64,000 nt of DNA. It comes from Alphaproteobacteria bacterium. Its GTDB lineage: Bacteria; Pseudomonadota; Alphaproteobacteria; Acetobacterales; Acetobacteraceae. Of this stretch, positions 1 to 64,000 are shown piece by piece (position 1 is the stretch's first letter; every line of letters begins with the position of its first letter). The position numbers and the translations under genes were made by a program. The notes beneath the pieces were generated by a model. That model made no database searches. It saw only the letters and a program-made list of their open reading frames with translations, and was not told where the DNA came from. Location of the stretch: assembly GCA_020850755.1 (NCBI GenBank), contig JADZEB010000018.1, forward strand, positions 186,001-250,000, given 5' to 3'.

Positions 1-2730
1 CTCGATGGCGGGGCCGACAACGACATCCTCGCTGGCGGGTCCGGTGACGACACGCTCGTTGGCGGGGCCGGCAGCGACACCGCCAGCTACGCCGGGACCT
101 TCGCGGTGGTGGTGAGCCTCGGCATCGCCGGCCCGCAGGATACGGGCGGGGCGGGCACCGACACCCTGAGCAGTATCGAGAACCTGACCGGCAGCGTGTT
201 CGACGATGCCTTGACCGGCGATGGCGGCAACAACACGCTCTCGGGCCTGGGCGGCAACGACACGCTCGATGGTGGGGCTGGCGACGATACGCTGCTTGGC
301 GGGTTCGGCAACGACACCTTCATCGTCGACAGCGCGGGCGATGTGGTGGTCGAGAATGCCGGCGAGGGTATCGACCTGGTGCGATCCTCGGTCAGCTACA
401 CGCTGACCGCCAATGTCGAGCACCTGACCCTGACCGGCAGCGCCAACATCAACGGCACCGGCAACGATCTCGACAACGTCATCACCGGCAATTCCGGCAA
501 CAACACCCTGGACGGCCGCGTGGGCGACGACACGCTCAATGGCGGCGGCGGCGACGACTTGCTCTTGGGCGGTTTCGGCAACGACACGCTCGATGGCGGC
601 GAGGGCAACGACCATCTCGATGGCGGCGGGGGCACCGACACCATGTATGGTGGGGCGGGCGACGACACCTATGTCGTTGGGGCCGTGGGCGACGGGGTGG
701 TCGAGAATCCCGGCGAAGGCACCGACCTGGTGCTGTCCTTCGTCACCAGCTATGTCCTGCCGGACAATGTCGAGAACCTGACCCTGCCCATCGGCGGCGG
801 CAGCAACGCCTTCGGCAATGATCTCGACAACATCCTGATCGGCAACAGCGCGAACAACCGCCTGGAAGGACGCGGGGGCAACGACTATCTCGATGGCGGG
901 ACCGGCGCCGACACCGCTTCCTACGATTCGGCCCCGTCCGGAGTGACGGTCGTCCTCTTGGTTCCCGGCCCGCAGAATACGGGCGGGGCGGGCACGGACA
1001 CGCTGGTCAATATCGAGAACCTCAGCGGCAGCGCGCATGCGGACAGCCTGGCCGGCGACGGAGACCGCAACGTGCTGTTCGGCAACGCAGGCGACGACAG
1101 GCTCGATGGTCTAGGCGGCGACGACGGTCTCAGTGGCGGCGACGGCAACGACTATCTCGATGGCGGGACCGGCGCCGACGGGATGGCGGGCGGTGCGGGC
1201 GACGACACCTATGTCGTGGACGATCCGGGCGATGCGGTGACCGAGAATGCCGGCGAGGGCACGGATCTGGTGGTGACGACACGCGCGAGCTACACGCTTC
1301 CGGACCATGTCGAGAATCTCGAACTGTTCTCGCCCTTCCTCCTGCCCGCGACCGGCACCGGCAACACGCTCGACAATGTCATCACCGCAACGCCCTTCGC
1401 CGACACGCTGAGCGGCCTTGGCGGCAACGACACGCTCCACGGACGCGACGGCAACGACACGCTGAATGGGGGCGATGGCGATGACTCGCTGGATGGCGGG
1501 GCGGGCAACGACACCATGAATGGCGGTGCCGGCAACGACACCTACTTTGCCAACAGCTCCGCCGATGTGGTGATCGAGAGCGCGGGCGGAGGCACCGACC
1601 TGGTGGTGTCCTCGACCACCTACACGCTGGCGGCCGATGTCGAGAACCTGACGCTCACCGGCCGCGGCAACAGCACCGGCACCGGCAATACGCTCGGCAA
1701 CATCATCATCGGCAACGACAGCGCCAACATGCTGTTCGGCGAGGCCGGCAACGACACCATCGCCGGCATGGGCGGCATTGATGCGATCGATGGCGGCGAC
1801 GGCGATGACCTGCTCTTCGGCGACGGGGGCAACGACTTCATCTATGGCAGCCCCGGCAATGACCGCATCATCGGCGGGGACGGCAACGACTCCCTGGAAG
1901 GCGGTGACGGTTTCGACATCGTCCATTATCTCGGCGCCGCGGCGGGCGTGACCGTGAACCTGGCGCTCGGCGGCGCGCAGGATACGGGCGGGGCCGGCAC
2001 GGATACGCTGTCCAACTTCGAGAGCGCCTATGGCAGCGCGCACAACGACGTGCTCACGGGCACGGCTGGCGGTGACGAACTGGTGGGTCTCGGCGGCAAC
2101 GATGTGCTCGATGGCGCCGCCGGCAACGACCGCATGTATGGCGGGCTCGGCAACGACACCTACATCGTCGATGCGGTGGGCGACATCACCTCGGACGCCG
2201 GCGGCATCGACCTGGTCATCAGCACGGTCTCGCTCTCGCTCGCCAATCGCTGGTCGATCGAGAACCTGACGCTCTCGGGCGCGGCGGTGAACGGCTTCGG
2301 CAATGCCTCCGGCAATGTCATCACCGGCAACGCGCTGGCGAACTCGCTCTCCGGCGCCGATGGCAACGACACGCTGATCGGCGGCGGCGGGGCGGACAGG
2401 CTCTATGGCGGGGCCGGGGCGGATGTCTTCCGCTCTCTCGCCCTGTCCGACAGCACGGCCGAGTTCGCGGGCCGCGACGTGATCTACGATTTCGTCGAGG
2501 GCGAGGATGCGATCGACCTTTCCGCGATCGACGCCGACAGCGGCACGCCCGAGAACGACGCCTTCGCCTTCATCGGCACCGGGCCGTTCACCGGTGCGGG
2601 CCAGATCCGCTACATCGTCGGCAGCGCGGGCGTGGTGCTGTTCGCCGATGTCGATGGCGACCTTGCCGCCGATTTCTCGCTACGGCTTGCCGGCCTGTCC
2701 ACCGTCACCGCCGCCGCCTTCGCGCCCTGA
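1..2730 (+). CDS. RTX calcium-binding repeat protein, C-terminal part (5' end outside window)
   Basis: The reading frame is open from base 1, so the N-terminus is missing. At least 909 residues are visible, almost all built of glycine- and aspartate-rich nonapeptides (GGxGxDxxx), the calcium-binding beta-roll repeats of RTX proteins secreted by type I systems. Two longer modules are interspersed. One runs from a TYVVD-like stretch to VENLTLTG and starts near 316, 667, 1207, 1540 and 2158. The other runs from DTASY to GGAGTDTL and starts near 76, 910 and 1915. The last 110 residues resemble the C-terminal domain of serralysin-type (M10) proteins, which carries the secretion signal. No catalytic domain and no type I export genes are visible here, so the activity is unknown. 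It probably acts outside the cell as an adhesin, S-layer-like protein or hydrolase. There is no plausible internal start. Confidence 0.9.
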   Translation, partial: LDGGADNDILAGGSGDDTLVGGAGSDTASYAGTFAVVVSLGIAGPQDTGGAGTDTLSSIENLTGSVFDDALTGDGGNNTLSGLGGNDTLDGGAGDDTLLGGFGNDTFIVDSAGDVVVENAGEGIDLVRSSVSYTLTANVEHLTLTGSANINGTGNDLDNVITGNSGNNTLDGRVGDDTLNGGGGDDLLLGGFGNDTLDGGEGNDHLDGGGGTDTMYGGAGDDTYVVGAVGDGVVENPGEGTDLVLSFVTSYVLPDNVENLTLPIGGGSNAFGNDLDNILIGNSANNRLEGRGGNDYLDGGTGADTASYDSAPSGVTVVLLVPGPQNTGGAGTDTLVNIENLSGSAHADSLAGDGDRNVLFGNAGDDRLDGLGGDDGLSGGDGNDYLDGGTGADGMAGGAGDDTYVVDDPGDAVTENAGEGTDLVVTTRASYTLPDHVENLELFSPFLLPATGTGNTLDNVITATPFADTLSGLGGNDTLHGRDGNDTLNGGDGDDSLDGGAGNDTMNGGAGNDTYFANSSADVVIESAGGGTDLVVSSTTYTLAADVENLTLTGRGNSTGTGNTLGNIIIGNDSANMLFGEAGNDTIAGMGGIDAIDGGDGDDLLFGDGGNDFIYGSPGNDRIIGGDGNDSLEGGDGFDIVHYLGAAAGVTVNLALGGAQDTGGAGTDTLSNFESAYGSAHNDVLTGTAGGDELVGLGGNDVLDGAAGNDRMYGGLGNDTYIVDAVGDITSDAGGIDLVISTVSLSLANRWSIENLTLSGAAVNGFGNASGNVITGNALANSLSGADGNDTLIGGGGADRLYGGAGADVFRSLALSDSTAEFAGRDVIYDFVEGEDAIDLSAIDADSGTPENDAFAFIGTGPFTGAGQIRYIVGSAGVVLFADVDGDLAADFSLRLAGLSTVTAAAFAP

Positions 2731-2827
2731 GGTCCCGCGCCCGGCGCCGAGTCCGGTTGATCCGCCGCTCTGGTTGCGTGACACTGCCCGTCATCGGCTC
2801 CCCGATGCGGCGGAAGGCAGGTCAGGC

Positions 2828-4882
2828 ATGTGGCGCGTGGGCGTGGATTCGGGCGGGACCTTCACCGATGTCGCGCTGTTCGACGAGGAGAGTGGCAATA
2901 TCCGCGTCTGGAAGGTGCCGTCCACGCCGGACGATCCCTCGCGCGCGATCGCCCAGGGCGTGCAGGAAGGGCTCGCCCGCGCCGCCGAGGGCGTGTCGCC
3001 CGCTGCGGTCGGCTATTTCGGCCACGGCACCACGGTTGCCACCAACGCGCTGATCCAGCACAAGGGCGCTGCCACCGGCCTGCTCACCACACGAGGATTC
3101 CGCGACCTCCTGGAGATCGGGCGCCAGCGCCGGCCGCATCTCTATGACCTGCAGGCCGACAAGCCGCCGGTGCTGGTTTCCCGCGACCTCCGCCTCGAGG
3201 TGCCCGAGCGGCTGCGCCATGATGGGCGTATCGAGGTGCCGCTCGACGAGGATGCGGTGCGGGCTGCCGCGCGCACGCTGAAGGCCGCCGGCGTGAAGGC
3301 GGTCGCGATCTGTTTCCTCTACAGCTATGTCGATGCCCGCCACGAGCAGCGCGCCCGCGCCATCCTGGCCGAGGAACTGCCGGGCGTGTTCATTACCACG
3401 AGCCACGAGGTGGCACCCGAGTTCCGCGAGTTCGAGCGCCTGACCACGGTCACGGTGAATGCCTATCTCGGCCCCGTCATGGCCGGCTATATCGAGCGGC
3501 TCGGCCCGCGCCTGCGCGAGGTGGGCATCGCGGTCGCCCCGCACATCACGCAATCGAATGGCGGGGTGATCTCCTTCGACACGGCGCGCGAGCAGCCGGT
3601 GCGCACTGTGCTGTCGGGCCCGGCCACCGGCGTTGTCGGCGGGCTCAAGACCGGGCTTCTCGCGGGCCTGCGCAACCTGATCACCTTCGACATGGGCGGC
3701 ACCTCGACCGACGTTGCCCTGATCGAGGATGGCCGGCCCAAGCTCGCCGGCGAGATGGAGGTGCATGGCTATCCGCTGAAGGCGCCGATGCTCGACATCC
3801 ACACCGTCGGCGCCGGCGGCGGCTCGATCGCCTATATCGATGCGGGCGGGCTGCTGAAGGTGGGGCCGCGCTCGGCCGGCGCCGATCCCGGCCCGGTCTG
3901 CTACGGCCGCGGCAACGAGGAGGCCACCGTCACCGACGCCAATGTGGTGTTGCAGACGCTGAACCCGCGCCACCTGCTCGGCGGGCGCATGCCGATCGAC
4001 CAGGCCAAGGCGCGCGCCGCGATCGGCCGGCTGGCGGATCGACTCAGCCTCGATCTCATGGCCACCGCCCAGGGCATCATCTCGGTCGTGACCGCCAACA
4101 TGGCCAAGGCGATCCGCGTGATCTCGGTCCAACGCGGGCATGATCCGCGCGACTACACGCTGGTGGCCTTCGGCGGCGCGGGGCCGCTGCACGCGGCGCG
4201 GCTGGCGCGCGAGCTCGACATGCCGCGCATCCTGGTGCCGCGCAATCCGGGCATATTGTGCGCGCTCGGCCTGCTGCTCACCGACCTGCAGAGCAATTTC
4301 GCCCAGACCCGCCAGATGCCGGTCTCGGCCGAGGGCGTGGCGGCCATGCGCGAGGTGTTCGCCGCGCTGGAGGCGCGCGCCGAGGCCTGGTTCGCGACCG
4401 AGGGCATCGCGCCGGGCGCGCGGCATCTGCGCCGCACGGTCGATATGCGCTATGCCGGGCAGAACTACGAGCTGCCGGTCGCCTGGCCCGAGGCGGCGGC
4501 ATCGGCCGAGGACCTGCACGCAAGGCTGCGCCACGGCTTCGAGCAGGCGCACCAGCAGATGTACGGCTATGTCGCGCCCGAGGAGCCGATCCAGGCGATC
4601 ACCTTCCGGCTGGAGGCGGTGGGGCTGGTCCGGCAGGCCGAGCTGCGCGCCCACCCGCCGGCAGCCGAGCCGGTCGCCTCGGCTGCGATCGGCGCGCGCG
4701 AGGTGTGGCTGGCCGAGGCCAAGGGCTTCGTCTCCTGCCCGATCTATGATCGCGAGCGGCTGGCGCCGGGCCACAGCATCGCCGGCCCGGCGATCATCGA
4801 GCAGATGGACGCCACCACCGTGCTCCTGCCCGGCCAGGTGGCCGAGGTGGACGCCTATCTCAACCTGATCGTGGAGGGCTGA
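2828..4882 (+). CDS. hyuA: Hydantoinase/oxoprolinase family protein, subunit A (HyuA-like)
   Basis: This 684-residue protein is the ATP-using subunit of the HyuA/HyuB family, which opens cyclic amides (N-methylhydantoin, 5-oxoproline, caprolactam) or carboxylates ketones. The N-terminal ASKHA signature GVDSGGTFTDVALFD (about residues 4-18) and a second nucleotide-fold signature FDMGGTSTDVALI (about 287-299) are both intact. The frame stays open upstream to 2507, inside the RTX gene. The ATG at 2828 is chosen because the family starts with this motif and a GGAAGG-type ribosome site precedes it. Only 4 bp separate it from hyuB, so the two are co-translated partners. It heads an operon with a peptide-type ABC transporter. 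The exact substrate (hydantoin, oxoproline or another lactam) cannot be told from sequence. Confidence 0.93.
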   Translation: MWRVGVDSGGTFTDVALFDEESGNIRVWKVPSTPDDPSRAIAQGVQEGLARAAEGVSPAAVGYFGHGTTVATNALIQHKGAATGLLTTRGFRDLLEIGRQRRPHLYDLQADKPPVLVSRDLRLEVPERLRHDGRIEVPLDEDAVRAAARTLKAAGVKAVAICFLYSYVDARHEQRARAILAEELPGVFITTSHEVAPEFREFERLTTVTVNAYLGPVMAGYIERLGPRLREVGIAVAPHITQSNGGVISFDTAREQPVRTVLSGPATGVVGGLKTGLLAGLRNLITFDMGGTSTDVALIEDGRPKLAGEMEVHGYPLKAPMLDIHTVGAGGGSIAYIDAGGLLKVGPRSAGADPGPVCYGRGNEEATVTDANVVLQTLNPRHLLGGRMPIDQAKARAAIGRLADRLSLDLMATAQGIISVVTANMAKAIRVISVQRGHDPRDYTLVAFGGAGPLHAARLARELDMPRILVPRNPGILCALGLLLTDLQSNFAQTRQMPVSAEGVAAMREVFAALEARAEAWFATEGIAPGARHLRRTVDMRYAGQNYELPVAWPEAAASAEDLHARLRHGFEQAHQQMYGYVAPEEPIQAITFRLEAVGLVRQAELRAHPPAAEPVASAAIGAREVWLAEAKGFVSCPIYDRERLAPGHSIAGPAIIEQMDATTVLLPGQVAEVDAYLNLIVEG

Positions 4883-4886
4883 GCCG

Positions 4887-6563
4887 ATGCCCGCCCAGGA
4901 CAATGCCGCTGCCGCCGCCGCCCTGGCCGCCCGCCCGGCGGTCGATCCGATCACGGTCGAGGTGATCGGCAACGCGCTCGCCTCGATCGTCGAGGAGATG
5001 GGCGAGACGCTGGTGCGCGCCAGCTACTCGACCAACATCAAGGAACGGCGCGACAGCTCGACCTGCCTGTTCGACGCGCAGGGGCGCACGCTCTGCCAGG
5101 CGATGCACATCCCGATCCATCTCGGCTCGCTGATGGGGCTGATCGAGAACATCACCGCCCGCCACAAGGTGAGCGAGATCCGCCCCGGCGACGTGTTCTG
5201 CGGCAACGACGCCTATACCGGCGGCGGCACGCACCTGCCCGACATCGTGTTGGCCGAGCCGGTGTTCGTCGATGGCGCGATCGTCGCCTGGGCCACCAAC
5301 CTCGCCCACCATGCCGATTTCGTCGATCGCGGCCACGCCCATATCTACCAGGAAGGCTTGCGCATCCCGCCGGTGAAGCTCTACCGCGCCGGGCAGCTCG
5401 ACCAGGATCTGATGGACATGATCCTGCTCAACTGCCAGGTGCCGCGCGAGCGGCTGAACGACCTGCGCGCGCAAATGGCGGCGAACCGGCAAGGAATCCA
5501 GCGCTTCCAGGCATTGTGCGCGAAATACGGCACGCCGCTTACGCTCGCCGCCTGCGATGCGCTGCTCGACTATGCCGAGCGGATGGCGCGCGCCGGCATC
5601 GCCACCATCCCGGACGGCACCTACCGCTTCACCGACCGGTTCGATTGCGACGAGTTCGACGGCGAGAAGGAATTCGCCGTCGAGGTCCGCGTCGCGGGCG
5701 ATCAGATGCACCTGCGTTTCGACAGCCCGCCGCAGGTCCGCGCCGGACTGAACCTGGTCTGGACCGGGCTGCTCGCCACCACCTACTACGCGGTCAAGAC
5801 CCTGGTCGGCCCGGAGATCCCGGCCAATGCCGGCCTTTTCCGCCCGATCCACGTCACCGCGCCCGAGGGCACGATGCTGAACTGCGTCGCGCCGGCCGCC
5901 GTGAACGGGCGCACCCAGACCTGCCAGCGCGTGGTCGATCTGATCCACGGCGCGCTCGCCCCCGCGATCCCCGAGCGCATCACGGCGGCGCACAATGGCG
6001 CCTGCACATCCTCGACGTTCTCGGGCGTCAATCCGCGCACCGGCGCCTTCTATGTCTATCTGGAGACGATCGGCGGCGGCTTCGGCGCGCGCGCGAGCAA
6101 GGACGGGCTCGACGGCGTGCACATCCACATCACCAACACCTCGAACCTGCCGGTCGAGGCGCTGGAGGTGGAGTATCCGCTGGTGGTGGAGAGGTATGCC
6201 CTCGTCGACGGCTCGGGCGGCGCGGGCCGGCAGCGCGGCGGTATGGGGCTGTGGCGGCAGATCCGCATCGAGGATCATCTCTGCCACGCCTTCATCCACG
6301 GCACGCGGCGGCTCTCCAGCCCCTGGGGCCTGTTCGGCGGGGCCGAGGGCGGGCGTTGCCGCTTCGAGTTCAGCCCCGGCGCCGAGCCGCCGGTGAAGGC
6401 GCAGGGTTTCCTCAAGCCGGGGGAAAGCGTGACCATCATCACCCCCGGCGCCGGCGGCTATGGCGAGCCGAAGCAGCGCCCGCGCGAGCGCGTGCGCCAG
6501 GACCTGGCCGAGGGCCGGATCACCGAAACTGTGGCGCGGGAGGTCTATGGTCTGACAGACTAG
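4887..6563 (+). CDS. hyuB: Hydantoinase B/oxoprolinase family protein (HyuB-like)
   Basis: The 558-residue partner of HyuA is full length for the hydantoinase B family. It carries the expected DPITVEVIGNAL start region after a short Ala-rich leader, the FCGNDAYTGGGTHLPD segment and the C-terminal GAGGYG motif. In the family this subunit completes the ATP-dependent ring opening of a cyclic amide once subunit A phosphorylates the substrate. No signal peptide is seen, so it is cytoplasmic. It follows hyuA by 4 bp and is followed after 81 bp by a solute-binding protein gene with its own GGGAGA ribosome site, which suggests that the imported ligand is the substrate of HyuAB. Confidence 0.93.
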   Translation: MPAQDNAAAAAALAARPAVDPITVEVIGNALASIVEEMGETLVRASYSTNIKERRDSSTCLFDAQGRTLCQAMHIPIHLGSLMGLIENITARHKVSEIRPGDVFCGNDAYTGGGTHLPDIVLAEPVFVDGAIVAWATNLAHHADFVDRGHAHIYQEGLRIPPVKLYRAGQLDQDLMDMILLNCQVPRERLNDLRAQMAANRQGIQRFQALCAKYGTPLTLAACDALLDYAERMARAGIATIPDGTYRFTDRFDCDEFDGEKEFAVEVRVAGDQMHLRFDSPPQVRAGLNLVWTGLLATTYYAVKTLVGPEIPANAGLFRPIHVTAPEGTMLNCVAPAAVNGRTQTCQRVVDLIHGALAPAIPERITAAHNGACTSSTFSGVNPRTGAFYVYLETIGGGFGARASKDGLDGVHIHITNTSNLPVEALEVEYPLVVERYALVDGSGGAGRQRGGMGLWRQIRIEDHLCHAFIHGTRRLSSPWGLFGGAEGGRCRFEFSPGAEPPVKAQGFLKPGESVTIITPGAGGYGEPKQRPRERVRQDLAEGRITETVAREVYGLTD

Positions 6564-6644
6564 CGCCGATCGGGCGCGGCTGCGCCACGTTTCGTGCGCC
6601 GCGCTGTCTCAACGTGCAACGAACCAACAACAGGGAGACGCAGC

Positions 6645-8219
6645 ATGACCGAGACGAACCAGAGAAGCGCGGGCGCAGCCGGCGTCACGCTGTCGCGCCG
6701 CGCGGCGCTCGCCGCCGCGGGCGGGGCCGTCCTGGCCGGGCTGGCACCCGGCCGCGAGGTGCGCGCGCAGGCGCGCGCGCGCGACCAGCTCATCTTCGCC
6801 TTGTCCTCCTATCCGCCCTCGCTGCGCGCCTGGGCCAATGCGGGCACCGCCGCCTCGACCGTGAAGCTGCAGAATCTGCGCGGCCTTCTCACCTTCGACG
6901 AGCGCGGCGGGCTGCGCGCGGAGCTGGCCGAATCGCACCGGCGCATCAACCCCACCACCTGGGAGTTCACGCTGCGCGACGGCGTGAAGTTCCACGATGG
7001 CGAGAAGGCCGATGCCGGGGCGGTCAAGCACAGCTTCGAGGCGATGACGGCCGAACGATCGCCCGCCTATCTGCGCAGCTCGCTCGCGCCGCTGATCGAC
7101 AAGATCGAGACACCCAACGCGCGCACCGTGGTGTTCCGCCTGCGCGAGCCCTCGGCCACCTTCTCGCAGCTCATTGCCTGCTTCCACGCGGCGGTGATCT
7201 CGCCGAAATCGACCGAGGCCAATCCGGTCGGCTGCGGGCCATATCGCATCACCGACGTGGAGCGCGGCACGCGCATCGATTTCGAGGCCTATGACGGCTA
7301 CTACAAGCCCGGCATGCCGCGCTCGAAGAAGATGCGCATGATCGCCTATGCCGACGAGAATCTGCGCGTCGCGGCGCTGGAAGCGGGCGATGTCGACATC
7401 ATCGAATACGTGCCCTGGCAGAGCATGGAGGCGATCGAGCGCAACCAGAACCTGAAGCTCGATTCGACCGACGGGCCGTTCATGTACCTGGTCTACAACG
7501 TCCAGCGCGGCCCCTTCACCAACGTCAAGCTGCGCCAGGCGACGGCCTATGCCGCCAACCGCCAGGACATCGTCCGCGCCGCCTTCTTCGGCCGCGGCTC
7601 GGCGCTGGAGGGCATCCCCGTTCCCGCCTCCTCGCCCTATTTCAACCGCGACCTCTCCACCCATTGGCGGCGCGATCTGGACAAGGCGAAGCGCCTCCTG
7701 GCCGAGGCCGGCATGCCGAACGGCTTCGAGGCGACGCTGCTTTCCACCGCGCAGTACGGCATGCACAAGGACACGGCCGAGGTGGTGCAGCAGAGCCTGG
7801 CGCAGGCGGGAATCAAGGTGACGCTGAACCTGCCGGACTGGGCAACCCGCGTGACGCTGGGCAATCGCGGCCAGTTCGACTTCGCCGTGATGGGCTCCTC
7901 GGGCCTGTTCAACGATCCCGATGCCCTGCAGGAGTTCGTGGCCGGCTTGCCGCAGGCTTCCTACAACCGCTCCTTCGGCTATCGCAACGCCAAGATCGAC
8001 GAGCTGGTCGCCAAGGGCCGCGCCGAGCTGGACGAGGGGCGGCGCAAGGCGATCTACCGCGAGCTCGAACAGATCGCGCTCGAGGATGCGACCTGCGTCG
8101 GGCTGGCCTGGCGCAGCCAGGGCTATGCGATGCAGAAATCGGTCACCGGCTTCGCCAACCTGCCGGGCTTCCTGACCTTCCATTCCGGCGCCACGCTGGA
8201 AGCGGCGGCGCGCGGCTGA
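6645..8219 (+). CDS. ABC transporter substrate-binding protein, family 5 (oligopeptide/nickel type)
   Basis: The protein has 524 residues. A Tat-like leader with SRRAAL and a hydrophobic Ala/Gly stretch ends near residue 45. The mature SBP_bac_5 fold follows (LAESHRRINPTTWEFTLRDG, EKADAGAVKHSFEAM). Such periplasmic lipid-free or lipid-anchored receptors deliver peptides, opines or other amide-rich solutes to Dpp/Opp permeases. The start at 6645 is set by a GGGAGA site 8 bp upstream, and the open frame extends only a little further. The two permease and two ATPase domains of its transporter lie directly downstream. Its position between hyuB and the permeases suggests a lactam, hydantoin or peptide-like ligand, which is an inference from context. 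Confidence 0.92.
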   Translation: MTETNQRSAGAAGVTLSRRAALAAAGGAVLAGLAPGREVRAQARARDQLIFALSSYPPSLRAWANAGTAASTVKLQNLRGLLTFDERGGLRAELAESHRRINPTTWEFTLRDGVKFHDGEKADAGAVKHSFEAMTAERSPAYLRSSLAPLIDKIETPNARTVVFRLREPSATFSQLIACFHAAVISPKSTEANPVGCGPYRITDVERGTRIDFEAYDGYYKPGMPRSKKMRMIAYADENLRVAALEAGDVDIIEYVPWQSMEAIERNQNLKLDSTDGPFMYLVYNVQRGPFTNVKLRQATAYAANRQDIVRAAFFGRGSALEGIPVPASSPYFNRDLSTHWRRDLDKAKRLLAEAGMPNGFEATLLSTAQYGMHKDTAEVVQQSLAQAGIKVTLNLPDWATRVTLGNRGQFDFAVMGSSGLFNDPDALQEFVAGLPQASYNRSFGYRNAKIDELVAKGRAELDEGRRKAIYRELEQIALEDATCVGLAWRSQGYAMQKSVTGFANLPGFLTFHSGATLEAAARG

Positions 8220-8301
8220 GCGGGGGCGAGCCCGGCCGGGTGCAGGCGCGCGCCCGGCCGGGCGATCTTCCGCCGCGACGAACCAGGAGGCACCTGCCGC
8301 G

Positions 8302-9252
8302 ATGAGCTACGTGCTGCGGCGCATGGCCATCGCCGCCGGCCTGATCTGGCTGGTGGCGACGCTGATCTTCCTGTTGATCCGCCTGATCCCGGGCGACCCG
8401 GCCGAGCTGCTGCTCTCGGGCGGCGGGGTCGCGCCCGATCCGGTCGCGGTCGAGGAACTGCGCGAGCGGCTCGGGCTCGACCAGCCGCTGCTTGCGCAAT
8501 ACACCACCTATCTCGGCCGGCTTTCGCGGCTCGATCTCGGCACCTCCCTGCTCGACGAGCATCCGGTTGCCGAGGAGGTGTTCAAGCGCCTGCCGCGCAC
8601 GGTGGAGCTGATCCTGGCCGCCGCGCTGCTGGCCATCGCCAGCGGGCTGCCGCTCGGCATCATGGCGGCTTTGCGCCGGGGCAGCGCGATCGACCGCGCG
8701 CTGTCGGCCTTCGCCAGCCTCAACCAGTCGGTGCCGGTGTTCGTCTCCGGCACCATCCTGGTGCTGGTCTTCGCCCAGACGCTGCGCTGGGTGCTGGCGG
8801 GCGGATATGTGCCCTTCGCGCAGAACCCGGGCCAGCACGTCATCAACCTGCTGATGCCGGCCTTCACCATCGCGCTTGGCCTTTCCACCGTGATCTTCCG
8901 CATGGTGCGCACCACGGTGCTGGAGACGCTGGAGCGCGAATGGGTGCGCACGGCGCGCGCCAAGGGGCTGGCCCCGCGCCAGGTGCTGCGCCGGCATGTC
9001 GTGCGCAACGCGCTCGGCCCGGTGCTGACGGTGCTCGGCCTGCAGATGGGCACGCTGCTCGGCGGCACGGTGCTGGTGGAATACGTGTTCAACTGGCCCG
9101 GCCTGTCCGGCTTCCTGGTGCGCGCGGTGGAACAGCGCGACTATCCCGAGGTGCAGGGCATCGTGCTGACCATCTGCACGCTGTTCGTGCTCCTGAATCT
9201 CGCGGTCGATCTCCTCTACGCGGTGCTTGATCCGCGCGTGCGGCACGGCTGA
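8302..9252 (+). CDS. ABC transporter permease, DppB type
   Basis: This 316-residue inner-membrane permease of the DppB/OppB family has six predicted membrane helices. Hallmarks are the N-terminal helix followed by the periplasmic loop with [15 protein letters not shown], and the EAA-type cytoplasmic loop around [19 protein letters not shown] that contacts the ATPase. An AGGAGG ribosome site precedes the ATG at a normal distance. It is the first transmembrane half of the importer. The second half is encoded 5 bp downstream as an unusual permease-ATPase fusion. The C-terminal DPRVRHG is typical of the family. Confidence 0.93.
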
Positions 9253-9257
9253 GGCGC

Positions 9258-11248
<1,991 letters not shown>

Positions 11249-11252
<4 letters not shown>

Positions 11253-12235
11253 GCGGCGCGGACGCGCCCCTGCTGGCGGTCGCCGGCCTGAGCAAGCATT
11301 TCCGCGGCCGCGGCGGGCTGCTCGCGCGCGCCGCCCCGCCCGTGCGCGCGGTAGAGGACGTGTCCTTCACCATCGGCCGAGGCGAGGTGGTGGGGCTGGT
11401 GGGTGAATCGGGATCAGGCAAGAGCACCATCGGGCGCTGCGTCCTGCGCCTGATCGAGCCCACCGCCGGGCGCATCCTGTTCGAGGGTGCCGACCTGCGC
11501 GCGGCCTCGGGCGCGGCGCTGCGCGCCGTGCGCCGGCGCATGCAGATCGTGTTCCAGGACCCCTATGGCAGCCTCGATCCGCGCAAGCGGGTGGAGGACC
11601 TGATCGGCGACGTGCTCGACATCCACCGGCTTGCGCGCGGGGCGGCGCGGCGCGAGCGGGTGGTGGAACTGCTGACCCAGGTCGGGCTCGGCGCCGAGCA
11701 TCTCGCCCGCTATCCGCACCAGTTCTCGGGCGGGCAGCGCCAGCGGCTCGGCATCGCGCGCGCGCTGGCGGTGGGCCCTGCCTTCATCGTCGCCGACGAG
11801 CCGGTGTCCGCGCTCGACGTGTCGGTGCAGGCGCAGATCATCAACCTGCTGTCGGAGTTGCAGCAGCGGCTCGGGCTGGCGATGCTGTTCATCAGCCACG
11901 ACCTGTCGGTGGTCGAGCACCTGTCCGACCGCGTGATCGTGCTCTATCTCGGCCGCATCATGGAGGTGGCGCCCGCGCGCACCCTTTATGCCGCCCCGCG
12001 CCACCCCTACACGCGCGCGCTGCTGTCGGCCGCGCCGATCCCCGACCCCGAGGCGAAGCGCAGCCGCGTCATCCTGTCGGGCGACCTGCCGAGCCCGGCC
12101 AACCCGCCCTCGGGCTGCGTGTTCCGCACCCGCTGCCCGCACGCGACCGAGGCCTGCGCGCGCGCGGTGCCGCCCTTGCGCGAGCTCGGCCCCGGCCATG
12201 TCGCCGCCTGCATCCGGCTCGACGAGCTGTCCTGA
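11249..12235 (+). CDS. ABC transporter ATP-binding protein, DppF type
   Basis: The protein has 328 residues. It carries Walker [10 protein letters not shown], signature [16 protein letters not shown], Walker [13 protein letters not shown] and the H-loop [10 protein letters not shown], followed by the oligopeptide-transporter C-terminal extension with paired cysteines. It is the second ATPase of the upstream importer. The frame is open further upstream, but the GTG at 11249 overlaps the preceding stop codon (GTGA), gives the family length and implies translational coupling. The preceding coding sequence occupies the longer alternative start. Confidence 0.9.
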
Positions 12236-12281
12236 TCCTCCCGGCCCCGCGGGGCCATCCTGGCGAAGCGAGTAGCGAAAG

Positions 12282-13019
12282 ATGAAGAACCTGGCCTTCT
12301 GGATGTCGACGCCCTATTTCGCCCATTTCGAGATCGCCCGCGACATGGGCTTCGCCGCCGTGGTGCTGGATGTCGAGCATGGCACCTTCGGCCTCGACGA
12401 TCTCGATCGGCTGATCCCCTTCTGCCACGGCATCGGGCTCAAGGTGTATGCCAAGGTGCTGGGGCCGCAGGTGGAGGCGGTGCAGCAGGCGCTCGATTTC
12501 GGCGCCGACGGCGTCATCATCCCGCATATCGGCGATATCGAGCACGCGGCGAAAGTGTGCGCGGCGGCGAAGTTCCCGCCGGTGGGTCTGCGCAGCTCGG
12601 CCGGCTGGCGGCCCACGGGCTACAAGCGCAGCGACGATGCCTATTTCGCCGAGCAGAACCGGCGCGTGAAATGCTGGCCGATGATCGAGAGCGCCGAGGC
12701 GATGGCGGATGCGGAGAAGATCGCCGCCCTGCCCACGGTCGACGGGCTGTTCGCGGGCCCCACCGACCTTTCCATGACGCGCGGGCGCGGCGCCTACAAG
12801 TTCACCGATGCCGACCGCACCGACCTTGCCCGCATTGCCGCCGCGGCGCAGAAGGCCGGCAAGGAATGGGTGTTCCCGGCCTGGACCCAGCCCGAGCGCG
12901 CCTTCGCCGCCGCCCAGCCGCTCAACCCCTGCCTGATGGTGGTGGGCGCGCAGAACGCCATCATCCGCTCGGGCTTCGCCGGCCTGCTCGACGGGCTGAA
13001 GAAGGAAGGTGTCATCTGA
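12282..13019 (+). CDS. HpcH/HpaI aldolase family protein
   Basis: This 245-residue class II pyruvate aldolase-like protein belongs to the HpcH/HpaI/citrate-lyase-beta superfamily. It cleaves or forms C-C bonds of 4-hydroxy-2-oxo acids with a divalent metal. The fold markers are VLDVEHGTFGLDDL, the metal-ligand glutamate in WPMIESAEAM and the aspartate in GLFAGPTDLSM. In place of the usual catalytic RVPGN-type loop it has AKVLGPQ, so the arginine that binds the oxo acid is a lysine. This may change substrate or activity. It is co-directional with the transporter (46 bp gap) and with the enolase-superfamily gene downstream, which suggests a final cleavage step of the same pathway. Confidence 0.88.
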   Translation: MKNLAFWMSTPYFAHFEIARDMGFAAVVLDVEHGTFGLDDLDRLIPFCHGIGLKVYAKVLGPQVEAVQQALDFGADGVIIPHIGDIEHAAKVCAAAKFPPVGLRSSAGWRPTGYKRSDDAYFAEQNRRVKCWPMIESAEAMADAEKIAALPTVDGLFAGPTDLSMTRGRGAYKFTDADRTDLARIAAAAQKAGKEWVFPAWTQPERAFAAAQPLNPCLMVVGAQNAIIRSGFAGLLDGLKKEGVI

Positions 13020-13083
13020 CGTCATATTTCAAGCTGCCGGCGGCCGGCGCGCAAGCGGCGGGCCGGCCGGAACGGAGGGCGCC

Positions 13084-14250
13084 ATGCGCGTGATCGGGGC
13101 GGACATCTATCTGTGCAGCATCGGCGGGCGGCGCCCGGTGCTGGTCGAGCTTCACACCGACGAGGGGCTCAGCGGCTGCGGCGATGCCTCGATCGCCTAC
13201 GGGCTCGGCGCCACGGCCGCGGCCGGCATGGTCAAGGACCTGGCCGAAGGCGTGATCCTCGGCCAGGACCCGCGCCAGGTCGAGCCGCTCTGGAGCGCGA
13301 TGTACGACCACAGCTTCTGGGCCAAGGGCGGCGGCCCGATCGTCTATGCCGGCATCAGCGCGATCGAGCAGGCGCTGCTCGACATCAAGGGCCAGGCGCT
13401 CGGCGTTCCGGTGTTCGAGCTCTTGGGCGGGGCCTATCGCCGGGATGTGCGGCTTTATGCGAACGGCTGGTCGTTCCGCGCCGTGACGCCGGACGAGTTC
13501 GCGCGCGCCACCGAACGCCCGCTCCAGGAAGGCTACAGCGCGCTCAAGATGTATCCGCTCGCGATCCCGCTCAACGATGCGCATGGGCGGATCAAGCATG
13601 TCGACAACCGCCAGCTCGACCGCGAGACCGAGGAGGCGGCGGTGGCAAAGGTACGCGCCGTGCGCCGTGCGATCGGCCCCGATGTGGAACTGATGGTGGA
13701 CATGAGCGCCGAGCTGGCCACGCCCGATGCGATCCGTCTCGGCCGCCGCTTCGAGGAGTTCGGCCTGGTCTGGTTCGAGGAGCCGACCGAACCCTCCGAC
13801 GAGGGCGCGCTGTGCGAGGTCAAGGAGGCGATCCGCATCCCGGTCGCGGCCGGGGAGCGGCGCTATGGCCGCTACGGCTTCCGCGCGCTGCTGGAGCGGC
13901 GGGCGGCCGACATACTGCAACCCGATGTCGGCAATTGCGGCGGCGTGCTCGAGGTCAAGCGCATCGCGGCGATGGCGGAAGCCTGGTCGCTGATGGTGGC
14001 GCCGCATCTCTGCGCCAGTCCCGTCGCCACGGCGGCGACGCTGCATCTCGATGCCAGCCTGCCCAACCTGCTGATCCAGGAGCTCTATCCCTACCGCGTG
14101 GCCGAGCACTGGGCGGTGGTGGACGATGCGGCGGAGCTCAAGGTCAAGAACGGGCGCATGCCGGTGCCGACGCGCCCGGGCCTTGGCGTGGCGCTGGATC
14201 GCGCGCGGCTCAAGCCCTTCCTGTGGGCGAGTTGCCGCGCCGAGAGCTGA
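13084..14250 (+). CDS. Mandelate racemase/muconate lactonizing enzyme family protein
   Basis: The protein has 388 residues and the two-part enolase-superfamily layout: an alpha+beta cap at residues 1-120 and a modified TIM barrel after it. Barrel-end residues are readable: a lysine in SALKMYPLAI, Mg ligands in LMVDMS, WFEEP and VAAGER, and the general-base histidine in VAPHLC, which is the mandelate racemase or sugar acid dehydratase pattern. The ATG at 13084 follows a GGAGGG site. The frame opens 75 bp earlier but lacks a comparable start. It ends the plus-strand operon and its stop lies 10 bp from the stop of the convergent ATPase gene. It probably racemises or dehydrates an acid formed from the imported solute. 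Confidence 0.9.
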   Translation: MRVIGADIYLCSIGGRRPVLVELHTDEGLSGCGDASIAYGLGATAAAGMVKDLAEGVILGQDPRQVEPLWSAMYDHSFWAKGGGPIVYAGISAIEQALLDIKGQALGVPVFELLGGAYRRDVRLYANGWSFRAVTPDEFARATERPLQEGYSALKMYPLAIPLNDAHGRIKHVDNRQLDRETEEAAVAKVRAVRRAIGPDVELMVDMSAELATPDAIRLGRRFEEFGLVWFEEPTEPSDEGALCEVKEAIRIPVAAGERRYGRYGFRALLERRAADILQPDVGNCGGVLEVKRIAAMAEAWSLMVAPHLCASPVATAATLHLDASLPNLLIQELYPYRVAEHWAVVDDAAELKVKNGRMPVPTRPGLGVALDRARLKPFLWASCRAES

Positions 14251-14259
14251 GCCGGCCGC

Positions 14260-16319
<2,060 letters not shown>

Positions 16320-16323
<4 letters not shown>

Positions 16324-17168
16324 GTCGTCGGGCGCGGCGCTGGCTCGCCCTCCGCGTCCGTTTCCGAGGTGAAGGCCTGGGTCAGGAACTGCACGCCTGC
16401 CACCAGCATGAAGATGCAGATGCCGGGCAGCAGCGACAGCCAGGGGTCGAACTCGACATAGGACTGGCCCTCGCTGATCATCAGCCCCCAGCTCGGCAAG
16501 GGCGGCTGGATGCCGAGCCCGAGATAGCTCAGCGAGGCTTCCAGCACGATCACCTGGCCAAGCTCGAAGGAGCCGACGATCAGCATCTGCGGCATCACGT
16601 TCGGCAACAGGTGCTTGCGGATGTTCCAGGTGGCGCTCGCGCCCTGCGTCACGGCCGAGAGCACGAACTCGCGCTCGCGCAAGGACATCGCCATCGCGCG
16701 CGCGACGCGGCCATAGGCGACCCAGCTTGTCAGCGCCAGCAGCAGCACCAGCACCGGGATGGTCGAGCCGACGATCGCCGCGACCGCGATCAGGATCAGC
16801 ACGCGCGGGATGGAAAGCTGGAGATCGGCCAGCCCCATGATCAGCGTGTCGGGCCAGCCGCGGAAGAAGCCGGCGATCAGCCCCAGCGCCACGCCGATGA
16901 ACAGGCTCAGCACCACCGTGGCCAGGCCGATGAACAGCGAGACCTGCCCGGCGAGTGCCAGGCGGCTGAGGATGTCGCGGCCGAGCTGGTCGGTGCCGAA
17001 CAGGCTCAGGCGGTCGCCGATCATCTCGAAAGGCGGCGTCAGGCTGGCGCCGAGATCCTGCTTGTAGGGATCATAGACCGGCAGCAGCGGCACCACCGCC
17101 ACCAGCACCGCGACACCGAACAGCATCGCGAGCGCGAAATAGAGCGAGGCGGAGCGGCGCACCCTCAT
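16320..17168 (-). CDS. ABC transporter permease, DppC type
   Basis: This 282-residue inner-membrane permease has the DppC hallmark [13 protein letters not shown] near residue 50, an EAA loop ([13 protein letters not shown]) and the [15 protein letters not shown] stretch. The frame runs much further upstream, but that part overlaps the dppB-like gene. The ATG at 17168 shares ATGA with the stop of that gene and begins the usual first helix. It pairs with the DppB-type permease upstream and with the double ATPase downstream to form the second importer of the island. Confidence 0.92.
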
Positions 17169-18082
17169 GCCAGGCGCACCCGCGGGTCGATCACGGCATA
17201 AAGCAGATCGACCACCAGGTTGATCACGACGAAGATCAGCGAGATCACCAGCACGCCGGCCAGGACCACGGGATAGTCGCGCTGGCTGACCGATTGCACG
17301 ATCAGCCGCCCCACGCCGGGCCAGCTGAACACGGTCTCGGTCACCACCGTGCCGCCCAGCAGCACGCCCAGGTTCAGCCCGGCAATGGTGATCAGCGGCA
17401 GGAGCGCGTTGGGCAGCATGTGGCGCAGGATCACCCTGGCCCGCGTCTGGCCCTTGGCGTAGGCGGTGCGGACATAGTCCTGCTTCTGCTCCTCGCCGAG
17501 CGAGGCGTTGAACAGGCGCAGGTAGAGCGCGAGCTCGTAGGTGGCGAGCGTGAGCGCGGGCAGGATCAGATGCTCGATGCCGCCGCGCCCGAGCGAGGGC
17601 AGCCAGCGCAGATGCACGGCGAACAGCAGGATCATCAGCAGGCCGAACCAGAACACCGGCACCGCCTGGCGGATGAAGGCCACCCACAGGATCGCCGCAC
17701 GCAGCCGCCGACTGGTCGACAGGCGCATGGTGATGCCGATGCCGAAGGCCATGACGATGCCGAGCACGAAGGCCGTCAGCGCCAGTTCCAGCGTCGCCGG
17801 CACGCGTTCGAGCACGAGGCCGAGCGCCGGCGACTGCTGGCGCAGCGACATGCCGAGATCGCCGATCGCCGCGTTGCGCAGATAGGTCAGGTACTGGACG
17901 ATCAGGGGCTCGTCGAGGCCGAGCGCCTCGCGCATCAGTGCGATATCGGCCTCGGTCGCCTCCACCGGCAGGAGCAGCACCACCGGATCGCCCGCCAGCC
18001 GCACCAGGAAGAAGGCCGCCGTGAGCACCCCGAACACGGTCAGGACCGACTGCCCGACCCGGCGGATGACGAATTTCAGCAT
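17165..18082 (-). CDS. ABC transporter permease, DppB type
   Basis: This 305-residue membrane permease of the DppB family has six helices, with LREALGLDEPLIVQYLTYL in the first periplasmic loop and the ATPase-contact loop around QDYVRTAYAKGQTRARVIL. It lies 18 bp downstream of the CoA ligase gene and overlaps the next permease by ATGA, so the transporter is embedded in a catabolic operon. The C-terminal IDPRVRLA is typical. The ligand is presumably that of the binding protein encoded at 20500-22071. Confidence 0.93.
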   Translation of the reverse strand: MLKFVIRRVGQSVLTVFGVLTAAFFLVRLAGDPVVLLLPVEATEADIALMREALGLDEPLIVQYLTYLRNAAIGDLGMSLRQQSPALGLVLERVPATLELALTAFVLGIVMAFGIGITMRLSTSRRLRAAILWVAFIRQAVPVFWFGLLMILLFAVHLRWLPSLGRGGIEHLILPALTLATYELALYLRLFNASLGEEQKQDYVRTAYAKGQTRARVILRHMLPNALLPLITIAGLNLGVLLGGTVVTETVFSWPGVGRLIVQSVSQRDYPVVLAGVLVISLIFVVINLVVDLLYAVIDPRVRLA

Positions 18083-18100
18083 GGCGCGCGCTGGCGCCGC

Positions 18101-19492
18101 TCAGTCCCGCCGCGGGCGTTCATCGATCACGCGGCGCGGCTTCGAGGCGATGGTCGGGTCGAAGATCTCGTTTTTCTCGACGAAGGCGATGCGCGGGCGC
18201 ACATGCGCCGTGCGCGCGGTTTCCGCCACCACCGCTTCGGCCAGCGCCGCCTGGTGCTCGGGCCGCGCGGCCAGGCGCACCAGCAGTTCGTCCATCGAGA
18301 AGGGATCGGCCGGGTCCTGCGGGCGGACGACGATCTGGTACTCGTCGATCGTCGGCATGTGCTCGAGCTGTTCCTTGAGCGCCTGGATGTTCACCAGCGT
18401 GCCCTTGATCTTCAGGATGTCGCCGCTGCGCACCGGCTGCGAGGTCACGCGCGGCGAGGTGCGCCCGCAATGCGGGCAGGTCGCGGTGGTGAAGGTCACC
18501 ATGTCGCCCATGGCGTAGCGCAGGAAGGTGGTGCCGCGCCGGATCAGATGCGTGAAGGCGAGCATGCCGGTATCGCCATCGCCGAGCCGCTTGCTGGTGG
18601 CGGGGTCGAACACCTCGTGGAACACCTGGTCGGGTGCGAGGCTGTGGAAGCCCGCTCCCTCGACGCATTCGACCATGCTGCTGCCCTGCTCGGTCGAGCC
18701 GTAGCGGTTCGCTACCTTGGGCTCCTTGGCGCCGAGCCGCGCCATGCGCCGGCGCATGTCGGCGCGCATCGCCTTCGACGATGCCTCGCCGGTGATCATG
18801 GCCATGCGCAGGCGGCTGAAGTCGGCGCCCATCTCCTCGGCGCGCACCAGCACGCGGCGCACGAAGCCGGCCACGCCCCAGATCAGCGTGGCGCGGTGGC
18901 GCTCGACCAGGCGCACCGCCTCGTCCACCGTGTGGTGCACGGGGAAGGGCGAGTCCGGCCGCCCGGTATGGGCGAAGGCGATCGAGGCGCCCACCGCCGC
19001 CGCCTCGTCGGTCGCGCGCGAGAAGGCGCCCATCGGGAAGGGCGTGAGCGGGAACAGGTTCGCGATCACGTCGGTGTCGCGGATGTCGATCAGCTCGGCC
19101 CGTCGCGCGGCGCCATAGAGATAGGCGTAGTAGTCGAAGGCGCAGACATAGATCGGCGCCGGCCGGCCGGTGGTGGTGCCGGTGGTGTAGACCACCTTCC
19201 ACAGCGTCGTGACCTCGGGCGGGAAGATGTCCCCGCGCATGCGGAAGGCCTCGGGGTCGGCCAGGAAGTCCTGCTTGGTGGTGGGCGGCAGGCGCACCAG
19301 ATCGTCGGTGGTCTGGATGTGGCGCGGCTCCAGCCCCTCGCGCTTCATCAGTTTCTCGTAGAAGGGATGGGCGCGGTAGCAGACCTCGATCTGCTCGCGC
19401 AGAAGCCGGTCCTGCAGCGCGCGCACCTTCTCCTGCGGCTGGTAGAGCAGGTTGGGAAGCGTCAGCTCCTCGAGCGTCTTGTCCCAGGTCAC
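18101..19492 (-). CDS. PaaK-like phenylacetate-CoA ligase family protein (AMP-forming)
   Basis: The protein has 463 residues and belongs to the adenylate-forming PaaK family, which converts an aryl or alkyl carboxylate with ATP and CoA into an acyl-CoA. Motifs are the P-loop YTTGTTTGRPAP, the NRYGSTEQG adenine-site loop, the RYAMGDM hinge region, a CPHCG pair that may bind zinc, and KPRRVID near the end with the conserved lysine. The GTG at 19492 is chosen because it overlaps the stop of the amidohydrolase gene (GTGA). The frame continues upstream without a better start. It probably activates an acid released by the hydrolase steps before beta-oxidation-like breakdown. Confidence 0.88.
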   Translation of the reverse strand: MTWDKTLEELTLPNLLYQPQEKVRALQDRLLREQIEVCYRAHPFYEKLMKREGLEPRHIQTTDDLVRLPPTTKQDFLADPEAFRMRGDIFPPEVTTLWKVVYTTGTTTGRPAPIYVCAFDYYAYLYGAARRAELIDIRDTDVIANLFPLTPFPMGAFSRATDEAAAVGASIAFAHTGRPDSPFPVHHTVDEAVRLVERHRATLIWGVAGFVRRVLVRAEEMGADFSRLRMAMITGEASSKAMRADMRRRMARLGAKEPKVANRYGSTEQGSSMVECVEGAGFHSLAPDQVFHEVFDPATSKRLGDGDTGMLAFTHLIRRGTTFLRYAMGDMVTFTTATCPHCGRTSPRVTSQPVRSGDILKIKGTLVNIQALKEQLEHMPTIDEYQIVVRPQDPADPFSMDELLVRLAARPEHQAALAEAVVAETARTAHVRPRIAFVEKNEIFDPTIASKPRRVIDERPRRD

Positions 19493-20394
19493 TCCTCGGC
19501 CTCCGCCTTGGCCGGCATCGCCACCTTGGGCAGCTTGAGGCCGTAGAGGTCGATCACGTTGTTGCGCAACAGCAGGCGCTTGGCGTCCTCGCGGAAGCCG
19601 AGCTGCTCGATCTCGGCGCGCGCGCGCTCGGGGTCGATCACCGGGAAGTCGGTGCCGAAGATCACCTTCCGCTTGCCCCAGCTGTTGATGTAGTGGACGA
19701 AGGAGGGCGGCCAGTGCTTCGGCGCATAGGCATCGCAGCCGATATAGACGTTCGGATGCTTCCAGGCCATGGCGATCATTTCCTCGGTCCACGGCCAGCC
19801 GATATGGATGCCGACCACCTTCAGCGCGGGGAAGTCGATGGCGATGCGATCGAGCGTGATCGGGCGGCCGACGCTGGGCAGCGGGCGCTCGTCGGAATAG
19901 CGCAGGCAGTTGCCGACCTGCATCTGGATCGGCACGCCCAGGCGCTGGCAGGTCTCGTAGATCGGGTAGTAGCCGGCATGGTCGGGCGGCTGCTCGAACC
20001 AGTGCGGATAGAGGTGCGCGCCGACGAAGCCGAGCTCCTTCACCGCGCGTTCCAGTTCGTCCAGCCCCGCCTTGCCCTCGGTCGGGTCGGTGCCGGCCAG
20101 CCCGCTGAAGCGCGTGGGATACTTGCGCACGATCTCGGCCACCTTGTCGTAGGGCACACGGCGGTGGATCTTGTGCGAGGTGCTGCCCGACTTCACCGCG
20201 ATCAGGAAGGCATGCTCCACCCCGGCGCGGTCCATCTTCTCGATGAAGGCCTCGACCGTGAAGCTGCCGAGCATCTTGCCGTCGGCGCCGATCTTGCCGG
20301 TGAGGAACTTCTTCGACCAGGCCGGACGCTCGACACCCACGCCCGAGAACTCGAAATTGCAGACGGCGTCGATGGCACCGAATTCATAGCTCAT
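19489..20394 (-). CDS. Amidohydrolase family (amidohydrolase_2) protein lacking the HxH metal motif
   Basis: This 301-residue TIM-barrel protein of the amidohydrolase_2 group includes decarboxylases such as ACMSD and gamma-resorcylate decarboxylase. Family features are GAHLYPHWFEQPPDH, VVGIHIGWPW and the C-terminal FGTDFPV with the conserved aspartate. The opening motif, normally IDxHxH, reads IDAVCNF, so two of the usual metal-binding histidines are absent. The enzyme may be metal-free, or it may use a different site, as some subfamilies of this group do. It is coupled to the CoA ligase by GTGA and follows the binding protein gene by 105 bp. Decarboxylation or hydrolysis of the imported compound is plausible but not shown. 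Confidence 0.82.
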   Translation of the reverse strand: MSYEFGAIDAVCNFEFSGVGVERPAWSKKFLTGKIGADGKMLGSFTVEAFIEKMDRAGVEHAFLIAVKSGSTSHKIHRRVPYDKVAEIVRKYPTRFSGLAGTDPTEGKAGLDELERAVKELGFVGAHLYPHWFEQPPDHAGYYPIYETCQRLGVPIQMQVGNCLRYSDERPLPSVGRPITLDRIAIDFPALKVVGIHIGWPWTEEMIAMAWKHPNVYIGCDAYAPKHWPPSFVHYINSWGKRKVIFGTDFPVIDPERARAEIEQLGFREDAKRLLLRNNVIDLYGLKLPKVAMPAKAEAEE

Positions 20395-20499
20395 CGGAAA
20401 CTCGCGCTGTGGGGCCGCGCGCAGCCACGCGGCGTGAAGCTTTGGAGTGTGCTCGGCAGGCTGCGCCCGAGCGGAAGCGGGGCCGGCGCGGCGGCGGCG

Positions 20500-22071
20500 T
20501 CATCGGCCGGGCGGGAAGTCGGCCTCGTGGAAGACCAGCCGCTCGTCCGGGCGCGGCGACCAGCGCAGCCCCTCGGCGATGCCGTAGGCCTGGATCTCGT
20601 GGTGCAGCACGGCATAGACCGCTTCCTGCTGGCTGCGCCGGAAGATCTGCGAGATGATCGCCTTGCGCCGCTCCGGGTTGGCCTCGGCGCGCTGCTGCTT
20701 CACCAGCCGGTCGATCTCGGGCAGCTGCCAATAGGCGCGCGAGCCGGCCTCGTAGAGGCTGATCATGGCGAGTTCCGCATCCATGATCGATGGGCCGAAG
20801 GCGAACATGTGCATGGCATTCAGCCGCCGCCCGGTCCAGAGCGGGAAGAAGGCGGAATACTCCATGCCCTCCAGCTCGACATTGATGCCCACCTCGCGCA
20901 GGAAGCCCGCCACCGCCTGGGCGATCTCGCTGCCCATGGCATAGCGGTTGGAGGGGAACTGGAACAGCACCCTTTCGCCGGCATAGCCGCCCTCGCGCAG
21001 CAGCTGGCGCGCCTTGGCCGGATCGAAGGCGGTCGGCTTGATCTCGGGGTCGTAGCCGAAGGTCACCGGCGCCACCACCTGGCCTTCCGGCTTGCCGAGG
21101 CCCTGCAACAACCGGGTGGTGATCGCGTTGCGGTCGATCGCGCAATCGATCGCCTGGCGCAGCTTGACGTTGTTGAAGGGCGCGCGGTTGACGTCGAAGC
21201 CGAGATAAAGGACGCGGTTGCTGGCCACCGTCTGCACGCGCACGCCGCGCACATTCTGCAGCCGGCGGATCATCGGCGGCGGCAACAGCGCCACCACGTC
21301 AAGCTCGCCCGAAAGCAGCCCGGCCGCGCGCGCCGGCTCGGCCGGCACGGGGCGGAAGATGATGCGCTTGATGCGCGGTGCGCCGCCCCAATAGGCGGCG
21401 TTAGCTTCCAGTTCCAGCCGGTCGTCCTTGATCCAGCGCACCACCTTGTAGGGGCCCGAGCCGACCGGCGCCTGCGAGAAGCGCGCCTCGCCCATCGCCT
21501 CGTAGGCGGCCTTGGGTATGACCGAGATCAGCGAGACCTGGCGGTGGAAGGGCGCGAAGGGCGATTTCAGGGTGAAGCGCACCTGGTTCGGTCCCGCCGC
21601 CTCGGCCTTCTGGATCGCCCCGACGAAGGTCCGCACCGGCGAGCGGCTGTCGCCGATGATCTTGTTGAAGCTCCAGGCGACGTCCTCGGCCGTGACCGGC
21701 CTCCCGTCGTGGAACCTGGCATCGGCGCGGATGGTGAAGGTCCACACCGTGTTGTCGGCGTTCGGCTCCCAGGCGGTGGCGAGCTGCGGGGTGACGCTGC
21801 CATCGGCGGCGATATTGGTGAGCTGGTCGTAGATGTTCTTGAACGCGTTCAGGCTGATGGGCGAGGTGTCCTTGCTCGGGTCGAGCGTCAGCACGTCCGA
21901 GCTTTGCGCCACCGTGATCTGCTCGGCATTGCCGCGCGCGCGCGCCGGTGCGGGCAGCGCCGCGCCGGCCGAGGCGGCCGCGGCGGCCAGCAGCAGCGAC
22001 CGGCGGCTGACCGCCGGCGCGGGCAGCAATGATGCCGGACAGCGCCCCTGTGTGTTCTCCTGCTTGGACAT
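20500..22071 (-). CDS. ABC transporter substrate-binding protein, family 5
   Basis: This 523-residue periplasmic receptor has a Tat-like leader (SRRSLLLAAAAA, residues 22-33) ending near PARARG. The SBP_bac_5 domain follows (LDPSKDTSPISLNAFKNIYD, EDVAWSFNKIIGD). It is co-directional with the permeases and double ATPase further down and 12 bp after the nitronate monooxygenase-like gene. It is only distantly similar to the other binding protein of this island at 6645, so the two transporters probably take different ligands. Confidence 0.92.
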   Translation of the reverse strand: MSKQENTQGRCPASLLPAPAVSRRSLLLAAAAASAGAALPAPARARGNAEQITVAQSSDVLTLDPSKDTSPISLNAFKNIYDQLTNIAADGSVTPQLATAWEPNADNTVWTFTIRADARFHDGRPVTAEDVAWSFNKIIGDSRSPVRTFVGAIQKAEAAGPNQVRFTLKSPFAPFHRQVSLISVIPKAAYEAMGEARFSQAPVGSGPYKVVRWIKDDRLELEANAAYWGGAPRIKRIIFRPVPAEPARAAGLLSGELDVVALLPPPMIRRLQNVRGVRVQTVASNRVLYLGFDVNRAPFNNVKLRQAIDCAIDRNAITTRLLQGLGKPEGQVVAPVTFGYDPEIKPTAFDPAKARQLLREGGYAGERVLFQFPSNRYAMGSEIAQAVAGFLREVGINVELEGMEYSAFFPLWTGRRLNAMHMFAFGPSIMDAELAMISLYEAGSRAYWQLPEIDRLVKQQRAEANPERRKAIISQIFRRSQQEAVYAVLHHEIQAYGIAEGLRWSPRPDERLVFHEADFPPGR

Positions 22072-22083
22072 GCTCGCCTCCCC

Positions 22084-23157
22084 CTATTGCAGATACCCGC
22101 TCGCGCTGCCGAGCAGCCTTGCCGCGTCCGCGGCGATGCTGCGCACCACCTCGCCGGCCGGTGTCACCGCCTCGATCAGCACCGCGCCTTGGCCGGTCGG
22201 CCAGTTGGCGATCGCGAGCGAGCCCGCGCGCTTGGCCGGCTCGACCAGGGGCTCGATCATCTCCCACTGGCTGGGCATGGGCAGGATCTCGGCATCGTGG
22301 CCCTTCCAGGCGTCGGTGAAGGCGTTGCGGATCACGCGCGAGGGCTTGCCCGTGTAGCAGCGCGAGACGATGGTGTTGTCGTCCTCCATCTCCACGATCG
22401 CGTGCTTGTGCGTGTCGGCCGTGCGCGCCTCGGGCGTGGCGAGAAGGCGGGTGCCGATCAGCACGCCCGAGGCGCCCAGCATCAGGGCGGCGGCCAGGCC
22501 GCGCCCGTCGCTGATGCCGCCCGCGGCCAGCACCGGCAGCTTCACCGCATCGACCACCTGCGGCACCAGCACGAGCGTGGCGGTGCGCCCGGTGTGCCCG
22601 CCCGACTCGTGGCCCTGCGCCACCAGTATGTCGGCGCCGCGCGCCGCCACCTCGATCGCGGCGCGGCGGCTGCCGACCAGCGCGATGATGGTCATCCCCG
22701 CGCCCTTGGCGCGCGCGATCGCCGATGGCGGCGCGCCAAGGCCGAAGGACAGCACCGGCACCTTCTCCGCGATCGCCACCTCCAGGCGCTCGGCGGCAAG
22801 CTCGTTGTCGTAGCGGCGCGCCTTGGGCCCGCCCTCGGCCGGGAAGTCCCTGGTGAAGGGCGCGAGGAAGGAAGGCAGCGCCGGCGGCTCGCCGCCCTTG
22901 GGTGTTGCCTTGGTGCCGCTCGGGAACAGGAGGCCCACGCCGAAGGGCCGGCTGGTGCGCGCCTTCACCGCGCGGATCTGCTCGCGCATCTCGTCGAGCG
23001 GCATGTTGGCATGGCCAAGCAGGCCGAGCCCGCCTGCCTCGGATACCGCAGCGACAAGCTCGGGGCCGGCGCAGCCGCCCATCGGTGCGCCGACGATCGG
23101 AAGCGCGATGCCGAGCCGTTCGCAGACGGGCAGGTTCCAATGCGTGGCTGCGGTCAT
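22084..23157 (-). CDS. Nitronate monooxygenase/2-nitropropane dioxygenase family flavoprotein
   Basis: The 357-residue FMN-dependent TIM-barrel protein resembles nitronate monooxygenase and enoyl reductase FabK. It shows LPIVGAPMGGCAGPELVAAV at the N-terminus, the phosphate-binding glycines in LAAGGISDGRG, and GHESGGHTG around the catalytic histidine region. Family members oxidise alkyl nitronates or reduce enoyl-thioesters, and similar genes also sit in catabolic operons with unknown roles. It is the first gene of the minus-strand operon. A promoter candidate and an inverted repeat lie 20-80 bp upstream. Linking a flavin oxidase or reductase to a CoA ligase suggests that an acyl-CoA or nitro compound is processed. 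Which one is open. Confidence 0.87.
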   Translation of the reverse strand: MTAATHWNLPVCERLGIALPIVGAPMGGCAGPELVAAVSEAGGLGLLGHANMPLDEMREQIRAVKARTSRPFGVGLLFPSGTKATPKGGEPPALPSFLAPFTRDFPAEGGPKARRYDNELAAERLEVAIAEKVPVLSFGLGAPPSAIARAKGAGMTIIALVGSRRAAIEVAARGADILVAQGHESGGHTGRTATLVLVPQVVDAVKLPVLAAGGISDGRGLAAALMLGASGVLIGTRLLATPEARTADTHKHAIVEMEDDNTIVSRCYTGKPSRVIRNAFTDAWKGHDAEILPMPSQWEMIEPLVEPAKRAGSLAIANWPTGQGAVLIEAVTPAGEVVRSIAADAARLLGSASGYLQ

Positions 23158-23176
23158 CGGGCGTCGCCTTTCGATG

Positions 23177-23187
23177 TGTGTTTCACA
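23177..23187. promoter_or_regulatory. Candidate operator: inverted repeat TGTGTTTCACA
   Basis: The perfect 4-bp arms TGTG and CACA are separated by TTT, 20 bp upstream of the nitronate monooxygenase-like start and just downstream of the promoter candidate at 23205-23233. That is where a repressor would block transcription. The regulator is not evident in the window. Confidence 0.35.
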
Positions 23188-23204
23188 ATGCTTCGGGTGG
23201 CGAA

Positions 23205-23233
23205 ATGCTGGGAACTGGGCGGGGAAAAGTCAA
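23205..23233 (-). promoter_or_regulatory. Candidate sigma-70 promoter of the minus-strand catabolic operon
   Basis: On the minus strand, TTGACT (23233-23228) is followed after exactly 17 bp by CAGCAT (23210-23205). The -35 match is good and the -10 match is moderate. The expected start of transcription lies near 23198, about 40 bp ahead of the first gene. This 193-bp gap also separates the operon from the divergent racemase-like gene. Confidence 0.4.
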
Positions 23234-23350
23234 TCCGCCATGTTGCCGGCGGGAAACGATTTCGCCGCTGGAAACTGCGGCCGCGCGCGGATGGCCTAGG
23301 CATGATGCGCCGGCCCGCGCATGCTGGCGCAAACCTGAAGGGCAGCCGCA

Positions 23351-24187
23351 ATGAAACCGATCCGCATCTACCACCAGAGCTTCACGGTGCTGGAGAACCT
23401 GCCCGACTATGCGGGCGCGCTTGCCGCCCATTGCCGGCGTGTGGCCCGGCCGGGAACGGAGGTGGTGCTGCACGGCATGCACAAGGACACCTACCGCACC
23501 GAATATCCCGGCAACGACATCAAGTACGCGGCCTTGCAGGCGCTGCACGCGCAGCAATTCCTGCTCGGCGCCCTCGCCGCCGAGGAGGAGGGCTTCGACG
23601 CCTATGCCATCATGACCATGCCCGACCCGCTGCTGGCCGAGGCGCGCAGCCTGGTCGATATCCCGGTCGTGGGCGCGGGGGAGAGCTCGATGCTGGCCGC
23701 ACTCGGGCTCGGCCGGCGCTTCGCCGTGATGCTGTTCATCACCGAGATGGCCGAGCGCATCGCGATGAACGTCGCGCGCATGGGTCTGGTGGAGCGCTTC
23801 CACGGCGCGCATGGCGTCGGTTTCACCTTCCACGATGTCCTGCGCGGCTTCGCCGAGCCCGCCCCGCTGATCGAGCGGTTCCGCGCCACCGCCCGCGCCC
23901 TGATCGCGCGCGGCGCGGATGTGCTGGTCCCGGGCGAGGTGCCGCTCGGCGTGCTGCTGGCGCGCGAGGGCATCTGCGATGTCGATGGCGTGCCGGTGCT
24001 CGATTCGCTCGCCGTCACGATCAAGGCGGCGGAAGGCGCGGTCGATCTCCACCGCAGTGGCGGCGTGCGGCCGAACCGCAACGGCCTGTTCGCCAAGCCG
24101 CCGCGCGGGCGCGTGCAGGAACTGCTCGGCTTCTATGGCCTCGCCCGGCTGCGTGACGATCGCGCCGCCGGACCCGGGGAGCGCTAG
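23351..24187 (+). CDS. Asp/Glu/hydantoin racemase-like protein without the catalytic cysteines
   Basis: The protein has 278 residues with the two-lobed fold of the Asp/Glu racemase superfamily (hydantoin racemase, maleate isomerase, arylmalonate decarboxylase). Fold landmarks are DIPVVGAGESSMLAALGLG and FDAYAIMTMPDP. Racemases use one cysteine in each lobe. Here the first site reads MTMPDP and the second LVPGEVPLG, so both cysteines are replaced (the second by glutamate). Only two cysteines occur in the whole chain, neither at these sites. A two-base racemase mechanism is therefore unlikely and an isomerase, decarboxylase or binding role is possible. It is divergent from the nitronate monooxygenase operon and shares a CTAG stop overlap with the convergent FAD monooxygenase gene. 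Confidence 0.85.
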   Translation: MKPIRIYHQSFTVLENLPDYAGALAAHCRRVARPGTEVVLHGMHKDTYRTEYPGNDIKYAALQALHAQQFLLGALAAEEEGFDAYAIMTMPDPLLAEARSLVDIPVVGAGESSMLAALGLGRRFAVMLFITEMAERIAMNVARMGLVERFHGAHGVGFTFHDVLRGFAEPAPLIERFRATARALIARGADVLVPGEVPLGVLLAREGICDVDGVPVLDSLAVTIKAAEGAVDLHRSGGVRPNRNGLFAKPPRGRVQELLGFYGLARLRDDRAAGPGER

Positions 24188-25458
24188 CCCGCGATCGCCT
24201 TGGCGCCGGCGCGCAGGCGCGCGATCGGGCGGCGCAGGGGGCGCGCGGCACGCGGCAGTCGGGGCGCGGCCTCGTGGCCAGCGCCCGGCCCCGCGCCGGT
24301 GAGCCAGGCTTCGACCGCGCGGCGCACCGGCAGCGCCGCCTTCATCGCGAGCAGGCCGGCGTTGCGCGCGAGCCGCGCCGCCGGATGCTCGGCTGTGTAG
24401 AGGGTCGCGATCGCGTTGGTGCCGAGGAACAGGGGCAGGGTGGCACGACGGTGCGCGCGCTCGTAGCGCGCCAGCCCCTCGCGCGCGCCGATATCGCCCG
24501 CCTCGCGCCAGGCACGCAGCGCCTCGCGCGCCAGCGTCTCGGCGCCGAGCAGCCCGAAATTGAAACCGTGCGCCGTGACCGGGTGCATGCCCACCGCCGC
24601 ATCGCCGGCAAGCGCGAAGCGGGTTGCCGTGAACCTCTCGGCATAGACCGCGACCAGCGGGTAGACGTGCCGCTCGCCATCGAGCGCGAGCGCGCCCCAG
24701 CGGCTCTCGGTGCGGCGCGTCATCTCGGCGGCGAAGCGCGCCGGCTCCATCGCCATGAGCGGCGCGATGGCATGGCCCGGCAGCGTCAGCACCAGCGAGG
24801 ACACGGCCCCGTTCAGGGGCAGCATGGCGATGGTCTGGCCGTGGCCGAACCATTCGGTGGCGATGCCGCCATGCGGCGCCTCGTGGCGCATGCGGCAGAC
24901 CAGCATGGACTTGCCGAAATCATACATGCGCGCCGGAATGCCCTGCTCGCGCCGCAGGGTCGAGAAGCGCGTGTCGGCGGCGGCCACCAGCGCCGCGCCC
25001 ATCTTCGTGCCGTCGGCCAGCGTCACGGTGGCCGCTTCCGCCGCGACCTGCACCGAGGCGACTGCGCGCCCGCACAGGAACTCGACATTGTCCTGCGCGC
25101 GCACGGTCTCGTAGAGGGCGCGGCGGATCGCGGCATTGGGCACAAGCTGGCCGAGCGGCGCACCGCGCTCGCGCGTGTTCTGGAAGTCGAGCACGAACGG
25201 CGCCCCGCCATTGAGGACGCGCGCGGCTTGCAGCGGCGCGACCTCCTCGGCTGCGAACCGCTTCCACGCGCCGATGCGCTTCAGCATGGCGACCGAGCGC
25301 GGGGTGAGCGCGATCTCGCGTCCGTCATAGCCTGGGCGGATCAGGGCCTGTTCGGGCGCGCGCTCGACCAGGCGGATGCGGATCGGTGCGCCTGAGAGTG
25401 CCGCGGCAAGAGCAAGCCCCGAGGGACCCGCGCCGACGATGATCAGATCTGCGTCCAT
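24184..25458 (-). CDS. FAD-dependent monooxygenase, UbiH/PHBH family
   Basis: This 424-residue flavoprotein has an N-terminal Rossmann motif DLIIVGAGPSGLALAAAL (residues 4-21), the mid-region TLADGTKMGAALVAAADTRF, and the second FAD motif FALAGDAAVGMHPVTAHGFN. These match aromatic ring hydroxylases such as UbiH/UbiF and p-hydroxybenzoate hydroxylase. The frame is open for 140 codons upstream but without a credible start. The ATG at 25458 opens directly into the Rossmann strand. It may belong to ubiquinone hydroxylation, or to aromatic catabolism with the CoA ligase. Its stop overlaps that of the racemase-like gene within the self-complementary tetramer CTAG. Confidence 0.9.
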   Translation of the reverse strand: MDADLIIVGAGPSGLALAAALSGAPIRIRLVERAPEQALIRPGYDGREIALTPRSVAMLKRIGAWKRFAAEEVAPLQAARVLNGGAPFVLDFQNTRERGAPLGQLVPNAAIRRALYETVRAQDNVEFLCGRAVASVQVAAEAATVTLADGTKMGAALVAAADTRFSTLRREQGIPARMYDFGKSMLVCRMRHEAPHGGIATEWFGHGQTIAMLPLNGAVSSLVLTLPGHAIAPLMAMEPARFAAEMTRRTESRWGALALDGERHVYPLVAVYAERFTATRFALAGDAAVGMHPVTAHGFNFGLLGAETLAREALRAWREAGDIGAREGLARYERAHRRATLPLFLGTNAIATLYTAEHPAARLARNAGLLAMKAALPVRRAVEAWLTGAGPGAGHEAAPRLPRAARPLRRPIARLRAGAKAIAG

Positions 25459-25871
25459 TGCACCCAATCCCCAAGCCCGGCCGGCAGGGGGCCGGGCGGG
25501 CGGTTGGCGCGATCTTACCGCGCTTCGCCGGGCGGGACAGCCTTGACGCATGTCACCCGGCACCCGCGCGTGGGGCAGAGTACCGTTCGCGATCAGGGAC
25601 TTGCCGACCGGCGCCCGGGGCCGCCATGGCCCGGGTGCAGGGCAGGGCGGCGCGGCGGTACGGGACGGCGCGGCGCGGCACGGATGCACGGTGGCGGAGG
25701 CAACGGGGGGGGTCGTTACGAAATGCCATTGCACTAATAAAGAAAGGCCATATATAACAAACACGTGAATTATAGGCGGCACGCCCGGATCCCCGCTGCC
25801 CGCGCCCGCCGAGACCGCGCCGGGGCGCAGCCACCGGACCGACGCCTCGCCCGCAAGCCGAGGAGGAACGC
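25459..25871. other. 413-bp divergent intergenic region with AT-rich promoter core
   Basis: No credible gene is seen here. The part next to the monooxygenase gene is GC-rich. Around 25714-25776 the composition drops sharply to AT-rich, which is rare in this window, and it includes a run of eight G (25705-25712) just before it. Promoters for both flanking genes, and any sulfide-responsive regulation of the sqr gene, most likely lie in this AT-rich core. Confidence 0.6.
25729..25758 (+). promoter_or_regulatory. Candidate promoter of the sulfide:quinone oxidoreductase gene
   Basis: TTGCAC (25729-25734) is followed after 18 bp by TATAAC (25753-25758), which matches five of six -10 positions. A 16-bp spacing would use TATATA. 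The site lies in the only AT-rich stretch nearby, 114 bp ahead of the gene. An opposite-strand TATAAT (25774-25769) is also present. Confidence 0.45.
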
Positions 25872-27194
25872 ATGAACGCAACCGCAGCCCGAGCCGCGCC
25901 TGGCCGCCGTGCGCTTATTGCCGCGATCGCGGGGGCCGCGCTCGCCGCGCCCTTCGCCGCGCGCCGGCCCCGCGCCGCAGTGCAGACCCGCGCGCGCATC
26001 GTCATTGTCGGGGCCGGCGCGGCCGGGCTCACCACCGCTTCGCGCCTGGCGCGGGAGCTGTCGGGAGCCAGCATCACGCTGCTCGATCGCCGGCGCGAGC
26101 ATCTCTACCAGCCCGGCTTCACGCTGGTGGCCGCCGGCCTCAAGCCCGAGGGCTACTCCGTCTCCACCACCGCCGAGTATGTCGCCCCTGGCGTGCGGCT
26201 GGTGGAGGAGGGCGCGGCCGAGATCGATCCCGTTTCCCGCACCGTCACTACCGATGCCGGGCAGCGCCTCGCTTACGACTTCCTGGTGCTCGCGACCGGG
26301 CTCGTGCTCGACTATGGCGCGATCGCGGGCATGGACGTGGCGCGGATCGGCGAGAACGGGCTCGGCTCGGTCTATGCCGGGCCGGCGGCGGCGGCGGCGA
26401 CCTGGCGGGCGATGTCGGCCTTTGCCGATCGCGGCGGCGTTGCCCTGTTCGGCCGCCCCGAGACCGAGATGAAATGCGCCGGCGCGCCGCTGAAATACGC
26501 CTTCCTGACCGACGACATACTGCGCCGGCGCGGCAATCGCGGCCGGGCCGAGCTGATCTACAACGCCCATGCGCGCAGCCTGTTCAGCGTGCCGATCGTG
26601 GCCGAGCGGGTGCGCATGCTGTTCGAGGATCGCGCCATCGCCGTGAACCACGAGCATGTGCTGACCGCGATCGACACATCGCGGCGGATCGCCACCTTCC
26701 GCACGCCGCAGGGCGCGAAGGAACTCGGCTATGATTTCATCAACCTCGTGCCGCCGATGCGCGCGCCGCCGGTGGTGCGCAACTCGCCGCTGCGATGGCA
26801 GAGCGGACCCCTCGCCGCCGATGGCTGGGCCGAGGTGGACCGCCACAGCCTGCGCCACGCCCGCTTCCCCGAGGTGTTCGCCGTCGGCGATGTCGCCGGC
26901 GTGCCCAAGGGGAAAACGGCGGCGAGCGTGAAGTGGCAGGCGCCGGTCGCGGTCGATCACCTGGTGGCGACGATCGCGGGGCGAACCAGCGATGCCAGCT
27001 ACAACGGCTACACCTCCTGTCCGCTGATCACGCGCATCGGCCGGGCGATGCTGGTCGAGTTCGACTACAAGGACAATCTCGTGCCGTCCTTCCCCGGCGT
27101 GGTCGCCCCGCTCGAGGAGCTGTGGATCACCTGGATCATGAAGGAGGTCGGGCTGAAGCCCACCTACCTTGCCATGCTGCGCGGCCGCGCCTGA
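25872..27194 (+). CDS. sqr: Type II sulfide:quinone oxidoreductase
   Basis: The 440-residue flavoprotein oxidises sulfide and passes electrons to quinone at the membrane. The N-terminus has a possible leader (GRRALIAAIAGAALAAP), then the FAD motif RIVIVGAGAAGLTT. Both cysteines of type II SQR (the mitochondrial SQOR/HMT2 type) are present, in EMKCAGAPLKYAFL and NGYTSCPLITR. The third cysteine seen in type I enzymes is absent at NGLGSVY, as expected for type II. The C-terminal LVEFDY and a final amphipathic stretch ending in YLAMLRGRA also fit. In mitochondria-like enzymes the acceptor of sulfane sulfur is glutathione or sulfite. A GGAGGAACGC ribosome site precedes the ATG. A small membrane protein follows after 37 bp. 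It probably serves detoxification or energy gain from sulfide. Confidence 0.92.
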   Translation: MNATAARAAPGRRALIAAIAGAALAAPFAARRPRAAVQTRARIVIVGAGAAGLTTASRLARELSGASITLLDRRREHLYQPGFTLVAAGLKPEGYSVSTTAEYVAPGVRLVEEGAAEIDPVSRTVTTDAGQRLAYDFLVLATGLVLDYGAIAGMDVARIGENGLGSVYAGPAAAAATWRAMSAFADRGGVALFGRPETEMKCAGAPLKYAFLTDDILRRRGNRGRAELIYNAHARSLFSVPIVAERVRMLFEDRAIAVNHEHVLTAIDTSRRIATFRTPQGAKELGYDFINLVPPMRAPPVVRNSPLRWQSGPLAADGWAEVDRHSLRHARFPEVFAVGDVAGVPKGKTAASVKWQAPVAVDHLVATIAGRTSDASYNGYTSCPLITRIGRAMLVEFDYKDNLVPSFPGVVAPLEELWITWIMKEVGLKPTYLAMLRGRA

Positions 27195-27231
27195 AGGCGC
27201 CCCGGCGCGCGCAACCGGACCGGAGGCAGCC

Positions 27232-27576
27232 ATGAAGGAAATCGATCTCGCCACCATCCTGGCCGTGTTCGAGGAGATGCTCGGCCCGATGCTGTGGGTG
27301 CTGGTGGCGCTCGCGCTGCTGGCCACCATCGCCTTCGTCTTCGTCCTGGTGCGCGATCGCGGCCTGCGCCCGCGCCGGTTGGTCTGGGCCGAGGCGGCGG
27401 GGGTGGCGGGCGGCATCGCCGCCGTGCTGTTCATGCAGTTCGTCACCAGCTCCAGCTTCGCCGATATCGGCGGGCCGATCGACTGGGTGCTGGTGGCGGC
27501 GATCTTCGCCGCCGGTGCCATCGGCACGATGGTCGGGATCTACGCCCTGCTCGGCCTCGGGCGCTGGCGCGGCTGA
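27232..27576 (+). CDS. Small three-helix membrane protein next to sqr (possibly DUF5368)
   Basis: The 114-residue protein opens with an acidic amphipathic stretch (KEIDLATILAVFEEMLG). Three hydrophobic helices follow, at about 20-40, 54-72 and 83-107. A GGAGGC ribosome site lies 5 bp before the ATG. It follows the sulfide oxidase gene by 37 bp in the same direction, so it may anchor or assist that enzyme at the membrane. From memory the sequence resembles DUF5368, a family of unknown function that accompanies type II SQR genes. I could not verify this. Confidence 0.75.
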   Translation: MKEIDLATILAVFEEMLGPMLWVLVALALLATIAFVFVLVRDRGLRPRRLVWAEAAGVAGGIAAVLFMQFVTSSSFADIGGPIDWVLVAAIFAAGAIGTMVGIYALLGLGRWRG

Positions 27577-27609
27577 GGAACGCCGCCCCGTGCCGCGCCG
27601 GCCGCGAGC

Positions 27610-28368
27610 CTAGAGCCGCCCGCCATTCACCGGCAGCACATGGCCGGTGATCAGCCGGGCATGCGCGGAGGCGAGGAAGATCACGCCATCGGCGATGTCG
27701 TCGGGCTCGCCCAGGCGGCGCAGCGCGATGGTGTTTAGCACGGCCTGCTTCTCGGCCTCCGCGCGCGCCGCCCAGACCCGCGCCTTGGCCGGCGTGCTCG
27801 CCTGCAGGCCCGGCGCGACACTGTTGACGGTGATGCCGTGCGGGCCGAGCTCGGCGGCGAGCTGGCGCGTCAGCCCGACCAGCCCGTGCTTCGCCGCCGT
27901 GTAGGCCTGGATGCCGGTGCGCGAGGCCTGCAAGCCGGCGCCGGATGAGATCGTCACGATGCGCCCGCGCCCGGCCTTGCGCATGCCGCCGGCCGCGGCG
28001 CGGCAGAGCGCGAAGGCGGCGGTGAGGTTCACCGCCAGGATCGCATCCCAGTCGGGATCCTTCGCCTCCTCGATGCGCGCCCAGGCGCGGCCGAGCGTGC
28101 CGCCGGCATTGTGCACCAGCACATCGATCGGCCCGCCCGCCGCGCGCTCGACATCACCGATCCAGGCCGCGGCGGCGGCGCGGTCGGCGAGATCGACGCG
28201 GGCGGTGGCGATGCTAGTGCCGGCGGCGGCTTCCGCCAGTTGGGTGGCGTCGAGATCGCAGGCGAAGACACGCGCGCCGAGGGCGGCGAAGCGCCGGCAG
28301 ATCGCGCGCCCGAAACCCATCGCGCCGCCGGTCACCGCGACAACCTTGCCGTCGAAGCGAATGTTCAT
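27610..28368 (-). CDS. Short-chain dehydrogenase/reductase (SDR family)
   Basis: The 252-residue classical SDR has the NAD(P)-binding TGGAMGFGRAI (residues 13-23), DLD after the second strand (which favours NAD), NAGG, the catalytic serine in TISSGAG and YTAAK with Tyr and Lys. Its C-terminal HVLPVNGGRL is typical of the FabG/3-ketoacyl reductase group. The substrate is unknown. The start at 28368 gives the standard length. It is convergent with the sqr pair (33 bp apart) and divergent from the MFS gene, with a 15-bp tandem repeat directly ahead of the start. Confidence 0.92.
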   Translation of the reverse strand: MNIRFDGKVVAVTGGAMGFGRAICRRFAALGARVFACDLDATQLAEAAAGTSIATARVDLADRAAAAAWIGDVERAAGGPIDVLVHNAGGTLGRAWARIEEAKDPDWDAILAVNLTAAFALCRAAAGGMRKAGRGRIVTISSGAGLQASRTGIQAYTAAKHGLVGLTRQLAAELGPHGITVNSVAPGLQASTPAKARVWAARAEAEKQAVLNTIALRRLGEPDDIADGVIFLASAHARLITGHVLPVNGGRL

Positions 28369-28382
28369 GCGCCGCTCTCCTG

Positions 28383-28423
28383 TGCCCGTTGTCCGCGTGC
28401 CCGTTGTCCGCGTGCCCGGCTGG
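28383..28423. repeat. 15-bp tandem repeat upstream of the SDR gene
   Basis: The unit TGCCCGTTGTCCGCG occurs twice without mismatch (28383-28397, 28398-28412) and then in part. It lies 15 bp before the SDR start, in the transcribed leader if the promoter is further out. It may be a slippage-prone minisatellite. Confidence 0.75.
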
Positions 28424-28578
28424 CGCCAGCCTGCCCGATCGCGCCGCCCCTGGCGAGAGCGCGCGGCCGGCGCGCCGCGCGCGAAAGGCCCTTCCCCCCG
28501 CCCCCGGGATGGACAAGGCTGAAGCCGGACCGCAGACGGGCGGGCGAGCGGAGGATCGGCGGCAGTGCGGAGCGAGGG

Positions 28579-29844
28579 ATGAGCGGGGCATCGCGCCCCT
28601 CCATGCTCGCGCCTTTCCAGGTGCGAAGCTTCCGCTACCAGTGGGCCTCCGACCTTGCCACGGCGGGCGCGATCGAGATGGAGAACATCGCGCTCGGCTG
28701 GTTCATCCTGGTCGAGACCGGCTCGGTGCTGGCGCTGACGGTGTTCGCCTCGCTGCAGTTCCTGGGCACACTGCTGGCGCCCTTCTCCGGCCTGGCCGGC
28801 GATCGCATCGGCCATCGCCGCCTGCTCTGCATCCTGCGCACGCTCTATCTGCTGCTGGCCGCGGTGCTGGCGGGCTTCGCCTTCGCCGCGGCACTCGGCC
28901 CCGTGCCGGTGTTCGCGGTGGCGACGCTGTCCGGGCTGTTGCGGCCTTCCGATCTCGGCGCGCGCACCGTGCTGATCAGCGAGATGATGCCGCCGGGGCG
29001 CCTGCTCGGCGCGCTCGGGCTCGCGCGCATCACGGCGGAATCGGCACGCGGGCTCGGCGCGCTCGCCGGTGCTGGCACGATCGCCGCGCTCGGCATCAGC
29101 CGGGCCTATCTGCTGATCGTGGCGCTCTATGCGCTCAGCCTGGCGCTGACCTTCATGGCCGGCAGCCTGCGGCCCGCGCAGATGCCGGCGCGGGTGGACG
29201 CAGCGGGCCGCCGCGTCTCGGTGTGGGGCGATCTGCGCGCCGCCATCGGGCTGGTCTGGAACCTGCCGCCGCAGCTTGCCGGCATGTGCATCGCGTTCCT
29301 GATCAACCTCACCGCCTATCCCTTCATCCTTGGCCTCCTGCCCTATGTCGCGCGCGAGGTCTATGGCACGGGCCAGGCCGGGCTCGGCTATCTGGTGGCG
29401 GCGGCGGGCGTGGGCAGCGTCGTGGCCTCGCTCCTGCTGAGCCGCCTGCAGAGCCGCGTCCTGCCGGCGCGGGTGATGATCCTGGCCGCGATCGCCTGGA
29501 ACCTGCTCGACCTCGTGCTCGCGCGCACCACGGGCATGGCCGGCGGCGTGCCCGTGCTGGTGCTGATCGGGCTGGTGCAGGGCGCCTGCATCGTGACGAT
29601 CTCGGCGGTGCAGCTCCAGAACGCGCCGCCGGCCCTGCGCGGGCGGATCGCCGGCCTGCGTTCGCTCGCGGTCTATGGCCTGCCGATCGGGCTCTGGGTC
29701 TCGGGCCCGGTGATCGAGCGCTGGGGCTTCGCCGCCGCCACCACGGCGTATGGCTGCGCCGGGCTCGCCTGCACGCTCCTGGTGCTGCTGGTCTGGCGGC
29801 GGCATCTCTGGCCGGCGGACTCGCTCGCCAACCGCGGATCCTGA
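28579..29844 (+). CDS. MFS transporter (drug:H+ antiporter/enterobactin exporter-like)
   Basis: The 421-residue protein has about eleven to twelve hydrophobic helices and fits the MFS_3 (EntS-like) group. Examples are the GWFILVETGSVLALTVF helix, the GDRIGHRRLL loop between helices 2 and 3 (the MFS G-x-x-x-D/R-G/R motif), and YVAREVYGTGQAGLGYLVAA in the second half. The substrate is unknown. The ATG at 28579 follows a GCGAGGG site. The frame is open upstream, but that stretch is opposite the SDR gene. It is divergent from the SDR gene. Confidence 0.88.
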   Translation: MSGASRPSMLAPFQVRSFRYQWASDLATAGAIEMENIALGWFILVETGSVLALTVFASLQFLGTLLAPFSGLAGDRIGHRRLLCILRTLYLLLAAVLAGFAFAAALGPVPVFAVATLSGLLRPSDLGARTVLISEMMPPGRLLGALGLARITAESARGLGALAGAGTIAALGISRAYLLIVALYALSLALTFMAGSLRPAQMPARVDAAGRRVSVWGDLRAAIGLVWNLPPQLAGMCIAFLINLTAYPFILGLLPYVAREVYGTGQAGLGYLVAAAGVGSVVASLLLSRLQSRVLPARVMILAAIAWNLLDLVLARTTGMAGGVPVLVLIGLVQGACIVTISAVQLQNAPPALRGRIAGLRSLAVYGLPIGLWVSGPVIERWGFAAATTAYGCAGLACTLLVLLVWRRHLWPADSLANRGS

Positions 29845-29864
29845 GCCGCGCCGCAGCGAGACAC

Positions 29865-29884
29865 CCGTTCAGTTTCGTGAACGG
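29865..29884 (+). terminator. Hairpin after the MFS gene
   Basis: The perfect 7-bp arms CCGTTCA and TGAACGG enclose a six-base loop, 20 bp past the stop. There is no T-run, so it is only a candidate terminator or mRNA-stabilising hairpin. Confidence 0.35.
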
Positions 29885-29980
29885 ATCGGCAGCCCTGCTG
29901 TTCACGATGGCTGACGGGGCGCGCGTGCCGCATGCTGCCGCGGCCCGCTAGGACGCGGAAACTCCACGCTTCCTTGCCTC

Positions 29981-29994
29981 GGCACGGGCCTCGC
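29981..29994 (+). promoter_or_regulatory. Candidate sigma-54 (-24/-12) promoter ahead of mrpA
   Basis: GGCACG, four bases, then TCGC: the invariant GG and GC dinucleotides are present at the correct 10-bp distance, with mismatches only at less conserved positions (C for T before GG; TCGC for TTGC). It lies about 110 bp before mrpA. A sigma-54 activator gene ends the same run of genes. In a GC-rich genome such a match can occur by chance. Confidence 0.35.
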
Positions 29995-30102
29995 AACGCC
30001 GCCCTTGACGCAAGCTGTTCGCGCGCGGGGGCAAGGCATGCGAGTGGAGCCAATCAGCGATCGATCCGGGCGGCGCACCGGACAGGCCGGGCGGGACGAG
30101 GC

Positions 30103-32406
30103 ATGAGCGGGATCGCGCTCGCCCTCCTGGTCGGGGCCGGCGGCAGCGCCGCGATGGCCTTCGTGCCGGCGCGCCTTGCCGCGTGGCTTGGCGCCGGGCT
30201 TGCCGCATCCTTGTGCGCCTTCTATGCCGCGCATCTCGGCGCGGTTTCCACTGGTGCCGTGCCCGCCGCCGCCTTCTGGGGCGTGCCCGCGCTCGACATC
30301 GCCGGCGGCCTCAGGCTCGACGGGCTGGCGCTCCTGTTCGCGCTGCTGATCACCGGCATTGGCGCGCTGGTGTTCCTTTATGCTGGCAGCTACATGGCCG
30401 GCGATGCGCGGCTGCGCCGCCTCCTGGTGATGCTCGGCCTGTTCATGACCGCGATGCTGGGCGCGGTGACGGCCGACGATGCGATCCTGCTGTTCATCTT
30501 CTGGGAGCTGACCAGCCTCGCCTCGTTCTTCCTGGTCGGCACCAACCACCAGAGCCCGGCCGCGCGCAAGGCGGCGCTGCAGGCGCTGCTGGTCACCGGC
30601 GGGGGCGGGCTCGCCTTGCTGGCGGGGCTGGTGCTGGTGGCGATCGCGGCCGGCACCACCAGCATCTCCGGCATGATCGCCGCCGCGCCCGCGGTGCTGG
30701 CGCATCCGGCGGCAGAGCCCGCGATGCTGCTGGTCATCGCCGGGGCTTTCGCCAAGTCGGCGCAGGTGCCGTTCCATTTCTGGCTGCCGAACGCGATGGC
30801 CGCGCCAACGCCGGTGAGCGCCTATCTGCACTCGGCCACCATGGTCAAGCTCGGCGTCTATCTGCTGGCGCGGTTCAACCCGCTCTATCAGGGCGTCGCG
30901 CTGTGGCACGAGCTGCTGATGTGGGCCGGGCTTGCCACCGCTGCCACCGGCGCGCTCCTGGCGCTGCGCGAGACCGACCTCAAGCGCGTGCTGGCGCACA
31001 CCACCGTCACCGGACTCGGCACGCTGGTGATGCTGATCGGCATCGCGCCCGAGCTCTCCGCCACTGCCGCGGTGACCTTCCTTCTGGTGCATGCGTTCTA
31101 CAAGGCGGCCCTGTTCCTGGTGGTCGGCATCGTCGATCACGAGACCGGCTCGCGCGATGGCGCGGCGCTGGGCGGGCTCGGCCGTGCCATGCCGCTGACC
31201 GCGGTCGCGGCCGGACTTGCCGCATTCTCGATGGCCGGCCTGCCGCCCTTCGTGGGCTTCGTCGCCAAGGAGCTGCTCTACGAGGCGAAGCTGGGCGCGG
31301 GGCCGGCATCGGACGTCCTGATCGTGCTCGGCTTCCTGATCAATGCCAGCATGGTGGCGGTGGCGGGCGTGCTGTCGCTGCGCCTGTTCCTGGGCGCGTC
31401 GCGGCCGACGCCGGAAACGCCGCACGACCCGCATTGGGCGATGATCGCTGGTCCGGTGCTGCTGGCGCTGCTCGGGCTCGCCGCCGGCAGCATGCCCGCG
31501 CTCGTGGCCGACCTCGTCGTCGAGCCCGCGGTCCGGGCGATACTGGGCCGGCCGGTGGCGGTCACGCTCAAGCTCTGGCACGGCTTCAACCTCGTGCTGG
31601 CGCTGAGCGCGGCGACGGTGCTGCTGGGCGTCGTGCTGTTCCTGGCCTGGGAGCGGATCGTGCCGGGCCTGCGCCGCGCCGAGGCGATCGACCGCTTCGG
31701 CCCCGCCCGCTTCTACGAGCGGCTGCTGGCGGGAACGATCAGCCTAGCCGAGCGCTGCACCGGCCTTGTCCAGCATGGCCACCTGCACGGCTATATCGCC
31801 ACCCTGTTCGCGGCGACCGCGATCGCGCTGCTCGGCACCCTTGCCGTGCGCGGCGGCTTCGATGCGCCGGCCTTCGCGTTCGGCGCGCTCGATCCCCGCG
31901 CGCTTGCGCTGGTAGCGATCGTCGTCGGCGTGCTGGCCACCGTGCTCGCGCGTTCGGTCCTGGTCGCGGTGATGGCGATGGGGCTGGTGGGCTTCGCCGT
32001 CTCGCTCCTGTTCCTGCTGTTCGGCGCACCGGACGTGGCCTTCACCCAGTTCGCGGTGGAGACGCTGCTGGTGGTGATCCTGGCCGCCGCGCTGGTGATC
32101 CTGCCGATCGCCACGCGCGACGATCGCGCGCCGCGGCGCAAGCTCGCTGATGCCGCCGTGGCGATCCTGGCCGGCGCCGCTGTCACGGCGGTGCTGCTGG
32201 CGGTGCTGGCGACGCCCTTCGATCCGCGGCTCGGCGCGTGGTTCGGCGCCAACAGCTATCCGGCCGCGCATGGGCGCAACGTGGTCAATGTGATCCTGGT
32301 CGATTTCCGCGCCCTCGACACGCTGGGCGAGATCATGGTGCTGGCGATCGCCGCCTTCGCGGTGGTGGCGCTGCTGCGCCGCGCCCGGACGGGAGACGCA
32401 CGATGA
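30103..32406 (+). CDS. mrpA: Mrp-type Na+(K+)/H+ antiporter subunit A
   Basis: The 767-residue protein is the large NuoL-like subunit of the Mrp/Mnh/Pha antiporter and is homologous to complex I proton channels. Key stretches are [18 protein letters not shown] with the helix-5 glutamate, [20 protein letters not shown], the lysine-bearing [15 protein letters not shown], and [18 protein letters not shown]. Its C-terminal part (about 580-767) carries the [20 protein letters not shown] helix of the MrpA tail/DUF4040. About 18-20 membrane helices are expected. The ATG at 30103 is preceded by a weak GGGACGAGG site. It is followed by mrpB with an ATGA overlap. The complex exchanges cytoplasmic Na+ or K+ for H+ and gives alkali, salt or bile tolerance. 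Confidence 0.95.
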
Positions 32407-32852
32407 GGCCGTCGTTGATCCTGCGTACATCGGCGCCGATGCTGCTGTGGCTGTCGCTGCTCGCCTCGCTCTACGTGCTGGTGCGCGGCCATAACGAGCC
32501 GGGCGGCGGCTTCCTGGGCGGGCTGGTCGCCGCCTCCGGCCTGCTGTTCCACGCCATCGCGCGCGGGCCCGAGGGCGTGCGCACGCTGCTCGTCCTGCAT
32601 CCGGTGCAGCTTTCGGCGCTTGGCGTGCTGCTTGCCGCGACAAGCGGCCTGCCCGCCTTCCTCGGCCCGGATGGCGCCTACCTGACGCATCTCTGGTGGT
32701 TCGCCGAACTGGGCGTGACGCTGCCGCTCGGCACTGCGCTGCTGTTCGATCTCGGCGTCTACCTCGCGGTGGTGGGCATGGCGGTGGCGATCTTCATCGG
32801 CCTGCTCGAATGGAAGGCGGCGCGGGCCGCGGCAACGGAAGGAGGCGAGTGA
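32403..32852 (+). CDS. mrpB: Mrp antiporter subunit B (MnhB domain)
   Basis: This 149-residue protein with four membrane helices carries the MnhB signature [22 protein letters not shown] near residues 28-49, in which the GGGF loop is invariant. It starts inside the stop of mrpA (ATGA) and ends one base into mrpC (TGATG), so the genes are translationally coupled. Its role is structural and ion-path forming in the hetero-oligomeric antiporter. The length is normal. Confidence 0.94.
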
Positions 32853-33268
32853 TGGAGCTGCCCTTCGCCCTGGCGATTGGCGTGCTGGTTGCCGGCGCCG
32901 TCTACATGCTGCTCGCCCGCGACCTGCCGCGCATGCTGGTCGGCTTCGTGCTGCTCGGCACGGCGGCGAACCTGCTGATCCTGCTCGCCGGGCGCGTGGG
33001 CGGGATGACGCCGCCGCTGGTCGCGGCAGGCATGGCGGCACCGGGCGCCGACGCCGCCAACCCGCTGCCGCAGGCGCTGATCCTGACCGCGATCGTGATC
33101 GGCTTCGGCCTCGCTGCATTCGCTCTCATGCTGATCGTCAAGGCCCGCGCCGTCCTGGGCACCGTGCGCCCGGACGAGATGGCCGCGGCCGAGCCGCGCG
33201 CCGGTGCCGTGTCGTCGCCACCGACGCCGCCGCGCGCGCTGCCCCCGCCGCGGCGGGAGGCGGCGTGA
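32852..33268 (+). CDS. mrpC: Mrp antiporter subunit C (NuoK-like)
   Basis: The 138-residue homologue of complex I subunit NuoK has three helices, with YMLLARDLPRMLVGFVLLG and ADAANPLPQALILTAIVIGFG, whose ALxLTAIVI stretch is the family signature. The C-terminal 30 residues are a Pro-Ala-rich tail. It overlaps mrpB by one base and mrpD by one base. In the complex it lies next to MrpD and is part of the proton path. Confidence 0.95.
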   Translation: MELPFALAIGVLVAGAVYMLLARDLPRMLVGFVLLGTAANLLILLAGRVGGMTPPLVAAGMAAPGADAANPLPQALILTAIVIGFGLAAFALMLIVKARAVLGTVRPDEMAAAEPRAGAVSSPPTPPRALPPPRREAA

Positions 33269-34788
33269 TGCAGGCCCTGCTCGCAGCCCCGCTGCTCGTG
33301 CCGCTGGCCACGGCCTGCCTCGCGGCGCTGTTCTGGGGCCGGGCGGCCGCCCAGCGGGCGATCGGCATGGCCGGGTCGCTGGTGTTGCTGGCGGTGGCGG
33401 CACTGCTGCTGCGCGAGGTGGCGGCGGGCGGGCGCATCGTCGGGCAGATGGGCGGCTGGCCCGCGCCCTTCGGCATCACCCTGGTGGTGGATGCCTTCGC
33501 CGCGATCATGCTGCTCATCACCGGCGTGATGGCGGTTTCGGTGTCGCTCTATGCCATGGCCTCGGGCGCGCGCGAGCGCGACCGCGCCGGCTTCCAGCCG
33601 CTGCTGCACAGCCTGCTGCTCGGCGTGTGCGGGGCCTTTGTCACCGGCGACCTGTTCAACCTCTATGTCTGGTTCGAGGTGATGCTGATCGCCTCCTTCG
33701 GGCTGCTGGTGCTGGAGCGCACGCCGGCGCAGATCGATGGCGGGCTGCGCTACGTGATGCTGAACCTGGTCGGCACCACCTTTTTCCTGATGGCGGTGGG
33801 GCTGATCTACGGCCTTGCCGGGACGCTCAATCTCGCCGATCTCGCGCGGCTGGCGCCGGGCATCGCCAACCAGGGCGCGCTGGCCGCGGCGGGCATGCTG
33901 CTGCTGGTGGCGTTCGGCGCCAAGGCAGCGGTGTTCCCGCTGTTCAACTGGCTGCCGGCCGCCTACCACACCGCCTCGGTGCCGGTGGCGGCGATCTTCG
34001 CCGCGCTTCTGACCAAGGTCGGCGTCTATGCGATCATCCGCGTCTGGACGCTGCTGTTCGCCCATGACGTGGCCTTCTTCGGCCCCGTGCTGGGTGCGGT
34101 CGCGGTGGCGACGATGGTCGTGGGCGTGCTCGGCGCGGCGGCGCATCACGACGTGATGCGCATCCTCTCGTTCCACATCATCAGCCAGATCGGCTACATG
34201 CTGGTGGGCGTGGCGCTGATGACGCCGCTCGCCATCGCCGGCAGCGTCTTCTACATCCTGCACCACATCATCGTGAAGGCGAACCTGTTCCTGCTCGCCG
34301 GCGCGATCCGCCGCGAGGGCGGCAGCTTCGCCCTGGCGCGGCTTGGCGGCCTGTGGGTGGGCGCGCCGCTGCTTGGCCTGCTGTTCCTCGTTCCGGCGCT
34401 GTCGCTGGCGGGCCTGCCGCCGCTTTCGGGCTTCTGGGCGAAGCTGATGGTGATCCGCGGCAGCATCGAGGCGGGTGCCAATCTGGTCGCGGCGGCGGCG
34501 CTTCTGGTCGGGCTGCTGACGCTCTACTCGATGGTGAAGATCTGGAACGAGGCGTTCTGGAAGCCCGCGCCGGAGGGGGCCGCGCTCCCCGCCCCCGCCA
34601 TGGGCGAGCGCGCGGCCAGCTATGCGCCGATCGTGGCCCTGGCGGGGATCACGCTTGCGATCGGCCTCTGGACCGAGCCGTTCGCGCGGCTGTCGCTGGT
34701 GGTGGCCGGCGGCCTGCTCGACCGCGAGGGCTACATCGCCGCGGTGCTGGCGCCCGGTGCCACCCACCTCGCAGGAGTGGTGCCATGA
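33268..34788 (+). CDS. mrpD: Mrp antiporter subunit D (NuoN/NuoM-like)
   Basis: The 506-residue polytopic subunit has fourteen expected helices. Features are LYVWFEVMLIASFGLLVLE with the conserved helix-5 glutamate, AAVFPLFNWLPAAYHTASVPV, HDVMRILSFHIISQIGYM and SLAGLPPLSGFWAKL. The ATG at 33268 is chosen over an adjacent GTG at 33265 because a GGAGG site (33256-33260) is then 7 bp away. The start overlaps the stop of mrpC (TGATG). Together with MrpA it forms the antiporter-like proton/cation channels. Confidence 0.94.
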   Translation: MQALLAAPLLVPLATACLAALFWGRAAAQRAIGMAGSLVLLAVAALLLREVAAGGRIVGQMGGWPAPFGITLVVDAFAAIMLLITGVMAVSVSLYAMASGARERDRAGFQPLLHSLLLGVCGAFVTGDLFNLYVWFEVMLIASFGLLVLERTPAQIDGGLRYVMLNLVGTTFFLMAVGLIYGLAGTLNLADLARLAPGIANQGALAAAGMLLLVAFGAKAAVFPLFNWLPAAYHTASVPVAAIFAALLTKVGVYAIIRVWTLLFAHDVAFFGPVLGAVAVATMVVGVLGAAAHHDVMRILSFHIISQIGYMLVGVALMTPLAIAGSVFYILHHIIVKANLFLLAGAIRREGGSFALARLGGLWVGAPLLGLLFLVPALSLAGLPPLSGFWAKLMVIRGSIEAGANLVAAAALLVGLLTLYSMVKIWNEAFWKPAPEGAALPAPAMGERAASYAPIVALAGITLAIGLWTEPFARLSLVVAGGLLDREGYIAAVLAPGATHLAGVVP

Positions 34789-35132
34789 AGCCGTTCGCCC
34801 TGCTGGCAGGCTGGAGTGGCGTCGCGGCGGGTTTCGCCGTCGAGCTTGCCAAGGCGACGCTTGCCACCATCCGCGCCGTGCTCGGCGCCACGCTGGGCGG
34901 CAATGGCGCGCTGCGCCCGGCGATCCTGGCCGTGCCCCTCGATCTTCGCTCGCCCGCCGGCATCGCCCTGTTCGCCGACATGGTGACGCTGACGCCGGGC
35001 ACCACCAGCCTCGATGTGTCGGAGGATCGAAGCGTGCTCTATGTCCATGTGCTGGACGCGCCCGACCATGCCGCGGCGGTGGCCGAGATGAAGGCGGCGC
35101 TGGAGGCGCGCGTGCGCCGGGTGCTGCCATGA
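34785..35132 (+). CDS. mrpE: Mrp antiporter subunit E, N-terminally short
   Basis: At 115 residues this is clearly shorter than the usual 155-165 for MrpE. The conserved soluble part is complete: ITLTPGT-type MVTLTPGTTSLDVSED and the LYVHVLDAP strand. At the N-terminus only one short hydrophobic stretch is visible (PFALLAGWSGVAAGFAVELA), so the first membrane helices seem to be lost. The ATG overlaps the mrpD stop (ATGA) and no earlier start in frame fits. MrpE is needed for stability of the complex in other bacteria. A shortened form is possible, as known for some alphaproteobacterial sets, but I cannot confirm how common it is. Confidence 0.88.
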   Translation: MKPFALLAGWSGVAAGFAVELAKATLATIRAVLGATLGGNGALRPAILAVPLDLRSPAGIALFADMVTLTPGTTSLDVSEDRSVLYVHVLDAPDHAAAVAEMKAALEARVRRVLP

Positions 35133-35452
35133 GCGCGGTGCTCGCCGCCACCGCTTTCACCGCCATCGTCGCCGGCGTGGCGATCCTCGCCGTTGCGGCG
35201 CGCCTGCTGCGCGGCCCTTCCAGCGCGGATCGTGCCATCGCCATCGACATGCTCGGGCTGCTGGCGATCGTGGTGGCGACGCTGGTGGCGGTGATCGCCG
35301 GGCAGCAGGGCTTCCTCGATGTCGCCTTCGGCATCGCGCTGGTGGCCTTCCTGGGCGCGGTCGCCTTCGCCGGGCTGCTCGAGCGCCTCGGCGCCGCCGT
35401 GTCCGACGCAGCGCCGCCGGCGCCGGCCGCCGCGCGCGAGGACACGCCATGA
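35129..35452 (+). CDS. mrpF: Mrp antiporter subunit F
   Basis: The 107-residue protein has three helices and the MrpF signature RLLRGPSSADRAIAIDMLG near residues 25-43, in which the DR pair is characteristic. GFLDVAFGIALVAFLGAVAFA follows in the third helix. A Pro-Ala tail of about 20 residues extends beyond the family core. It is coupled to mrpE (ATGA) and to mrpG (ATGA). It resembles bile-acid exporter-like small subunits of the complex. Confidence 0.93.
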   Translation: MSAVLAATAFTAIVAGVAILAVAARLLRGPSSADRAIAIDMLGLLAIVVATLVAVIAGQQGFLDVAFGIALVAFLGAVAFAGLLERLGAAVSDAAPPAPAAAREDTP

Positions 35453-36738
35453 GCGCGGCAGGGGAGATCCTGGCCGCGCTCCTGATCCTGTCCGGGGGCG
35501 TGGTGATCGGCTTCGCCGCACTTGGCGTGCTGCGCCTGCCGGACCCGTTCATGCGCATGCATGCCGCGACCAAGGCGGGGGTGGTGGGCGCGGGATTCGT
35601 GCTGCTCGGGGGGGGACTTTCCTTCGGCACGCTGTCGGGCGCGCTCACCGGACTTGCCGGCTTCCTGTTCCTGCTGGTGACCGCGCCGCTTGCCTCGCAC
35701 GCGCTCGGCCGCGCCGCCTATGTCGCCGGCGCACCGCTGAGCGGCACCACCACCCACGACGCGCTGGCGGGCGTGCTGCCGCGCAACGTCGTCGATATCG
35801 CGGCGGCGCGTGCGCGCTGGTCGCGCGAGGTTACCGAGATCCCTGTCGAGGAGGGCGCCATGACTGCCATTCCCTACCGGAGTTCGCCCGCATCGGCCGA
35901 GGCGACCGACCTTCTGGCCGTGCGTCGGGTCACCACCTGGCTGATCGGCGGGCCGTCGCAGCCCGAAGCCTCGCAGCTCGCCTTCGATCTCGCCCGCCTG
36001 TCGGGCGCGGAGATCACCGGGCTGACGGCGCTCGATCCCGCGGCGGTGGAGTATCGCGAGCCGCTTTCGATCGGCGGCGGCTACTGGATGCGCTGGATGG
36101 CGGATCGGCGGCGGGTGGCCATGCGCCAGGCCGCGTCGCAGGCGCTGGCCGAGTTCGAGCGGCTGGCGGCGAGCGTGCGCCGGCCCGCCACCACCCGCCA
36201 CGAGGAGGGCGATTTCGCCGCGCTGGCGCCGGTGCTGGCCGGATCCGACCTGCTCGTGCTGCCGGCCGGTGTCGATCGCACGGGGCGGCAATGCGACCAT
36301 GCCGAGGAGGCGTCGAGCATGGTGGCGCGGGCGCGGCTTGCCCCGGTGCTGCGCGTGCTGCGCCGTCCGCCCGCGGTGCGCCGCGTGCTGCTGCTGGTCG
36401 GCACCACGCCGGCCTGCCCGCGGCTGGCGCAGGGGCTGATCCGCGCCGGCCTGTGGCCCGATGCGCGCATCACCGTGGCGCCCGCCAGCGCCGCCGACCC
36501 GGCACAGGCGCGCATCGTCGCCGCTCAGGTCGAGCTGCTGCAGGCGCATGGCCGCGACGCGCAGGCCGGCCAGCCGCTGGATGCCGATGGCGGCCGCGCC
36601 GCCATGCTTGCGCGCATCCGCGCCTACGATGCCGCCGTGATGGGCGCCTTGTCGAACCGCGCCGGCTGGCTCGGCGCGCTCGGCGCCGATCTGCACGAGA
36701 CGGTTGCCGACACCGCGCCCCTGATCCTCTTGCCCTAG
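35449..36738 (+). CDS. mrpG: Mrp antiporter subunit G with a C-terminal universal-stress-like extension
   Basis: The 429-residue protein is three to four times the usual length. Residues 1-115 are a complete MrpG with three helices and the signature LGVLRLPDPFMRMHAATKAG. From about residue 160 onward there are two soluble alpha/beta units: residues 160-300 with VRRVTTWLIGGPSQPEASQL and SDLLVLPAG, and 305-429 with VRRVLLLVGTTPAC and AAVMGALSNRAG. Their strand-loop-helix order resembles tandem UspA domains. The frame is uninterrupted. An internal ATG at 35860 (codon 138) has a strong GAGGAGG site and could produce the soluble part alone. The fusion could couple antiporter state to nucleotide or stress sensing, which is inference. 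Confidence 0.85.
   Translation: MSAAGEILAALLILSGGVVIGFAALGVLRLPDPFMRMHAATKAGVVGAGFVLLGGGLSFGTLSGALTGLAGFLFLLVTAPLASHALGRAAYVAGAPLSGTTTHDALAGVLPRNVVDIAAARARWSREVTEIPVEEGAMTAIPYRSSPASAEATDLLAVRRVTTWLIGGPSQPEASQLAFDLARLSGAEITGLTALDPAAVEYREPLSIGGGYWMRWMADRRRVAMRQAASQALAEFERLAASVRRPATTRHEEGDFAALAPVLAGSDLLVLPAGVDRTGRQCDHAEEASSMVARARLAPVLRVLRRPPAVRRVLLLVGTTPACPRLAQGLIRAGLWPDARITVAPASAADPAQARIVAAQVELLQAHGRDAQAGQPLDADGGRAAMLARIRAYDAAVMGALSNRAGWLGALGADLHETVADTAPLILLP
35848..35862 (+). promoter_or_regulatory. Internal ribosome site and start codon within mrpG
   Basis: GAGGAGG (35848-35854) followed after 5 bp by ATG (35860-35862), in frame with mrpG. It lies exactly at the linker between the membrane part and the universal-stress-like part. 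It is stronger than most start sites of the operon and would give a separate protein of 292 residues. Confidence 0.5.
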
Positions 36739-36778
36739 GCGGCGCGCGGCCCCATCTGCCGGGGATGCGAGACGTGCT

Positions 36779-36796
36779 CGCGAGCGGCGGCTCGCG
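36779..36796 (+). terminator. Hairpin between mrpG and the histidine kinase gene
   Basis: The 7-bp perfect arms CGCGAGC and GCTCGCG have a four-base loop within the 81-bp gap. There is no T-run. It may attenuate transcription from the mrp genes into the two-component genes or stabilise the upstream mRNA. Confidence 0.3.
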
Positions 36797-36819
36797 TCGG
36801 CCAATGATGCGTTCGGGTG

Positions 36820-38201
36820 ATGCTGTCCTGGATTCCACCAACCTTGCGCCTGCCGCTTGCCGCCGGCCTGATCATCTTCGTGGTGGCGGTCGGCACGACG
36901 CAGGTGGCGCTTCGCTTCGAGGCGCGCGAGGCCGAATCCCAGGTCCGCCGCGTCGGGCAGGTCTATCTCGACGGGCTGGTGACCGCGGCCCGCCCGGCGC
37001 TGGAAGCGGGCGATCTCGCCGAGTTGTCGCGGCTGTTCGCGCTCGCCTTCGCCGAGCAGCGCGGCATCTCCGAGCGCGCGCTGTTCGCCTTCGATCCCGA
37101 GGGCGGGCTGCTGGCCCGGGTCGGCGATCCGGCACTGCGCCACGATCCCGCGCCCGGTCCCCTGCGCGAGGCTTTTCGCATCGATGCGCAAGCGGGCGTG
37201 GCCTGGGTGTCGCGCCGCGTCGAGCCGGGGCCCGGCTTCGTGCTGCTGGCCGCGCTCGATTTCCGCGACGTGCTCGATGCGCGCCGGCGCCTTGTCATTG
37301 CCGTCGTGCTGGTCGATCTGGTGATCGCCGCGGCCTGCGCGCTGCTGGCCTACGGGCTGTTGAACCGGCTGAACCGCCCGGTCGTGACGATGGTGCGCGA
37401 GCTGGAGGCGGCATCCGCGGGCGTGCCCGCGCCGCTGCCCGAGGCGACCATCGCGGCGGCGGATGCGCGCATCCGCCCGATCTATGGCGCCTTCAACCGC
37501 ATGGTCGGGGCGATGCGCGAGCGCGAGCAGCTCGCCGCCGAGCTTGCCGAGAAGGAGCAGGCGGCCGCGCTCGGCCGCCTTGCCGCCACCATCGCCCACG
37601 AGGTGCGCAACCCGCTCGGCGGGCTTGCCACGGCGGTATCCACCATCAGGCGCTTCGGTGCCGATGCCGAGGTTCGCACCGAATCGCTCGGCCTGCTTGA
37701 ACGCGGGATCGAGACGCTGGACCGGCTGGTGACCTCGACGCTCAACCTCTACCGCCCCGAGCAGGAGCGGCGCCTGACCCGCACCGACTTCGAGGATCTG
37801 GAGCGTCTGGTCCGCCCTGCTGCCGAGAAGCATGGCGTCGCGCTGGAGTGGGACATTGCCGTGCCGGCATCGCTTGCCCTTGGCGCGGTCGGGGTGCGGC
37901 AGGTGCTGCTCAACCTGCTGCTCAATGCCTGCGCCGCCTCGCCTGCCGGGGGGCGGGTCGGGCTCGCGGCCAGGGTCGAGGACGGGGCGCTGGTCTGCAT
38001 CGTCACCGACCAGGGCGGCGGCATGGATCCGCGCAATGCCGAGTGGCTGGAGGCGGGGCGCATGCCCGCGTCCGGCTCGCGGCGCCTCGGCATGGACGTG
38101 GTGGTGAGCATGCTCGGCAGCCTGGCCGGGCGCGCCTCGGTCGCGAGCGACCCCGCGCATGGCACCACCATCCGCGTCGCGATCCCGCTGGAGGCGGGGG
38201 C

Positions 38202-38205
<4 letters not shown>
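36820..38205 (+). CDS. Sensor histidine kinase
   Basis: The 461-residue membrane kinase has a helix at about 5-27, a periplasmic domain of about 125 residues, a second helix near 155-180, then a HAMP-like linker (LLNRLNRPVVTMVREL). The dimerisation box AHEVRNPLGGLATAV has the phospho-acceptor at His260. N-box LLNLLLNACAAS and G-box VTDQGGGMD complete the ATPase. The late box with RRLGMDVVVSML fits kinases that pair with NtrC-type regulators. A GTG directly precedes the ATG chosen. It overlaps the regulator gene by ATGA and follows mrpG by 81 bp, so it may sense ion or pH stress. The signal is unknown. Confidence 0.92.
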
Positions 38206-39536
<1,331 letters not shown>

Positions 39537-39561
39537 GGCGGCCCGGCGCCGCCGATCGCGC

Positions 39562-39592
39562 TTGACCTTCCCCCTGGGGGAAGGCGTTCACT
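39562..39592 (+). promoter_or_regulatory. CueR-type (MerR family) copper-responsive promoter
   Basis: TTGACC (39562-39567) overlaps a perfect 9-bp inverted repeat, CCTTCCCCC-T-GGGGGAAGG (39566-39584), and is followed after exactly 19 bp by TTCACT (39587-39592). The long 19-bp spacer with a dyad between -35 and -10 is the mark of MerR-family promoters. The ACCTTCC-N-GGAAGG sequence is that of CueR sites such as at E. coli copA and cueO. It lies 93 bp ahead of the multicopper oxidase gene. No cueR gene is in the window. Confidence 0.85.
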
Positions 39593-39684
39593 CCGTCCTT
39601 GCGGATGCGGCTGTCCCGGCCCTTGCGGGGGCTGGCCGCGCGGGGCCGCGCATCGACCAACGCCTGATCGAAGGGATCCGCGCC

Positions 39685-41244
39685 ATGCCTGTTTCGCGCC
39701 GCCTGCTGCTCGGCAGTTCTGCCGCCGCGGCTTCATCCTTCCTGCTGCCATCCGCCTCCGCCCGCGCCCAGGACGCCGCTCCCGCCGGGGCGCGCAGCCT
39801 GAGCGTCGGCACGCGCATGCTGGAGGTCAAGGGCCGCGCCGCGCGCGTCTTCTCCATCACCGATGGCGCCGGCAGGCCGGGCCTCGTGCTCGATCCGGGC
39901 GAGCGCTTCCGCGTCGCGCTCGCCAACCGCACCGAGGAGCCGACCACCCTCCACTGGCATGGCCAGACCCCGCCGGTGGCGCAGGACGGCATGCCCGACA
40001 TCTCGCACCCGCCGCTGCCGCCGGGCGGGGCGCATGCCTATGATTTCGCGGCCCGCGCCGGCACGCACTGGATGCACAGCCACCACGCCTTGCAGGAAAT
40101 GAACCTGATGGCTGCGCCCTTGATCGTGCACGGCGCGGCCGACCGGCGCACCGATCGCCAGGAGGTGGTGGTGCTCCTGCACGATTTCAGCTTCACCCCG
40201 CCCGAGCAGGTGCTGGCGGCGCTGCGCGCGGGCGCCCATGCCGGCCACGGAGCCCAGGCCACGGCGAGCCCCGCGCCGCAGGCCGGGGCCGAGCCGCGTG
40301 CCGCCGAGCCGCGCGCCGCCGATCCGCATGCCGGGCACCGCATGGGCGGGGGCGGCATGGCGGGCATGATGGGCGGTATGATGGGCGGTATGATGGGCGG
40401 CGGCATGCCCGGCATGATGATGGGGGGCACGGACCTCAACGACCATGATTTCGACGCCTATCTCGCCAACGACCGCACGCTCGACGATCCGGAAGTCGTG
40501 CGCGTCGAGCCGGGCGGGCGGGTGCTGTTGCGCCTGATCAATGGCGCGGCCGCGACCGTGTTCTGGATCGATCTCGGCGCGCTCGAAGGCCGGCTCGTCG
40601 CGGTTGATGGCAATGCGGTGCAGCCGATCGCCGGGCGGCGCTTCCCCTTCGCCATGGGCCAGCGGCTGGACATCGCGCTCGAGCTGCCGCGCGCGGGCGG
40701 AACCTTCCCGATCCTCGCCCAGCGCGAGGGCGACCGGGTGCGCACCGGCATCATCCTTGCTGCGCGCGGTGCGCCGGTGCGGCGCGTGGCCGAGCAGGCC
40801 GGCCAAGCGGCAGGCGCGATGACGCTGGAGCTCGAATCGCGCCTGCGCGCCGCATCCGGCGCCGGGCTGGCGCCGCGCGAGCCCGACCGGCGGCTTCGCG
40901 CCATGCTCACCGGCAATATGAGCCCCTATGAGTGGGGCATCGATGGCCGGGCCTGGGGCGCGCATCGCCCGCTTGCCGTGCGTGCGGGCGAGCGGGTGGA
41001 ACTCACGCTCGAGAACCACAGCATGATGGCGCACCCGATGCACCTGCACGGCCACCACTTCCAGGTGGTGGCGATCGGCGGGCGGCGCATGGCCGGTGCG
41101 ATGCGCGACACGGTGCAGATCCCGCCGATGGGCGCGGCGACCCTCGCCTTCACTGCCGACAATCCCGGCCGCTGGTTCCTGCACTGCCACAACCTCCTGC
41201 ACATGGCCACCGGCATGATGACCGAGATCGCCTATGCGGCCTGA
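39685..41244 (+). CDS. Met-rich multicopper oxidase (copper resistance, CueO/CopA type)
   Basis: The 519-residue periplasmic oxidase has a Tat leader (SRRLLLG, residues 4-10, cleavage near ARAQD). All four copper-ligand clusters are present: LHWHG (about 89-93), HSHH (about 132-135), HPMHLHGHHF (about 450-459) and HCHNLLHMATGM (about 500-511), the last with the axial methionine of the T1 copper. Residues about 217-250 form a His/Met-rich insert with repeated MMGG, the mark of cuprous oxidases that take Cu(I) and make Cu(II). The CueR-type promoter upstream confirms a copper role. The ATG follows a GAAGGGATC site. Substrate other than copper is not excluded. Confidence 0.93.
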   Translation: MPVSRRLLLGSSAAAASSFLLPSASARAQDAAPAGARSLSVGTRMLEVKGRAARVFSITDGAGRPGLVLDPGERFRVALANRTEEPTTLHWHGQTPPVAQDGMPDISHPPLPPGGAHAYDFAARAGTHWMHSHHALQEMNLMAAPLIVHGAADRRTDRQEVVVLLHDFSFTPPEQVLAALRAGAHAGHGAQATASPAPQAGAEPRAAEPRAADPHAGHRMGGGGMAGMMGGMMGGMMGGGMPGMMMGGTDLNDHDFDAYLANDRTLDDPEVVRVEPGGRVLLRLINGAAATVFWIDLGALEGRLVAVDGNAVQPIAGRRFPFAMGQRLDIALELPRAGGTFPILAQREGDRVRTGIILAARGAPVRRVAEQAGQAAGAMTLELESRLRAASGAGLAPREPDRRLRAMLTGNMSPYEWGIDGRAWGAHRPLAVRAGERVELTLENHSMMAHPMHLHGHHFQVVAIGGRRMAGAMRDTVQIPPMGAATLAFTADNPGRWFLHCHNLLHMATGMMTEIAYAA

Positions 41245-41314
41245 GGCTCCGCGTTGCGGTTTGGCGACTGGTGACAGCCCGATGATCATTCGCGGCCGCG
41301 CGCGTCGCGCTCGA

Positions 41315-41343
41315 TTGACAGTCCGCCCCACCGGCCACACGAT
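41315..41343 (+). promoter_or_regulatory. Candidate sigma-70 promoter of the TetR gene
   Basis: TTGACA (41315-41320), a perfect -35 element, is followed after 17 bp by CACGAT (41338-41343), a weak -10. It lies about 50 bp ahead of the start codon. A weak -10 is common where an activator or a repressed state is involved. Confidence 0.4.
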
Positions 41344-41390
41344 CGCGTTGAACAAGCGAAGCGCGCGCGACGTGGGAGGCGCGGACGTCG

Positions 41391-42158
41391 ATGGCCGGCC
41401 GGGGCGTGGCAACGCCGATCAAGAACGAAAGACTGGTTTCGGAACGACGCGCGCGCATTGTCGCCGCCGCGCAGCAGGTGTTCCGCGCCAAGGGCTTCCA
41501 CGAGACCACCGTGCGCGACGTGGGCGAGGCCGCCGGGCTGACCCAGGGCACGCTCTACAACTATGTCCGCTCCAAGGCCGATATTCTCTACCTCGTCGTT
41601 TCCGAGCTCACCGGCGCCTACATGCGTGACGTGCGCGCAGCGGTCGAGGGCATCAGCGACCCGCAGCGGCGGCTGGCGGTGGCGGTGCGCGCGCTGATCG
41701 AGACGATGGACCGCCGCCAGGAGGAGATCCTGCTCCTCTACCATGAAAGCCACGCGCTCGATCGCGACAGCCTTCGCCACATCCTGTCGATGGTGGCGGA
41801 GTTCATCGGCCTCTTTCAGACCATCCTGAAGGAGGCGCGCGCCGCCGGGCTGGCCCTTGCGCCGCCGGCACGCGAGGATGCGGTGGTGGCCGACTTCGTG
41901 ACCTTCCTGCCGACGATCCTCGCCTTGCGGCGCTGGCATCTGCGCCGCGCCGCGAGCCATGCGCGCGTCATCCGCGAACTCACCGCCTTCATCCTGCGCG
42001 GGCTTGGCGTGGTCGAGCCCGACGCGCTTGCCCGCGCCGCCGAGGGACGCGTCCGGCGCACGGTCAGGCGACATGCGCGCCCGAGCACGCTCGCCGCCCC
42101 CCAGCGCGCGCCCCGCCGCGCAGCCGCCGACGCCGCAGCCCAGCGGGAGACGGCCTGA
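41391..42158 (+). CDS. TetR/AcrR family transcriptional regulator
   Basis: The 255-residue regulator has a helix-turn-helix at about 22-65 (AAQQVFRAKGFHETTVRDVG, then GTLYNYVRSK), the classical TetR DNA-reading part. The C-terminal ligand domain is unassigned but resembles that of regulators of acyl-CoA metabolism (an EILLLYHESHALDRDS stretch as in some FadR-like TetR). A GTG five codons later is an alternative start. Arginine- and proline-rich residues fill the last 45 positions. It probably controls itself and the acyl-CoA synthetase-like gene 105 bp downstream. Confidence 0.9.
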   Translation: MAGRGVATPIKNERLVSERRARIVAAAQQVFRAKGFHETTVRDVGEAAGLTQGTLYNYVRSKADILYLVVSELTGAYMRDVRAAVEGISDPQRRLAVAVRALIETMDRRQEEILLLYHESHALDRDSLRHILSMVAEFIGLFQTILKEARAAGLALAPPAREDAVVADFVTFLPTILALRRWHLRRAASHARVIRELTAFILRGLGVVEPDALARAAEGRVRRTVRRHARPSTLAAPQRAPRRAAADAAAQRETA

Positions 42159-42263
42159 GCCATCCGCCCGGCCAGCGCCGCCGGTATCCGGGGCCGAGCC
42201 TTTTCGTTCGCCGCGCGCCGCTTTGGCGCTAATATCGCGGCCACAGGGAAGGAGGGCGCCACG

Positions 42264-43634
42264 ATGGCCACGCTCGACAAGACACGCCTCACCCCAGCCA
42301 TGGCGGAGCGCTTCCGCAAGTCCGGCGCCTGGAGCGAGGAGACCTTCGCCGGCATCCTCGCCCGCCACGCCAAGGCCACGCCCGACCGCGAGGCGCTGAG
42401 CGATGGCGGCCACCGCCTGACCTGGCGCAAGCTCGCCGAAGCGATCGACCGCATGGCGCTGCGGCTCGCGCGCACCGGCGTGCGTGCGGGCGAGACGGTG
42501 CTGATCCAGCTTCCCAACTGGGCCGAGTTCGCGCTCTGCTTCTTCGCCCTCGAACGGCTGGGCGCGATCGCGGTCACCGCGCCCACCGCCTTTCGCATGC
42601 GCACGATCGAGCACATGCTGCGCGCCTCGGGCGCCACCACCTACATCACCTGCGCCAGATTCCGCGACTTCGACCATCTCGGCATGGCCGGCGCGCTGCA
42701 CGAGGAGGTCACCTCGCTCCAGCGCGTGGTGATCCTGCGCGCGGGCGCCGACCCCAAGCTGCCGCCCGGCCTCGCCTGCCTCGACGATGTGCTGCGCGGC
42801 GAGGGGGCGGTCGAGGGCTTCACGCCGGCCAGGGTGGTGGCGGATGCGGTGATGCGCCTTGCCTTCACCACCAATACGGCAGGCGAGCCGCGCGCGGCGA
42901 TGCACAGCCACAACACCACCCTCGCCGCCTGCCACATGCTGAATGCCGATCTCGGCCTCGGTGCCGAGGATGTGTCGCTGGTCTGGCAGCCCTGCGGCCT
43001 GCCCTGGGGCTATCTCACGCTGGTGCAGTCGCTGATCGCCGGCGGGCGCGCCGTGCTGATCGACGATTTCCGCGCCCGCCACGCCCTGCAGATGATCGAG
43101 CGCGAGCGCGCCACCTACCTCACCGGCACGGCCGAGCAGTTCGCCTCGATCCTGCGCGAGCCCGATCTCTACGCGCACGATCTCATGTCGGTGCGGCGCG
43201 CGGTTGCGGCCGGGCCGGCGGCCTCAGTGGAGACGCTACGCGCCTGGCACAAGGGCGTGCGCGGCGCCTTCCTCTCGCTCTACGGCTCGCCCGATGCGGG
43301 TTTCCACACCTATACGCGCCCTGGCGATGCCGAGGAGACGCTGGTGGGCTCGGTCGGGCGGCCGGGCAGCCAGATGGGTCTGCGCATCCTGGCCGGCGAT
43401 GGCGGCGCTCTGCCGGCGGGGCAGGAGGGAGAGGTCGCCTGCGAGGGGCCTTCGCTGCATCTCGGCTATCTCGACGACGACAAGGCCGACAAGGCCGCCT
43501 TCACCGCCGATGGCTGGCTGCGCACGGGCGAGCTTGGCGATGTCGATGCCGCCGGCAATCTGCGCCTGGCCGGGCGCACGGTCGGCAATGTCAGGCCGGC
43601 CAGCCGGCCGATGTTCGCGCGCACGCTGGCCTGA
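42264..43634 (+). CDS. Truncated acyl-CoA synthetase homologue (AMP-dependent ligase) with degenerate motifs
   Basis: The 456-residue protein aligns with the N-terminal domain of AMP-forming ligases (such as cyclohexanecarboxylate- and benzoate-CoA ligases) but stops soon after the hinge. The C-terminal domain of about 90-100 residues, with the catalytic lysine, is missing. Core motifs are altered. The P-loop reads FTTNTAGEPRAAM (usual SGTTGxPKG), YGxTE is YGSPD, and the ribose-binding TGD is TGE. The start has a GGAAGG site and the frame is intact, so it is expressed or very recently decayed. It probably binds an acyl group or adenylate without forming the thioester. It lies next to the TetR regulator. 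Confidence 0.8.
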   Translation: MATLDKTRLTPAMAERFRKSGAWSEETFAGILARHAKATPDREALSDGGHRLTWRKLAEAIDRMALRLARTGVRAGETVLIQLPNWAEFALCFFALERLGAIAVTAPTAFRMRTIEHMLRASGATTYITCARFRDFDHLGMAGALHEEVTSLQRVVILRAGADPKLPPGLACLDDVLRGEGAVEGFTPARVVADAVMRLAFTTNTAGEPRAAMHSHNTTLAACHMLNADLGLGAEDVSLVWQPCGLPWGYLTLVQSLIAGGRAVLIDDFRARHALQMIERERATYLTGTAEQFASILREPDLYAHDLMSVRRAVAAGPAASVETLRAWHKGVRGAFLSLYGSPDAGFHTYTRPGDAEETLVGSVGRPGSQMGLRILAGDGGALPAGQEGEVACEGPSLHLGYLDDDKADKAAFTADGWLRTGELGDVDAAGNLRLAGRTVGNVRPASRPMFARTLA

Positions 43635-43746
43635 TCCGGGCGGGGCGGCGCTCTGCCAAGGCGGGCGCTTGCGCCTCCTCCCGCCCGCGCGGCAGGATGC
43701 GCCGCCCGCCCAAGCCTGGCCGGCCCGACCGTGGAGCGTTCACCCG

Positions 43747-44322
43747 ATGCTGAACCGTCTCGCCCTCGCGGCCCTGCTGCTGGCCGGCCTTGGCGGCCTT
43801 GCCGCCGCCAGCGCGCCATCGCCCTATGCCGGCCTCGCCGACCGGCCGATCAAGGCGCTCTCGGCCGAGGCGGTGGCGGATCTGCGCGCCGGGCGCGGCA
43901 TGGGGCTCGCGCTCGCGGCCGAGCTGAACGGCTGGCCCGGCCCGCTGCATGTGCTGGAACTGGCCGATGCGCTCGGGCTCGATGCCGCGCAGCGCGCTGC
44001 GACCGAGCGGCTGCGCGCCGCGATGGCGGCCGAGGCGCGGCGGCTCGGCGCCGACCTGCTGGCCGAGGAGGCCGCGCTCGATGCCGCCTTCGCGCTGCGC
44101 ACGATCGCGCCCGCGGCGCTGGAGGCAAGGCTCGCGCGCATCGGCGCCTTGCAGGGCGCGCTGCGCGCGGTGCATCTGCGCACGCATCTGGACCAGGCCG
44201 CGCTGCTCACTCCGGCGCAGGTGGCCGCCTATGCGCGGTTGCGCGGCTATGCCGCCGCGCCCGCGCCCGCGCCGCAAGGCCACGATCCCGCCCGACACAA
44301 TCCCGCGCGGCACGGGCACTAG
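43747..44322 (+). CDS. Spy/CpxP-like periplasmic protein
   Basis: The 191-residue protein has a signal peptide (residues 1-22, AAASAPSP at the cleavage zone). The mature chain is almost all helical and shows two LTxxQ-like repeats (ADALGLDAAQ and LLTPAQ), as in Spy and CpxP, which act as envelope chaperones or stress sensors. The last 18 residues are His-rich (HDPARHNPARHGH), so they may bind a metal ion. It lies in the copper-oxidase neighbourhood, which suggests a periplasmic metal-stress role. This is inference. Confidence 0.78.
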   Translation: MLNRLALAALLLAGLGGLAAASAPSPYAGLADRPIKALSAEAVADLRAGRGMGLALAAELNGWPGPLHVLELADALGLDAAQRAATERLRAAMAAEARRLGADLLAEEAALDAAFALRTIAPAALEARLARIGALQGALRAVHLRTHLDQAALLTPAQVAAYARLRGYAAAPAPAPQGHDPARHNPARHGH

Positions 44323-44374
44323 GCGCCGCGCGCGCCGCCTCCCTTCAGCTCGAACCCTTCCGGAGTTTCCGCCG

Positions 44375-45175
44375 ATGAGCAGCATCCGCGTGCGTCAGAT
44401 CTGGCAGCAGGGCGGGGCGGTGGTGAATGGCTGGCTTGCCATTCCCTCGCCCTTCGCCGCCGAGCTGATGGGCCGCGCCGGCTTCGACAGCCTGGTGATC
44501 GACATGCAGCATGGCGTGCAGGACTACGCCTCGCTGGTGCCGATCCTGCAGGCGCTCGATGCCTGCCCGGTCACGGCGATGGTGCGCGTGCCCTGGAACG
44601 AGCCGGGCATCATCGGCAAGTGCCTCGATGCCGGGGCCAAGGGCATCATCTGCCCGATGGTCAACAGCGCCGCCGAGGCCGAGGCGCTGGTGCAGTCCTG
44701 CCGCTACCCGCCGCGCGGCTCGCGCTCCTTCGGGCCGATCCGCGCCGGCATGGGCCGGCCCACCTACTGGAAGGAAGCCAATGACGAGGTGATCGTCATG
44801 CCGATGATCGAGACGGCGCAGGCGGTGGCGAATATCGAGGCGATCTGCGCCGTGCCCGGCATCGACGCCTTCTATGTCGGCCCGGCCGATCTGGCGCTCT
44901 CGCTCGGCTGCCCGCCCAAGGGCGATGCCGACGATCCCAAGGTGCTGGCGGCGTTCGACACCGTGCTCGCGGCGGCCAAGAGGGCGGGCATCCAGGTCGG
45001 GCTGCACAACGCCACGCCCGAAGGCGCGCTACGCCAGATCGCGCGCGGCTTCACCTTCGCCACCATCGCCAATGACGCTAGCTTCCTGTCCGCGCGCGCG
45101 ATCGAGGTCACCGGGGCGATGCGCAAGGGGCTCGGCCAGGCGGCGGCCTCGGGCGCGGCGCGGCCCGGCTACTGA
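44375..45175 (+). CDS. HpcH/HpaI aldolase family protein
   Basis: The 266-residue class II aldolase-like enzyme is closer to canonical 2,4-dihydroxyhept-2-ene-1,7-dioate aldolase than the homologue at 12282. It has VIDMQHGVQDY, the catalytic arginine in MVRVPWNEP, the metal glutamate in MPMIETAQAV and the aspartate in FYVGPADLALSLG. It cleaves 4-hydroxy-2-oxo acids to pyruvate and an aldehyde. A GGAGTTTCC stretch precedes the ATG. It follows the Spy-like gene by 52 bp and converges on the ankyrin gene across a 181-bp gap. Confidence 0.92.
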   Translation: MSSIRVRQIWQQGGAVVNGWLAIPSPFAAELMGRAGFDSLVIDMQHGVQDYASLVPILQALDACPVTAMVRVPWNEPGIIGKCLDAGAKGIICPMVNSAAEAEALVQSCRYPPRGSRSFGPIRAGMGRPTYWKEANDEVIVMPMIETAQAVANIEAICAVPGIDAFYVGPADLALSLGCPPKGDADDPKVLAAFDTVLAAAKRAGIQVGLHNATPEGALRQIARGFTFATIANDASFLSARAIEVTGAMRKGLGQAAASGAARPGY

Positions 45176-45356
45176 TCGAGGCTACTGATTGGAGCCGTCG
45201 CCGCGCGCTGGCTGCGGCGCCTCGTGCGCGGAACGGGCCGTGGCTGCCACCGCCGTGCCGAGCGTCGCGGCTGGCCATGTCCGAGAATGTGTGCGAGCGC
45301 TGCGACCGGGTCCGTCGCGATGTCGCGAGCAGAGCCGGGCGAGTGTCGGGCCGCGC

Positions 45357-46460
45357 TCAGCGCGCGGGCGGCAGGGACTCGGCCTCAACGCCGCTGCGCG
45401 GGGCGGTGCGCGTGCCGGGCAGGCTTGCCGGCCGCGGCCCGGCGGCGGGGCTGGTGGTGCCGACCCTGCCCGAGCGCGCCTCGCGCGCGGCGGCGCGCTG
45501 TTCGCGGGCATGGGCTTCGCGCGCGCGCCGCTCGGCGGCCAGGCGGCGCCGCTCGGCCGCATCGTCGGGCGCGCCGGCGGGCCACCAGGCGCGGCCCATG
45601 CGCGGTGCGGGCTCGCGCGTGCCCTGGCTCACGGAGCGCGGGCCGATGCCGCCGGGCGGGGGGCGGGCGCCGGCCGGGCGGCTGGCGTTGAAACCGAGGA
45701 AGCCGGCATCGGGCCGCGCCGCGCCGCCATCGCCGGTCCAGAGCGGGGCGAACTGCGTCGTGGTGCGCGCGGCGGCCGGCGTGGCGCCCTGGCGGTCGGG
45801 CAGCGGTGCCCGTCCGCCGGCGCGGCGTGCCTCGGCGGCCTGGCGCGCGGCCTCGCGGCGTTCACGCTCGCGCGCGGCGCGGGCCTCGCGGTCGGCGCGT
45901 GCCTGGGCCTCGCGCGCGGCACGGGCGGCGCGCGGGTCGCGCGTGGCTGACCCGCCGGAATCGAGCATCGCCTCGCCGCCGCCATCGAGCGCGGAGGACC
46001 CGCCGCGGCGCTGCGACATCAGGTAGAAGGCGATGTCGTTGCGGCCGAGGTCGATGGCGAGGTCGATCGGCGTCAGGCCGAGGATGTTGCGCGCAAGCAC
46101 ATCACCCCCCGCCGCCACCGCCTCGCGCACGGCGTCGATCTCGCCGGCATTGATCGCGGCGAACAAAGCGGTGGTGGGGTTGCCCACCATCTCCACACGC
46201 CGGGCCATGGGCCGGTTGGCGGCGGCGCGCTCGGCCTCGCTGCGGCGATCCTGCTGCACGAGCGGCGCCGCCTCGGGACCGTCGCGGCCAATGGTCTGGC
46301 GCTGCGCCTCCGGCTGCTGGGCGGTGACGGGCTGGTTGCGCCGCTGCGCCTCGGCCGGCGGGGCGGCCAGCGGCAGGGCGCCCAGCAGCAGGCCGAGGCC
46401 AAGCGCCAGACGGGGCAGGAGCGGGGGGCGGGCAGGGGCATGGATGCGCATGGCGCGCAT
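45357..46460 (-). CDS. Secreted ankyrin-repeat protein with Arg/Ala-rich tail
   Basis: The 367-residue protein has a signal peptide (about residues 13-39, ending PPAEAQ). One to two ankyrin-like units follow at about 95-150 (TTALFAAINAGEIDAVREAV, GLTPIDLAIDLGRNDIAFYL). Then come a highly charged Arg/Ala/Glu coiled-coil-like part (175-225) and a proline-rich tail. Periplasmic ankyrin proteins are usually binding partners, and no enzyme domain is seen. The tail is low in complexity, so its reading is supported mainly by the intact frame and by GC bias. An alternative ATG lies three codons later. tspO follows 24 bp upstream in the same direction. Confidence 0.75.
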   Translation of the reverse strand: MRAMRIHAPARPPLLPRLALGLGLLLGALPLAAPPAEAQRRNQPVTAQQPEAQRQTIGRDGPEAAPLVQQDRRSEAERAAANRPMARRVEMVGNPTTALFAAINAGEIDAVREAVAAGGDVLARNILGLTPIDLAIDLGRNDIAFYLMSQRRGGSSALDGGGEAMLDSGGSATRDPRAARAAREAQARADREARAARERERREAARQAAEARRAGGRAPLPDRQGATPAAARTTTQFAPLWTGDGGAARPDAGFLGFNASRPAGARPPPGGIGPRSVSQGTREPAPRMGRAWWPAGAPDDAAERRRLAAERRAREAHAREQRAAAREARSGRVGTTSPAAGPRPASLPGTRTAPRSGVEAESLPPAR

Positions 46461-46484
46461 CCTAGGCGAAGCAGGGGCGCCGCC

Positions 46485-46991
46485 TCAATGGTTCAGGAGC
46501 CATATCCCGGTATTCAGGTAGGCGGCGAAGGCCACCCAGGCGAGATAGGGCAGGAGCAGCACCGAGGCCAGACGGTCGTGGCGGGCGAAGGCGAACATGG
46601 TGGCGCCGATCACGGCCCACAGCAGCACGATCTCGGCCAGGGCGTAGCCGGGGGCGCGCATGCCGAAGAACAGCGCCGACCAGCCGAGATTGAGCACCAG
46701 CTGGCCGAGCCAGAGGCCGAGCGCGGGCGCCGCACCCCAGAAGCCGGCGCGCCGCCAGACCATCCAGGCCGACACCGCCATCACCAGATAGAGCGCGGTC
46801 CAGACCGGGGCGAAGACGCCGTCGGGCGGGGTCAGCGGCGGCTTGCGCAGGCCCTGGTACCAGTCCGGGATGGCCGAAGCGGTGTAGGCGCCGCCAAGCG
46901 CGCCCACGCCAAGCGCGAGCGCCACGAACGCTGCCAGCATCAGGGCGGCCTTGCGGCCATGTTGGGCGGCGGGTGGGCGGAAGGCACGCAC
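46485..46991 (-). CDS. tspO: TspO/MBR family protein
   Basis: This 168-residue five-helix membrane protein of the translocator family binds tetrapyrroles and has been linked to their degradation and to stress control of photosynthetic genes. The family pattern is clear: WYQGLRKPPLTPPDGVFAPV, the WTALYLVMAVSAWMVW helix, LNLGWSALFFG and the final AAYLNTGIWLLN. The 19-residue start segment is longer than in Rhodobacter. The gene lies 24 bp ahead of the ankyrin gene in the same direction. The upstream gap of 240 bp to the symporter stop is GC-rich without an evident signal. Confidence 0.95.
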   Translation of the reverse strand: MRAFRPPAAQHGRKAALMLAAFVALALGVGALGGAYTASAIPDWYQGLRKPPLTPPDGVFAPVWTALYLVMAVSAWMVWRRAGFWGAAPALGLWLGQLVLNLGWSALFFGMRAPGYALAEIVLLWAVIGATMFAFARHDRLASVLLLPYLAWVAFAAYLNTGIWLLNH

Positions 46992-47231
46992 CTCCTGCGC
47001 TCGGGGCCGGTCGGGGGCCGGGGCCGAAGGGGCGGCCCGCGGCGCATCCGGCCGGTGGGACAGTCCTTGTCGCCTGTCGCGGCCCGATCATGGGCCGGAA
47101 CAGGCGTGATCGCAACGCGCACCGGACGGCCGGGCCGATGCTGCGGATTGCAAGGGGCCCCGGCGGCGCCGGGCTTGGCAGGACGGGCGATGCAATCGCT
47201 ACGCCAGCGAGGTTAACCGCGCGCGTTGCCG

Positions 47232-48563
47232 CTAGAACAGCCCCGCCGAGCGCAGCAGGATCACCAGGATCGTCAGGGGCGCGCCGATGCGCAACAGCCA
47301 GAGCCAGGCCGGCGCGACTGCCGATCCGGCCAGATCCGCCGCGGACACCGCCTCGGCCGCGCGCAGCCGCCAGCCGACGAACAGCGCGATGCAGAGCCCG
47401 CTCAACGGCAACAGGAAGTTCGAGACCAGATGGTCGATCGCGTCGAGCAGCGGCTGGCCGGCGAGCGTCCAGCCCCTCAGGGTGCCGTAGCCGAGCGCCG
47501 ATGGCATCCCGAGCAGGAACAGCGCGGCCGCGACGATGGCCGTGGCGCGCGGCCGCGACCATCCCGTGCGCGCGACGAGCACAGCGACCGCGACCTCGAG
47601 CAGCGAGATCATCGAGGTCAGCGCCGCCGCCGACAGCAGCAGGAAGAACACCGTGCCGACGATGCGCCCGGCGGGCATGTCGAGCAGGATCTGCGGGAAG
47701 GTGATGAAGGCGAGCCGCGGGCCTGCCGCCGGATCGCCGCCGAGTGCGAACACGGCCGGGAACACCGCCAGCCCCGCCACCAGCGCGAAGGCCGTGTCGC
47801 CGATCACCACCGTTGCCGCCGAGCGCGGGATGCCGGTCTGGCTGCCGAGATAGCCGCCATAGGTGACGAACACCGCCATGCCGACGCCGAGCGAGAAGAA
47901 GGCCTGGCCGAGCGCGTTGAGATAGAGCGCGGGCCGGCCGAGCGCGCTCCAGTCCGGCGTGAACAGGAAGCCGACGCCGCGCGCCGAGCCGGGCAGCAGC
48001 AGCGCATGGATGGCCAGCCCGCACACGATCGCGGCGAGAAGCGGCATGATCCAGAGATTGATACGCTCGATCCCGCCCTTCACCCCGGCCGCTACGACCA
48101 GCGCCGCCAGCGCCAGCATGACGGCCTGGTAGAGCATCGGCTCGGCACTGCCGGCGATGAAGCCCTCGAAGAAGGCGCCGTATCCGGCCCCTGCCTCGCG
48201 CCACAGCGCGCCGGTGAGCGCGCCCGCGAAATAGCGCAGCGCCCAGCCGGCAACGACCGCGTAGTAGCTCAGGATCGCCACGGCGGCGACGACGCCGATC
48301 CAGCCGGCATGCCGCCACAGGCTCCCGGCGGCGCTGGCGGCGAAGGCGGCGACCGCGTCGGAGGCGCCGCGCCGGCCGAGCGCGAGTTCGGCGATCACCA
48401 GCGGCAGCCCGATCAGCGCGACGAACAGCAGATAGACGAACAGGAACACCGCCCCGCCATTCTCGCCGGCGATATAGGCGAAGCGCCAGATGTTGCCGAG
48501 CCCGACCGCCGCGCCGATCGTGGCCAGGATGAAGCCGGCCCGTGATCCCCATTCCTCGCGCAT
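47232..48563 (-). CDS. Sodium-dependent transporter, NSS (SNF) family
   Basis: The 443-residue Na+-coupled symporter is similar to LeuT/MhsT. Helix 1 reads GAAVGLGNIWRFAY with the GLGNIWRFPY-like sodium and substrate site. LPLVIAELALGRRG and TYGGYLGSQT are further family landmarks. Eleven to twelve helices are expected. An amino acid is the likely substrate. The frame stays open upstream, but the ATG at 48563 opens directly at the family start REEWGSRAGFILA. It follows the amidotransferase-like gene by 50 bp in the same direction, although a separate function is likely. Confidence 0.93.
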   Translation of the reverse strand: MREEWGSRAGFILATIGAAVGLGNIWRFAYIAGENGGAVFLFVYLLFVALIGLPLVIAELALGRRGASDAVAAFAASAAGSLWRHAGWIGVVAAVAILSYYAVVAGWALRYFAGALTGALWREAGAGYGAFFEGFIAGSAEPMLYQAVMLALAALVVAAGVKGGIERINLWIMPLLAAIVCGLAIHALLLPGSARGVGFLFTPDWSALGRPALYLNALGQAFFSLGVGMAVFVTYGGYLGSQTGIPRSAATVVIGDTAFALVAGLAVFPAVFALGGDPAAGPRLAFITFPQILLDMPAGRIVGTVFFLLLSAAALTSMISLLEVAVAVLVARTGWSRPRATAIVAAALFLLGMPSALGYGTLRGWTLAGQPLLDAIDHLVSNFLLPLSGLCIALFVGWRLRAAEAVSAADLAGSAVAPAWLWLLRIGAPLTILVILLRSAGLF

Positions 48564-48613
48564 CCTTGGCGTCTCTCCCTCGGCCAGGGCGCCACGCGCG
48601 GCGCTGCGCGTCC

Positions 48614-50824
48614 CTACCGCCCCTCGCGGCGCCAGGTCCAGACCAGCAGCCCGCCGATCAGCATCAAGGCGAGCCAGGGCGGCAGCAGCGGCAGTTCGGC
48701 GACGCCGGTCACGACATGGTCGCGGTTCTGGCGCAGGCCGAGCCAGTTCGCGCCCCAGGCATCGCGCCCGGCCGGGACGCGGCGCAGCTCGGGCACGCCG
48801 GCATCGGCGAGCCACATCACCGCGCCCCCGCTCGCGCGCGCGGCCGGCTGGAGTATCTCGGGGCTGGCGCGCAGGTCGGCGATCTCGGGCGGGTTGGGCA
48901 TGCCGGCGGCGGCGAGCGCCACGCGCTGCCCGTCCGTGACGCGCCAGACGCCGGGCACATCCGCCACCACGCTGCCCCCCGACCGCCCGCCGCCGCGCGG
49001 GGCGAGCGTGATGCGCTGCTCGCGTTCGGCCGGGGCGCGCAGCTCGCCCGAGGCATCCTCGGGCGCGGTGACGGTGATCTCGGGCGGCGGGCCGGCATCG
49101 AGCGAGCGGCGCTCGACCATCAGCCGCCCGCCCTCGACATGGGCGCGCAGATCCTCCTCCTCGAGGTCGGGCTCCTTCATCAGCCAGTGCGCGAGGCGCC
49201 GCAGGAGCTCGGCCTGCGGCCCGCCGCCATCATAGTTGCGGCTCCAGAGCCAGATCTGGTCGGAGGCGAGCAGCGCGACGCGGCCCTGCCCGGCGCGGTC
49301 GAGCAGCAGCAGCGGCGCGCCATTCTCGGCCTCCATCACTGGGTGGCCGCGCGCATTGGCCAGCTCGATGCGGCGGAACCAGCGGCCCCAGCTTGGATCG
49401 GCGGCGGGCGCGGCAGTGGGCGCGGCAGTGGGCGCGAGGGCGGGCGCGGCGGGTGGGACGCCCGGGGCCGTGGCGGCCGGCGCCGCGGCGGATGATGGCG
49501 CGGGCGCATTGGCGCCGGCCAGCCCCTCGGTCACCGGGTGGCGGAAACCGACATCGCTGACGCGCGGGCGAAACAGGGTCTCGGCCACGCGCCCCGTCGG
49601 CGCGCCGGGCAGGATCGCGCCCAAGGGCGTGTTGTAGAGGCTCTGGTTGCCGACGAATTCGGGCCCGGCCGACATCAGGAGCGCGCCGCCATTGCGCACA
49701 TAATCGGCGATGTTGCGCAGATAGAGCGGCGGCAGGATGCCGCGATTCTGGAACCGGTCCATGATGATCAGGTCGAAATCGCGGATGCGCTGCACGAACA
49801 GCTCGCGCGTCGGGAAGGCGATCAGCGCCAGCTCGTTGAGCGGGGTGAGATCGTCCTTCTCGGGCGGGCGCAGGATCGTGAAGTGCACCAGATCGACCGC
49901 CGGATCGGCCTTCAGCAGGCGCCGCCAGGTGCGCTGGCCGGCATGCGGCTCGCCCGAGACCAGGAGCACGCGCAAGCGGTCGCGCACGCCGTTCAGCGTG
50001 ATGATGGCGCGGTTGTTGAGCTGCGAGACCTCGCCCGCGCGCGGCTCGACCTCGAACTCGATCACCGAGGCGCCGGCGCGCGGCACCGGCACCTCGATGC
50101 GCTGCTCGCGTCCCACCGGCACGGGCGCGTCGCGGAAGGCGGTGCCGTCCTGGCGGCCGACCAGGCGGGCGCTCGATGCCGGCTCCCCGCCGAGATCCTC
50201 GACGATGACGCGCAGCTCGACCGTGCGCCCGACAATGCCGAAGGAGGGCGCCTCGACCACGCGCACGCGCCGGTCCGTCTCGCCGCGGCGGCCGGCGAGC
50301 AGCACATGGAAGGGCGCGCCCCCCGTTGCGGCATCGAGCTCGGCCGGCAGGTCGTGGACCTGGCCATCGGTCAGCGCGAGCACGCCGGCCAGCCGCCCGC
50401 GCGGGATGTCGGCCAGGGCGCGCGACAGAGCCTCGAACAGGCGCGTGCCCTGGGTGCCCGCCTCGGGCGCGAGAGCGATGCGGAATTCGAGGTCGGGGAA
50501 GCGGCGCAGCCGCTCCTCCAGCCGGGCGCGGGCCTGCGCGATCTGGCGCGCCCGCTCGCCGCGCGGGGCGCCGGCACCGATCGAGGCGCTGTCATCGACC
50601 AGCAGCACGGCGATGTCGGAGAGGGGGGCGCGCGTTTCCTCGACCAGGCGGGGGTTGAGGATCGCCAGCAGCATCAGCGCCAGCACGGCGGTGCGCAGCC
50701 ACGCCCCGCGCGCGCGCCGCCACAGGGCGAGCAGCGCCAGCAGCGCCGCCGCCGCGCCGAGCGCGGCCACCAGCTCGACCGGCAGGCGCGGGGCGAAGCT
50801 CAGTTGCGTGATGGCGAAGTCCAT
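48614..50824 (-). CDS. Membrane protein with VWA-like and glutamine-amidotransferase-like domains
   Basis: The 736-residue protein is of the type found next to MoxR/BatA genes. Two helices near residues 15-60 come first. They are followed by a VWA-like segment with VLLVDDSASIG (a partial MIDAS), then the beta-domain, then a class I amidotransferase-like fold around LLVSGEPHAGQRTWRRLL to GGALLMSAGPEF (no catalytic cysteine is evident). An Ala-Pro insert of about 40 residues sits in the middle (near 460-500), and a C-terminal helix follows. It is an inner-membrane protein with a large exterior portion. It follows the BatA-like gene by 21 bp. The role is not established. Confidence 0.82.
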   Translation of the reverse strand: MDFAITQLSFAPRLPVELVAALGAAAALLALLALWRRARGAWLRTAVLALMLLAILNPRLVEETRAPLSDIAVLLVDDSASIGAGAPRGERARQIAQARARLEERLRRFPDLEFRIALAPEAGTQGTRLFEALSRALADIPRGRLAGVLALTDGQVHDLPAELDAATGGAPFHVLLAGRRGETDRRVRVVEAPSFGIVGRTVELRVIVEDLGGEPASSARLVGRQDGTAFRDAPVPVGREQRIEVPVPRAGASVIEFEVEPRAGEVSQLNNRAIITLNGVRDRLRVLLVSGEPHAGQRTWRRLLKADPAVDLVHFTILRPPEKDDLTPLNELALIAFPTRELFVQRIRDFDLIIMDRFQNRGILPPLYLRNIADYVRNGGALLMSAGPEFVGNQSLYNTPLGAILPGAPTGRVAETLFRPRVSDVGFRHPVTEGLAGANAPAPSSAAAPAATAPGVPPAAPALAPTAAPTAAPAADPSWGRWFRRIELANARGHPVMEAENGAPLLLLDRAGQGRVALLASDQIWLWSRNYDGGGPQAELLRRLAHWLMKEPDLEEEDLRAHVEGGRLMVERRSLDAGPPPEITVTAPEDASGELRAPAEREQRITLAPRGGGRSGGSVVADVPGVWRVTDGQRVALAAAGMPNPPEIADLRASPEILQPAARASGGAVMWLADAGVPELRRVPAGRDAWGANWLGLRQNRDHVVTGVAELPLLPPWLALMLIGGLLVWTWRREGR

Positions 50825-50845
50825 GATGCGCCTGCCCCCGCCCGC

Positions 50846-53617
50846 CTACTGGCCCAGCCGTTCCAGGATCGCCGGCACATGCACCTGGTCGCCCTTGTAG
50901 TTGCCGGTCAGGGCGTAGATCACCAGGTTCAGCCCGAAGCGATAGGAAAGCAGGCGCTGGCGCGCGCCGCCCGGCACCACGGCATAGGGGTTGCGCCCCT
51001 GCGCATCGACCGCCCAGGCCGAGGCCCAGTCATGCCCGCCGATCACCACCGCCGAGACGCTGTCATTGGCGCGGTCCTGGTCGCGCTGCACCCAGAGCTG
51101 GCCGCCGGTCCAGCGGCCGGGGAACTGGTCGAGCAGGTAGAAGGCGCGGGCGAGCACATGGTCGCCCGGCACCGGCGTCAGCGCCGGAATCGAAAGCCCG
51201 CGCGTCAGCCGGCGCAGATTGGCCTCGCCCTCGCCGAAGGTGCCGCCGCCGCCCGCGCCGCCCTCGCGCGTGTCGAACAGGATGATGCCGCCATTGCGCA
51301 TGAACTCGTTCACCGCGCGCTGGGCGTTGGCATCGAGCGCCGGCTGCTCGGCCGTGACCGGCCAGTAGAGCAGCGGGAACACTGCCAGCTCGTCCTGGCC
51401 GAGGCGCACTGCGGCGGGCGGGCCGAGATTGGCCGCCGTGCGCTGGTTGACGAAGGCGGCAAGCCCGAGCAGACCCATGCGCGAGACATCGTCCACCTGG
51501 CCCGCGCCGGTGACGACATAGGCGAGCCGCATCTCCAGCGCCGCGCTCTGCACCTGCGCCGGCGCGGCTGCCTGCGCCCAGGCCGCGCGCGGACCAGGCG
51601 CGAGCATGGCCGAGAGCAGCACGCCGAGCAGGATCGCAGGTGCCACGCGCGCCCCCTCCATGCCGCGCGCGCCGGGGCGCAGCAGGCCGCGCAGTCCGAG
51701 CGCGATCAACAGGTCGAGCAGCAGCAGCGCCAGCGCGATCGCAAGGAGCGGCGGCTTCAGATCGGCCTCGGCCACGCCGGTGGCGCCGATCGGCGCCAGC
51801 ACCGTGCCGGCCGGCAGGGCGGCCGTCTGGCGCAGCGCCGGCAGGCCGGGCCCGAGATTGAGCGCGCGGCGATTGGCCTCCTCGCCATAGAAGCCGGGCG
51901 GGTGGCGCGGGCTTGCCGCCGCCGCCTCGATCTCGCGCGCGGCGATGCCGCTGGCGGTGGGGGGCGGCGCGCCGAGCCGGCCGAAGCCGTCGAGCGTCTC
52001 ATAAGGCGGCAGCACGGCGTCGCCCCCAGCGGCGGCGACACCCTGGGAAAGCTGCAACAGCCTTTGCAGCATCTCCACGAACAGGCCGGAGAGCGGCAGG
52101 TTCGACCAGTCGGTGTTGGCGGTGATGTGGAACAGCACGACGAAGCCCTGCCCGCGCGCCTCGGCGGTGACCAGCGGCGTGCCGTCGGCCAGACGCGCCC
52201 ATGTGCGGCGCGATAATTCGGGCGCGGGCTCGGCCAGCACCTGGCGCTCGACGCGCACCTCCTCAGGCACCGGCAGGCCGGCGAAGGGCGTGCCTTCGGG
52301 GAAGGGGGCGAGTGCCGCCGGCTGCGTCCAGGACAGCGCCCCGCCAAGCTGGCGGTCGCCCGCGCGTAGCCGCACCGGCAGGAGCGCGTCGGGGCGCGCG
52401 GCGGTGCGCGGCCCGGCGAAGCGGATCAGCATGCCTCCGCGCGCGATCCAGCTCTGCAATGCCTGCTGGTCGGGTTCGGGCAGGGCGTCGAGATCGGCCA
52501 GGATCAGCACGGCAAGCTCGCGCTGCAACAGGCTGGTGACGGTGCCGCGGCGCAGCTCGGCGAAGGGCGAGAGCGCGCGGTCGAGGTAGAACAGCTCGCC
52601 GATCAGCGGCTGATCGGCGCTTTCCGCCGCGCCCGCGATCAGCCCGACCGGGCGGCGGCGCCAGCGTTCGTCCAAGAGCGCGACGCCGCCCGCCCCGGCA
52701 TTGTTCTCGAGATCGAGGCGGGCCAGCCGGTTGCGCAATTCGGGCGGCAGCGCGATCGCGCCTTCGGCGCCGGTCGCGCCGGGCGGGAAGGCCAGCTCGA
52801 CGCGCGCGAGCGTGCGGCCATCGGCGGTGCGCGCCAGCACCGCGGCCTCGGTGGCGATGGCCGAGGGCGTCTGGGCCAGGCGCGCGACGATCTGGCCCGC
52901 CTCGCTGCGCGGGGCCAGCATCAGCCGCGTCGGCTGGTCGCGCGCGGCGGCGAGCACGACCAGGCTGCCGAGGCGCTGCAACTCGTCGGCGAGGTCGCCG
53001 TGGCGGTCGGCGGCCTCGCGGGCATGCTCGATCCCGTCGGAGAGCCAGTAGGCCGAGACGGTGCCGGCCGGCTGGAAGGCGCGCAGCGCGGCGCGCGCCG
53101 CCTCGCGGTCCGGCGCCCAGGGCTTGGGGCGCAGCGCGGCCAGGCGCTGGCGCATCTCGGGCGCGGGCATGGCAGGCGTCACGGCGGGCGGCTGGCCGCG
53201 CTCGTCGGCGGCGGTGGCGAGCAGCGCCACCGGCCTGCCGGCGCGCTCGGCGCGATCGACGATCTGATCGAGCGCGCGCTGGCGCAGGGTCCAGTCGGGG
53301 CCGCTCGGCCAGCCATCATCGACCACCAGCAGCACCGGCCCCGAGCCGGGCGCCAGCTCGCGCGGGTTCAGCACCGGCTGGGCGAGGGCCACGATCAGGA
53401 TCGCGGCGGCGACCAGGCGCAACAGCAGCAGCCACCAGGGCGTGCGCGAGGGCGTTTCCTCGCGTCGCGCCAGCTCGAACAGAAGGCGGATGGCTGGAAA
53501 GCGCTGGCGCTTCGGCGCCGGCGGCGTCACGCGCAACAGCCACCACAGCACCGGCAGCGCCGCGAGCGCGACCAGGAGCCAGGGGGCGGCGAAGCCGATC
53601 GTGCCGAGGGAGAGCAT
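50846..53617 (-). CDS. BatA N-terminal/DUF4159 domain protein (aerotolerance operon type)
   Basis: The 923-residue protein starts with the BatA domain: two helices with FAAPWLLVALAALPVLWWLL and PWWLLLLRLVAAAILIVALAQPVL. A VWA-like stretch (VLLVVDDGWPSG) follows, then an amidotransferase-like middle (about 300-560). A helix pair lies near 640-690, and the DUF4159 domain fills the last 230 residues (MRLAYVVTGAGQVDDVSRMG, AVFPLLYWPVT, GGIILFDTRE). This layout is standard in alphaproteobacterial MoxR clusters. A role in envelope integrity or oxidative stress is assumed from the BatA family and is not proven. It follows the DUF58 gene by 18 bp. Confidence 0.88.
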   Translation of the reverse strand: MLSLGTIGFAAPWLLVALAALPVLWWLLRVTPPAPKRQRFPAIRLLFELARREETPSRTPWWLLLLRLVAAAILIVALAQPVLNPRELAPGSGPVLLVVDDGWPSGPDWTLRQRALDQIVDRAERAGRPVALLATAADERGQPPAVTPAMPAPEMRQRLAALRPKPWAPDREAARAALRAFQPAGTVSAYWLSDGIEHAREAADRHGDLADELQRLGSLVVLAAARDQPTRLMLAPRSEAGQIVARLAQTPSAIATEAAVLARTADGRTLARVELAFPPGATGAEGAIALPPELRNRLARLDLENNAGAGGVALLDERWRRRPVGLIAGAAESADQPLIGELFYLDRALSPFAELRRGTVTSLLQRELAVLILADLDALPEPDQQALQSWIARGGMLIRFAGPRTAARPDALLPVRLRAGDRQLGGALSWTQPAALAPFPEGTPFAGLPVPEEVRVERQVLAEPAPELSRRTWARLADGTPLVTAEARGQGFVVLFHITANTDWSNLPLSGLFVEMLQRLLQLSQGVAAAGGDAVLPPYETLDGFGRLGAPPPTASGIAAREIEAAAASPRHPPGFYGEEANRRALNLGPGLPALRQTAALPAGTVLAPIGATGVAEADLKPPLLAIALALLLLDLLIALGLRGLLRPGARGMEGARVAPAILLGVLLSAMLAPGPRAAWAQAAAPAQVQSAALEMRLAYVVTGAGQVDDVSRMGLLGLAAFVNQRTAANLGPPAAVRLGQDELAVFPLLYWPVTAEQPALDANAQRAVNEFMRNGGIILFDTREGGAGGGGTFGEGEANLRRLTRGLSIPALTPVPGDHVLARAFYLLDQFPGRWTGGQLWVQRDQDRANDSVSAVVIGGHDWASAWAVDAQGRNPYAVVPGGARQRLLSYRFGLNLVIYALTGNYKGDQVHVPAILERLGQ

Positions 53618-53635
53618 GGCCGATGATGCTCGCCG

Positions 53636-54516
53636 CTAGAGCCGCGCCGCAAGCGCGGTGTAGAGGTTGAGCAGCGCCGCCTGCGGCGTCTCGGTGGTGC
53701 GGTGCGTGGCGAAGCGCCAGCCGGCGGCGGCGGCGATGCCGGCCAGCCCCTCGCGGTGCGCGGCCAGCCGCTGCTCGTATTCGGCGCGCACGCCCTCGAC
53801 GCGCGCCAGCAGCGTGGTGCCCTCCTGTTCCAGCCCCTCGAAGCGCACCCGCCCGGCATAGGGCAGCGTCTCCTCGGCCGGGTCGAGCACTTGCAGCATG
53901 TGGCCGTCGGCGGTGCGCTGGGCGAGCCGGGCGACGGTGCGCTGGATGTCATCGAGCGGGCCGAGGAAATCGCCGATCAGCACCACGCGCGCATGGCGCG
54001 GCAAGGGCGCCTCGGCCGGCAGCCCGGCGCCCGACTGCTTGGCAAGCGCCATCGCGATGCGGTCGAGCATGCCGCGCCCGCCCATCGGCCGCTGCCCGGC
54101 GCCGAGCAGCGCCACGCGCTCGCCCCCGCGCAGGAGAAGGGCGGCGAGCGCCAGCAGCAGCAGCTCGGCGCGCTCGAACTTTTCCGGCAGCGCATTGGTC
54201 GAGCGCCAGCGCATCGAGGCCGAGCCGTCGCACCACAGGAACACCGACTGCGCCGCTTCCCACTCGTTCTCGCGAATATAGAGCCGATCCGACTTGGCCG
54301 AGGCGCGCCAGGAGACATGCGAGAGCGAATCGCCCGGCAGGAACGGGCGGAACTGCCAGAAGCTGTCGCCCTGGCCGACGCGCCTGCGCCCGTGCACGCC
54401 TTGCACCACGGTTGCGGCAACGCGCTCGGCCGCGACCATCAGCGGCGGGAAGCGCGCGGCAAGCTCCTCGGCCCGGCGGGCGCGGGTCTCGGTGGCGCTC
54501 TGCGCTGGGGCCTGGC

Positions 54517-54520
<4 letters not shown>
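53636..54520 (-). CDS. DUF58 domain protein (MoxR partner)
   Basis: The 294-residue soluble protein has the DUF58 signature RPFLPGDSLSHVSWRASAKS and a VWA-like beta strand FLWCDGSASMRW with a MIDAS-like DGSxS. Such proteins are partners of MoxR AAA+ ATPases and may guide the assembly or metal loading of envelope proteins. Start and stop overlap neighbouring genes: the ATG shares ATGA with the moxR stop. No membrane helix is seen. Confidence 0.92.
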
Positions 54521-55551
<1,031 letters not shown>

Positions 55552-55567
55552 GTCTGGGTTCGCCCTG

Positions 55568-55621
55568 TCCTGCCTAGGGATGTCCTGCCTAGGGATGCCC
55601 TGCCTCGGGATGTCCTGCCGC
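55568..55621. repeat. 15-bp tandem repeat upstream of moxR
   Basis: The unit TCCTGCCTAGGGATG starts at 55568, 55583, 55598 and 55613. Copies 1 and 2 are identical, copy 3 has two changes and copy 4 is partial. The unit contains CCTAGG, which is self-complementary. Read on the minus strand it would encode DIPRQ repeats in frame with moxR, but no start codon lies ahead of it. Confidence 0.8.
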
Positions 55622-55741
55622 GCGACCAGCCGTCGCGCTAACCCTGCCGCGAAAAGCCCGGGTTGCCCACTTCACCCGGACCCCCCATGCTACCTATATG
55701 TCGTGTCACTCCGGAAGTGCCACCTCGGGGATCACGGGGAC

Positions 55742-56668
55742 GTGAGAACAGCCTTTCCGACACGCCGCCTTGCCGCCTGCGCCGCCGCCGAGGGTTTCCC
55801 GGCCGGCCGGCCGGCCGGTTGCGCCGGCACGGGCGGGGCGGTCCTGGCCCCGGTGGACGGGCCCGAGCGCGGGCGCGGCTTCGCCCGGATGGGCGGGGGC
55901 GCCACGGCACGGGGCCGCGGGGCGGCCGAGTCCCCGCTTCGGGCGGCGCCGAGAGGGTCGGACCATCCGCCTGCCAAGCCCGTCGGGGACACCGCCGGTC
56001 CCAGCCCCGCCGCGGGGCCGCCCCTGCGCGAAGCGGCGCCCCGGCCGGACGCCGCGCCGCTGGCCAGGCATCCCGCCGGCGCCCAGGGTGCGAAGGACAG
56101 CCCCGGCCTGCCGGCCGTTCCTGCACTTGGTGGTGCGGCGCCCGGCGCCGCTCCCGCCCGCCCGCGCCGCCAGCCGGTGCTGTGCGGCGACCTCGACATG
56201 CGCATCGCCCGCGACGGCACCTGGTTCTACAACGGCTCGCCGATCGGCCGGAAGGAACTGGTCTGCCTGTTCGCCTCGGTGCTGCGGCGCGAACAGGATG
56301 GTGAGTACTGGCTCGTCACCCCGGCCGAGATGGGCCGCATCGAGGTCGAGGACGCGCCCTTCGTCGCGGTGGAACTGTTCTTCTCGGGCAAGGGACGCGA
56401 GCAGGTGCTGTCCTTCCGCACCAACATCGATGGCGTCGTCACCGCCGGGCCCAGGCACAAGCTGGCCGTGCGCCCCTCGCCGGTGACGGGCGAGCCCACG
56501 CCCTACATCATGCTGCGCGACCGGCTGGAAGCGCGCATCAACCGTGCCGTCTACTACGAGCTGGTGGCACTCGGCCAGATCGAGGTGATCGAGGGCGAGG
56601 CGCTGTTCGGCGTCTGGAGCGCGGGGCTGTTCTTCCGCCTGGGCCGGGCCGAGGACGTGCTGGTTTGA
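55742..56668 (+). CDS. DUF1285 domain protein with Pro/Ala-rich N-terminal extension
   Basis: The last 175 residues are a complete DUF1285 domain, starting at VLCGDLDMRIARDGTWFYNG and ending LFFRLGRAEDVLV. The function of this domain is unknown, although structures of relatives suggest ligand binding. Ahead of it are about 130 residues rich in Ala, Gly, Pro and Arg that the family normally lacks. The start is uncertain: GTG at 55742 is the first start after the AT-rich upstream stretch and ATG at 55889 is the next. The stop overlaps the TTG start of the Nudix gene (TTGA), so the two are coupled. This pairing is common in Alphaproteobacteria. Confidence 0.75.
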   Translation: MRTAFPTRRLAACAAAEGFPAGRPAGCAGTGGAVLAPVDGPERGRGFARMGGGATARGRGAAESPLRAAPRGSDHPPAKPVGDTAGPSPAAGPPLREAAPRPDAAPLARHPAGAQGAKDSPGLPAVPALGGAAPGAAPARPRRQPVLCGDLDMRIARDGTWFYNGSPIGRKELVCLFASVLRREQDGEYWLVTPAEMGRIEVEDAPFVAVELFFSGKGREQVLSFRTNIDGVVTAGPRHKLAVRPSPVTGEPTPYIMLRDRLEARINRAVYYELVALGQIEVIEGEALFGVWSAGLFFRLGRAEDVLV

Positions 56669-57315
56669 CGCCCGACAGCCTGCGCGCGCGCCTGGCCGAC
56701 CGCGCCCACCTTGCCCGCGCCATGCCGACCATGAGCGACGATGGCGAGGTGGCGGGCGAGGCGCTGGCCGCCATGCTGCAAAGCGCGCGCCCGGCCGCCG
56801 TGCTGGTGCCGCTGGTCATGCACGCCGAAGGTGCCGCCGTGCTGCTGACCAAGCGCACGCCGCACCTCGCCCAGCATGCCGGGCAGGTCGCCTTCCCGGG
56901 CGGGCGCATCGACCCCGACGACGAGAGCCCCGAGCATGCCGCGTTGCGCGAGGCCGAGGAGGAGGTGGGGCTCGCGCCGCGGGCGGTGGAGATCTTCGGC
57001 CGCCTGCCCGAGCATGTCACCGGCACGGGCTTTCGCATCACGCCGGTGATCGGCTTCGTCGCACCCCCCGTGGCGCTCGCGCCTGCCCCCAACGAGGTCG
57101 AGGAGGCGTTCGAGCTGCCGCTCGCGATCGTGCTCGATGAGGCCAATCACCGCCGCCAGCGCGCGATCTTCCGCGGCCGGCGGCGGCAATTCTGGGTGCT
57201 GCCGCACGATCGGCACTTCATCTGGGGTGCCACGGCGGCGATCCTGGTCAATCTCGCGCGCGTGCTGAACGATGCCGTGCCGATGGCGGCCGGCGGCGGG
57301 CGCAGCGGGACCTGA
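56665..57315 (+). CDS. Nudix hydrolase, coenzyme A pyrophosphatase type
   Basis: The 216-residue protein has the UPF0035/CoA-pyrophosphatase box LLTKRTPHLAQHAGQVAFPG and a Nudix box GGRIDPDDES, then HAALREAEEEVGL, with the REAEEE metal ligands. It cleaves CoA or its oxidised derivatives to 4'-phosphopantetheine and adenosine 3',5'-bisphosphate. The TTG at 56665 overlaps the stop of the DUF1285 gene (TTGA). An ATG lies about 20 codons later, but the overlap supports TTG. It is a cytoplasmic house-cleaning enzyme. Confidence 0.9.
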   Translation: MTPDSLRARLADRAHLARAMPTMSDDGEVAGEALAAMLQSARPAAVLVPLVMHAEGAAVLLTKRTPHLAQHAGQVAFPGGRIDPDDESPEHAALREAEEEVGLAPRAVEIFGRLPEHVTGTGFRITPVIGFVAPPVALAPAPNEVEEAFELPLAIVLDEANHRRQRAIFRGRRRQFWVLPHDRHFIWGATAAILVNLARVLNDAVPMAAGGGRSGT

Positions 57316-57382
57316 CGCGACAGCAGGGCGCCCGCGCCGGGACGCGCGCCGCGCCGCACGGACGGGACGGGAGGAGACGGAC

Positions 57383-57706
57383 ATGTGGCGTGCGTGGCTC
57401 GAGGTGGCGGTGCCGTTCCTGCTGCCCTTCGCGCTCTATTTCGCCTATCTCGCCATCCGCAGCCAGCAGGCGCAGGGCAATGGCGCGGCGGCGAACGACA
57501 TTGGCGATGGCGCGGGCAATGGCGGCGCGGCTGCCGCGGCCAGCGGACCGCCCTGGCTGCTGATGACCGTGATCGGGCTCGCGCTCGCGGCCGGGGTGCT
57601 GTTCTACACCGCGTTCACCGGCGGCGGGCGTCCGGGCGATGCCTATGTGCCGACGCGGGTCGAGGATGGGCGGCGCGTCCCGGCCGAGTTCCAGCCGCGG
57701 CGCTGA
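57383..57706 (+). CDS. Small two-helix membrane protein (possibly DUF6111)
   Basis: The 107-residue protein has a helix at about 6-26 (LEVAVPFLLPFALYFAYLAI), a low-complexity Gly/Asn/Ala loop, a second helix at about 58-78 (PWLLMTVIGLALAAGVLFYT) and a positive tail PAEFQPRR. A GGAGGAG ribosome site lies 8 bp before the ATG. It follows the Nudix gene in the order often seen in Alphaproteobacteria. From memory it matches DUF6111, whose function is unknown, but this is not verified. Confidence 0.78.
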   Translation: MWRAWLEVAVPFLLPFALYFAYLAIRSQQAQGNGAAANDIGDGAGNGGAAAAASGPPWLLMTVIGLALAAGVLFYTAFTGGGRPGDAYVPTRVEDGRRVPAEFQPRR

Positions 57707-58226
57707 GGCAGGGCGTTCCGCGCTGGCTCCCTTCTCCATCGCCGAGGATGGTCTCGCGCAGGCGGACGGGGTGCGGGCGCTGCTGTGCGCCGCCTTTCCC
57801 ACCCCGGCCGAGGCCGATCTGGTCGAGCGGCTGCGCCGCGACGGCGATGCGGCGGTCGCGCTGGTGGCGGCGGCCGGGGATGGCCGCGTGATCGGGCATG
57901 TCATGCTCTCGCGCATGGCCGCCCCCTTCCGCGCGCTCGGGCTCGGGCCGGTGGCGGTGGACGCCGCCCATCGCCGCCGGGGCACCGGCGCGGCGCTGAT
58001 CGGCGCGGCGCTGGCGCGCGCCCGCGCGGGCGGCTGGCAGGGCGTGTTCGTGCTCGGCGATCCCGCCTATTACCGGCGCTTCGGCTTCACGCCCGAGGCC
58101 GCCGCCGGCTTCGACTGCGCCTATGCCGGGCCCTATCTGATGGCGCTCGCACTTGGCGGCGGCCCCTTGCCGGTCGCATCGGGGCCGGTCGCCTATGCGC
58201 CCGCCTTCGCCGCGCTGGAGGCGTAG
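57666..58226 (+). CDS. GNAT family N-acetyltransferase (YhbS-like)
   Basis: The protein has 186 residues from the ATG at 57666. The GNAT core runs from VRALLCAAF to the end, with the acetyl-CoA loop LGPVAVDAAHRRRGTGAALI (the RxxGxG/A motif) and VLGDPAYYRRFGF, typical of YhbS. The start is uncertain. ATG at 57666 or 57639 overlaps the previous gene by 41 or 68 bp, and a GTG at 57771 would remove the first strand of the fold. The acceptor is unknown. Its stop is 5 bp before a palindromic element. Confidence 0.8.
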   Translation: MGGASRPSSSRGAEAGRSALAPFSIAEDGLAQADGVRALLCAAFPTPAEADLVERLRRDGDAAVALVAAAGDGRVIGHVMLSRMAAPFRALGLGPVAVDAAHRRRGTGAALIGAALARARAGGWQGVFVLGDPAYYRRFGFTPEAAAGFDCAYAGPYLMALALGGGPLPVASGPVAYAPAFAALEA

Positions 58227-58231
58227 CGCAC

Positions 58232-58283
58232 CCTAGGGCACGTTCCGATCGGCTTCGATCAGCCGAACGGACCGTGCCCTAGG
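58232..58283. repeat. Palindromic intergenic element 1
   Basis: The outer arms CCTAGGGCACG (58232-58242) and CGTGCCCTAGG (58273-58283) are perfect 11-bp inverse copies. The interior continues as an imperfect stem (GTTCCGATCGGCT against AGCCGAACGGAC). Both ends carry CCTAGG. It may be a bidirectional terminator for the convergent GNAT and ychF genes, and its make-up suggests a dispersed repeat. Confidence 0.75.
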
Positions 58284-58298
58284 AACTCAAGGTTCGCG

Positions 58299-58360
58299 AG
58301 CAGCCTAGTCCGATCCGGTGGAGCCGCTGCTACGGTTCCACCGGATCGGACGCTGCTCTA
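58299..58360. repeat. Palindromic intergenic element 2, supplying the ychF stop codon
   Basis: The perfect 15-bp arms GTCCGATCCGGTGGA (58308-58322) and TCCACCGGATCGGAC (58337-58351) have a 14-base loop. The stem is extended by AGCAGC (58299-58304) and GCTGCT (58352-58357) across a three-base bulge CTA. It is bordered by CTAG, and the TAG stop of ychF (58358-58360, minus strand) is part of that border. It shares a TCCGATC core with element 1. Confidence 0.8.
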
Positions 58361-59455
58361 GACGTTGAAGCGGAACAGCATGATGTCGCCATCCTGCACG
58401 ACATAGTCGCGCCCCTCGACGCGCATCTTGCCGGCGGCCTTGGCGCCCTGCTCGCCGCCGAGGGCGACGAAATCCTCGTAGCCGATGGTCTCGGCGGCGA
58501 TGAAGCCCTTCTCGAAATCGGTGTGGATCGCGCCCGCCGCCTGCGGCGCCTTGGCCCCCTTCGCCACGGTCCAGGCATGCGCTTCCTTGGGACCCACGGT
58601 GAAGAAGGTCAGCAGCCCCAACAGCCCGTAGCCGGCGCGGATCACGCGTGCGAGCCCGGTTTCCGTCAGGCCCAGACTGGCCAGGAAGTCGGCGCGCTCG
58701 GTCTCCGGCAGCTGCACGATCTCGGCCTCGATCGCGGCCGAGATCACCACCGCCTCGGCGCCCTCGGCCTTGGCCTTGGCGATGACGCGCACGGTGTGCG
58801 CGTTGCCGCTCGCCGCCGCGCCTTCATCGACATTGCAGACATAGAGCACGGGCTTGGCGGTGATGAGCTGCAACAGGCGCAGCTCGGCCTGCATCTCCTC
58901 GGGCAGGGGGACGCTGCGCGCCGGGCGGCCCTCGCGCAGCGCCCCCAGCACCGGCTCGATCACGGCAAGCTGCGCCTTGGCCGCCTTGTCGCCGCCGCGC
59001 GCCTTCTTTTCCAGCGCCGGGACGCGCTTTTCCAGGCTTTCGAGGTCGGCCAGCATCAGCTCGGTATCGACCGTCTCGGCATCGCGCACCGGGTCGATCG
59101 AGCCCTCGACATGGGTCACGTCGCTGCCTTCGAAGCAGCGCAGCACGTGCAGGATCGCGTCCACCTCGCGGATGTTGCCGAGGAAGGCGTTGCCCAAGCC
59201 CTCCCCGCGCGAGGCGCCGCGCACGAGCCCGGCGATATCGACGAATTCCAGGCTGGTCGGCACGATCCGCGCCGAGCGGGCGATGCGCGCGATGGCATCG
59301 AGCCGCGGGTCGGGCACGGCGACGCGGCCCTTGTTCGGCTCGATCGTGCAGAAGGGATAGTTCGCCGCCTGCGCGGCGGCCGTGGCGGTGAGCGCGTTGA
59401 ACAGCGTCGACTTGCCGACATTGGGCAGGCCGACGATGCCGCAGTTAAACCCCAT
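58358..59455 (-). CDS. ychF: Redox-regulated ATPase/GTPase YchF (Obg-like)
   Basis: The 365-residue protein is full length. It has the G1 motif [15 protein letters not shown] (residues 8-22), switch [10 protein letters not shown], the G4-like NVDE in place of NKxD (which explains ATP preference), and a C-terminal TGS domain with [12 protein letters not shown] and [15 protein letters not shown]. YchF binds ribosomes and the 26S-like machinery and modulates the oxidative stress response. Its start overlaps the pth stop by 11 bp. It is the last gene of the rplY-pth-ychF operon. Its stop codon lies at the edge of a palindromic element. Confidence 0.97.
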
Positions 59456-60083
59456 CGTCGCGATCCTTGTTCGTCTCGGGCTTGGGCTTCTCGGGCTTGG
59501 GCTTCTCGGGCTTGGGCGGGGCGGTCAGGTGCGCCACGCGCGTCGTGAACTTGTCATGGGCGCCCGCTGCCAGATGCGGCGCGGCCTCGGCGATGGCGTC
59601 GAGCAGCGGGTCGAGCCAGGCGCGGTCGGCCTTGGCGAAATCGCCGAGGACATGGCCGGTCACGCGCGCCTTCTCGCCCGGATGGCCGATGCCGAGGCGG
59701 ATGCGCCAGTAGTCCTGGCCGCAATGCTGGTCGATCGAGCGCAGGCCGTTATGCCCGGCCGCGCCCCCGCCCAGCTTGGCGCGGACCCTCCCCGGCGCGA
59801 GGTCGAGCTCGTCGTGGAACACGACGATGTCGGCAAGCGCGACCTTGTAGAAGGCCGCCGCCGCCTGCACCGATTCACCCGAGAGATTCATGTAGGTCTG
59901 CGGCTTGAGCAGAAGGGTCTTCTCGCCGCCGATCTGGGCTTCGGCGAAATGGCCCTTGAAGCGCGCCCGCCAGGGGCCGGCGCCGTGGCGGCGCGCGATC
60001 GCGTCGAGCGCCAGGAAACCGATATTGTGGCGGTTGAGCGCCATCGCGGGCTCGGGATTGCCCAAGCCGACCAGGAGCTTCAT
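59445..60083 (-). CDS. pth: Peptidyl-tRNA hydrolase with Pro-Lys-Glu tail
   Basis: The 212-residue enzyme frees tRNA from stalled peptidyl-tRNA. It has [18 protein letters not shown] with the catalytic histidine, the tRNA-contact MNLSGESV, and DELDLAPGR with the catalytic aspartate. The ATG at 60083 begins [14 protein letters not shown] three codons earlier is less likely. Beyond the family core (about 188 residues) there is a tail with repeats of PKPEK, encoded by a 15-bp tandem repeat. It overlaps ychF by 11 bp and lies 144 bp after rplY. Confidence 0.96.
59475..59519. repeat. 15-bp tandem repeat in the 3' part of pth
   Basis: The unit CTCGGGCTTGGGCTT occurs at 59475, 59490 and 59505 (the third has two changes at its end). 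It encodes the PKPEK repeats of the tail, so changes of one unit would keep frame. Confidence 0.85.
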
Positions 60084-60227
60084 GGCGCGCACTCCCGCGA
60101 TCGCGGCGCTTCGGGCTGGCGCGGTGCCCAGGCTGGGGGTGGCCCGGGCCGGGGATGCCTCAGGCCGGGGCGGGCGGGCCGGGGCGGCGGAACGGCCCGC
60201 GCCCCGACCCGGAACCCCGTATCAGCC

Positions 60228-60905
60228 TCAGCCCTTGCCCTTCTCGGCCGGCTTGGCAGCGCCGGCAGCGGCACCGGCCGCCGGTGCGGCGGCCGCGGCC
60301 GCGGCCTCGCCTTCGGCGGGCTTGGCCTCGACCTCGAGCTTGGTCGGCGCGGCGACCGAGCAGATGGTGAAGTCGCGATCGGTGATGGTCGGGCGCACGC
60401 TCTCGGGCAGCTTGATCGCGCTGATATGCACCGAGGCGCCGATGTCGAGCTCGGCCAGATCGACCTCGATCACATCGGGGATGTTCTCGGGCGTGCAGAT
60501 GACGTCGACCTCGTGGCGGACGACGTTCAGCACGCCGCCGCGCTTGATGCCGGGCGAACGCTCGGCATTGAGGAAGCGCACCGCGATCGCGACATGGATC
60601 GGCTCGCCGGCGGCAAGGCGCTGGAAGTCGGCATGCTGCGGGCGGTCGGTGACGACATGAAGCTGCACGTCGCGCAGCAGGCAGCGCTCGGTCCTGCCGT
60701 TTGCCGTGACGTCGTAAAGGTGCGAGCGCCAGCCCGGCTTGTGCAGCTCGCGCAGCAGGATGCGCGGATCGAGCGCAATAAGGGATGCGGCCTGCTTGCC
60801 GCCATAGATGACAGCCGGCACCATGCCAGCCCGCCGGGTCGCGCGCGCCGCCCCCTTACCGGCCCGCTCGCGCGCCGCAGCGTCGATCTTCACGATCTCG
60901 ACCAT
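60228..60905 (-). CDS. rplY: Ribosomal protein bL25/general stress protein Ctc
   Basis: The 225-residue protein is the long two-domain form (TL5/Ctc) that binds 5S rRNA. The N-terminal part has RAGMVPAVIYGGK and the conserved QHADFQRLAAG region. The C-terminal beta domain has VICTPENIPDVIEVDLAELD and the LPESVRPTITDRDFTIC stretch. The last 35 residues are a Glu/Ala/Lys tail. A candidate promoter lies 72 bp upstream, and the ATG has an AAGGAC site. It is the first gene of the operon with pth and ychF. Confidence 0.96.
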   Translation of the reverse strand: MVEIVKIDAAARERAGKGAARATRRAGMVPAVIYGGKQAASLIALDPRILLRELHKPGWRSHLYDVTANGRTERCLLRDVQLHVVTDRPQHADFQRLAAGEPIHVAIAVRFLNAERSPGIKRGGVLNVVRHEVDVICTPENIPDVIEVDLAELDIGASVHISAIKLPESVRPTITDRDFTICSVAAPTKLEVEAKPAEGEAAAAAAAPAAGAAAGAAKPAEKGKG

Positions 60906-60977
60906 GGCTTGAAGTCCTTCGCGATGGGGTAACCGAAAATAGCCGCGCCGGCCTCCAGGGGTGCCGGCGCGGGGCGG

Positions 60978-61006
60978 GTTCTAGCCCAATCGCGCGGCCA
61001 AGGCAA
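60978..61006 (-). promoter_or_regulatory. Sigma-70 promoter candidate of rplY-pth-ychF
   Basis: On the minus strand, TTGCCT (61006-61001) is followed after exactly 17 bp by TAGAAC (60983-60978). Four of six positions match in each box. The predicted transcript starts about 65 bp ahead of rplY, as usual for a ribosomal protein operon. Confidence 0.55.
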
Positions 61007-61349
61007 CATCGCGGGTGCGGGCGCACCGGACGGGGGGGAGCGGGGCCGGGCGCGCGCGGCCGGGGCGCGCGGCCGGGGCGCGCGCGGGGCCGTGCGGCGG
61101 GGGATGGCGGCCTCCGCGGCCTTTCCGGGCCATCCCCGGCCGTGCCGGGGCGCCCCGTTCGCGGTGCCGCGCGCGGGCGGGAACGGCGTCCCGTGGCGAG
61201 GCCAGATCGATGGCGAACGCCCCGGTGCCGCACGCGGGCGGGAAGGGCCGCCCCCCGGGCATCGGGCCAGGCGCTTGGGGCAGGCGCTTGCGCGCCGCCG
61301 GCGCGGAGCCGCGGGGCCTTGCCGGGCCGAGCCCGCGCCACGAATCATT

Positions 61350-61377
61350 TCGACAGCGGGCCAAGTCGCGCTATGGT
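61350..61377 (+). promoter_or_regulatory. Promoter candidate of the DUF2339 gene, giving a near-leaderless transcript
   Basis: TCGACA (61350-61355, five of six for -35) is followed after 16 bp by TATGGT (61372-61377). The -10 box ends only 8 bp before the ATG at 61386, so transcription would begin at or next to the start codon. No ribosome site is seen. Confidence 0.4.
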
Positions 61378-61385
61378 TCGCGCCC

Positions 61386-64000
61386 ATGGATGAATTCATA
61401 CTCGTCGCGCTTCTGGTCGCGCTCGGCTGGCTGCTGGGCGTGATCGCCTTCTTCCGCGCCATGGCGCAGTCCCGGCGCATCCGCGTGCTGGAGCAGGCGC
61501 TGGCCGAACGCGGCATGATACCGGCCATGCCGGCAATGCCGGTCGATCAGGCCTTCGCCGCCGCCCAGCCGGCCGCCGACATGGCGGCCCCTGCCCCCCA
61601 AGCTCCCGCCACGGCGGCCGCGCCGCCGCCGGCGCCACCGGCCCCGGCCGAGGCCATGCCGTGGGAACTGCCATCGGCCCCGCGCCCGGCCTCGGTGCCG
61701 GCAAGCGAGCCCGCGCCGGTGCTGGCTTTCGGTGCCGCCGCGTCGGACGCCGCCGCCAGCGCCGCCGCTGCCCCTGCCGATGCCGCCCCTGCCGACATGA
61801 CTGCGACGGCGGCCAAGCCGGCGCGCCGCAAGCGCCCGAGCCTGGAGGAGCAGCTCACCCTGCGTTGGGGTGTGTGGGCCGGCGCGATCGCGATCATCCT
61901 CGCCGGCGTGTTCCTGATCCGCTACGCGATCGACCAGGGCTGGCTCACGCCGGCCGTGCGCGTGACGATGGGCTTCGCGCTGGGGCTGGCGCTTGTCGTC
62001 GCCGCTGAATGGCTGCGCCGCCATCCGCTCGCCCAGCATCTCGCCGCCGGGATGAACCCCTCGCACGTGCCGCCCGCGCTGGCGGGGGCGGGCGTCGCGC
62101 TTTGCTTCGGCAATGTCTATGCCGCCTACGGCCTGTTCGAGCTGCTTGCCGCCGGCATCGCCTTCGTGGCGCTTGCCGCGGTGGCGTTCGGCGCGCTGGC
62201 GCTCGCGCTCCTGCAAGGGCCGCTGATCGCTGCCATCGGGCTGGTCGCGGCCTTCGTCACCCCGGCGCTGGTGGCCACCGACACGCCCAACGCGATGGCG
62301 CTGTTCGCCTATCTGCTGGCCGTGTGCGGCGCCGCCTTCGCGCTGGTCGGAGCGCGCGCCTGGGTGTGGCTGGCCTGGACCGCGATCGGCTTCGGCGTCG
62401 GCTGGGGCTTCCTCTGGCTCGGCACGACCAAGGCCAACCAGGCCGAGCTTGCCGTGCTGCTGCTCTATGCCAACGGCCTCCTGGCGCTGGCCTTGTTCCT
62501 GCTGCCGCGCGCGGCCTACGCCACCGAGATCGGCCGGCTGATCGGCTGGGTGGCGGTTACGCTGCTCGCCCTGCTTGCGCTGGTGGGCGGCATCGAGGCC
62601 GAGCATGCCTTCAGCGCCGTCCTGGCCACGATGCTGTTCGCGGGCCTGACCTACCTCGCCGCCTGGCGCGTGCCGCGCATCGACTTCCTGCCGGTGCTGG
62701 CGCTGGCGCTCGCCGCCGGGCTGCTGGCAAGCTGGGGCGTGGGCAAGGTCCCGGCCCCGGGCGAGCCGATCGGCGTGATCGAGGGCACCGCCACCGGCTA
62801 CATGCCGACCGCGCTCGTGCCCGAGGCGGTGCAGCCCTTCCTCACCGCGCTGATGCTGCTGGGCGGGCTGTTCCTGCTCGCCTCCTTCGCGCTGCAATGG
62901 CGCGTGCCGCGACCCTGGCGGCTGGCGACGCTCGGTGCCGCCGGGCCGCTCGTGCTTGCCATGATCGGCTTCGCCAAGGTGCGCGTCTTCGCCACCGACA
63001 CCATGTGGGCCTTCGCCGCATTGCTGCTGGCGGCGGTGATGCTCGGCTGCACCGAGCGGTTGTTGCGCGCGCGCGCCAAGCCGCGCTTCGAGCGCGCGGC
63101 CGGCATCTTCGCGTTGGGCGTTGCCGGCGCGCTGGCGCTGGCGGTGGCGATGGGGCTGCAACGCTTCTGGCTGACGGTGGCGGTGGCCGCGCTGCTGCCG
63201 GCGATCGCCTATGTCGCCCTGCAGGTGCGCCTGCCGGCGCTGCGCTGGGGTGCGGCGGCGCTGGTGCCGGTGGTGGCCGCGCGGCTCCTGTTCAACCCCT
63301 ATGTCGCCGAGTATCCGCTCGGCAGCCTGCCGATCCTCAACTGGCTGCTCTGGGGCTATGGCGCGCCGGCCGTCTGCGCCTGGGCGGCGGCGCGGCTGTT
63401 CGAGATCCAGCGCGACGACTGGCTGGTGGGCCTGCTGGAGATACTGGCGCTCCTGTTCGCAACCGTGCTGGTCGTGCTGCAACTGCGCCACCTGTTCGGC
63501 GCGGGCACGCTGACCGCCGACTACGAGTTCGCCGAGGCCGCGACGCAGACGCTCGCTCTCGCCGCGCTGTCCCTGCTCGTGCTGCACCTCAACCGACGCA
63601 TGCCGCGCCCGGTGCTCGGCCTGGCCTGGGCGGCGCTTGGCGCGGCGGCGGGCTGGCATGCGGTGGTGGTGCTCGGGCTTGCGCTCAATCCGCTGGTCAC
63701 GAACGAGCCGGTGGGCAGCCTGCCCATCCTCAACCTGCTGCTGGCGGGCTTCCTCGCGCCCGGGCTGATCGCGCTCGCCTATCGCGCCCTGCCGGAAACC
63801 GCGCCCGAGCGCGTGGCGGGCTTCCCGGTGCGCGCCGCCCTTGGCGGGGCGGGGCTGGTGTGGGGCCTGGTCTGGCTCACGCTCGAGACGCGGCGCTGGT
63901 TCCAGGGCCCCGAGATCGGCTTCGGCCGCGCCACCGACGCCGAGTGGTACGCCTATTCGGGCGTGTGGCTGGCCTATGGCGGGGCGCTGCTCGCACTCGG
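61386..64000 (+). CDS. DUF2339 polytopic membrane protein (3' end outside window)
   Basis: 871 codons are visible with no stop. An N-terminal helix (FILVALLVALGWLLGVIAFF, residues 4-23) is followed by a coiled and then Pro/Ala-rich linker (about 40-155). After that a long series of membrane helices starts at LTLRWGVWAGAIAIILAGVF, the DUF2339 signature. At least twenty helices are expected. The family is common in Proteobacteria and Bacteroidetes and its function is unknown. The start at 61386 is the first ATG after the promoter candidate and opens the first helix. The 5' end is therefore complete and the 3' end is cut. Confidence 0.9.
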   Translation, partial: MDEFILVALLVALGWLLGVIAFFRAMAQSRRIRVLEQALAERGMIPAMPAMPVDQAFAAAQPAADMAAPAPQAPATAAAPPPAPPAPAEAMPWELPSAPRPASVPASEPAPVLAFGAAASDAAASAAAAPADAAPADMTATAAKPARRKRPSLEEQLTLRWGVWAGAIAIILAGVFLIRYAIDQGWLTPAVRVTMGFALGLALVVAAEWLRRHPLAQHLAAGMNPSHVPPALAGAGVALCFGNVYAAYGLFELLAAGIAFVALAAVAFGALALALLQGPLIAAIGLVAAFVTPALVATDTPNAMALFAYLLAVCGAAFALVGARAWVWLAWTAIGFGVGWGFLWLGTTKANQAELAVLLLYANGLLALALFLLPRAAYATEIGRLIGWVAVTLLALLALVGGIEAEHAFSAVLATMLFAGLTYLAAWRVPRIDFLPVLALALAAGLLASWGVGKVPAPGEPIGVIEGTATGYMPTALVPEAVQPFLTALMLLGGLFLLASFALQWRVPRPWRLATLGAAGPLVLAMIGFAKVRVFATDTMWAFAALLLAAVMLGCTERLLRARAKPRFERAAGIFALGVAGALALAVAMGLQRFWLTVAVAALLPAIAYVALQVRLPALRWGAAALVPVVAARLLFNPYVAEYPLGSLPILNWLLWGYGAPAVCAWAAARLFEIQRDDWLVGLLEILALLFATVLVVLQLRHLFGAGTLTADYEFAEAATQTLALAALSLLVLHLNRRMPRPVLGLAWAALGAAAGWHAVVVLGLALNPLVTNEPVGSLPILNLLLAGFLAPGLIALAYRALPETAPERVAGFPVRAALGGAGLVWGLVWLTLETRRWFQGPEIGFGRATDAEWYAYSGVWLAYGGALLAL

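Follow-up and report, generated by a model that had tools for sequence, protein, structure and literature searches.

A predicted CueR/HmrR-type copper promoter ahead of a CutO-like multicopper oxidase gene in an alphaproteobacterial genome

What controls the multicopper oxidase gene at 39685-41244 (+ strand) of the 64-kb stretch of DNA analysed here (the window), and is the inverted repeat that lies ahead of it the operator of a copper sensor? The first-pass annotation had described a perfect 9-bp dyad set in an exact 19-bp spacing between TTGACC and TTCACT, and direct reading of the sequence at 39562-39592, GCGC and then TTGACC-TTCCCCCTGGGGGAAGGCG-TTCACT, bears out each of these elements. The -35 hexamer TTGACC (39562-39567, + strand) is separated by a 19-bp spacer (39568-39586, + strand) from the -10 hexamer TTCACT (39587-39592, + strand), which matches TATAAT at three of six positions and is the weakest element of the promoter. 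A -35/-10 spacing of 19 bp rather than 17 bp is the mark of MerR-family promoters, and CueR sites typically overlap the end of the -35. The dyad, CCTTCCCCC-T-GGGGGAAGG (39566-39584), has a 9-1-9 layout, with perfect 9-bp arms at 39566-39574 and 39576-39584 flanking a single central T. It takes in the final two bases of the -35 hexamer, so while the 19-bp spacing stands, the dyad does not lie strictly inside the spacer as first annotated.

The published CueR/HmrR signal consists of ACCTTCCC-(5)-TGGAAGGT plus a 19-bp spacer, and the regulon that it defines includes cueO (PMC1526738). The predicted CueR operator fits this consensus in the form ACCTTCCC-(5)-(T)GGAAGG(T): ACCTTCC-N7-GGAAGG is positioned over the -35, with C instead of T as the final base. 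The same dyad and 19-bp spacer are found in known CueR/HmrR regulons, such as the E. coli copA and cueO promoters and HmrR-actP of Rhizobiales, from which the present site differs in having a fully symmetric 9-1-9 dyad. Further downstream, direct reading places a Shine-Dalgarno-like GAAGGGA at 39670-39676 (+ strand).

The element was said to be the only one of its kind in the window, and scans for the exact motif and for TTGACC with a dyad agree: ACCTTCCN7GGAAGG has a single match without mismatches, its sole one-mismatch match is its own reverse strand, and TTGACC with a centred dyad of at least 7/9 occurs once. At a GC content of 72%, perfect 9-bp dyads are nothing unusual: 63 inverted repeats of 9 nt or more were counted in 20 kb, and the dyad alone would therefore not convince. 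As a control, TTGACC with a centred 9/9 dyad was absent from 18 Mb of first-order Markov sequence; with the dyad relaxed to at least 7/9, such sequence gives about 3.5 cases per genome-equivalent. Across the whole genome ACCTTCCN7GGAAGG occurs exactly in two places only. The second, at C18:27508-27527 (minus strand; L043), lies between open reading frames and has CTGACC in place of TTGACC. We set it aside as a copper promoter, as it is without a TTGACC -35 and no copper gene was recognised alongside it.

The genome has comparable sites at further copper genes. The pattern TTGACCTT-N11-AA has four matches in 4.5 Mb, compared with none for the reversed control pattern, and changing the gap from 11 to 12 returned two unrelated sites only. 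Palindromic symmetry is seen in three of these matches, each of which is directly upstream of a copper gene: the oxidase site (dyad score 9/9); C32:15922 (7/9), 66 bp before a copZ-like gene whose 66-aa product has an HMA domain and the motif MTCGGC; and C35:58205 (7/9), 68 bp ahead of the gene for a CopA-type Cu(I)-ATPase containing GMSCASC. All three have an identical TTGACC. Further copies of the architecture before copA and copZ were what the first-pass annotation had expected. Given how often dyads of at least 7/9 arise by chance, the copA and copZ sites rest on their position and on the fuller consensus. The promoter element before the oxidase lies 123 bp ahead of the ATG, and this longer box-to-ATG distance (66-68 bp at copZ and copA), like the weak -10, counts against the reading as a CueR-type promoter. 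The fourth match, C35:1983 on the minus strand, lacks palindromic symmetry and was left aside. Behind the copZ-like gene, in the region C32:15922-21729 (L191), come an OmpR-type response regulator, a probable sensor kinase frame and the gene of a second Cu-type P-type ATPase (match C32:19969-21729).

The genome encodes four MerR-domain proteins, one of which (C45:75101) scores 163.7 bits against the NCBIfam CueR model TIGR02044 (cut-off 147.4) and is the sole protein of the genome above that cut-off. Its best PDB match is E. coli CueR, and alignment with that protein shows that Ser77 and the C-X7-C Cu(I) site are kept, as in the sensors of known CueR/HmrR regulons. The original reading, which depended on a CueR homologue being encoded somewhere in the genome and held that the regulator was not near the oxidase, is thus borne out by a cueR gene far off on contig C45. 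The gene is unlinked to its predicted targets, unlike in the CueR/HmrR regulons compared. Its immediate neighbours include no recognisable copper genes, and no box with up to four mismatches was found in the 19 kb around it; unlinked cueR genes that lack a site of their own are known (PMC1526738). A dispersed element with CCACCAGATCGGAC and AGCCGAACGGAA occurs, for example, just after cueR; it is found on C45, C22, C35, C32 and C1 (L039, L056, L061, L191, L002, L011), is absent from the window and looks like an interspersed repeat.

With both a CueR homologue and sister sites at copA and copZ in its favour, we are confident that the element is a CueR/HmrR-type promoter-operator of the oxidase gene, for which binding by CueR and a response to Cu(I) are predicted. 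What the sequence itself shows is the promoter architecture, a CueR homologue and the sites at copA and copZ; that CueR binds and distorts the DNA, that Cu(I) is required and what the enzyme does are transferred from the known family. CueR is known to bend and under-twist an over-long spacer, upon which sigma-70 engages both hexamers (PMC8113463). By analogy, a dimer of CueR, whose gene is on another contig, would sit on the dyad between the over-spaced -35 and -10, and on binding Cu(I), or Ag(I) or Au(I), at its two-cysteine site would under-twist and bend the 19-bp spacer, making the promoter usable by sigma-70 RNA polymerase. The Tat-exported oxidase would then oxidise periplasmic Cu(I), and the co-regulated CopA and CopZ would deal with cytosolic Cu(I). 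The predicted targets, copA, a copper chaperone and a multicopper oxidase, are also those of known CueR/HmrR regulons, and the switch is very probably an ordinary instance of this well-known type, leaving the textbook picture unchanged. What changes is the footing of the oxidase's copper label, which moves from homology to a predicted regulon of one CueR and three targets (the oxidase, copZ and copA).

We considered whether the oxidase might instead be controlled by the genes that precede it. Immediately upstream and in the same direction is an NtrC-type sigma-54 response regulator (38205-39536) with its own kinase ahead of it, and this pair could govern the oxidase, the dyad being incidental or a site of that regulator. 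A -24/-12-like sigma-54 site, TGTCCCGGCCCTTGC, with two mismatches, can indeed be drawn near 39612. However, it is without the -24 GG, and a single strand of the 64-kb window has 16 sites of that standard, which is chance quality, whereas the dyad matches the copper sites that the genome has before copA and copZ. Sigma-54 control is therefore very unlikely. Further upstream, 34353-38205 holds open reading frames resembling the E, F and G subunits of an Mrp/Mnh cation/proton antiporter, a reading made from translations only, and then the sensor kinase; the oxidase is followed by genes for a TetR regulator and an acyl-CoA ligase.

The oxidase itself has 519 aa, a twin-arginine signal peptide (RRLLLGSS) and, by Pfam, three Cu-oxidase domains. 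Its best homologues (51-57% identity) are nearly all alphaproteobacterial and include one from Rhodobacter capsulatus (L163). It falls well short of the NCBIfam CueO equivalog model NF008205 (60.5 bits; cut-off 525), in which it differs from the oxidases of known CueR regulons, and of the CopA copper-resistance oxidase model TIGR01480 (242.8 bits; cut-off 478.95). From the translation and the Pfam domain limits, a Met-rich segment, HRMGGGGMAGMMGGMM... (40337-40431, + strand), lies between domains 1 and 2, and the Met-rich sequence of R. capsulatus CutO is placed likewise (PMC8456105). In this insert the protein resembles Rhodobacter CutO more than CueO. The earlier description of a Met-rich, cuprous-type oxidase thus holds as regards the Met-rich sequence and is refined as regards type: the curated models give neither CueO nor CopA, and the layout is CutO-like.

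This likeness raises the question of whether the gene is mainly under translational control, through a CutF-like leader and stem-loop as for R. capsulatus CutO, with a constitutive promoter. The two oxidases are homologous and share the Tat signal as well as the Met-rich sequence separating domain 1 from domain 2, but the cutFOG arrangement, in which CutO is under the translational control of CutF, differs from the present one: no cutF was found directly upstream of the oxidase, where the preceding gene encodes the sigma-54 response regulator, and a CueR-type box stands directly before the gene instead. The predicted leader also folds worse than its shuffles (z +1.63), and we regard translational control as highly improbable. 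The apparent placing of a CutO-like oxidase without cutF directly under CueR is the one mildly interesting aspect of the locus; it adds to the comparison of copper-oxidase control in Alphaproteobacteria a CutO-type gene that has a CueR-type promoter to itself and no cutF. Tentatively, a CutO-type oxidase may in this lineage have given up translational control by CutF in favour of direct transcriptional control through CueR, its level then following copper in the cytosol rather than in the periplasm, though we do not favour this suggestion.

The dyad lies 29 bp past the stop codon of the response-regulator gene and would fold as RNA upon read-through, but that it is a terminator hairpin or RNA stem-loop is scarcely credible, as the region has no T-run, terminator prediction or Rfam match, and such a reading leaves TTGACC, the exact spacing and the pattern shared with copA and copZ unexplained. 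A second metal-type MerR regulator, CadR/ZntR-like, is encoded at C11:51041-51415 (L001, L040). Its gene is divergent from that of a P-type ATPase which has a His-rich stretch as well as GMDCASC, and the two probably form a zinc/cadmium efflux pair. Use of the site by this regulator, which is related in sequence, is barely plausible: the protein carries the additional Cys that marks sensors of divalent metals, reaches none of the curated cut-offs and is encoded divergently from its own ATPase, whereas the dyad has the copper-type ACCTTCC half-site.

How widely is the predicted CueR control of this oxidase shared? When TTGACCTT-N11-AA sites were collected from the genome and its relatives, a CopA, CopZ or oxidase homologue came next at 10 of the 12 with a dyad of at least 7/9, three of which are those of the genome itself, and at 12 of the 39 with a weaker dyad. 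A dyad-aware scan found a coding-strand box in the 1 kb upstream of 10 out of 76 close oxidase homologues, a modest enrichment over the controls (one on the opposite strand, two in the downstream 1 kb). The remaining 66 were without a box within that distance, which counts against the main reading, and by mismatch count alone the 350 bp upstream of 80 homologues showed no enrichment over control windows. Since most homologues are box-free and the nearest 350 bp are not enriched, predicted direct control by CueR is patchy among relatives. An oxidase orthologue from the same family (L086) has TTGACCTTCCCATGCGGCAACC immediately before its ATG. Azospirillum cutO-type loci (L124, L143, L160, L165) likewise have an exact CueR-type box upstream of the homologous oxidase; unlike at the present locus, it is about 560-580 bp ahead of the gene, from which it is separated by another small open reading frame.
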